DNA of 35,085 bases from an uncultured Arenicella sp. GTDB lineage: Bacteria; Pseudomonadota; Gammaproteobacteria; Arenicellales; Arenicellaceae. Location of the stretch: contig CAJQNY010000162.1 in assembly GCA_905479805.1 (NCBI GenBank), forward strand, positions 1 to 35,085, read 5' to 3'. Shown piece by piece: positions 1 through 35,085 of the stretch. The notes beneath the pieces are model-generated. The model was not told the origin of the DNA. It saw only the letters and a list, made by a program, of their open reading frames with translations, and did no database searches. Positions within the stretch are counted from its first letter, which is position 1. The number at the start of each line of letters is the position of its first letter. The position numbers and the translations under genes are program-made.

Positions 1-150
1 TAAGTTTATTTGGGCCTAATCTTGGCTACAGCCAAAATACCAGGGATGAGCAAGGGTGAGCAAGGTGTTAAAAATCAATTTAAAGGTATAAATCTGCTCA
101 ACAGTCCTGAACCTTTGATACAGCTGTGCGCGGTATGAGCAAAAAGAAGG

Positions 151-666
151 TTGCTTATATTTGTTACTAAGAGTGAGGGAGAAAGCAAGTTGAATGAGTT
201 GGTCATTCGACTATTAAGTGACATCGATTGTACAGCGAGCGCAGTACCGCCTAGCCCTATACTGCCTGTCTTTGATGGAAATACCATCACAGTGCAAACC
301 GTTAGGACCGTACAACCGGTTTTCAGTGCCGCTTTCATTGCTCATATCGAAGCAAATTATCCAGATAAGACTGAGGAACAGCGCGCCAAGAAAAATCAAT
401 TGTGTACCGTGGTACCCTTACCTAATCACGACACTGACTGGCTTAGAGTCACCGCTGGCCAAATGTTTAATCAATATCAGTGGTCACAAGAGCCGGGCTT
501 ACGCGAATGGATTGCCAGCAATCGCTTAGATGGGTTTTCTAAGTTGATGGCTTCGGTCGATCCAGATGATAAAGAAAAGACACAAATACTTGGCAAATTT
601 AAAGAACATGCCATGCCGGCAATGATGAAGGTACAAGAATTTATCGCCGAACTCGATGCCGCTTAG
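151..666 (+). pseudogene. C-terminal remnant of a FAD/NAD(P)-dependent oxidoreductase-like protein
   Basis: This open frame can start at TTG 151 or at TTG 190, which has a GAGG-like ribosome site about 10 nt upstream. It encodes 158-171 residues. The segment beginning IDCTASAV, then VRTVQPVFSAAFIAHIE, VVPLPNHDTDWL and NRLDGF, reads to me like the C-terminal third of flavin-dependent oxidoreductases of about 450-500 residues. In these, a DCTASAV-type strand closes the FAD domain. No N-terminal GxGxxG nucleotide-binding region is present. All three plus-strand frames between 1 and 150 contain stops, including an in-frame TGA at 136-138. I therefore infer a 5'-truncated gene. The intact-looking DUF2855 gene follows 33 nt downstream, a pairing I associate with such flavoproteins. 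The alternative is a genuine small protein with a TTG start. The family call is from memory and uncertain. Confidence 0.4.
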
Positions 667-699
667 GCTCCCAAACCCAATAAATGAAGGAAAATAACG

Positions 700-1782
700 A
701 TGAAACAATTTCAAATTCGCAAAGACAATTTTGCAACAACTCGTTTAGTCGAAACAGCCCCGATCGTAGTCGAGACAGGCGATATATTACTCAGCATAGA
801 TCAGTTTTCATTCACCTCAAACAACATCACCTACGCCGTAATGGGTGAGCAATTACGTTATTGGCAGTTTTTCCCCAGTAGTCGCGACGAGCTGAATGAA
901 TGGGGTGTTATTCCTGTTTGGGGGTTTGCGACGGTTCTCGAATCTAAAGCGGAGGGAGTCAATATTGGAGAGCGGTTGTTTGGGTATTTCCCGCCCTCTT
1001 CCCAAGTGAAAATGACGCCAGTTAAAGTTGGCCCATTATCCCTATTTGATGGCGCATCACATCGAGCTGACCTCCCACCGGGCTACAATATCTATCGTCG
1101 CGTGGATGCTGAGCTTGGCTATACAACTGACATGGATGCCGAACGAATGTTGCTCTACCCTCTATTCCTAACCTCGTTCAGTTTGCATGACATGTTATCG
1201 GATAATGATTGGTTCAAAGCGGATCAGGTAATCATTGGTAGTGCATCAAGCAAAACCAGTATCGGCTTGGCGTATGCTTTACATGAAGACAACGCTGCTC
1301 CCAAGGTGATCGGTTTAACCTCGCAAGGAAACGTAGAATCAATTACCAAGCTCGGTATTTACGACACCGTCTTTAGCTACGAACAGCTTGAATCTATTGA
1401 TAACCAACTCGCCGCCGTCATCGTTGACATGTCTGCCAACGGCCAAATGCTGGGCAGATTGCATTCTCACCTCACCGACAATATGCATTTTTGTTCGAAT
1501 GTGGGGTTAACCCACTGGGATAATGCGCAACCCGGTGCCGGTTATATTCAAGAGAGGAGTGAGATGTTCTTTGCCCCATCGCAAATCCAAAAACGCATGA
1601 AAGAATGGGGACCAGAAAAATTCCAACAGAAATCTTCAGAATTCATCATGCGAACGTCACTCAAAAGTCGCAGTTGGTTAACGATGAATAATATTGCTGG
1701 ACTCGATGGACTGAACGAAATATATGGCGAAGTCTGTCAGGGAAAAATTCCACCGGAACAAGGAATCATCGTTTCGTTGTAG
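700..1782 (+). CDS. DUF2855 family protein, MDR-like putative oxidoreductase
   Basis: The 360-residue product matches the DUF2855 family. The N-terminal half resembles the GroES-like fold of medium-chain dehydrogenases: ILLSIDQFSFTSNNITYAVMG around residues 30-50, then VIPVWGFATVLES and GERLFGYFPPSS. The middle, VIIGSASSKTSIGLAY near 180-195, looks like the start of a Rossmann domain that has lost the classic GxGxxG. The family has no established reaction to my knowledge. The ATG at 700 has AAGGA about 10 nt upstream. The gene follows the flavoprotein-like remnant by 33 nt and may once have been its operon partner. It converges on the deiodinase-like gene. A role in oxidising or reducing a small organic substrate is inference from the fold. 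Confidence 0.75.
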   Translation: MKQFQIRKDNFATTRLVETAPIVVETGDILLSIDQFSFTSNNITYAVMGEQLRYWQFFPSSRDELNEWGVIPVWGFATVLESKAEGVNIGERLFGYFPPSSQVKMTPVKVGPLSLFDGASHRADLPPGYNIYRRVDAELGYTTDMDAERMLLYPLFLTSFSLHDMLSDNDWFKADQVIIGSASSKTSIGLAYALHEDNAAPKVIGLTSQGNVESITKLGIYDTVFSYEQLESIDNQLAAVIVDMSANGQMLGRLHSHLTDNMHFCSNVGLTHWDNAQPGAGYIQERSEMFFAPSQIQKRMKEWGPEKFQQKSSEFIMRTSLKSRSWLTMNNIAGLDGLNEIYGEVCQGKIPPEQGIIVSL

Positions 1783-1834
1783 GCGCCCGATTACTCATTC
1801 TCAGCTGCACGCCAATAGCTCAGATCGCTTGTGT

Positions 1835-2491
1835 CTAATCAAAGATACTGGCGATCTGATCGAACTCCTTACGCGTTATATCAGGTACAGTCACATCCTC
1901 TGCCGGGTGCCCCGCTACCAATAGCATATAAGGCTTTTCGTTACTCGGCCGCGCTAAGATTTCATTCAAAAACTTCATTGGGCTCGGAGTGTGAGTCAAT
2001 GTCGCTAAACCAGATTGGTGTAACGCCGTAATCAACATCCCGGTTGCAATTCCTACTGACTCAGGCATGTAATAATTTTTATGCTTAACGCCTTCATCAT
2101 CAGTGGTATTGCGTTCTAGAAATACAGCAATTAAATAAGGCGCTGTTTCTAAAAAAGGTTTGTTCTCATTCGTTTCGAACACCTTTAAGTCGTCCAACCA
2201 AGCTTGCGGTGCCCGGCCTCCATAAAATTCGTTTTCTTCCACCTCAGCGGCAACACGAATTTTCCGCTTTATTTCAGGATTGGACACCACAGCAAAATGC
2301 CACGGTTGTTTGTTGGCTCCACTGGGTGCAGACCCAGCCGCTTTTACCGCATTATTGATGACTTCGGGGTCCACCTTTCTATCCGAAAAATCACGCACGG
2401 TTCGACGTCGACTAATCTCAGCACAGAAGTGCCGCGACTTTTCGAGCATTTCCTTATCAGACAAAGAGACAAAATTTAGAGGCTTTCGCAT
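1835..2491 (-). CDS. Nitroreductase-family flavoprotein close to iodotyrosine deiodinase
   Basis: The 218-residue FMN protein of the nitroreductase fold shows RRRTVRDFSDR (28-38), SAPSGAN (54-60), PYLIAVF (118-124) and GLATLTHTPSPMKFLNEILARP (from 161). It is closer to iodotyrosine deiodinase (IYD) than to generic nitroreductases. The active-site lid has Glu86, Tyr90 and Lys111 with the spacing of human Glu157, Tyr161 and Lys182, which bind the amino-acid zwitterion. The C-terminus (VPDITRKEFDQI) parallels the human VPDLKRKPLDQI. Such enzymes reductively remove halogen from halotyrosines, and bacterial IYD homologues are known. The gene starts 27 nt after the oxygenase stop on the same strand, so the two are probably co-transcribed. 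Actual substrate specificity is inference. Confidence 0.85.
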   Translation of the reverse strand: MRKPLNFVSLSDKEMLEKSRHFCAEISRRRTVRDFSDRKVDPEVINNAVKAAGSAPSGANKQPWHFAVVSNPEIKRKIRVAAEVEENEFYGGRAPQAWLDDLKVFETNENKPFLETAPYLIAVFLERNTTDDEGVKHKNYYMPESVGIATGMLITALHQSGLATLTHTPSPMKFLNEILARPSNEKPYMLLVAGHPAEDVTVPDITRKEFDQIASIFD

Positions 2492-2518
2492 ATCACTCCT
2501 AACACAATAAAATAATGG

Positions 2519-3604
2519 TTATACAGCCTTATAAGACTCACTCATTGCCGCTGAAATCGAGCGAGTGCCTTCAACATTCAACCGACCATGCCCACACCGT
2601 ATATTATCAATTAACAGGAGGTCACCCTCTTGCCATTTAAACAGTGTTGCCGAACGCCAAGCCGCATCGATTATTTGCTGCGTTTCGTCCTTACTTATCT
2701 CTGTACCATCTCCCCATAGAGTTCGCATAAAGACGCGTTCCTTGGTGTAATGGTATTTTACCAACCGACTCAAAGCAAAACGTTGAAAGAGCTTATAACG
2801 CTTTCTAAAATGAACCATATCGTAAGGAGCGGCATGACTATTATACAAAGTCATATTCAAACATTTATCACCCGTGGTTGGGTGGGTCATTACGCCAGGC
2901 GTTTTTGATCGCGTCAACAAACCACCATCCTTTTGCCACTCAAAAGTCATTCGTTGTATGGCACACGCTTTTGCCACTTCTTCGCGACTACTGGCATTGA
3001 AGGCATCCATCCATGTTTTATAAACATTATCTCGGACCTTCTTCGCACCAAAATAGCGCTGATACATCATTCCTAAACGTTCTATCTTAGTTTGTAATTC
3101 TTCGGACAAGCCAGAGAAGGCAGCTGCACAATCGAACACCGGAGTTTCACCATACCGCTGCGGCGCTTGTTGGCAATAAAAGAACACTTTTTCTGGTCTT
3201 TGACGCAAATAACACATTTCAGTATGAAATGAGATTATCAGCGGGTCCGGAGCTTCCGTTGAAGTGAAAAAATTCTCACTGATTTTGGATCGCGGGCTAG
3301 CGCCAGCGAGATACTCATTATCGAACTTAATATCCAGTTCTTTCAGAAGTTCCTCAGCCATCCGCGTATTCTCCAAAGGAAAATCACGCAGTAACAACAC
3401 TCCCTGCTGTGCCAGGTGTCCCAATATTTGATTCTTGTTGTCTGCAAAGGAAACCTTAATTAACTCGAAATTGCTTTCAGCTTGCAGTTCCTTTGCGGGT
3501 TCCATAGCCGCCAAAAAATGATCATTGGCGCTATCCAATGATAATTCGTCGCTTCCTAAAAGACGTATATTAAATTCAGCTGACTTCACGGGTTTGGGTG
3601 ACAC
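2519..3604 (-). CDS. TauD/TfdA-type Fe(II)/2-oxoglutarate oxygenase (SyrP-like)
   Basis: The 361-residue protein has the TauD/TfdA double-stranded beta-helix iron site. An HxE motif lies at His127-Thr-Glu129 (FHTEMCY), the distal His339 is in CGHGRLNVEGTR, and Arg348 is placed to bind 2-oxoglutarate. The HxE (rather than HxD) motif and the GETPVFD and LLLIDNIRCGHG segments place it with the SyrP/AmbC-like group, several members of which hydroxylate amino acids or carrier-bound amino acids. No NRPS gene is nearby. It is the first gene of a minus-strand pair with the deiodinase-like flavoprotein 27 nt downstream, which suggests both act on one substrate, perhaps an aromatic amino acid. The promoter should lie in 3605-3859. 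The reaction is not predictable from sequence alone. Confidence 0.85.
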   Translation of the reverse strand: MSPKPVKSAEFNIRLLGSDELSLDSANDHFLAAMEPAKELQAESNFELIKVSFADNKNQILGHLAQQGVLLLRDFPLENTRMAEELLKELDIKFDNEYLAGASPRSKISENFFTSTEAPDPLIISFHTEMCYLRQRPEKVFFYCQQAPQRYGETPVFDCAAAFSGLSEELQTKIERLGMMYQRYFGAKKVRDNVYKTWMDAFNASSREEVAKACAIQRMTFEWQKDGGLLTRSKTPGVMTHPTTGDKCLNMTLYNSHAAPYDMVHFRKRYKLFQRFALSRLVKYHYTKERVFMRTLWGDGTEISKDETQQIIDAAWRSATLFKWQEGDLLLIDNIRCGHGRLNVEGTRSISAAMSESYKAV

Positions 3605-3859
3605 TTCTCAATAGCAAAAGTGTGGAGAATTTGGATTAATGGATTGAGTCAAAGGTATTAGACGATTGACGGGAAAGACTACAAGTAAAGGTTCATTCCA
3701 TCAAGCTTTTCTTGGCAATGATTCAACTAAAAATGCTCTTTAATAGGTTTCACAAATACGCTGATGCAATTCAACATTGCGCGAAGATTAATTTGCTTAT
3801 TGCCACACTCCCATGATTTACTCTATGCCCCGAAAACGAATAATTTGACGAGTGATATC
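3605..3859. other. Divergent intergenic region between oxygenase and VOC genes
   Basis: About 255 bp separate the minus-strand oxygenase start from the VOC ATG at 3860. The plus-strand frame from 3764 runs into the VOC frame, but its N-terminal extension does not resemble a VOC domain and I treat it as non-coding. Promoters for both directions are expected here. I did not find a convincing -35/-10 pair or operator. Confidence 0.4.
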
Positions 3860-4231
3860 ATGATTGGATACGTAACAATTGGTGTAGCAGACATGGCCAA
3901 GGCATCTGCTTTTTATGGCCCATTATTAGCTGAAGTGGGTGCTGGTGAATTAATTAGCATGGACAGGATAAAGTTCTATGGCACAGGCCCAGATCAAGCC
4001 ATGCTTGCGATCTGCACACCCTTTGATGAAGAATCAGCAAACTGTGGCAATGGCAATATGGTCGCGATACCCGGCGGAGACCGAGCTGGTGTTGACCGCC
4101 TTTACAAAAAGGCCATTGAACTAGGCGCAACCGATGATGGCGAACCAGGCGAGCGCATGCCAGTTTTTTACGGTGCTTATGTTCGTGATCTTGATGGGAA
4201 TAAGCTTTGCTTTTACGAAATGAAAATGTAA
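3860..4231 (+). CDS. VOC (glyoxalase/bleomycin-resistance) family protein
   Basis: The 123-residue protein starts MIGYVTIGVADMAKASAFYGPLLAEVGA, the usual beginning of a single-domain vicinal-oxygen-chelate protein. It ends in the typical YVRDLDGNKLCFYEM strand with a Glu in the position of the C-terminal metal ligand. The first strand has Thr6 instead of the His often seen as first ligand, so metal binding and catalysis are uncertain. I chose the ATG at 3860 because VOC homology begins exactly there. The in-frame extension back to 3764 has no family resemblance. The gene is divergent from the oxygenase/deiodinase unit and lies about 100 bp upstream of the AspH-like gene. The substrate cannot be predicted. 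Confidence 0.8.
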   Translation: MIGYVTIGVADMAKASAFYGPLLAEVGAGELISMDRIKFYGTGPDQAMLAICTPFDEESANCGNGNMVAIPGGDRAGVDRLYKKAIELGATDDGEPGERMPVFYGAYVRDLDGNKLCFYEMKM

Positions 4232-4260
4232 GAAACTGACGCTATCGCTATTATCTAGCT

Positions 4261-4292
4261 GGGGAATATTCGCGAATTACGCTATATTCCCC
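4261..4292. repeat. 9-bp inverted repeat in the VOC/AspH intergenic gap
   Basis: GGGGAATAT at 4261-4269 is exactly complementary to ATATTCCCC at 4284-4292, with a 14-nt spacer. There is no T-run after it, so it is a weak terminator candidate. It lies 40 bp upstream of the AspH-like start and could instead be a regulator site. Confidence 0.35.
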
Positions 4293-4333
4293 TCCTATGA
4301 CCTATTCAAATTCGTTGCGGCTGAGGCTGTTAC

Positions 4334-5299
4334 ATGACTAACTTTATAATGCTCGGGATACTGATGTTTTGCATCGGTTCAATGAGCTACGTGTATGCAG
4401 TTCGAGGCAATGCGCGCTATGACAGTATTGGCGAATACCTTCGCAAAGGTTGGCCTATTTTTACGCCATTCAACTGCATATTATATTTATTCACAAAGCC
4501 TAGAGCGCGCCCCGCGATAATGGATATCCAGGAATTCCCTGAGCTTGCCGAGCTGAATGAGAGTTGGGAAATCATTCGCGAAGAAGCCATGCAATTAATG
4601 GCTGATGGTGGCTTTGATACTATCAGCGATCCTGATTCAGCGTCCTACTACGATATTGGTTTCAGGACATTCTACAAATACGGTTGGACTAAATTTTACG
4701 TCAACTGGTATGGCTATACCCACGAGTCAGCAAAACGAACGTGTCCACGAACAGTAGAATTGCTGAGTAAGATTCCATCAGTCAATGGGGCGATGTTTTC
4801 CGTGCTTCCTCCAGGCGGTCAGTTAACCAGACATCTAGATCCTGTCGCATGTTCGCTTAGATATCATTTGGGTTTAGACACCCCGAATGATGATGATTGT
4901 TATATCAGCATCGACAATCAAAAGTATTCGTGGCGAGATGGCGAACCGCTGTTATTTGATGTGACATTCTTACATTTTGCTCACAATGACGCAGACAAAC
5001 CGCGCCTCATATTAATGTGCGATATTGACCGGCCTATGTCGTGGTTCGGCCACATACTCAATTGGCCTTACAAGGCTTTAATGAGAGCAACTGTTGTTCC
5101 AAATACTGACGAGGATCAACGTGGGTTTGCTAATAGAGTTTTCAGCTGGACTGTGCCCATGCTGGAAAAAAGCAAACGCCTCAAAGAGACCAACCTTGTC
5201 GCGTACAAAATACTAAAATACACCGTGAACACCACGCTTTTTATTATCTTAGCCGGCCTAGTGTGGTTGGTTCTTAAATCTATTCTTTGGCTTTTATAG
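4334..5299 (+). CDS. Aspartyl/asparaginyl beta-hydroxylase-type membrane oxygenase (LpxO-like)
   Basis: The 321-residue protein has hydrophobic segments at about residues 3-21 and 298-320 flanking an AspH domain (PF05118 type). Iron ligands are visible as His167-Leu-Asp169 (RHLDP) and His214 (TFLHFAHN), with Arg176 and Arg224 (KPRLILMCD) positioned for 2-oxoglutarate. Size, membrane anchoring and the final CDIDRP segment resemble LpxO, which 2-hydroxylates a lipid A fatty acid at the inner membrane. The usual FDETY before the distal His is FDVTF here. The additional C-terminal membrane helix is less usual. The DUF885 lipoprotein ATG follows 11 nt after the stop, so the two form a tight operon. 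Lipid A modification is plausible but not proven, and peptide hydroxylation is the alternative. Confidence 0.8.
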   Translation: MTNFIMLGILMFCIGSMSYVYAVRGNARYDSIGEYLRKGWPIFTPFNCILYLFTKPRARPAIMDIQEFPELAELNESWEIIREEAMQLMADGGFDTISDPDSASYYDIGFRTFYKYGWTKFYVNWYGYTHESAKRTCPRTVELLSKIPSVNGAMFSVLPPGGQLTRHLDPVACSLRYHLGLDTPNDDDCYISIDNQKYSWRDGEPLLFDVTFLHFAHNDADKPRLILMCDIDRPMSWFGHILNWPYKALMRATVVPNTDEDQRGFANRVFSWTVPMLEKSKRLKETNLVAYKILKYTVNTTLFIILAGLVWLVLKSILWLL

Positions 5300-5310
5300 G
5301 TACCCTTTTT

Positions 5311-7200
5311 ATGACCAGATTAAAATTACTGCAATTAGCATTCTTAAGTATCACCCTCATGCTTACCGCCTGCGACAAGCCCGCTACAACCGCTGACACA
5401 GCCACCGATACCGCTAAGGAAGTCGAAACCGCTGCACCTGTAGCGGCCATGTCAGAAGACGACAAAGCAAACAAGCTTTTCGAACAAGTATTTGAAACCG
5501 CTATTTCACGTAGCCCCGAGTTCCAGACCTTTCTCGGCCGTGGCACAAACATGGATAAATGGGATGATCTAAGTGATCAATTCCAACAGGAGTCGTTACA
5601 GATTAGCAAAGACCAGTTATCTCAATTGCTCGCTATTGACCAGACTCAGCTATCGGATTCGTCCAAGCTTTCTTACGACTTGCTAAAGCAATCTCTCGAA
5701 AACGATATTGCTGATTTCAAATGGCGTTTATACAACTACCCTGTAAATCAAATGTTCGGCACGCACAGCAGCGTACCGAGCACTCTGATTAATCAACACC
5801 GTATTGGCTCAGTGAGCGATGCAGAAGCCTACATTAGTCGCTTAAACAACGTCCCAAAATACTTTAGCCAGTTAATAGACGGGCTGAAGGCTCGTGCCGA
5901 AGCAGGTATAATTCCGCCAAAATTTGTGTTCCCACACATTATTCGTGATAGCAAAAACATCATTACGGGAGCGCCATTCGATGGTGGTGATGCCAACACG
6001 TTGTTGGCGGATTTTTCCGGAAAACTAGATAAACTATCCGAAAAAGAAGGGTCTGATCTCAGTGAAGAGAAAAAGGCATCACTACTTGCAGACGCTAATA
6101 GCGCCCTTTTGAGTTCATTCAAACCTGCTTACGAAGGCCTAGTTGCCTATCTGGAACAGCTTGAGGCAACCGCCACGACGGATGATGGGATATGGAAGTG
6201 GAAAGATGGCGCAGAATTCTATGATGTCGCTTTAGCTCGCACCACAACAACGGAACTGAGTTCGGAAGAAATTCATCAAATCGGCCTTGATGAAGTCGCT
6301 AGGATTCACGACGAAATGCGCAAAATCAAAGAAGCCGTAGGCTTTGAGGGCGATCTATCGGCATTTATGACGTTCATGAAAGACGATAAGCAATTTTATT
6401 ACGACAGCACCGAAGAAGGAAAAGCTAGGTACTTAAGCGAAGCATCCGCTCTGATCGACACAATGAAATCCAACTTGGATAAGATGTTTATCATCAAACC
6501 AAAAGCCGATATTAAAGTGCGGGCAGTGGAAGCATTCAGAGAGCAATCTGCGGGTAAAGCTTTCTACCAACGACCTTCTGAAGACGGCAGTCGACCGGGC
6601 CTTTATTACGCTAACTTGTACGATATGGAGGCGATGCCTACATATCAAATGGAAGCGTTGGCTTATCACGAAGGCATTCCAGGACATCACATGCAGATTG
6701 CCATTTCTCAAGAGCTAGAAGGGATCCCTAACTTTCGGAAATTTGGTGGTTATACGGCATACATCGAAGGCTGGGGCTTGTACTCAGAGGCTCTGCCGAA
6801 AGACTTTGGCTTTTATAGTGACCCCTATTCCGATTTTGGACGCTTAGCAATGGAGTTGTGGCGTGCGTGCCGCTTAGTCGTTGATACTGGCATTCACTCA
6901 AAGAAGTGGACTCGAGAGCAAGGCATCGAGTACTACACCAACAATACCCCTAATGCGGTTTCAGACGGCGTAAAAATGGTTGAACGTCATATCGTAATGC
7001 CCTCTCAAGCTACCGCCTACAAAATAGGTATGCTGAAGATAATCAAACTTAGAGAAGATGCTAAGCAAGCAATGGGCGATAAGTTTGACATTCGGGGGTT
7101 TCATGACGAAGTGTTAAAGTACGGCCCATTGCCACTCAATGTGTTGGAAAGCAAGGTGAACGCTTGGGTGAAAAACACTCTTGAAGACACCTCTGAATAG
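5311..7200 (+). CDS. DUF885 family lipoprotein, putative zinc peptidase
   Basis: The 629-residue protein starts at ATG 5311. A TTG at 5287 in the same frame would overlap the previous gene and precede the signal peptide awkwardly. The N-terminus is a lipoprotein signal with lipobox LTAC and Cys21, followed by a Thr/Ala-rich linker, which points to a membrane-anchored envelope protein. The DUF885 core carries HEGIPGHH (His453-Glu454, His459, His460) and a downstream EGWGLYSE with Glu486. These resemble a gluzincin-type zinc site with the third ligand from the EGW helix. The family is thought to be peptidase-like, with substrates largely unknown. It is co-transcribed with the AspH-like gene and ends at a strong terminator. 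A paralogue lies at 20694-22595. Confidence 0.85.
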   Translation: MTRLKLLQLAFLSITLMLTACDKPATTADTATDTAKEVETAAPVAAMSEDDKANKLFEQVFETAISRSPEFQTFLGRGTNMDKWDDLSDQFQQESLQISKDQLSQLLAIDQTQLSDSSKLSYDLLKQSLENDIADFKWRLYNYPVNQMFGTHSSVPSTLINQHRIGSVSDAEAYISRLNNVPKYFSQLIDGLKARAEAGIIPPKFVFPHIIRDSKNIITGAPFDGGDANTLLADFSGKLDKLSEKEGSDLSEEKKASLLADANSALLSSFKPAYEGLVAYLEQLEATATTDDGIWKWKDGAEFYDVALARTTTTELSSEEIHQIGLDEVARIHDEMRKIKEAVGFEGDLSAFMTFMKDDKQFYYDSTEEGKARYLSEASALIDTMKSNLDKMFIIKPKADIKVRAVEAFREQSAGKAFYQRPSEDGSRPGLYYANLYDMEAMPTYQMEALAYHEGIPGHHMQIAISQELEGIPNFRKFGGYTAYIEGWGLYSEALPKDFGFYSDPYSDFGRLAMELWRACRLVVDTGIHSKKWTREQGIEYYTNNTPNAVSDGVKMVERHIVMPSQATAYKIGMLKIIKLREDAKQAMGDKFDIRGFHDEVLKYGPLPLNVLESKVNAWVKNTLEDTSE

Positions 7201-7224
7201 CTAATTTCTAAAACCAGCATTTAA

Positions 7225-7256
7225 GGGCCTAAGTCGAAAGATTTAGGCCCTTTTTT
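7225..7256 (+). terminator. Rho-independent terminator after DUF885 gene
   Basis: GGGCCTAA (7225-7232) pairs with TTAGGCCC (7243-7250), followed directly by six T residues. It sits 25 nt after the DUF885 stop and should end the 4334-7200 operon. Confidence 0.9.
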
Positions 7257-7335
7257 CTACCTATGAAAAATCATAGAATGATCGTTTTTGGCCATGTTAA
7301 TACCAAGCAGATGAGAGCTGTGGTACGGTAGGTAG

Positions 7336-8409
7336 ATGGACATAAAGAATCTCTTATCTTTTATACTTGTTCTTGTGACAGGGTTTTGCCTGGGATGGTT
7401 TGTCAAGCCGGACGCTGAGTTGCCCTCCTTCACTCCGGGAGGATTGACTAATTCGCAAGGAAAATCTACGACTCTCGAAGCACCGAATCCACGAGTCGAG
7501 AATGAAGTTGCCAATCCAGAAACCAAGGCAGATGAACTTACGCAACAAACCATTCAGGCTCTCCAAGCTCAACTTGAGCAACTGACAGGTGGCAATCGAT
7601 ACGTGGAGAAAGATTGGACCATCGACGAGCTGATGGAAGCGCTAAACAGTGATGACCCGGCTAAGATATTTAATTCAAATATTTTTGATTTTGCCGCAAA
7701 CAACCCTGTGTTTATTGATCAATTACTGAGTAATTTTTTGAGCATTGAGGGCGAACAAGGGATCGCTGGAGCACGTGAAATACTGCGAATGGCTAACCGC
7801 AGAAATAATTTTCAGGTAGAGAAAAACATCATAGATCGAATTCGACTCGGCGAAGATCAAAGCGAATGGATATCGACACTTGCAGATTTTGGCGCTAATA
7901 CTGTAGAGGGACTGAGTTTTCTAACTGAACGTCTAGACTACCAGTTAGAAGGTGCAGAGATCGGCAATGCTATCCAAGCAATCAACAAAGGCTCAGATCG
8001 TTTGTTCAATAAGATCCCCAGAGAAACCAGAGAACAATTCACTGCTCAACTAGCTAAACAGGTGCATTCTCAAGACTCGATCACACGAGCAGCGGCTATC
8101 AGCTCGCTGGCCGCCTACCCGATTAAAGACAGTGAAAACGTAATCATTAAAGCGCTCAGCGACTCTGAAAGAGTAGTACAGTATAGCGCTCTACAAACTT
8201 TGATGAGGGGTGAGTTCCAATCCGACCCTATTCGCGATGCCTTATTGAATATAGTTAGAGATAACACTGTGGACCTCGCATTGCGTGCCAGCACAGCTCA
8301 CACCTTACGCAGATACAACTTAGAAGGTCAAAATTACGATGACCTCTACAATTTTAATCAAGAGTTAGAAACGCGCCGCCAACAGAATCAAAATAATAGA
8401 GATCAGTAA
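7336..8409 (+). CDS. Membrane-anchored HEAT-repeat protein of unknown function
   Basis: The 357-residue product has one N-terminal hydrophobic helix (about 5-21, LLSFILVLVTGFCLGWFV), then a low-complexity Pro/Thr/Asn linker. A Gln/Leu-rich stretch around 66-85 (TQQTIQALQAQLEQL) is likely a short coiled coil. An alpha-helical region follows, whose last part (about 245-345) shows HEAT-like units: SITRAAAISSLAAYP, ERVVQYSALQTLMRG, DLALRASTAHTLRRYN. It ends in a polar Asn/Gln tail. The layout suggests an inner-membrane-tethered scaffold facing the periplasm. I recognise no family. It stands alone between a terminator and a convergent gene. The ATG at 7336 is preceded by GGTAGGTAG, a usable ribosome site. 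Confidence 0.75.
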   Translation: MDIKNLLSFILVLVTGFCLGWFVKPDAELPSFTPGGLTNSQGKSTTLEAPNPRVENEVANPETKADELTQQTIQALQAQLEQLTGGNRYVEKDWTIDELMEALNSDDPAKIFNSNIFDFAANNPVFIDQLLSNFLSIEGEQGIAGAREILRMANRRNNFQVEKNIIDRIRLGEDQSEWISTLADFGANTVEGLSFLTERLDYQLEGAEIGNAIQAINKGSDRLFNKIPRETREQFTAQLAKQVHSQDSITRAAAISSLAAYPIKDSENVIIKALSDSERVVQYSALQTLMRGEFQSDPIRDALLNIVRDNTVDLALRASTAHTLRRYNLEGQNYDDLYNFNQELETRRQQNQNNRDQ

Positions 8410-8437
8410 TTTACTTGATGATGTCCATTAATATTAA

Positions 8438-8830
8438 TTAGCGAATGATCTCAAAGCCTAGATTTAGTTGAATCAACGTTACCAGATACAATAAGGCGGA
8501 GAGCACGAGGCCCGCCAAGGTAACGTATCTAATGTTAAATAGCGCATCTCCAATATTGTTAATCAAAGGGGAAAAACTCGCGTATTTGTCGGCCATTATT
8601 TGTACTGCAGCGATCATCAAGAAAGCACCGGAAACAATAGCCGCCTGCCCCCAAAACGTATCTGTATTTCGCAAGCCATACCAAAACACATTCCAAACAC
8701 CAACCAATAGGACAAACACAGCGACCACACTTCGTTGCCGATTGAGCAACGATGGCTCAATGAGCGAACGCCGTTCTCCCCAAACGCAAAACACACTTAC
8801 CATGAGTGCGACACATACGACTATTCCCAT
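8438..8830 (-). CDS. Small four-helix membrane protein, unknown function
   Basis: The 130-residue product has four predicted membrane segments: about 2-17, 33-50, 60-80 and 98-120. No catalytic or binding motif is apparent. The ATG is preceded by GAGG at about 9 nt, and it begins 26 nt after the MATE stop on the same strand. It is therefore probably the last gene of the 10813-8438 unit. It converges on the HEAT gene with only 28 nt between stops and no obvious terminator hairpin. I do not recognise a family. Confidence 0.7.
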   Translation of the reverse strand: MGIVVCVALMVSVFCVWGERRSLIEPSLLNRQRSVVAVFVLLVGVWNVFWYGLRNTDTFWGQAAIVSGAFLMIAAVQIMADKYASFSPLINNIGDALFNIRYVTLAGLVLSALLYLVTLIQLNLGFEIIR

Positions 8831-8856
8831 AATTTGAACCTCACTATCCAGCTTAT

Positions 8857-10239
8857 CTAAATCTTAATCACCGCTTTACTTTCTGGCGCCTCGTCACTCA
8901 ATTGCTCTCTTGCCATGTTCGCCAATCGCTTGAGTAACAACACCCCCACTAAGAACAAACTCGCCACCATTCCAAGCCAAAGACCCTTAGCTCCTTCTAG
9001 ACCCGGAAACCAATGATAAAACGCGAAACCAATGCCAACAGGTAGCCCAAACACCCAAAAGGCAAGGAACTGATATTTGGGAGGACTAACGGTATCTCCG
9101 TATGCACGAAGTGCACATAGAACAGCGACTTGTAAAGAGTCGGCAATTTGGAAGGCAGCTCCAAAGTACAACAAAACCACGGCCAGTTGTATCACCTCGC
9201 TATCTTTACTGAAAAGTCGCACTAAGGGTTCAGTAAATACCAAAAAGGCAACACACATAATCACGGAGATCAGAATGTTAAATAAGGTCCCCGCTTTGAC
9301 CGTGTACCAGGCTTCGTTGGGCTTATTCGCGCCCAAGAATTGTGATGCTCGAATGGTGACACCTTGAGCCAAGCCCATATAAAGCATAAATGACATTGAA
9401 GCTACTGTAATCGCAACTGCATGCGCGCTGGCCTCAATCGGCCCAAACGCTGCTATCATCATTCCAGCACCGCAGAACATACTGAGCTCTATGACAATCG
9501 AAATTCCAATTGGAAAACCAAGCGAAAAAGTACTATTAAGTGACTGCCTATTGGGTAGTTCGAAATGACTAAATAGATCTAAATGCTTTAACTTACTATG
9601 CCATTTCAACACAAGCACGTTAGCTAAAAACATACACCACACCAATGATACGGTGGCCCACGCACAGCCGACCCCACCTAATTTAGGTGCGCCATAAAGG
9701 CCATTAACCAACACATAATCCAAGGGAATATTAATCAAAAAGGCGGCCAAATTAATCCACAGGACGGGTCGCGTTTCACTCATTCCCTCTAAAGCACCAC
9801 GAACGGCAGGAATCAACGTTGCGGGGATAGCACACAAACCAATCACAAACAAAAACTGTCGAGCAATCGATAGCATAGTCGTTTCATAATCTAGGAAAGC
9901 TAAAGACCAAGCCGCCAACCAAACAAATAGCATAGCAATGAAACCCAAACCGAGGCACATCCACAGAGACTGATGCAATTGGTGTTTTACACCTGGCATA
10001 TTGCCGGCACCATAGCTCCTCGCTACTAAAGGTTGAGTAGCAAAGCCAATCCCCATAAAAAACATGACGATCATGTTCCATGTATTGGTGCCTAAATTCA
10101 TTCCAGCCAAATCAACAGTACTGGCATTTCCCGCAATTAAGACGTCAGTCGCGGTCATCCCTACTAAGGCTAGTTGGGCCAGAGATACTGGTAAAGCCAA
10201 GCGAAGCAGGGCTCTTATTTCATGAAAAAAATGTGCCAT
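8857..10239 (-). CDS. MATE family multidrug/toxin exporter (NorM-like)
   Basis: The 460-residue protein has about twelve hydrophobic segments in two six-helix halves, as in the MATE family. The N-terminal half starts LALPVSLAQLALVGMTATDVLIAG, with the usual early Pro-Val and Asp, and continues with MGIGFATQPLVARSYGAG. The second half repeats the pattern in FPIGISIVIELSMFCGAGMMIAAFGPIEASAHAVA and GLAQGVTIRASQFLGA. Length and pattern fit the bacterial NorM-type group, which exports cationic drugs or metabolites in exchange for sodium ions or protons. It sits between a DUF1579-like exported protein gene (61 nt upstream) and a small membrane protein gene (26 nt downstream). The substrate is unknown. 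Confidence 0.9.
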   Translation of the reverse strand: MAHFFHEIRALLRLALPVSLAQLALVGMTATDVLIAGNASTVDLAGMNLGTNTWNMIVMFFMGIGFATQPLVARSYGAGNMPGVKHQLHQSLWMCLGLGFIAMLFVWLAAWSLAFLDYETTMLSIARQFLFVIGLCAIPATLIPAVRGALEGMSETRPVLWINLAAFLINIPLDYVLVNGLYGAPKLGGVGCAWATVSLVWCMFLANVLVLKWHSKLKHLDLFSHFELPNRQSLNSTFSLGFPIGISIVIELSMFCGAGMMIAAFGPIEASAHAVAITVASMSFMLYMGLAQGVTIRASQFLGANKPNEAWYTVKAGTLFNILISVIMCVAFLVFTEPLVRLFSKDSEVIQLAVVLLYFGAAFQIADSLQVAVLCALRAYGDTVSPPKYQFLAFWVFGLPVGIGFAFYHWFPGLEGAKGLWLGMVASLFLVGVLLLKRLANMAREQLSDEAPESKAVIKI

Positions 10240-10300
10240 TGGGACGACTAATTTCCGACTTAACGTAAGCTAAACGTTAACAATTACTTGATGATTTGCC

Positions 10301-10813
10301 CTACTCTGAGGACTCACTGGGACGATACAATCCATCAAATGCAATTTGAGGCTTCTTATCGTCGCTAAAAACTTGCCAGAGCTGTCGCACAGTTCCGTCG
10401 TTATTGGCCGTCCAGGTAATCTGATTGTAAGATGTAACTCCCTTGTCATCCGTTTTACCCTTAGATCGCAAAACCATCGCATCACCGCTTCTTTTTCCCT
10501 TTAGGTTCAGAGAGCCACCTTGATTGTCCAACCACAACTGCTCCCACCGTGCCATTTCCTGGTTGTAGAAGTTATAGCTAGTTCCCGTATATTTTGACGT
10601 AGCACTCGACCAGCTTTCCTTTACAACGCAACCGTTTTGAATGATTTCAATCTTACTATCGCCTGCCTTCTTTTTCGCTGGGTCAATCACAGACCACTCA
10701 CCCACCCAAAAGTCAAAGGCCCTGTGTTCCGTAGAATCACAGGTCTTGGCCGTCCCTTGTGCAAATAACCCACAGGACCAAAACACCAATAAACCCACTA
10801 TTAACCGTTTCAT
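10301..10813 (-). CDS. Exported DUF1579-like protein
   Basis: The 170-residue product begins with a Sec signal (MKRLIVGLLVFWSCGLFAQG). The mature part opens with EHRAFDFWVGEWSV, then GCVVKESWSS, GTSYNFYNQEMARWEQLWLDNQGG and GDAMVLRSKG. This FDFWxGEW, then kW-Q-W-D-G, pattern is that of DUF1579 and related lipocalin-like periplasmic proteins with no assigned reaction. The start has GAGG at 6 nt. The MATE gene follows by 61 nt on the same strand, so co-transcription is likely. A ligand-binding role in the periplasm is inference from the barrel-like fold. Confidence 0.75.
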   Translation of the reverse strand: MKRLIVGLLVFWSCGLFAQGTAKTCDSTEHRAFDFWVGEWSVIDPAKKKAGDSKIEIIQNGCVVKESWSSATSKYTGTSYNFYNQEMARWEQLWLDNQGGSLNLKGKRSGDAMVLRSKGKTDDKGVTSYNQITWTANNDGTVRQLWQVFSDDKKPQIAFDGLYRPSESSE

Positions 10814-11015
10814 GATTGCCTCACTGTTTATAACCGACCGTCTTTAACCTTCGCTTCCTAAGATAGTATAGAGTTTTATTCTAGAATGAGTATTGAAATC
10901 CCACTGCAAGTTCAGAATTTTGTGCGGCCCATCAACCAACAACAAGCGCTACAAGACGGTTTCCTTACTCAGCAATGCCATGAGCTTAACGCAGCAAACC
11001 CGGCTGTAACTAAGC

Positions 11016-11044
11016 AAAAAAAAGGCCGCAAATATTGCGGCCTT
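11016..11044 (-). terminator. Rho-independent terminator of the TonB receptor gene
   Basis: AAGGCCGCAA (11022-11031) pairs perfectly with TTGCGGCCTT (11035-11044). On the minus strand the hairpin is followed by a run of T (A-run 11016-11023 on plus). It lies 49 nt past the receptor stop. Confidence 0.88.
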
Positions 11045-11092
11045 GTAAAAGACGTTCAATCAAAGTGACATTGAACGACCAGTCATATAAAA

Positions 11093-13414
11093 CTAAAAAT
11101 TGGCATTAAAGGAAATACCAAAATAACGCTCTGCATCACGCGGTATTTGATACCGAAACCCATCTCCACTAAAAGTGGTAACGTAGCTCTCGTCACCAAG
11201 ATTCTTGCCAATTAGAGTCACGCGGTACTTATCATCTTGAAGTGACCAAGCAACGCTGGCGTTAAGAATGTCATATTCGGGTAATAGTGCTTGTGGTGCT
11301 TGTGTTCCTGTATTAGAAGGCAAACCAGCAACTTGCTCATCGGTATGTACAAACGATGCGTCAAAAATGAGATTTGAATCATTCGCTAGATTCATCACAT
11401 AGTTAGCACTAAGAGTGTATTTAAGGTCGGGTGAGAACGGCACATCTAAACCACTACGATTTGTACAGGCACTAGCAGGAACTCCGACAGGGCAATTGAA
11501 TCGGTCAATCTCGGCATCTATGGATGCAAAACCTCCCGACAATTGGAAGTTTTCAGTAGGCTGCCAGACAAAATCCACTTCGATGCCTTGAGTTGAGATA
11601 TCACCAGCATTGGTCAGAGTTGTTGTGGCGGTACCCAAGCTAGTATCAATATTATTAGCTTGTAGGTCTTCGATATCCGTACTAAAGATAGCTACATTAG
11701 TAAACAAATTACCTGTCGTTAGCTTATACCCGAGTTCGATTTGCTCCGATGACTCTGAACTGATTGGAAGAGTATTAGCGCGCGCCTGATTGTAGAAAAC
11801 GTTGAACGCAGGCCCTTTATAGCCTTGAGAATAGGTCGCGTATAACAAACCCGTATCGCTAACATCCCAAGTTACTCCGAGCTTGCCAGACGTGTCTGTT
11901 TCATCGGTTGAGCCCGTAAAATCACTGTTATTACCTACTCCACGCACACCAACACCACGTCGACCAAATGGGTCGTTATTGACGCGTCTATGATTAAACG
12001 ACACTTCGTCATCCGTATAACGCAAACCAAATATGACATCGACATTGTCATTGATTGCGTACGAACCTTCGCCAAAAACAGACAGATTTTCAAACTCGGT
12101 GTCGAACACAGCAGTTGCAGCAACTATATCTGTAGATAAACATGTTAGGCCTGGGTTTGCATCTAGAATAGGGGCATTAACAGGATGAACCTGACAGCTG
12201 GCATCACGGCGAAAACTTCGATCAGATTCTAGTTTCCAATAAAATAAACCTGCTTGCCAAGTTAATGCCTGATCTTCCGCAGACGCAATTCTCAACTCTT
12301 GAGAAAATTGCTTCCAGCTTTGAATACCAATGTCATGCAATTGGAAAAATGTCGAACTAAAATCAACCGGGGTTGGTGAATCACCGGCGGTAGAGGTGAA
12401 ATCACCTTCGCGTATTTCGGTGTTATCCCATTTTCGATAGGCTGTTATTGAAGTAAGCGTGTAATCATTTAACGCTGCCTCAACTTGAACTGAAAACGAT
12501 GAAGAATCATCCAATGTTTGGGTTGTTAAATCATGATCCACTGAACGTTGATTCAAATCGAGATCGGCAACACCGTTCACTACTCCCAAGCTATTTGGAT
12601 TGGCGGGAGAAAGTGGATCTCGTCCACTTGGCAACAAAGACAAATCCGCACAACAGTCGTCTTTAGCACTGTAGTCTTCCGCGATCATCAGAACTTCTAC
12701 ATTGTCTGATACGTCCCACTCCAACATTCCACGAAACCCTGTACGGTCGTATCCTTGAATGGTGTCACCATTAAATGTGTTGTTGATATAACCGTCAAAA
12801 TCACCTTTGAATACCGTTAAACTCGCTCGTGCATTGTCACTGATTGGCCCAGCAATCCCTCCTTTGATTCGAATTTCATCATCCTCGAATACAGAAAGGT
12901 TAACATTGCCACTGAACTCTTCTGTCGGGCGCTTCGTGGTTAGATTTAATACACCTGCAGATGCATTTTTACCAAACAAGGTTCCCTGTGGCCCGCGTAA
13001 GACCTCTAAACGTTCAAGGTCATATAAGTCAGTAAATGCCTGACCGGACCTACCCAGTACCACACCGTCTACCACCGTCGATACACTTGGCTCAGCCGCG
13101 GTACTAAATGAAATGGTACCAATGCCTCGAACAACGACCGCAGAGTTTCGATTGGTATTTCCTTTACGAAACGACACCGACGGAATTAGCTGTTGTAGCC
13201 CCTCGAAGCCCACAGCATGAGCCGAAGCAATTTTTTCAGCATCTAACACACTTACCGCAATCGGGACATCTTGAACACTTTGTTCACGTTTTTGCGCCGT
13301 CACGATGATTTCTTCGAGAAACCCCTCTTGCGCATAGCTGGTCTGTAAGCCCACGCTAAAAACCAATCCGGCCGTAATCCCTAATTTCAGAAACTTATCT
13401 AAACTTACCTGCAT
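11093..13414 (-). CDS. TonB-dependent outer-membrane receptor
   Basis: The 773-residue protein has a signal peptide ending near SYA-QEG. The TonB-box/plug start EEIIVTAQKREQSVQDVPIAV is around residues 34-54. The plug domain includes VRGIGTISF and RLEVLRGPQGTLFGKNASAGVLNL (about 130-160). A long beta-barrel ends in the C-terminal Phe (FNANF) needed for outer-membrane insertion. Plugs of this type are common in marine gammaproteobacteria and sphingomonads, often for glycans or other large nutrients. The start has an excellent AGGAG site at about 6 nt. It follows the GntR-GH31-symporter unit on the same strand but is 233 bp away, with its own candidate operator and promoter, so it is likely the uptake pore of that locus. 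The ligand is inferred to be an oligosaccharide. Confidence 0.92.
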   Translation of the reverse strand: MQVSLDKFLKLGITAGLVFSVGLQTSYAQEGFLEEIIVTAQKREQSVQDVPIAVSVLDAEKIASAHAVGFEGLQQLIPSVSFRKGNTNRNSAVVVRGIGTISFSTAAEPSVSTVVDGVVLGRSGQAFTDLYDLERLEVLRGPQGTLFGKNASAGVLNLTTKRPTEEFSGNVNLSVFEDDEIRIKGGIAGPISDNARASLTVFKGDFDGYINNTFNGDTIQGYDRTGFRGMLEWDVSDNVEVLMIAEDYSAKDDCCADLSLLPSGRDPLSPANPNSLGVVNGVADLDLNQRSVDHDLTTQTLDDSSSFSVQVEAALNDYTLTSITAYRKWDNTEIREGDFTSTAGDSPTPVDFSSTFFQLHDIGIQSWKQFSQELRIASAEDQALTWQAGLFYWKLESDRSFRRDASCQVHPVNAPILDANPGLTCLSTDIVAATAVFDTEFENLSVFGEGSYAINDNVDVIFGLRYTDDEVSFNHRRVNNDPFGRRGVGVRGVGNNSDFTGSTDETDTSGKLGVTWDVSDTGLLYATYSQGYKGPAFNVFYNQARANTLPISSESSEQIELGYKLTTGNLFTNVAIFSTDIEDLQANNIDTSLGTATTTLTNAGDISTQGIEVDFVWQPTENFQLSGGFASIDAEIDRFNCPVGVPASACTNRSGLDVPFSPDLKYTLSANYVMNLANDSNLIFDASFVHTDEQVAGLPSNTGTQAPQALLPEYDILNASVAWSLQDDKYRVTLIGKNLGDESYVTTFSGDGFRYQIPRDAERYFGISFNANF

Positions 13415-13582
13415 TGCTCTCTCCTATGGTGAATCTAATCGTTTAACTGAGTCAATTTGATTGAGTAGCTATTATATTTCAATAACTTAACGTCTCTTTC
13501 AGGCCAAAAAAGCATGCACGGGACGCCCAGTCGCCATCAATTGTCGATTTTTAGTTTACACCAGACTATTACTATAATACAA

Positions 13583-13606
13583 CTTATGTCTTATACATGA
13601 CTTAAG
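13583..13606. promoter_or_regulatory. Candidate operator upstream of the TonB receptor gene
   Basis: A 24-bp imperfect inverted repeat has arms CTTATGTC (13583-13590) and GACTTAAG (13599-13606), 7 of 8 complementary. It is about 170 bp upstream of the receptor ATG. Read on the minus strand it contains TATAAGACATAA, which matches TATAAGATATAA upstream of the AKR gene at 11 of 12 positions. It is a plausible site for the GntR regulator of this locus. This is inference, as the region is AT-rich. Confidence 0.4.
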
Positions 13607-13647
13607 TATTCGAGGATAGTTTAAACAAACTTAGCTGAATATTGGGT

Positions 13648-15339
13648 TTAGCGCCTGAGGCTATGCCAGCAAAGGCCGAGATTGATGATTACAGTCGAAA
13701 TAATTAACGGCCAGAAATAAGCAGACAAACCGCCAACTAAGCCGATGGGAGAAAACAACAAATAGACCATCACTATCAGTGACAACATGGTATAGCTGGC
13801 CGCCTTCGCATACCGCCATGGCTGCAAATCCACCTTGGCCGCGGATTCATACTGCCAATCAGACTTAGTAGGGTAAAGACGCCCAAGGACCAACATGATC
13901 GATACTTCTATAACAAAAAGTACCGCATAGATATGGATAAAGTTGAGTTCAATATCCAGCACAAACTTGAGCATGGCGTAGGCGATAATATGAAAAATAA
14001 TGGCAACCTTCGCGGCAAATGCAGGCACACGCTGAGTAAACAAACCAACTAACACCACGGCGATTACTGGAATATTGTAGAAACCAGTGAAAATACGAAT
14101 TATTTGCCACAAACCGTCGGGCGCAAATTGTAATAGTGGCGCGACGATGAAGGAAAATACAGCGATTACGACACTGGCAATCTTTGCGACCTTAATAAGC
14201 TCTGAGTCGCTAACCTCTCGCTTCATCAGCGGTTGGTAAACGTCGAGGCAAAATAAGGTGGCGGCACTGTTCAGCAAGGAATTGAATGAGCTAAAAACAG
14301 CCCCCAAAAGCACCGCCAAAAAGAAACCTGACAAATAAACAGGCAAGACATCCTTAACCAATTGCGGGTATGCCAGATCTATCGAAATTAGTTGATCCGT
14401 GTTGTTTGCATATAGGTGAAAGGCAATAACTCCTGGGATCATCATCATGAATGGTACTAGGAGCTTAAAGTAGCCAGACAACAATACGCCTTTTTGACCT
14501 TCAGCAAGATTAGCCGCTCCCAAGGTGCGCTGAATAACGTACTGATTGGTGCCCCAATAAAATAGGTTAGCAAATATCATGCCCGTGAAAATTGTGCCAA
14601 AGGGCACCGGGTCATCGGGTGCGCCGATCGCATTTAACTTGTGAGTATCGTTATTTGCTATTATCGATAAGCCTTCACTAAAACTGCCCTGCCCCAAAGC
14701 AATCAAGCCTAGGGTCGGAACTAGAATACCAATAATCAACAGGCCCATGCCGTTGATAGTATCCGATACCACAACAGCCTTAAGCCCACCAAATACCGCA
14801 TAAATCGCGCCAATGCTCCCTACAGCTAATACCGTAACAATGAGCGCCTGGGAGTACGGTAGGTTCAACAAACTTGGTACGTCGAATAAACGCAGAACCG
14901 CCACAGACCCTGAATACAGAATAGACGGGATCGTAACCAGTCCATAGCCAACCATGAACAGCACTACCGTCAAACGCCGCACATCATCATCGAACCGGTT
15001 TTCCAAAAAACTTGGCAGAGTAGTAAATGCACCTCGTAAATATCGCGGCAAAAAGACCAACGCCATGATGATGGTGGCAAAACCCGCGGTCACCTCCCAT
15101 GCCATGGCGCTCATATTAAATCCATAGGCCGAGCCATTGAGGCCAATCAACTGTTCCGCAGATAAGTTAGTTAACAGCATTGAACCAGCAATGAAAGTGC
15201 CGGTTAAGCCTCTGCCTGCCAGAAAGTAACCATCCTTGTCATCAACACTCCCCTTGGTCTTCTGATAAGAAATCCAACCTACCACGGCCATAAAAAAAAC
15301 ACAGGACACTAGCGTAAAAGCAAGATCAGCGGATGGCAT
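13648..15339 (-). CDS. SSS-family sodium:sugar symporter (SGLT/YidK-like)
   Basis: The 563-residue membrane protein has about 14 hydrophobic segments. The N-terminus carries the sodium:solute symporter signature region: DGYFLAGRGLTGTFIAGSMLLTNLSAEQLIGLNGSAYGFNMSAMAWE (residues about 36-82). Later motifs include GGLKAVVVSDTINGMGLL and FSSFNSLLNSAATLFCLDVY. The LTNLSAEQLIGLNG form is that of the sugar-transporting SGLT/YidK branch. It should import a mono- or oligosaccharide with sodium ions across the inner membrane. The start has AAGGA at about 9 nt and lies 45 nt after the GH31 stop, so it is in the GntR-GH31-symporter operon. The sugar carried is probably the GH31 product or substrate. Confidence 0.9.
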   Translation of the reverse strand: MPSADLAFTLVSCVFFMAVVGWISYQKTKGSVDDKDGYFLAGRGLTGTFIAGSMLLTNLSAEQLIGLNGSAYGFNMSAMAWEVTAGFATIIMALVFLPRYLRGAFTTLPSFLENRFDDDVRRLTVVLFMVGYGLVTIPSILYSGSVAVLRLFDVPSLLNLPYSQALIVTVLAVGSIGAIYAVFGGLKAVVVSDTINGMGLLIIGILVPTLGLIALGQGSFSEGLSIIANNDTHKLNAIGAPDDPVPFGTIFTGMIFANLFYWGTNQYVIQRTLGAANLAEGQKGVLLSGYFKLLVPFMMMIPGVIAFHLYANNTDQLISIDLAYPQLVKDVLPVYLSGFFLAVLLGAVFSSFNSLLNSAATLFCLDVYQPLMKREVSDSELIKVAKIASVVIAVFSFIVAPLLQFAPDGLWQIIRIFTGFYNIPVIAVVLVGLFTQRVPAFAAKVAIIFHIIAYAMLKFVLDIELNFIHIYAVLFVIEVSIMLVLGRLYPTKSDWQYESAAKVDLQPWRYAKAASYTMLSLIVMVYLLFSPIGLVGGLSAYFWPLIISTVIINLGLCWHSLRR

Positions 15340-15384
15340 ATTACATATTCCTTATAAGTTGACGATTCACTTTCTATAGCAACT

Positions 15385-17505
15385 CTACTTTGCTATCCAA
15401 GTGCGCTCAATGGGTATAACGGGGTTCTGTGAATCAAGATTAAACTGGGCCGTGTGCTCAACCTGTGGCGATAAACCGATACTCCGACCCTGCCTTACAA
15501 ACACAGCCATCTCATCCAAGGCTAACTGGCGGCGATGCACTTGCAAGCCATCTAGATTCGTCCCCGCATCAACAGAATTAGGATCAAAGACACACCACTT
15601 ACCAGCGGGTAGATAGAACTCCACATAACCCTCTGGGTCAAAACAGGGAACTACCAACATTTCATCGCCGAACATAAACTGATTTTCAAAGCCCCATGAT
15701 TGGGGTTCCTCTGGAAACGCGATGACCATGGGGCGTTGCACAGGCAAGCCAGATTCATGAGATTGCCGCATCGCATCATACAAATAGGCCAAGAGTTGAT
15801 ATCTGAGCTGTAGCGCCTTGCTCACAGCCAGATTTGCACTTTGTGAATAGGACCAAGGTTCTCGGTCACCAATACCGTGTAATCGATAATGAGCTGAAAA
15901 AACAGCGGCTTGTGCCCAACGTACATATAAGTTGTCATCGCGCGTATCTTTGTAAAAACCACCGACATCGGTCGCGTAGAATGGTGAGCCGGAAAGACCC
16001 CAAGATAAGCCTCCACGAAGATTACTAATCAAGCCCTCCCAATCTGCCTGAGGGTCACCTCCCCAATGGCTATTGAAGCGTTGGCAACCGATCCAAGATG
16101 CGCGACTAAATAGAAAGGGGCCACTCGGCGAGAACGTCTCAGCAGCTTGATAAACACATCGGTTATATAGGTGCGAGTAAACATTGTGCAATGCGTGGCC
16201 GCTCTCTCCATTCGATGCCAGCATATTGTCGTCAGTGATTTGCTCACCGAAATCCGCCTTGATCATATCCACGCCAATGTCAAACAGCGCTTGGTGTGAA
16301 TCATGCCAAAACTGGTAAGCTTCCGGGTTTGTGAAATCAATTATTCCTGAGCGCGGCAAAGGGGTAAGCACCTCACCAAACGCCTGCATGTCCCATTCGT
16401 ATTCGTAAGCTTTGCTTGTGCGTTTATCCGTTAGCAGCCATCCTTTGTCAGCCAGTTCGTTAAAAAGCGGACCGCGAGTCGAAACGAGCGGATACTCCCA
16501 AACGCATACTTTAAAATCCAGTTCCTTGAGCTCGTCAATCACAGCCTTTGGGTTTGGGTATCGCGAAGGGCTCCAGGTGAATGAAAACCGGGTTTCGGTA
16601 TCTTGCCAAGCACGACCGTCAAAGGTAATCGTGTCACAGGGCATATTATTTTCTCGCACCGTTCGTGCCACTGACAGAATCTCTTGCGCATCCTGGTAAT
16701 ACGCTTTAGAGAGAATTACGCCAGTACTCCAAATGGGTGGCAACGGTGCACGTCCAGTCAACTCGGTATATCGTTCAATGAGTGCAGCACCGGCATTATT
16801 TTCTCTTGACGAGGGCTTACAACGAAAGATAAATAGGTCGAGTTCATCGTCCTCGACAAGGGCGCAATAACTTCGTTGCGACCAGGAAGGTTCGCCGACG
16901 GCGTGAGTTACCGGAGCAGGCGTATGATTGAACACCGCCCAACCCGATGGGCTCCAACAAAATGGCGTATTTTTATACGAAATTTCTGCATTCACACCCA
17001 ATGCATCGCTGTTATAGGAGCGCAAAAGCTGGCCACGCTTGTTAAGCGCACCCCACTTTTCGCCTAGCCCGTAAACAGGTTCTCCGGAAGAAAGTTCAAT
17101 GCTTACCCACCATCCCTTTTCGGTTTTGGCAAATGGCGGAACTCGATGTTTACGCACAAAATGCCCATCGGTGGGAGAACCAATACAGCACCGCCCTGCG
17201 CCATCTAGAAGACGAAACGCAAGCGGCCTATGCGTCAGTTCCAAACGGCAATTGTTACTCACCAAAATACTCAGGCCATCGAATTGTTCAAGTACAACAT
17301 CTACCGCTGACGGCTGAACAGTTAGTAATTCATAGTCTTGAGCTCTGTGATGAGCATTTGGGGTAAAGAGTCTAAAGCCATCATCTAAGACCTCTAAAAA
17401 CAATTCACCACTACTCGTATCCAAGCGCACCCGCTTCGATACGAGTTCAGGAGGCGAAAGTAGTTCTAATGCTGGAATTTCATTCCAGTCCGGACAATCC
17501 ATCAC
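15385..17505 (-). CDS. GH31 alpha-glycosidase, YicI-like (alpha-xylosidase group), altered pocket
   Basis: The 706-residue GH31 enzyme (GTG 17505 or the next ATG 17502) has the N-terminal beta-sandwich, the (beta/alpha)8 barrel from about 255, and C-terminal sandwiches. The nucleophile is Asp418 in IKADFGE and the acid/base is Asp484 in HWGGD, aligning with E. coli YicI Asp416 and Asp482. RGGLSWGLSG and SAHYRLHG also match YicI. The YicI Cys307-Phe308 pair near sugar C5 is replaced by Gly297-Arg298 (FDGRAW), so simple alpha-xylosidase activity should not be assumed. SQase marker residues are absent (Glu304 and Phe307 at the Arg301/Trp304 positions, HWGGDP instead of WAGDQ). No signal peptide is seen, so it is probably cytoplasmic. 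It lies between GntR (20 nt) and the symporter (45 nt). Confidence 0.9.
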   Translation of the reverse strand: MMDCPDWNEIPALELLSPPELVSKRVRLDTSSGELFLEVLDDGFRLFTPNAHHRAQDYELLTVQPSAVDVVLEQFDGLSILVSNNCRLELTHRPLAFRLLDGAGRCCIGSPTDGHFVRKHRVPPFAKTEKGWWVSIELSSGEPVYGLGEKWGALNKRGQLLRSYNSDALGVNAEISYKNTPFCWSPSGWAVFNHTPAPVTHAVGEPSWSQRSYCALVEDDELDLFIFRCKPSSRENNAGAALIERYTELTGRAPLPPIWSTGVILSKAYYQDAQEILSVARTVRENNMPCDTITFDGRAWQDTETRFSFTWSPSRYPNPKAVIDELKELDFKVCVWEYPLVSTRGPLFNELADKGWLLTDKRTSKAYEYEWDMQAFGEVLTPLPRSGIIDFTNPEAYQFWHDSHQALFDIGVDMIKADFGEQITDDNMLASNGESGHALHNVYSHLYNRCVYQAAETFSPSGPFLFSRASWIGCQRFNSHWGGDPQADWEGLISNLRGGLSWGLSGSPFYATDVGGFYKDTRDDNLYVRWAQAAVFSAHYRLHGIGDREPWSYSQSANLAVSKALQLRYQLLAYLYDAMRQSHESGLPVQRPMVIAFPEEPQSWGFENQFMFGDEMLVVPCFDPEGYVEFYLPAGKWCVFDPNSVDAGTNLDGLQVHRRQLALDEMAVFVRQGRSIGLSPQVEHTAQFNLDSQNPVIPIERTWIAK

Positions 17506-17525
17506 AATAAGCTTCTTTTAGTTGA

Positions 17526-18245
17526 TTATTTAAGGTTAGAAAAATACACAAACTTTTCGGTACTGCAAAAAGCCTTACTCCATTCCACCACTCGACCTTC
17601 TATATTAATGCTGGCACGCTCTACACAGATCACCGGAGTGCCAGCTGCTAACCCGAGTTGTTCTGCATATTCATCGGGTAAGCCTACGGCATGCAATTCA
17701 TCTCTAACCTGTACGATAGTGATGCCGTATTTCTCTTGGTACAATCCGTATAAAGAATTGGGAATCACTGATTCTTTATCGATATCAGGGAATATGGTCA
17801 ATGGTTGAATTATATTTTCTATGATTGTCGGCTCTGACTTTAAGTATCTGAGCCGTTTAATCTCGACGACCATGTCGCCAGCCTGTAGGGCAAGATGCTC
17901 TTGCTCTTCGATTGATGCGGCTCTCTTTGATGAACTGAGTACTTTAGTGTCTGGGATGATGTCTTCGCCTTCACTTTCGCGAAACCTAAAGAATCGAAAC
18001 AATGAACTTTCTTGGGTATGCTCAGCGACGTAAGTACCCTTACCTTGGCGACGCTCCAACATATTCTCCGCAACCATTTGGTTAAGTGCTTTTCTGACGG
18101 TCCCTTGGCTGACACCGAGCTCTTCAGCAAGTGCATACTCGCTCGGCAATGCTTCGCTTGCCTTCCAATGACCCTGCACCAAACGCGAGCGCAAGACGTC
18201 ATACACTTGTTTATAGAGCGGCTGAAAATTTGTTGCTAGAGACAT
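17526..18245 (-). CDS. GntR-family regulator, HutC/UTRA type
   Basis: The 239-residue protein has an N-terminal winged helix (about 8-75: YKQVYDVLRSRLVQGHWKASEALPSEYALAEELGVSQGTVRKALNQMVAENMLERRQGKGTY in outline). The effector-binding UTRA domain follows (about 95-235; IKRLRYLKSEPTIIENIIQP, LYGLYQEKYGITIVQVRDELHAV). HutC/UTRA regulators usually repress a neighbouring catabolic operon and release DNA on binding a sugar phosphate or related metabolite. It is first in the operon with GH31 and the symporter, so it probably autoregulates them. It may also control the divergent AKR/oxygenase pair and the TonB receptor, where similar AT-rich palindromic elements occur. Its start has AGG about 8 nt upstream. 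Confidence 0.9.
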   Translation of the reverse strand: MSLATNFQPLYKQVYDVLRSRLVQGHWKASEALPSEYALAEELGVSQGTVRKALNQMVAENMLERRQGKGTYVAEHTQESSLFRFFRFRESEGEDIIPDTKVLSSSKRAASIEEQEHLALQAGDMVVEIKRLRYLKSEPTIIENIIQPLTIFPDIDKESVIPNSLYGLYQEKYGITIVQVRDELHAVGLPDEYAEQLGLAAGTPVICVERASINIEGRVVEWSKAFCSTEKFVYFSNLK

Positions 18246-18551
18246 TTGCTTACCTATTTATATTTTTTATGCTTACAAGGTCGTACGACTGATAGATACT
18301 AAAGACATGACAACGAATAGTTCGAATATTCATGACTCAGCTGGTCAGTCATAGCACTCACGGTTCAGCCATATGGAGCATTAGCTCATGCTTTTATCCC
18401 ATGGTAAGGCTTGCTAAGTGCAGACACAGTTTAGCAAATAAATTAAGTCTTTCAACATGTGTCTTATATAAGATATAATAGTTCTTATTCAGATCAATTT
18501 CAAATTTAGTTGATCGCCCTAATCCCTCAAATTAAGGATTTTTTTCTTTCT
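18246..18551. promoter_or_regulatory. Divergent control region between GntR and AKR genes
   Basis: This is about 306 bp with no gene. It holds a perfect 10-bp palindrome GTCGTACGAC at 18280-18289, 35 bp upstream of the GntR start, which fits the GT-N-AC layout of GntR operators. It also holds a 12-bp palindrome TCTTATATAAGA at 18462-18473, directly followed by TATAAT (18474-18479), a consensus -10 for the AKR transcript. The second palindrome would sit in the -35/-10 spacer, the classic place for a repressor. The region also serves the minus-strand GntR-GH31-symporter promoter, whose boxes I could not define. Confidence 0.55.
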
Positions 18552-19514
18552 ATGAATAAACTTAAAACAATACCTCCAGTCGGTTTTGGTCTTTGGAAAA
18601 TTTCGCCTGACGATTGCGAAGACGCAGTGTATCAAGCGATCAAAACCGGTTACCGACACTTAGACAGCGCGTGCGATTACGGCAATGAAGAATCTGTCGG
18701 CCGCGGCATTAGCCGCGCGCTTAGAGACGGACTCTGCACTCGAGATGAATTATGGGTAACTTCTAAATTGTGGAACACGCATCATGCCGCCGAACACGTT
18801 GAACTCGCCATCAACAAAACACTGTCTGATTTGCAGCTCGATTACTTAGATCTTTATCTCATTCACTTTCCGATCGCCACACGCTACGTCCCAATTGAAC
18901 ACCGTTACCCCGCTGAATGGGTATATGACCCACTAGCAAGCTCACCGTCGATGGAGCCTGCTAAGGTTTCATTGCAAGAAACTTGGCAAGCAATGGAAAA
19001 GCTGAAAGCAACGGGGTTAACGCGTCAAATAGGTATTTGTAATTACAATTCAGGGTTGCTACATGACCTTCTCAGTTACGCAGAAGTTAAACCTGACATG
19101 TTGCAGATTGAATCACACCCATATTTAACTCAGGAACCCTTGCTGCGGTTATGTAAGATGCACAACATTCCTGTAACCGCCTTTTCACCACTAGGAGCTT
19201 TATCCTATTTAGAACTTGATATGGCACAGCAAAACGATTCGGTGATTGCCCAAAAGGTAGTTTTAGAAACGGCAGAGCGACTAAAAAGAACGCCTGCACA
19301 AGTAATACTGCGCTGGGGTATTCAACGCGGTACTGCGATCATCCCTAAGACATCTAAGGTAGAACGCATGAGTGAAAACCTCGCCTTATTTGACTTTGAA
19401 CTCAGTGAACAGGAAATGGCCGATATAAGCTCCCTTAATATGGACCGAAGATTTAATGATCCTGGTGTATTCTGCGAACAAGCCTTTAACACTTTTCACC
19501 CCATTTACGACTAA
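18552..19514 (+). CDS. Aldo/keto reductase, xylose-reductase-like (AKR2 type)
   Basis: The 320-residue protein starts at ATG 18552. An in-frame TTG at 18510 would add 14 residues without family similarity. The AKR tetrad is complete: Asp38, Tyr43, Lys72, His105 (HLDSACDYGNE, TSKLWN, LIHFP). HFPIATRYVPIEHRYP and the RFNDPGVF tail strongly resemble yeast D-xylose reductase. IPKTSKVER matches the NAD(P)H-binding IPKSNxxxR segment. It should reduce an aldose or other sugar aldehyde. The gene is divergent from the GntR/GH31 operon and its stop is 2 nt before the oxygenase ATG, so the two are almost certainly co-translated. Reduction of an aldehyde made by the oxygenase or released by GH31 is inference. 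Confidence 0.88.
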   Translation: MNKLKTIPPVGFGLWKISPDDCEDAVYQAIKTGYRHLDSACDYGNEESVGRGISRALRDGLCTRDELWVTSKLWNTHHAAEHVELAINKTLSDLQLDYLDLYLIHFPIATRYVPIEHRYPAEWVYDPLASSPSMEPAKVSLQETWQAMEKLKATGLTRQIGICNYNSGLLHDLLSYAEVKPDMLQIESHPYLTQEPLLRLCKMHNIPVTAFSPLGALSYLELDMAQQNDSVIAQKVVLETAERLKRTPAQVILRWGIQRGTAIIPKTSKVERMSENLALFDFELSEQEMADISSLNMDRRFNDPGVFCEQAFNTFHPIYD

Positions 19515-19516
19515 TC

Positions 19517-20500
19517 ATGCCAGAGCAACCAAATTTTATTGAAATTGACGGACAGCTTTCATTTGAAGATGGGAACTTTCCTTCGGTGGTAGTTAACACT
19601 CAGCCAAACATTTCACCCTGCGAACTTGTGGATTGGGTGCAAGAGCACAAACCAGGTTTGGAGTTAGAACTGAGTCGATCTGGAGCTCTGCTTTTCCGCG
19701 GCTTCCCAGTCGGTTGTGCAGAGTCATTTGATAGCTTTTCAGCGGCCTTTGGCTATCCCAACTTCACCTATCAAGAATCACTTTCCAATGCGGTGCGCAT
19801 CAATTTTACCGAGAGAGTGTTTACGGCTAATGAAGCCCCCAAAGAAGTCGAAATATATCTGCATCACGAAATGGCACAAACTCCCATTTCACCCGATAAA
19901 CTTTTCTTCTTCTGTAAAACAGCGGCTGATCATGGTGGCGCAACGCCGATTTGCCGCTCAGATCAATTGTTCAATGCATTGCAGCAAAAGGACCCTGCCC
20001 TTGCCAAGCGATTTTCTGATAAGGGGCTAAAGTATACATCTCACATGCCTGCTAAAGACGACCATGCATCGGGCCAAGGTCGCTCTTGGCAAAGCACTCT
20101 TAGTGTGCAAACAAAGAATGAAGCAGAAACCAAACTAAGAGAGTTGGGCTATAGCTGGTCTTGGTCAGACGATCACAGCCTAAAAGCTATTACTCCAGTT
20201 CTCCCCGCGGTTAGGACCCTAAATAATGGGGTCAAAGTGTTTTATAACCAACTCGTTGCCGCCTATATGGGCTGGGAAGGGGTTCGCGATAACCCAGACA
20301 AAGCGATTTGTTTTGGGGATGACTCTTCAATACCTATTGATGGGTTAGAACAAATTGTCTCCCTGGCAACTGAGTTTACCTACGACCTTGAATGGCAAGA
20401 TGGAGACGTGGTTCTAATTGATAACAAGATGACCATGCATGGCCGCCGTTCATACAGTGGAGAACGCAAGAGACAGGTATTAGTGGCACTCGCTGCATAG
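19517..20500 (+). CDS. TauD/TfdA-type Fe(II)/2-oxoglutarate oxygenase of the sugar locus
   Basis: The 327-residue protein keeps the family iron site. HxE lies in the LHHEMAQ segment (about 115-121), with GGATPICRSD after it. DGDVVLIDNKMTMHGRRSYSGERKRQVLV near the C-terminus supplies the distal His and the 2OG-binding Arg. HxE replaces HxD, as in the oxygenase at 2519-3604, but the two are otherwise not close. It follows the AKR by 2 nt. Such enzymes hydroxylate carbon next to a heteroatom, cleaving sulfonates, ethers or amines, or oxidise small acids. Pairing with a sugar-aldehyde reductase recalls oxygenolytic sugar pathways in which an oxygenase makes an aldehyde sugar and an AKR reduces it. 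The substrate remains unknown. Confidence 0.85.
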   Translation: MPEQPNFIEIDGQLSFEDGNFPSVVVNTQPNISPCELVDWVQEHKPGLELELSRSGALLFRGFPVGCAESFDSFSAAFGYPNFTYQESLSNAVRINFTERVFTANEAPKEVEIYLHHEMAQTPISPDKLFFFCKTAADHGGATPICRSDQLFNALQQKDPALAKRFSDKGLKYTSHMPAKDDHASGQGRSWQSTLSVQTKNEAETKLRELGYSWSWSDDHSLKAITPVLPAVRTLNNGVKVFYNQLVAAYMGWEGVRDNPDKAICFGDDSSIPIDGLEQIVSLATEFTYDLEWQDGDVVLIDNKMTMHGRRSYSGERKRQVLVALAA

Positions 20501-20633
20501 ACCCCATCTAGAGTCGATTAGAAGAACGGGCAGTTCAACCTCCTCTATTACTTCTCATAATTCATCTCAATGCTAGAACACCAGACATGTTCTAAAACTT
20601 CGCGTATCTCGAGTAACATAATTAGGTAAATCG

Positions 20634-20669
20634 AAAAGCCCGATGAACGATTATTCATCGGGCTTTTTT
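20634..20669. terminator. Bidirectional terminator between convergent genes
   Basis: A 14-bp stem AAAAGCCCGATGAA (20634-20647) pairs with TTCATCGGGCTTTT (20654-20667) around a 6-nt loop. It has A-rich left and T-rich right edges, so it can end both the oxygenase transcript and the minus-strand DUF885 transcript. Confidence 0.92.
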
Positions 20670-20693
20670 CTTATCTAACCGAACCTTATGAAT

Positions 20694-22595
20694 TTATCCC
20701 TGTTGAGAAGAGATCCAGTTATTAATACGACGGTCCAGCAATTTCAACGGCAAGGCTCCTCCACTTAACACGGCATCATGAAAACCCTTAAGGTCGAATT
20801 TTTCGCCCAAGGCCGTTTCAGCTTCTTTACGTAAGCGAAGAATATCTAACATGCCAACTTTGTAAGACGTTGCTTGACCTGGGATCACTAGGTAACGCAT
20901 CACTTCAGACTCAATGCCAGTTAGCGGCTCCGGTGAATTTTCAGCGAAATAGTCAATCGCCTGCTGCTGACTCCAACCTTTCGCATGCATGCCGGTATCC
21001 ACAACAAGTCGAATCGCACGGAACATTTCACTTGCCAAGCGACCAAATTCTGAATACGGATCTTTATAGGTACCAGGAATTTCTTTCGCGAGTAGCTCAG
21101 CATACAAGGCCCACCCTTCAGTATAAGCAGTCGCGTTTGCCTGAGTTCTAAATGTTGGTATTCCTTCTAGTTCTTGTGCAATAGAAATCTGCATATGGTG
21201 TCCGGGCAAACCTTCGTGATAAGCAATTACTTCTAACTGGTTACGTGGCATGGCACCCATGTCTGAAAGATGAGCATAGTATGTCCCAGGACGTGAACCA
21301 TCTGGAGTGCCGGGGTAATAATGTTGAGCCGCACCGTCTTGCTCACGAAAAGATTCCACGCGCTTCACGATAAGGTCGGCCTTTGGCAATATGCCAAAAT
21401 AGTTACCCAACTCTGTTTTGATATTCTTAATCGCAGCATCTGCTTCATCGATATATTCTTGTGCACCAGTTTCAGGGTTTTGAAAATAAAGCCTAGGGTC
21501 AGTTTTACTTTCTCGCTGAAATACAAAAAACTCTTCTAGCGTGCCTTCGAATCCAGCGAGTGTTTTGACCGCTTCCATCTCGCTTCTAAGCCGAGCCACT
21601 TCGCTCAAGCCTAGTTCATGCACCTCATCTGCAGTCATATCCGTTGTTGTCATGGCTTGCAAACGATAGTTGTAAAAGTCTTTCCCGCTAGGCAGTCCAG
21701 CCACGCCTTCAGCTATTTTCTTGGTGTTGTCGTAATCCTGTTCTAGAAAGGCTAGTAAACGTCTATATGCTGGCGCTAATGAGTCAAGCAATGCACCTTT
21801 AATCTCCATAGTAAGCTGTTCAACCCCTTCGCTGTCGATGAGTTCCTGTTCTTGCAGCAAAGAAATTTTTGATTTGGCATCAGCCCAAAGCGCTGAATCC
21901 TCATCACTCTCTACGAAGGGGGCGTTATCGACAATTTTTGCAACCTCCTCACTCACAATATCGTAAGCAAAACGCGGTGCGTGTACACCAGCCTTTGCGC
22001 CATTTTCAGCATGAACGATCAATTGATCAATTATTCTCGCCGCCGCTGATATTCGAGAATGATATGCCTGCATATCTTCCAGAGATTCAACTTTATGAAA
22101 ATTAATAAGAAAGTTAGGAATAAAAGAGTGAACACCACCCATCTGGTGGAATACATAGCTCTGCTTGCGGAATTCTTTACCTTTTAATTCTTGTTGATAC
22201 TGATATTCCCAAAGGTCCCAAGACGTTTTGGCTTCTTGATCTAAACGGTCGTAATCAAAATTGGCCTTCATGTCTGCGACTGTCTGCGCCTTCCATGCGA
22301 GCTGCTTATCCGCAGCTTCTTCACTGGCATCATCCATTTCAGAATAACGCTCTTTACGGCCCAACATCGTTAGGGTGATTGGACTGAACGCGAGTTCTTC
22401 TTCATAGCGAGCTTCGAACCAGTCATTAAGTCGCTGTGTTTCAGTCTTAATCTCATCGGCACTCGCTGCTTCAGGTGTCGAAGTCGATTTTTCGCTAATA
22501 GACGCTATAGATTCGGTTGAAGTACTGGCTTGCTCTTGCGAGCCACAGGCAGTTACTAGCGCCAGGAGGAAAATACTTAATACAAATGTTCTCAT
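20694..22595 (-). CDS. DUF885 family lipoprotein, second copy
   Basis: The 633-residue protein starts at ATG 22595, giving MRTFVLSIFLLALVTAC with a lipobox and Cys17. A longer in-frame extension to 22676 would bury the signal peptide. The mature N-terminus is Ser/Thr/Glu-rich. The zinc-type motif is HEGLPGHH (His460-Glu461, His466, His467) with EGWALYAE (Glu493) downstream. The last 200 residues align closely with the DUF885 protein at 5311-7200: YSDFGRLAMELWRA versus YSEFGRLASEMFRA, RLVVDTGxHxKxW, and P-Q-A-T-xYKxGML. It stands alone with its own terminator. A periplasm-facing peptidase role is inferred from the family. Confidence 0.87.
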   Translation of the reverse strand: MRTFVLSIFLLALVTACGSQEQASTSTESIASISEKSTSTPEAASADEIKTETQRLNDWFEARYEEELAFSPITLTMLGRKERYSEMDDASEEAADKQLAWKAQTVADMKANFDYDRLDQEAKTSWDLWEYQYQQELKGKEFRKQSYVFHQMGGVHSFIPNFLINFHKVESLEDMQAYHSRISAAARIIDQLIVHAENGAKAGVHAPRFAYDIVSEEVAKIVDNAPFVESDEDSALWADAKSKISLLQEQELIDSEGVEQLTMEIKGALLDSLAPAYRRLLAFLEQDYDNTKKIAEGVAGLPSGKDFYNYRLQAMTTTDMTADEVHELGLSEVARLRSEMEAVKTLAGFEGTLEEFFVFQRESKTDPRLYFQNPETGAQEYIDEADAAIKNIKTELGNYFGILPKADLIVKRVESFREQDGAAQHYYPGTPDGSRPGTYYAHLSDMGAMPRNQLEVIAYHEGLPGHHMQISIAQELEGIPTFRTQANATAYTEGWALYAELLAKEIPGTYKDPYSEFGRLASEMFRAIRLVVDTGMHAKGWSQQQAIDYFAENSPEPLTGIESEVMRYLVIPGQATSYKVGMLDILRLRKEAETALGEKFDLKGFHDAVLSGGALPLKLLDRRINNWISSQQG

Positions 22596-22765
22596 AATTC
22601 TACTCGGATAAATAATTTCAGACCGATGATACGTAAGGTTGTAGCTATAATTCAAGTCACTCGCTGAGTAATGCAATATAAATAGGGATCCACATCTATA
22701 AAAGAAATAAAATAGTCCTATCCCGCCTTCAAACGAACTTACTTCAACTATAATGAAACCACGTC

Positions 22766-23335
22766 ATGAAGAATCACTATTTCATTATGAGACATGGAGA
22801 GAGCTTCGCTAATCGAAGAGGATTGATTGCGAGCAAAGCAGTGAATGCCTTGGATAATTACGGACTGACATCTATTGGGAAAGAGCAAACCAATTCTGCT
22901 GCAGCATCCTCGGTACTCACAAGCCAAACAATTATAATATCGTCAGATTACCTAAGAGCTCGGGAGACGGCCGAGACCGTCGCTAAGGAATTACTTTGTG
23001 ACACCCCTGTGACCCTAAGCGCCCTTTTACGGGAACGTGACTTTGGACAATATGAACTATCTAATGATACGAATTACTCTCAAGTATGGAAACACGACTT
23101 GCACCATCCAAATGGCTCGAAGAATAGCGTCGAAACTGTTACTCAAGTTCTGGCGCGCATGAATCGTTTAATTACGGATCTAGAAAGAAAGTTCGAATCC
23201 GAGCAATTACTTTTAGTGAGTCATGGCGACGTATTGCAAATACTGGATACCCAGTACCGAGGGCTTAACCCGGCACTTCACAGGTCAATACCTCCATTAG
23301 GCAATGCTGAAATTCGTCAGTTAGGGCCTAACTGA
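22766..23335 (+). CDS. Histidine phosphatase (phosphoglycerate-mutase-like) family protein
   Basis: The 189-residue protein has the N-terminal catalytic MRHGES motif (phospho-acceptor His10), SSDYLRARETAE with the conserved Arg around 64-66, the proton-donor region RERDFGQYE, and LLVSHGDVLQIL with the second catalytic His near 152. This is a complete branch-1 histidine phosphatase site. The family includes sugar-phosphate, nucleotide and phosphoprotein phosphatases, so the substrate cannot be named. The gene is divergent from the DUF885 lipoprotein and convergent with the following small phosphatase-like gene. The start at 22766 has only a weak ribosome site. Confidence 0.85.
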   Translation: MKNHYFIMRHGESFANRRGLIASKAVNALDNYGLTSIGKEQTNSAAASSVLTSQTIIISSDYLRARETAETVAKELLCDTPVTLSALLRERDFGQYELSNDTNYSQVWKHDLHHPNGSKNSVETVTQVLARMNRLITDLERKFESEQLLLVSHGDVLQILDTQYRGLNPALHRSIPPLGNAEIRQLGPN

Positions 23336-23341
23336 TACTGC

Positions 23342-23358
23342 CGCTGATTTAATCAGCG
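23342..23358. terminator. Short hairpin between convergent genes
   Basis: CGCTGAT (23342-23348) and ATCAGCG (23352-23358) form a 7-bp stem with a 3-nt loop just after the histidine phosphatase stop. No T-run follows, so terminator activity is uncertain. Confidence 0.35.
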
Positions 23359-23367
23359 CATCACTTT

Positions 23368-23730
23368 CTATGCCTTTTCAGAATAATCATGTCCACCGCA
23401 GCCAATTTTATTAGCGGTGCGCCACAGTCTTCTCGACCGAGCTCCCGAACGGCAGTACAAATGGATTTTCTTCTTACTGCAAATCAAGTCAACTAACTTA
23501 TCACGGTTATCATCCGTAATCTGATACGAAGAAAATGCGAGAAGCTTGAATTCTATCCCCACCTTTTCCGCTTCTGCCTGAATATCTGCAAAGGGTGTCT
23601 GACCTTCATCTTCTCCGTCAGGACGGTTACAAACCAGCATCTCCACCCTATTCGCAAGCACTTCTTGTACATCATGAACAGTCATCTGATCTGAGACAGA
23701 AACTTGATTATTAAGTTGTTGCAAATTCAT
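23368..23730 (-). CDS. DUF442 / beta-lactamase-hydrolase-like phosphatase family protein
   Basis: The 120-residue protein starts MNLQQLNNQVSVSDQMTVHDVQ and continues VEMLVCNRPDGEDEGQTPF, the usual opening of the DUF442 (TIGR01244) family. The tyrosine-phosphatase-like loop CRSGARSR gives Cys93 and Arg98 in a Cx5R arrangement, so the active site is intact. Members have been described as BLH-type phosphatases or as sulfurtransferase-linked domains, some fused to sulfide-handling metallo-beta-lactamases. No such gene is adjacent. The start has GAGGG at about 6 nt. Whether it acts as phosphatase or in sulfur metabolism is open. Confidence 0.82.
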   Translation of the reverse strand: MNLQQLNNQVSVSDQMTVHDVQEVLANRVEMLVCNRPDGEDEGQTPFADIQAEAEKVGIEFKLLAFSSYQITDDNRDKLVDLICSKKKIHLYCRSGARSRRLWRTANKIGCGGHDYSEKA

Positions 23731-23923
23731 ACAGGCCCTCTAACTATCTACAATAGATTTTTCTTTGGAGTTATCTTCAGGCTAACATAGCATCAGACTA
23801 ATTGGCTAGCCTCTCAAACGTTCCACGATGTCAAATATTAATTTTGTCTACAAAACCTTTAAAATATCTTATTGCGCCCTATATCCATGTTACAGAGTAA
23901 CCAAACCCCTTCAGGAATTTACT

Positions 23924-24217
23924 ATGACTGAATCTTACCAAGGCGAAACCGGGTGGCAACGAGTATTGTTGGTCTTCCTATTTTGGATCGTTTTTTATGT
24001 AGCGCAAATGGTGGTCGGTGCCGTCGCACTCGCTCAATGTGTCTTTGTCTTATTGACGGAAGGACCCAATCAGCATCTTCTCAAGTTTGGAGATAGCTTA
24101 GGGAAATACATACACGATATATTGCGGTATGTAACCTTCAATAGTGACAAGCGTCCGTTCCCATTTTCTGAGTTTCCAAAGCCGGATTTAATTATTCCAG
24201 CTAGCTCAGAAACCTAA
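23924..24217 (+). CDS. DUF4389 domain membrane protein
   Basis: The 97-residue protein starts at ATG 23924 with AGGA at about 8 nt. The upstream in-frame extension to 23828 is not supported by homology or a ribosome site. It has two hydrophobic segments (about 12-30 and 32-49). The conserved DUF4389 stretch then follows: GPNQHLLKFGDSLGKYIHDILRYVTFNSDKRPFPFSEFP. The function of the family is unknown, and it is widespread in gammaproteobacteria. It ends just before a strong bidirectional terminator shared with soxR. Confidence 0.85.
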   Translation: MTESYQGETGWQRVLLVFLFWIVFYVAQMVVGAVALAQCVFVLLTEGPNQHLLKFGDSLGKYIHDILRYVTFNSDKRPFPFSEFPKPDLIIPASSET

Positions 24218-24230
24218 GACCGGCTTTATT

Positions 24231-24268
24231 GCATAAAAAACCCAGCCGCGTGCTGGGTTTTTTTATGC
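24231..24268. terminator. Bidirectional terminator between DUF4389 gene and soxR
   Basis: GCATAAAAAACCCAGC (24231-24246) pairs with GCTGGGTTTTTTTATGC (24252-24268), with one extra T. The loop is 5 nt and A/T runs lie on both sides. It serves both convergent genes. Confidence 0.92.
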
Positions 24269-24276
24269 AATCTATT

Positions 24277-24738
24277 TTACGACAAATCCTTAAAACTATT
24301 CCCTAATAGATAGCGTGCACCTGCACCCTTAATATTGATCTTGTCTTCAGGGTTGTACAATTGGCATTTCTTCAACGACAAACACCCACAGCCAATGCAA
24401 CCGGTCAGCTTTTCTTTCAAATCTTGTAACTGACTTATTTTCTCATCAATATCTTTTGAAAAAACACGACTGAGTCGATCCCAATCAGTCTTGGTTGGCG
24501 TTCTCTCTTCAGGTAATTTAGCCAGCGCTCCTTTAATTTGACTAAGAGAATAACCGAGGTTTTGTGCAATCAAGATAAAAGAAATTCGCCTGATCATGGA
24601 GCGATGGAACAACCTATGCCCGCCGGGATTCCGAATTGATGGCACCAGGCCCTCACTCTCATAAAAGCGAATCGCCGACACCTTACTCCCGGTTCGCTTA
24701 GCAATATTACCAATACTCAATAACGGATCATTTTTCAT
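24277..24738 (-). CDS. soxR: Redox-sensing MerR-family regulator SoxR
   Basis: The 153-residue protein has a MerR helix-turn-helix (LLSIGNIAKRTGSKVSAIRFYE, residues 6-27), a dimerisation helix and the SoxR [2Fe-2S] cluster motif. Cysteines are Cys114, Cys117, Cys119 and Cys125 (GCIGCGCLSLKKC), matching the CxxCxCx5C of E. coli SoxR. The C-terminal YNPEDK and GAGARYLLG also match. Oxidation of the cluster by redox-cycling compounds or superoxide switches on its target promoter. A perfect SoxR box lies 28-45 bp upstream of its start, in the promoter of the divergent VOC gene. Autoregulation through the same box is possible. Confidence 0.95.
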   Translation of the reverse strand: MKNDPLLSIGNIAKRTGSKVSAIRFYESEGLVPSIRNPGGHRLFHRSMIRRISFILIAQNLGYSLSQIKGALAKLPEERTPTKTDWDRLSRVFSKDIDEKISQLQDLKEKLTGCIGCGCLSLKKCQLYNPEDKINIKGAGARYLLGNSFKDLS

Positions 24739-24761
24739 TTTTAATTACCTGTGGAAAGCAC

Positions 24762-24792
24762 TTGACCTCAAGTTAACTTGAGGTATTAGACT
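24762..24792 (+). promoter_or_regulatory. SoxR-dependent promoter with perfect SoxR box
   Basis: The 18-bp palindrome CCTCAAGTTAACTTGAGG occupies 24766-24783 and matches the known SoxR operator consensus. It lies between -35 TTGACC (24762-24767) and -10 TAGACT (24787-24792). The 19-bp spacer is the overlong spacing typical of MerR-family activated promoters. It points toward the VOC gene at 24831. Confidence 0.93.
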
Positions 24793-24830
24793 AGCACTTC
24801 GATTAACAAAATACACTGTTGGAGCGCACT

Positions 24831-25220
24831 ATGAATGCCTACCTTGAACACACAAATTTTACGGTCAGGAACCCTGATTCAACCGCTAAACTGCTCGCTG
24901 ACATATTTGGTTGGGAAGTCCGCTGGTCTGGCCCCTCACTCGATATAGGCTATACCGTTCACTTAGGAACTCCAGGCAACGGCGGCACATATTTGGCCTT
25001 GTATGCACCTGCCGAGGTAGAAGAAAACGAGCCTAGATCACATCTTAATATCGCCAATCTCAATCACGTTGGGGTTGTTGTGGACGATCTGGATGAGATC
25101 GAGCGTCGCGTTATGGCCTCTGGTCTAGCCACCACCAACCATGGTGACTATGAGCCCGGCCGGCGATTTTACTTTGACTTAGAAGATGGTGTTGAAATTG
25201 AGGTTATATCCTATACCTGA
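24831..25220 (+). CDS. VOC family protein under SoxR control
   Basis: The 129-residue protein starts at ATG 24831, with GGAG ending 7 nt upstream. A TTG at 24819 is in frame but is inside the ribosome site. It is a single VOC unit with possible metal ligands His7 (LEHTNF), His79 (LNHVGVVVDD) and Glu124 (EIEVISY). These suggest a working glyoxalase/dioxygenase-like metal site. Its promoter contains a perfect SoxR box, so expression should rise with redox-cycling drugs or quinones. The logical role is detoxifying a reactive electrophile, quinone or antibiotic. The exact reaction is unknown. HMG-CoA reductase follows after 114 bp and may be partly read through. Confidence 0.85.
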   Translation: MNAYLEHTNFTVRNPDSTAKLLADIFGWEVRWSGPSLDIGYTVHLGTPGNGGTYLALYAPAEVEENEPRSHLNIANLNHVGVVVDDLDEIERRVMASGLATTNHGDYEPGRRFYFDLEDGVEIEVISYT

Positions 25221-25278
25221 TCTGTCTTCTCTTAACATTAGCGGGGCCGCCTAGATTGGACTTTGCCTTATAGTGCAT

Positions 25279-25311
25279 TGAAGGTTAAGCTGGCATCTCT
25301 TCTAACCTTCA
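25279..25311. repeat. 9-bp inverted repeat upstream of HMG-CoA reductase gene
   Basis: TGAAGGTTA (25279-25287) is exactly complementary to TAACCTTCA (25303-25311) with a 15-nt spacer, ending 23 bp before the ATG at 25335. It could be an mRNA leader hairpin or a regulator site. No T-run follows. Confidence 0.35.
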
Positions 25312-25334
25312 GCACCCTAGAGCCAGACCGGATT

Positions 25335-26525
25335 ATGAGCGAACCGAAGCCAATACGCGCCCAGCGCATTCCTCGAAATAAAACAAATAACTACTCTAGC
25401 GATGCGATTAAGGAACGCCAAGACTTCGTTAAAGAACAATCGGGAGTAGAACTGAAGCACGTTGGTACGATGTCTGGCGATTTACAAAGCCTCGCCGGAA
25501 ATATTGAGAACCCCATCGGTATGGCACAAGTGCCCATTGGGCTTGCAGGCCCTGTAAAGATTAATGGAGAGCACGCACAAGGTGATTTCTATGTTCCCAT
25601 GGCAACCACCGAAGGAACGTTGGTAGCCAGTTATAGCCGCGGCATGCGCTTATTGTCAGAAGTTGGCGGCGTAAAAACAACGGTTATCGAACGCTATATG
25701 CAGCGGGCACCTGTGTTTCATTTTGACGACGCACGTGACGCTCGAGACTTTGGAGATTGGTTAACCAGTAATATGGACGGCATACGTAGCGCGGCTGAAG
25801 CGACTACATCCGTTGGTAAGCTCTCTCATATTGAGCAATACGGGGTTTCTAGAATGCGCTTTGCGCGTTTCAACTACACCACTGGTGATGCTGCAGGACA
25901 AAACATGTGTGGCAAGGCTACTTTTGCAGCCTGTGAATGGATCATGCAGAACTGCCCAGGCGCAAACCGCTATACCCTCTCAGGAGCGATCGACACCGAT
26001 AAAAAGCATTCTCACTTAAACACCCTGCACTCTCGCGGGGCTCGAGTCGTTGCGGAGGCCGTCATACCCAACGCTGATCTAAAACGGCTCATGCATACCG
26101 ACACAAAATCGCTGTTCGCAGCAAGACAAGTCTCCAATGTCGGTGGAATGTTGGCCGGGACTACCAACAATGGCGCTCACTCGGCCAATGGTTTGGCAGC
26201 CATTTTTATTGCTACCGGACAAGATGCGGCCAATATAGCGGAATCTCAAGCCGCCATTGTTTATGTTGATTTATTGGACAATGGAGACCTGTATTGGTCC
26301 ATCACCTTACCTTCCGTCATTGTAGCCAGCTACGGAGGCGGTACAGGCCTCGCTACGCAACGTGAATGTCTCGAACTGATGGATTGCTATGGCCAAGATA
26401 AAGCACTAAAGCTCGCCGAAGTATGTGCAGCAACAGTGCTGGCAGGCGAACTCTCACTCGCCTCAGCAGTTATCGCAGGTGACTGGGTAGAAAGCCACGA
26501 TAACTTAGGGCGTAATAGGCCCTAG
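25335..26525 (+). CDS. Hydroxymethylglutaryl-CoA reductase
   Basis: The 396-residue protein carries the HMG-CoA reductase signatures ENPIGMAQVPIGLAGP (58-73) and PMATTEGTLVASYSRG (88-103). All four catalytic residues are present: Glu93, Lys223 (DTDKKHSHLN), Asp297 (GQDAANIAES) and His388 (ESHDNLGRNRP). These align with human Glu559, Lys691, Asp767 and His866. It should make mevalonate from HMG-CoA, presumably with NADPH. The soluble catalytic domain lacks the eukaryotic membrane region. I chose ATG 25335 because the 24-residue extension to 25263 shows no similarity. No other mevalonate-pathway gene is visible in this window. A possible hairpin lies in its leader. Confidence 0.92.
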   Translation: MSEPKPIRAQRIPRNKTNNYSSDAIKERQDFVKEQSGVELKHVGTMSGDLQSLAGNIENPIGMAQVPIGLAGPVKINGEHAQGDFYVPMATTEGTLVASYSRGMRLLSEVGGVKTTVIERYMQRAPVFHFDDARDARDFGDWLTSNMDGIRSAAEATTSVGKLSHIEQYGVSRMRFARFNYTTGDAAGQNMCGKATFAACEWIMQNCPGANRYTLSGAIDTDKKHSHLNTLHSRGARVVAEAVIPNADLKRLMHTDTKSLFAARQVSNVGGMLAGTTNNGAHSANGLAAIFIATGQDAANIAESQAAIVYVDLLDNGDLYWSITLPSVIVASYGGGTGLATQRECLELMDCYGQDKALKLAEVCAATVLAGELSLASAVIAGDWVESHDNLGRNRP

Positions 26526-26549
26526 CACTATTTGGACTCACCCGTGCAT

Positions 26550-28262
26550 TCAGTAACCCGCTGCGTGCCCGTCCTTACGTGATTCTGTCGCTCCCCAATA
26601 CACGCCATTCTCTGCCAAACGAATCGCTTGGTATCCCCCATAGGGGCCATTAGCAAATTGAATTTTGTGCCCCATGCGCATTAACTGGCGAATCGTTGAG
26701 TAAGGGTAGCCCGTTTCCAAGTTTAAAGTTCCACCGTCGATCATTTTTTCACCGGTGGGTTGCGAAGACCCCGTATGGTGAATTCTAGGCGCATCGCCAG
26801 CAGCTTGAATATCCATATCAAAATCAATCATGTTTACCACAATTTGTGCATGACCTTGTGGTTGCATAGCACCGCCCATCAGCCCAAAACTCATCCATGG
26901 CTTGTCATCCTTGGTGATGAAGGCAGGAATAATGGTATGAAAAGGCCGCTTGCCGCCAGCAAATGAATTAAAGTGACCTTCTTCCAAGGAGAATAGTTCA
27001 CCGCGATCTTGCAGAATAAAGCCCAAGCCAGGAGGCGTCATACCAGACCCCATGCCACGATAATTGCTTTGAATGAGCGAAACCATATTGCCTGCAGAGT
27101 CTGCAGTGGTTAGGTAGATGGTATCGCCCTTCTCCAGCTTAACGTCGCCCGCTTTAAATTCTTTGGATGCGCGCTCTGGGTTAATCAGCTTGCTTCGTCG
27201 CTTGCCATACTTTTTAGAAATCAGTTCATCGACAGGAATCTTGTTAAACTCAGAATCAGCATAGTATTTCGCGCGATCTTCAAACGCCAACTTCTTCGCT
27301 TCAGTAAACAGATGTACATACTCAGCTGAATCGTGACCCATCTCAGCAATATCAAACTGCTCTAGCACATTCAAAATTTGTAAGGCGGCAATGCCTTGCC
27401 CATTTGGCGGTAATTCCCACACATCATAACCACGGTAATTAGTACTGACAGGCTCTACCCATTTTCCACTGTGACTGGCTAAATCTTCGTAGCTGAGAAA
27501 ACCACCATTCTCAGACATGTAATCAGCAATGGTGCGGGCAATCTTGCCTTTATAGAACCCATCTCTGCCCTCTTCAGACAATATACTTAAGGTGTTAGCT
27601 AAATTTTTGTTGCGCCAGATTTCGCCTTCTTCGGGCGCCTCGCCGTCTAAGGTGTATTGTTCTTTGAACCCTGGCCACTTTGAAAGAATCGGAACTGACC
27701 GCCCCCAGTAATAGGCAATTAGTTGTGATACTGGAAAACCATTGTTCGCGTATTCTATCGCCGGTGCCAAGTTATCTTTCATCGGTAACTTGCCGAAGCG
27801 ATCATGTAACATAAACCAACCGTCGACGGCACCGGGTACTGACACAGGCAACGGGCCGTGTGATGGAATTGAAGTGTGACCATTCTCAATAAACCATTCC
27901 CGAGTCAGCGACTTCGGCGATTTTCCCGACGCATTCAAACCATACAATTTCTCGGTTTTTGCATCCCAAACAATGGCGTATAAATCACCACCCATACCGT
28001 TTCCGGTAGGCTCTACAAGCCCCAACATCGCGTTTGCAGCAATTGCTGCATCGATGGCATTGCCGCCCTTTTTCATCACGTCCAGCGCAACCTGCGTAGC
28101 CAGAGGTTGTGAGGTAGCCGCCATCGCTTGAGTGGCTAACACTGGCGAACGAGTCGCGAAAGAAGCTCCTGTGACCCGATCTGCGGCGTTTGAAAATGTT
28201 GATGTGAACAGCAATATTGTCGTCAACAGGCTGGCTGGTAAGGCTTTCATGATCTTATTCAT
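26550..28262 (-). CDS. Periplasmic gamma-glutamyltransferase family protein
   Basis: The 570-residue protein has a Sec signal (about 1-26, ending FSNAADR). The Ntn-hydrolase GGT fold is clear: GGNAIDAAIAANAMLGLVEPTGNGMGGD (66-93) and ELPPNGQGIAAL (283-294). The autoprocessing/catalytic Thr381 in GDTIYLTTADSAGN has the Asp seven residues on, as in E. coli GGT Thr391. GSGMTPPGLGF and the GAMQPQGHAQ region follow. It should self-cleave before Thr381 and hydrolyse or transfer gamma-glutamyl groups, for example from glutathione in the periplasm. It stands alone, divergent from a small exported protein. Some family members are acylases instead, so the donor substrate is not certain. Confidence 0.9.
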   Translation of the reverse strand: MNKIMKALPASLLTTILLFTSTFSNAADRVTGASFATRSPVLATQAMAATSQPLATQVALDVMKKGGNAIDAAIAANAMLGLVEPTGNGMGGDLYAIVWDAKTEKLYGLNASGKSPKSLTREWFIENGHTSIPSHGPLPVSVPGAVDGWFMLHDRFGKLPMKDNLAPAIEYANNGFPVSQLIAYYWGRSVPILSKWPGFKEQYTLDGEAPEEGEIWRNKNLANTLSILSEEGRDGFYKGKIARTIADYMSENGGFLSYEDLASHSGKWVEPVSTNYRGYDVWELPPNGQGIAALQILNVLEQFDIAEMGHDSAEYVHLFTEAKKLAFEDRAKYYADSEFNKIPVDELISKKYGKRRSKLINPERASKEFKAGDVKLEKGDTIYLTTADSAGNMVSLIQSNYRGMGSGMTPPGLGFILQDRGELFSLEEGHFNSFAGGKRPFHTIIPAFITKDDKPWMSFGLMGGAMQPQGHAQIVVNMIDFDMDIQAAGDAPRIHHTGSSQPTGEKMIDGGTLNLETGYPYSTIRQLMRMGHKIQFANGPYGGYQAIRLAENGVYWGATESRKDGHAAGY

Positions 28263-28425
28263 AATTCTCTTCTAGACTGGGAAATGGTTAAAAATGGCAG
28301 CTAAATTATTGCAGAATTCTGCCCTATCCTACGCAAAGGACCATCAAAATGAAATAAAGTTAAGTGATCCAACTCAATATCGTTGTTAAACTTAGGACTT
28401 ATCACTCTAATGGACCGAGCTAACA

Positions 28426-28905
28426 ATGAACATATTTCGCTTTTCTGGATTACTTACCGCCCTCGTATTATCAAGCAGCGTGCTTGCCGACGACCTCTTA
28501 GATAGGCTAGAAACAGCAACAGAAATCATGGGCGAGAAACAAGGTACGTTCTACCTAAGTCGAGTACCGGAACTGACTGGAAAAATGCCAGACTGGACAT
28601 GGGATGAAGAGATCCGCACTGCGTCAGCTTGTGTTCTTACAGGTATCGAAAATGCCAAAGGAAGAAAAGTAGCAGAAGCATACGTAGCCGCGTTAGAGAA
28701 AGATGCGAAACAACCCATCACTTCAATCGGTCAATTAAGTGATCAAAGCTCGCTCCCGAAAGAACTGACAGGCAATGACCGAACCATAATAAGTTTAATG
28801 GAATCCTGCAGGACAATGGAAATTTCTACCTCGCGCTTGAAGGAATCAGGATTCTGGGATGCAATGCAAGATCCCAATGTAATCCAAAGGCTGGTGGCTG
28901 AGTAA
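28426..28905 (+). CDS. Small exported protein of unknown function
   Basis: The 159-residue product has a Sec signal peptide (MNIFRFSGLLTALVLSSSVLA, cleavage near 21). The polar mature part has two Cys residues (around 68 and 128: SACVLTGIEN and MESCRTMEI) that could form a disulfide in the periplasm. I recognise no family. The ATG at 28426 is divergent from the GGT gene with 163 bp between starts. The following 106 bp to the TauD stop show no clear terminator. Confidence 0.65.
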   Translation: MNIFRFSGLLTALVLSSSVLADDLLDRLETATEIMGEKQGTFYLSRVPELTGKMPDWTWDEEIRTASACVLTGIENAKGRKVAEAYVAALEKDAKQPITSIGQLSDQSSLPKELTGNDRTIISLMESCRTMEISTSRLKESGFWDAMQDPNVIQRLVAE

Positions 28906-29011
28906 AACGATCAGTAACAACCGATTTAGATATTTAGAGAGTGTGATTTCACTACCAAGGCTAAAATTGAAAACATCGATCTGAATTTGAGAAAAGGGTG
29001 TGCCTTCGGTC

Positions 29012-29860
29012 TTAGCTCACTCGTTCCCCAATAGTAGTTCGGTGCAAATACCGTGCATGGCCTTCGTAACCACCGGTTGCTTTATGCAACACGGATCGGT
29101 TGTCCCACATGACTAGGTTGTTTGCCTGCCATTTATGCCGATATACAAATTGGTCTTGAGCTTGCCATTCTTGTAGCTCCATCAAGAGCGGTAGTGCTTT
29201 CTCTTGTGACATACCTTCAAAGCCAATGATATATCCTGCGGTTCCGTAGACTGTCAGTTCACCCGTTTCAGGGTGTGGCCTTAACAATGGGTGAATTTGA
29301 GTGGCGTTAGCATCGTCCGATGGCCGGATGTCCATGCTACGAGACTGATCATCCTCTTCACCATAGGCCCCCTCTTTTGCATAAGCGAGTGTGGCAGAAT
29401 GAATCGCATTAAGACCTGAAAAGCGCGCTCGCATTTCCTCCGGCATTTCCGAGCATGCTTTGTGTTGATCGGCAAATAGCGTATCGCCGCCTGTCGGGGG
29501 AATGGTGATTCCATATAAGCAAGTACCCGCTGGAGGAACGGCTTGGAAGCTCCAATCGGTGTGCCAAGCTTCTGCGAAAATCGGGGCGGTTTCATCTGCC
29601 CCGCGTTGCACCGCAATAATATTATTACGCCCTTCGATAGGAGCGATGAATGGGTCTTCGCCAAACGGGCCGAATGATAGTGTGAATTGCTCGAGGGCAT
29701 CATCTGAAATGTCTTGATCAGGAAAACTTAACACATGATGTGTGAGCCAAGCGGCACGCACCTCAGCTATTTCTTGCCCAGTCAATGGTTCACTTAAGTC
29801 AAGACCTGTGACGACTGCGCCACACGCCTGACCGCTGGGTTCTATATGTAATGTAGAAAT
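29012..29860 (-). CDS. TauD-type Fe(II)/2-oxoglutarate dioxygenase, apparent ATT start
   Basis: This 282-residue TauD-family protein begins at ATT (29858-29860), if my reading is right. No ATG, GTG, TTG or CTG occurs in frame between the upstream stop and TTG 29785. The 25 codons in between encode a typical TauD N-terminus (STLHIEPSGQACGAVVTGLD), and AGGAG lies 7 nt before ATT. Numbered from ATT, the iron ligands are His100, Asp102 (WHTDWSF) and His259 (SVLHKATGG), with Arg274 for 2OG. These nearly equal E. coli TauD His99, Asp101, His255 and Arg270. Family members cleave taurine or other sulfonates or hydroxylate small acids, and no sulfonate transporter is adjacent. A membrane protein gene lies 46 nt upstream on the same strand. 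Confidence 0.87.
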   Translation of the reverse strand: MSTLHIEPSGQACGAVVTGLDLSEPLTGQEIAEVRAAWLTHHVLSFPDQDISDDALEQFTLSFGPFGEDPFIAPIEGRNNIIAVQRGADETAPIFAEAWHTDWSFQAVPPAGTCLYGITIPPTGGDTLFADQHKACSEMPEEMRARFSGLNAIHSATLAYAKEGAYGEEDDQSRSMDIRPSDDANATQIHPLLRPHPETGELTVYGTAGYIIGFEGMSQEKALPLLMELQEWQAQDQFVYRHKWQANNLVMWDNRSVLHKATGGYEGHARYLHRTTIGERVS

Positions 29861-29867
29861 ATTGTTG

Positions 29868-29872
29868 CTCCT
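29868..29872 (-). promoter_or_regulatory. Ribosome binding site deciding the ATT start
   Basis: The minus strand reads AGGAG here, exactly 7 nt before the ATT codon at 29858-29860. It is the only good Shine-Dalgarno sequence near the 5' end of the TauD-type gene. Confidence 0.7.
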
Positions 29873-29906
29873 GTTTTTTTGCTATTTACCCTTTATTAGT
29901 CAAGCG

Positions 29907-30338
29907 TTAGCTCAACCAACCTTTCTTGGTACAGGACTTTGAATACCAGATACAAAACACTTCAATGATGACAATTAGCGCTGGAAACATCAGCACTTCA
30001 CTTCCACCAATATCTTGTACCTTAGCAATCCCAAACGAATAAAGTTGCTGAACTAATACTGCGGCCAAGGAAAGGATAAACACATTAGTGGCGAGGCTGC
30101 GGCGCATCAACAACAATACACTAGCCGCTAAACCTGCAAATACGGCAACGGCGAATGCGCCGAGTGCCCAAGCCGGGCGGGATTCATACATTGACTGCAT
30201 AGCAGAGCCTAGTTTGGCTAGGTCTTCAGGTGTTTGATTGATGTCTGCGAAAAACGCCATGACTCCCATGGCATTCCATATCAAAACGAGCACGCCAATA
30301 ATCCAAAATGAGATGGGTAACTTAGTATCTGTTGCCAT
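29907..30338 (-). CDS. Four-helix membrane protein, unknown function
   Basis: The 143-residue product has four hydrophobic segments: about 9-31, 55-78, 83-105 and 113-133. It starts MATDTKLPISFWIIGVLVLIWNAMGVMAFF. Similar small proteins occur in marine bacteria, sometimes labelled sugar transporter without support. I see no transporter motif. It is 46 nt upstream of the TauD-type gene and 110 nt downstream of the acylase gene, all on the minus strand, so co-transcription with TauD is possible. Confidence 0.7.
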   Translation of the reverse strand: MATDTKLPISFWIIGVLVLIWNAMGVMAFFADINQTPEDLAKLGSAMQSMYESRPAWALGAFAVAVFAGLAASVLLLMRRSLATNVFILSLAAVLVQQLYSFGIAKVQDIGGSEVLMFPALIVIIEVFCIWYSKSCTKKGWLS

Positions 30339-30448
30339 TATTATTTCTCCAAGTGATGGCTAATAAAGTACTTCTGCCGATAACTTTAGCATAGCTAACT
30401 CCGTTTTTAGAAATTTAGCCTGTTAGTTTTTTAGAATTCAATAAGTGT

Positions 30449-32599
30449 TTACGGACGATAACTTCTTTCAGAAACCGCCCGAATCTCTTCAAGATCCATT
30501 AACGATTTACGCCACTTTTTATTGGCAAACATGGCGGCCTGGTCACTATAGTGTGGCGAGCTCTTGTCTAATGTTGCACTGCCAAATTGGTGTAAAGTAT
30601 CCACCGACAATTCTCCGTCCTCATCCCATTCGACTAATGCCATCCAGGTGTCGCCGTGGGTCGCATAAGCAGGCTCATGTTCTGCTAAGCCATACGAATA
30701 GATAGCGCGTAGAATATCCGGGCCGCCGTCGATCGGCATGTTAACTTCTCCGCGAATAAACCTGTTCACCTCGCCCCACTCAGGGTCTAGGCGCTCGTGT
30801 TTTGCGTACAAGTAATCACTCGCCCATTGTGTGGCGGCTATGAGTTGCTTAGGCGAATGATCATCTGGCGTTTCAGAGCGATAGATTTTTCTCAACAATA
30901 GTATCGCCAGTGCCGCTTGTCGACTGTCCTTGGCAGTGTCTCCATCCCACTCTCTGAGTAAATCTTGCGCGGCCTGCAAGTCGGTATCATCACTCATATC
31001 AAGCTTTATTACTTTTTGAATGATCTTAAAGTAGTTGGAGTCTTTGGCATAAAAGGTATCAAACTTCAATTCAAGTAGCGCATCTTTACCTAGACTCGGA
31101 TAAGTAGGAACGAGCTCGATCAAACGACGAGAGCGATTGGTTTGGTTTTCAGCCAAGCCCATCGATTGAGGGAAGTCTTCGTGGCGTAGGTTATCCGGGC
31201 CATCGGTTGCGCTGTAGGGCGTATTGTTCGCGTTAAATAACACACCGCTTTGTGGGTTGATTAACTGTGGCACACTGGAAAACGGATGATAGCCCTGCCA
31301 GATGAGCTCAGAACGATCTCCAGGCATATCTTTACCCCACTGCCACGCATCATTGCGCTTTGGATACTGGGCATTATGAATAAACCCAATATTGTCTTCC
31401 TTATCTGCGTAGACATAATTAATACTTGGCAGCGCGTTCATGCCCATGGCGCTCATAAAGCCATTTAAGTCTTGTGCTTGATTTAAGCGATAGTACTGTT
31501 CGAGCTGACGTATCTCGCCCATCCCTGCGTAGCGCAATGCAAAATGGCCTTTCTTGTTTTGGACAACCGGTCCGTGTACGGTTTTAAGTAGGGCTCTTTT
31601 CGCCATATATCTAAACGGGCCGAACAGCTTTACTGGAATGATGACTTCAGATTCTTCAAATTGGCGCCACTCACCATCCAACTTGTATTCACTTGCGTTC
31701 TCAGGGTTAATTTCGAGCACATAAGTGTCCGATAAATCGATATGGTTCACGGTGTTAGCCCAAGCAAGATTACGATTATAACCATGCAGCACCACGGGCG
31801 TGCCCGGGAACAATCCACCGCTGATATCAAGTCCCTGCCCCGATATTAAATGAGCCTCATACCATGCAACTGGGCCAGTCATAGGCTGATGTGAATTAAT
31901 AAGCAAGCGAGTTGTATTGTCTCCCGAACGCGCAGCGTTGACGGCAATACCGTTTGATCCCAACTCCACGTTCGATTTCGGTCTTAACATCCAACTAGTT
32001 TCCGCTCCGTTGGGGTCCAAGGCAATTTCCACCTGACGCTCATCATCAACCAAACCAAGCAAAACCTGATCCAACCCATAAAAGAAAGGTGTTTTAAATA
32101 CGAAGCCGGCAATCACATCTTCGGCCAAGAATGGAGCCAGGCCTTGCCATGTTTTATCTGGGTTGCGCGAGGCATATAGATTTAGCCCTGCTGCATAGGC
32201 CCTGGCAATAGCCTTTACATCTTCAGGAACATCATTCTGATACCGTTGATCTAGAGTGTCCCAAACACCCAATAGTGCAACGATGTAATCTGTGACGGCC
32301 GCGCCTTTGCCACGATAACTCGCAAGTACTCCACGTGTCGCCGCTATGGTTTCCTGAATTGTTTCATAGTCATCTTCGGCGTGTGCGTACGCTAAGCCAA
32401 AACTCACATCAGCATCACGCACACCCACGATATGCGGAACACCCCAATTGTCACGAATAATTTCGACGTCGTAGTTTTGTGCCGCTTGGGCTAACTGTTC
32501 TGCGTTGGGGTTTTGTGGAAGCGGGTTATATAACCACGCTGCAGTGGCTAACAAGATCAAGCCGAGCGCCATGATTAGAATTTTCACTGTCTTTTTCAA
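30449..32599 (-). CDS. Penicillin-acylase-type Ntn hydrolase
   Basis: The 716-residue protein has an N-terminal hydrophobic segment (5-23) for export or anchoring. The alpha-chain motif is DNWGVPHIVGVRDADVSFGLAYAHAEDD (50-77). The autoprocessing site comes before Ser215 (ELGSNGIAVN), the N-terminal nucleophile of the beta chain, followed by LLINSHQP and GYNRNLAWANTVNHIDLSDTYV. This is the S45 penicillin amidase layout that includes N-acyl-homoserine-lactone acylases (PvdQ, QuiP) and aculeacin acylase. It should hydrolyse an amide-linked acyl chain outside the cytoplasm. The lysoplasmalogenase gene ends 30 nt upstream, so the two form an operon. Whether the substrate is a quorum signal, an antibiotic or a lipid amide cannot be said. 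Confidence 0.88.
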   Translation of the reverse strand: MKKTVKILIMALGLILLATAAWLYNPLPQNPNAEQLAQAAQNYDVEIIRDNWGVPHIVGVRDADVSFGLAYAHAEDDYETIQETIAATRGVLASYRGKGAAVTDYIVALLGVWDTLDQRYQNDVPEDVKAIARAYAAGLNLYASRNPDKTWQGLAPFLAEDVIAGFVFKTPFFYGLDQVLLGLVDDERQVEIALDPNGAETSWMLRPKSNVELGSNGIAVNAARSGDNTTRLLINSHQPMTGPVAWYEAHLISGQGLDISGGLFPGTPVVLHGYNRNLAWANTVNHIDLSDTYVLEINPENASEYKLDGEWRQFEESEVIIPVKLFGPFRYMAKRALLKTVHGPVVQNKKGHFALRYAGMGEIRQLEQYYRLNQAQDLNGFMSAMGMNALPSINYVYADKEDNIGFIHNAQYPKRNDAWQWGKDMPGDRSELIWQGYHPFSSVPQLINPQSGVLFNANNTPYSATDGPDNLRHEDFPQSMGLAENQTNRSRRLIELVPTYPSLGKDALLELKFDTFYAKDSNYFKIIQKVIKLDMSDDTDLQAAQDLLREWDGDTAKDSRQAALAILLLRKIYRSETPDDHSPKQLIAATQWASDYLYAKHERLDPEWGEVNRFIRGEVNMPIDGGPDILRAIYSYGLAEHEPAYATHGDTWMALVEWDEDGELSVDTLHQFGSATLDKSSPHYSDQAAMFANKKWRKSLMDLEEIRAVSERSYRP

Positions 32600-32629
32600 A
32601 TTATTCTCTTGTGCTGAGGCTACTGCGAT

Positions 32630-33286
32630 CTATCGCTCGATCAATACATCCTTAGGTTGCGTAAATACTTTGGCAATCATAAATATTGATAACCAATAGG
32701 TGGTTAAAATAATAACGATTGAAAAGTCGAATGGTGACAAGAACTTATCGACGGCGATGATGCTATCTGAAAAAACGAATAACAGTGCCGCAATGGCGAG
32801 TTCTTTACCTATGTTATTTTTACGGCTTAGGTAGACATTAATACCCAGCCAGGCCATAACCACAATGCAACATTGATACACCGCCACCGGAACCCCGAGG
32901 TCACCTAAATGCGGTAACAGAAGGTGATAGAAGCCACCGGTAATAACTACCAATGGTAGCAACGGCCAGCACACCAATTTTTCGCCGCGCATGCAGTAAA
33001 AAAGATACGCAAACAACAGGTGAGCTAACAAAAAAGAACCTAAGCCAAAGGCAAAATGCGCCTCATTCAGCAACAGCACATCACCGCCTAAACAAGCGAT
33101 CAATGCGATAACCACCATAATGGTGTATTTAGTGGTGTCTGCTCGATTAAAGACCAGAAATAGAATAATTAAAATGGTCGTCAAGGGCTTGAAGATTGAG
33201 AACAATAAATGTTGATCAAAATAGGCACTAAACATGCCAATCAGTGCCGATACGGCAATTGTATAACTGTGGAGTTTTCTGTTCAT
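32630..33286 (-). CDS. YhhN-family lysoplasmalogenase
   Basis: The 218-residue protein, counted from ATG 33286, has about eight membrane helices. It shows the YhhN features: FKPLTTILIIL, CLGGDVLLL with the conserved Asp, HFAFGLGSFLLAHLLFAYLF, and ALLFVFSDSIIAVDKF with the second Asp near the C-terminus. YhhN/TMEM86-type enzymes cleave the vinyl-ether bond of lysoplasmalogens. In aerobic bacteria without plasmalogens the real substrate is unclear. A longer start at 33337 is possible but lacks family similarity. It is followed 30 nt later by the acylase gene on the same strand and is divergent from the HD-domain gene. Confidence 0.82.
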   Translation of the reverse strand: MNRKLHSYTIAVSALIGMFSAYFDQHLLFSIFKPLTTILIILFLVFNRADTTKYTIMVVIALIACLGGDVLLLNEAHFAFGLGSFLLAHLLFAYLFYCMRGEKLVCWPLLPLVVITGGFYHLLLPHLGDLGVPVAVYQCCIVVMAWLGINVYLSRKNNIGKELAIAALLFVFSDSIIAVDKFLSPFDFSIVIILTTYWLSIFMIAKVFTQPKDVLIER

Positions 33287-33414
33287 GCCGAGGATAGTAA
33301 CATGCCGATATCGATCGCCTGTGTCACCTGAGATCATCTTTGCAAACCCTGATTTTTCTACTCGTGCACATTGGTGTATTCTTAGAGTTCGAAAACTTAA
33401 TTCTGGAAAAAATC

Positions 33415-33993
33415 ATGAGAGCCGATTTCAATAAAATGTCCGTAAGCACCCAAGAAGATTGGCAGCTAATTATGAATGAGCAATTAGGTTTCATTGCTGG
33501 CCTGCCGGATCGAATTTTGGCCCACATGGATTTACTCAACGATGACTACGGCGGTTTCCCAGTTGATCGTCTGCAGCATTGCCTACAAACTGCAGAATTA
33601 GCCGCAGAAGCAGGCGAAGATGATGAATATGTCGTCTGTGCACTTCTGCACGACATTGGCGATACACTCGGCAGCACCAACCACCCAGATGTCGCGGCGG
33701 CTATCTTACAACCGTTTGTGAGTGACGCTAACCACTGGATGGTAAAGCATCACGGTATTTTCCAAGGTTACAACTTTTTTCATTATTTAGGATTGGATCG
33801 CAATATGCGCGACAATTTCAATGATTCTGAATATTTCGAGCACACTAAACGGTTTGTCGATCTCTACGATGACCCAGCGTTTGATGCCACCAAACCAAAG
33901 CTTTCACTTAGCTTATTTGAAGATCAGGTTCGTAAAGTCTTTAGCAACCCGGTCAACAGTATGTATAAAGATGCCATGAAGAACGCGGGATAA
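33415..33993 (+). CDS. HD-domain protein, possible HD-type diiron enzyme (PhnZ/MIOX-like)
   Basis: The 192-residue protein starts at ATG 33415 with GGAAA at about 9 nt. The frame continues upstream to 33340 without family similarity. The HD signature is His55 (QHCLQTA), His79-Asp80 (LLHDIGD), His90 (NHPD), His112/His113 (KHHGIFQGY) and an Asp near 149-153 (VDLYDD). The HCLQTA, LLHDIG, HPDVAAAILQPFVS and KHHGIFQGYxFFH order is that of a group related to the mixed-valent diiron oxygenase PhnZ rather than to nucleotide phosphohydrolases. Lys111 may be relevant to substrate binding. Assigning oxygenase rather than hydrolase activity is inference. It stands alone before the RidA gene. Confidence 0.75.
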   Translation: MRADFNKMSVSTQEDWQLIMNEQLGFIAGLPDRILAHMDLLNDDYGGFPVDRLQHCLQTAELAAEAGEDDEYVVCALLHDIGDTLGSTNHPDVAAAILQPFVSDANHWMVKHHGIFQGYNFFHYLGLDRNMRDNFNDSEYFEHTKRFVDLYDDPAFDATKPKLSLSLFEDQVRKVFSNPVNSMYKDAMKNAG

Positions 33994-34006
33994 CGGCTTA
34001 GTTAAG

Positions 34007-34020
34007 TTGCGAGCTCGCAA
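34007..34020. repeat. Perfect 14-bp palindrome after the HD-domain gene
   Basis: TTGCGAGCTCGCAA lies 14 nt after the HD gene stop and 86 nt before the RidA-family start. It could form a short hairpin (5-bp stem, 4-nt loop) or be a dimer-binding site. No T-run follows. Confidence 0.35.
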
Positions 34021-34106
34021 ATGTGAACAGTGGTTTACAATAAATCCATGCGCAATTAAATCAGTTGATATACGCTCTCGACCTTAATGAATTGAGGTGA
34101 TTGGAT

Positions 34107-34562
34107 ATGACACTAACTGACAAATTAACTACGCTTGGATACGAATATTCGCCAGCAAAACTCGAAGTATTCGATTTTCACCAAGCGGTACAAACTGGCA
34201 ATTTAGTGTTCACATCAGGGCAAGTGTCAGGTCTGGATGATCTTTCTTATAAAGGCAAAGTGGGCGCTGACATTGATCTGGAAACTGCGTATCAGGCAGC
34301 AGAACTGTGTGCCTATCGTTGCTTACAAGCTGTGGGCGCCGTAGCCGACGTAAATCAAATCAGCCGTGTGGTTAAAATGCTAGGGATGGTCAATGTGGCT
34401 GAGGGCTTTGACAACACCTCGGGTGTCATCAACGGGGCCACCCACTTCCTAAACACATTATTCGACGGGCAAAGCCATGCTCGATCCGCAGTCGGCATGG
34501 TGCTTCCGGCAAATTGGGCAGTCGAAATAGAAATTGTTTTCGAATTGAAAACGACTAACTAG
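34107..34562 (+). CDS. RidA/YjgF-family protein (PF14588-type)
   Basis: The 151-residue protein starts at ATG 34107, with GAGG 9 nt upstream. A TTG two codons earlier is too close to the ribosome site. It matches the longer YjgF_endoribonc branch of the RidA superfamily: LGYEYSPAKLEVFDFHQAVQTGNLVFTSGQ, AAELCAYRCLQAVGAV and the final HARSAVGMVLPANWAVEIEIVFEL. The conserved Arg and Glu of the trimer-interface active site are visible. Archetypal RidA deaminates reactive enamines/imines from PLP enzymes. The role of this branch is less certain. It converges on the YjbQ gene with 10 nt between stops. Confidence 0.85.
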   Translation: MTLTDKLTTLGYEYSPAKLEVFDFHQAVQTGNLVFTSGQVSGLDDLSYKGKVGADIDLETAYQAAELCAYRCLQAVGAVADVNQISRVVKMLGMVNVAEGFDNTSGVINGATHFLNTLFDGQSHARSAVGMVLPANWAVEIEIVFELKTTN

Positions 34563-34572
34563 CCAAGAAAGA

Positions 34573-34992
34573 CTAGTCTCTAATCGTCACCACCACACTG
34601 CGTTCGTGTGGTCGGTAGCGGTGCTCCCAAACAAATATACCTTGCCATGTTCCCAAGGCTAGACGCCCGTGCATGATAGGTATTGTGAGATCGCTGTGAG
34701 TCAACGCAGAGCGAGCATGCGCTGCCATATCATCACCACCTTCCGCCGTATGCGTATAATCATTGTGCGCATCGATGACGACCTTAGACATGATCGTTTC
34801 CATATCTTCTAATACACTGGGATCCACGTTCTCCGTCACCACCAGTGAAGCACTGGTGTGTTGAATAAACGCGTGCATAGTTCCGGCCTTTATACCGGAT
34901 GTTCTTATTGCCGAATTCAAATGGGGCGTGATCTCTAATAAACCACGCCCACTAGTTTGAACGCTAAACTTATCCTGAAATGCCAAGGACAT
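34573..34992 (-). CDS. yjbQ: YjbQ family (UPF0047) protein
   Basis: The 139-residue protein is a full-length YjbQ. It has GLLEITPHLNSAIRTSGIKAGTMHAFIQHTSASLVVTEN, then DPSVLEDM, DYTHTAEGGDDMAAHARSAL and the C-terminal GRLALGTWQGIFVWEHRYRPHERSVVV. The clustered His, Glu and Asp residues of the family active site are intact. E. coli YjbQ has weak thiamine-phosphate synthase activity, but its physiological role is unsettled. The start has a GGGGG run about 10 nt upstream. Confidence 0.9.
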   Translation of the reverse strand: MSLAFQDKFSVQTSGRGLLEITPHLNSAIRTSGIKAGTMHAFIQHTSASLVVTENVDPSVLEDMETIMSKVVIDAHNDYTHTAEGGDDMAAHARSALTHSDLTIPIMHGRLALGTWQGIFVWEHRYRPHERSVVVTIRD

Positions 34993-35047
34993 CGTTATTT
35001 ACCCCCAAAATATATTCCCTTATTTATTTCACCCCAACCAACCCCTT

Positions 35048-35085
35048 AGTTCCTGAAATCAAGAGTTCCTGAAATCAAGAGTTCC
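35048..35085. repeat. 16-bp tandem repeat running off the window end
   Basis: The unit AGTTCCTGAAATCAAG is present at 35048-35063 and 35064-35079. The first 6 bases of a third copy reach the last base. The array may continue outside, so its total copy number is unknown. It lies upstream of yjbQ, outside any gene. Confidence 0.85.

Follow-up and report, generated by a model that had tools for sequence, protein, structure and literature searches.

A probable AUU start codon in a TauD/TfdA-family dioxygenase gene of an uncultured Arenicella sp.

The window analyzed here, that is, the whole stretch of 35,085 nucleotides, carries on its minus strand a gene of the TauD/TfdA family of Fe(II)/2-oxoglutarate dioxygenases (Table 1). 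The reading frame of this TauD-type gene opens after the TAG stop codon (29884-29882) with CAA AAA AAC AGG AGC AAC AAT ATT TCT ACA and runs uninterrupted to its end at 29012. Between that stop and TTG 29785 the frame contains no ATG, GTG, TTG or CTG. The TTG, which is codon 26 when ATT is counted as codon 1, is the first ATG, GTG or TTG of the frame, and no ATG occurs in any minus-strand frame from 29930 to 29736. The AGGAG motif (29872-29868) is separated from ATT (29860-29858) by the 7-nt spacer CAACAAT. The first-pass annotation had described 25 TauD-like codons upstream of TTG 29785 that lack ATG, GTG, TTG and CTG, together with an AGGAG 7 nt before the ATT, and both description and coordinates are correct. 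It had also foreseen truncation of the protein by automatic annotation, and mechanical ORF calling indeed returns 29012..29785, a TTG start and a product of 257 aa. Gene callers restricted to ATG, GTG and TTG would cut 25 conserved residues off the TauD-type protein.

Table 1. Coordinates of the dioxygenase gene and of the elements around its proposed start (positions of the window)
Feature	Position	Strand	Basis and remarks
TauD/TfdA-family Fe(II)/2-oxoglutarate dioxygenase gene	29012..29860	-	282 aa from ATT; Pfam PF02668, PDB homologues, 81 relatives
ATT, proposed start codon	29858..29860	-	Reading frame, Shine-Dalgarno; same alignment place as the ATG of L107
AGGAG, Shine-Dalgarno	29868..29872	-	7 nt before ATT; duplex -6.6 kcal/mol
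TAG, in-frame stop upstream	29882..29884	-	Sequence
TTG, first canonical in-frame start, codon 26	29783..29785	-	Truncated 257-aa protein; poor Shine-Dalgarno, -2.3 kcal/mol

The surroundings of the gene are partly kept. A gene of the penicillin-amidase family (PF01804; 30449-32599, minus strand) lies two genes upstream in the window, and in the related locus L031 the TauD orthologue is immediately followed by an amidase gene (2811-3956) that is 72% identical. The pairing of amidase and TauD-type gene, though its order has changed, may hint at the substrate of the dioxygenase. Between the two genes of the window sits a 143-aa probable membrane protein (29907-30338, minus strand), for which no Pfam or NCBIfam match was found and no counterpart appeared in the loci of the relatives. 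On the other side, an ORF of 159 aa whose N-terminus resembles a signal peptide (28426-28905, plus strand) runs on the strand opposite to both its neighbors and has no Pfam match.

Read from ATT, the protein matches the Pfam profile PF02668 over practically the whole domain (E 1e-59, 203 bits vs a cut-off of 27, profile positions 2-267 of 267, residues 6-276). Alignments with the best solved homologues in the PDB begin at query residue 4-5, and residues 5-273 of E. coli TauD (1gqw) align to query residues 4-277 with an N-terminal offset of one residue. The HTD motif falls at residues 100-102, with H100 and D102 followed by H259 and R270, all of them aligned with the PDB chains. We take the HxD...H residues of TauD-type dioxygenases to be iron ligands and the arginine to bind 2-oxoglutarate; the corresponding residues of E. 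coli TauD are presumably H99, D101, H255 and R266. The earlier proposal that numbering from ATT places ligands and arginine within 1-4 positions of E. coli TauD agrees with these numbers. By profile and motifs the predicted protein is thus a member of TauD/TfdA, and it resembles E. coli TauD (1gqw) and aryloxyalkanoate dioxygenase (6d1o/5bk9) in its full-length sequence match, its HTD and its distal histidine and arginine. It is not a taurine dioxygenase proper, since its score with the NCBIfam equivalog NF007104 is far below the cut-off (167 vs 313 bits).

Conservation of the protein was evaluated against 81 relatives (E<=1e-60), comprising the best 80 of 209 confirmed genome_contigs loci and L004. 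Mean identity to these 81 relatives was nearly the same over residues 3-25 (0.64) and residues 26-282 (0.66), and G14, A15, G19, D21 and L22 were conserved in 93-99% of them. Judging from this alignment, the 25 codons upstream of TTG 29785 are protein-coding. The remainder of the gene is equally well preserved. Beyond the start there is no stop or frameshift, and in a set of equal size (81 relatives plus the window, 82 sequences) the window protein deviated at none of 105 positions that were at least 95% conserved and at 4 of 128 positions that were at least 90% conserved (median 3, range 0-15 over the 82 sequences). Its root-to-tip distance was 0.37, compared with a mean of 0.49 (sd 0.09), and is not long. 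The alignment gives no sign of decay of the TauD-type protein, although a very recent loss of the start would leave none.

Start codons of the relatives were assigned by rule and not taken from annotation, the start being whichever canonical codon in the interval from -7 to 7 lies closest to query position 2. Under this rule the 81 relatives (best 80 of 209 plus L004) start with ATG in 75 cases, GTG in five and TTG in one, and none of the 81 needs a near-cognate start. L002 and L003, whose contigs are already represented by L031 and L057, and the distant matches L005-L030 (about 30-38% identity) stand outside this count. The best genome_contigs match is 71% identical. A DNA match to the gene was present in four of 18 genomes of the same genus, the window's own included, and a search of the order at E<=1e-70 recovered 4 of 109 genomes, the same four; the three same-genus orthologues all start with ATG. 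In this set of best matches the start lies one codon downstream of the ATT place in 60 of 81 relatives, where the window has TCT, a codon three changes away from ATG, while an ATG exactly at the alignment place of ATT is found in one of the 81 (L107). The first-pass annotation had held that an ATG at this place in relatives would count against an ATT start. Loosely taken this is what we see, exactly in L107 and one codon further on in the 60, but all of these sequences belong to other species at no more than 71% identity and thus cannot decide which base the source strain carries.

As far as the sequences compared can tell, the ATT is private to the source assembly and absent from the relatives. 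This argues against a conserved device controlled by IF3 and is compatible with a change specific to the lineage, with an allele of the strain or with an error in the consensus. The suggested link of the ATT to IF3-sensitive control found no support, given that none of the 81 relatives needs a near-cognate start and that the three same-genus orthologues use ATG; the conservation of the codon among relatives that would be expected of IF3-controlled near-cognate starts (infC, sigR) is not seen here. In the titles and abstract openings returned for ATT/AUU starts and for Arenicella with taurine dioxygenase, nothing referred to this gene.

The strength of the Shine-Dalgarno interaction separates the candidate starts. 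The anti-Shine-Dalgarno duplex at ATT (-6.6 kcal/mol) is equalled or bettered by only 9% of 864 first canonical starts of the same genome, whereas the values are -2.3 kcal/mol at TTG 29785 and +2.6 kcal/mol at an in-frame ATA (29845). A start at the TTG would combine a poor Shine-Dalgarno with the removal of conserved residues, and a start at the ATA would have no Shine-Dalgarno at all; both were rejected. The TTA at codon 4, one base from TTG, occupies the place at which 12 of the 81 relatives (best 80 of 209 plus L004) start, but it lies 16 nt from the Shine-Dalgarno and was judged from the sequence to be too far. An indel instead of a substitution was likewise discarded: because no minus-strand frame holds an ATG in the interval noted above, a simple small shift near the start would supply no nearby ATG. 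The predicted fold of the leader RNA was no better than that of shuffled sequences (z -0.37) and showed a weak pairing of AGGAG with UUUCU just 3' of the ATT. Shine-Dalgarno spacing and the single-base path from ATG make ATT the best-supported candidate; counting against it are this weak pairing of AGGAG and the fact that one relative of 81 (L107) starts at the corresponding place in the alignment. Conserved coding sequence that no canonical start precedes, together with a properly spaced Shine-Dalgarno, gives the gene the sequence features of the near-cognate (AUU) start class. As the putative start of the full-length protein, ATT is well supported by the lack of a canonical start, the conservation of the N-terminus, the position of the Shine-Dalgarno and the lack of decay.

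How unusual such an arrangement is was evaluated in a sample of the source genome made up of 122 stretches and the window, which together hold 1,125,420 bases (15,818 N) of 2,877,519, or 39%. We selected 864 ORFs with a minimum length of 100 codons, scored the open stretch preceding the first canonical start of each for coding potential, ranked the ORFs by this score and checked the 25 best for near-cognate codons. Any gene in which a canonical start follows within a few codons would escape the scan. The infC gene, with a Shine-Dalgarno-backed ATA start, ranked 1st (score 25.3) and is the built-in positive control of the scan, and the TauD-type gene with its Shine-Dalgarno-backed ATT ranked 6th (score 8.5). 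Both held ranks 1 and 6 in a smaller run of 83 stretches and 566 ORFs. Among the 25 best, only these two genes joined a long coding-like upstream stretch to a Shine-Dalgarno-backed near-cognate codon at its edge. Near-cognate codons directly before an ATG (window 8438-8830 and L216) were not counted as cases, nor was a Shine-Dalgarno-backed CTG lying outside the coding-like stretch of L203. The conservation of the 25 upstream codons and the rarity of this anatomy in the scan of 864 ORFs indicate that the observation in the TauD-type gene is more than chance. The infC of the source genome (L201, G000:C165, near 5700-6214) lacks any canonical start ahead of codon 47, and the duplex at its ATA is -6.9 kcal/mol; by eye, infC of relatives in the order starts with ATA or ATC in those loci where the motif was found. 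With infC as control, the scan could be applied to many genomes to estimate the frequency of near-cognate starts.

The best explanation of these patterns would be that the gene encodes an intact dioxygenase of the TauD type, some 282 residues long, whose translation begins at AUU 29860-29858 and is positioned there by a good Shine-Dalgarno. The AUU would be decoded as methionine by the initiator tRNA, with ribosomes of this organism presumably initiating at this codon, and the ATT most likely arose in this lineage by a single change from an ancestral ATG, which we infer. Initiation at AUU would be inefficient, so that the amounts of enzyme produced are probably small, and some added sensitivity to IF3 would come from the AUU codon alone. 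That the organism starts its TauD-type gene in this manner, with a lineage-specific ATT, weak initiation and a full-length enzyme, is in our judgment probable, and the ATT is a true feature of the sequence and very probably the true place of the start. The main rival takes the T for a mistake of consensus or assembly, or for the allele of a minority strain, with ATG at the same place in the gene of the organism. The ATT is one base from ATG and is seen in the source assembly only, all 81 relatives (best 80 of 209 plus L004) have ATG, GTG or TTG and none has ATT, and the assembly, in 280 contigs and with 78% completeness, is both fragmented and incomplete, which leaves room for an error or a minority strain at one base. 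However, the remaining gene contains neither a stop nor a frameshift and does not deviate at the 105 conserved positions, the 25 best of 864 ORFs hold no second anatomy of this kind besides infC, and by rough reasoning errors in the consensus at a rate of 1e-5 per base would produce fewer than 0.1 such start codons per genome. We regard this rival as unlikely, though it is the one to be taken most seriously.

Less likely again is the loss of the start by mutation, which would leave a very young pseudogene or only a truncated and probably inactive product from TTG 29785. The frame offers no canonical start until codon 26, and ATT performed very poorly in an rsbW-eGFP reporter of Listeria (PMC13068326). 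Against such a loss, no other sign of decay accompanies the ATT (a very recent loss would leave no trace), and the TTG has a poor Shine-Dalgarno (-2.3 kcal/mol) and drops conserved residues. There is, finally, the idea that ATT has been kept by selection as a regulatory device, providing either IF3-dependent or low constitutive expression. Precedents exist in the ATT of infC in E. coli and the GTC of sigR under IF3 control (PMC5472188), and infC of the source genome itself has a Shine-Dalgarno-backed ATA. Nevertheless, a near-cognate start is needed in none of the 81 relatives (best 80 of 209 plus L004), the three same-genus orthologues included, the leader has no special RNA structure (z -0.37), and the dioxygenase has no obvious functional tie to translation, so that we hold selection for such a device to be very improbable. 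Its more specific form, an AUU throttle fixed in one lineage through which synthesis of a catabolic dioxygenase would track the level of IF3 in the manner of infC, is likewise very improbable. If read support exists for the favored AUU start, the TauD-type gene would be a further case, besides infC and pcnB, of a gene that naturally starts with AUU, here in an Arenicella-related lineage.

Starting at AUU is odd but has precedents in other bacteria, and published work supports both that such initiation can occur and that it is weak. The pcnB gene of E. coli reportedly starts with AUU, and in our gene, as in E. coli infC and pcnB, no start other than AUU would be plausible for the conserved full-length protein. 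Unlike the ATT of E. coli infC, which serves IF3 autocontrol (PMC5472188), the ATT of the TauD-type gene is private to one assembly. Another parallel is cvfC1 of S. aureus, a non-infC gene with a Shine-Dalgarno-directed AUU; PMC13009471 describes detection of the AUU start by Ribo-Ret and conservation among staphylococci of the codon and of a very strong extended Shine-Dalgarno. In contrast to that conserved and mapped codon, the ATT described here occurs in one assembly and is known from sequence alone. GTG and other non-ATG starts are described for sugar regulators in PMC11445065. In Listeria monocytogenes, rsbW-eGFP expression followed the order ATG > ATA > ATT, with ATT giving no fluorescence and a reduced product on Western blots (PMC13068326). 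While the ATT and ATA of those rsbW mutants were selected and measured in the laboratory and ours is deduced from sequence, the TauD-type gene would share with them a private change from ATG to ATT that leaves the frame intact and probably lowers translation.
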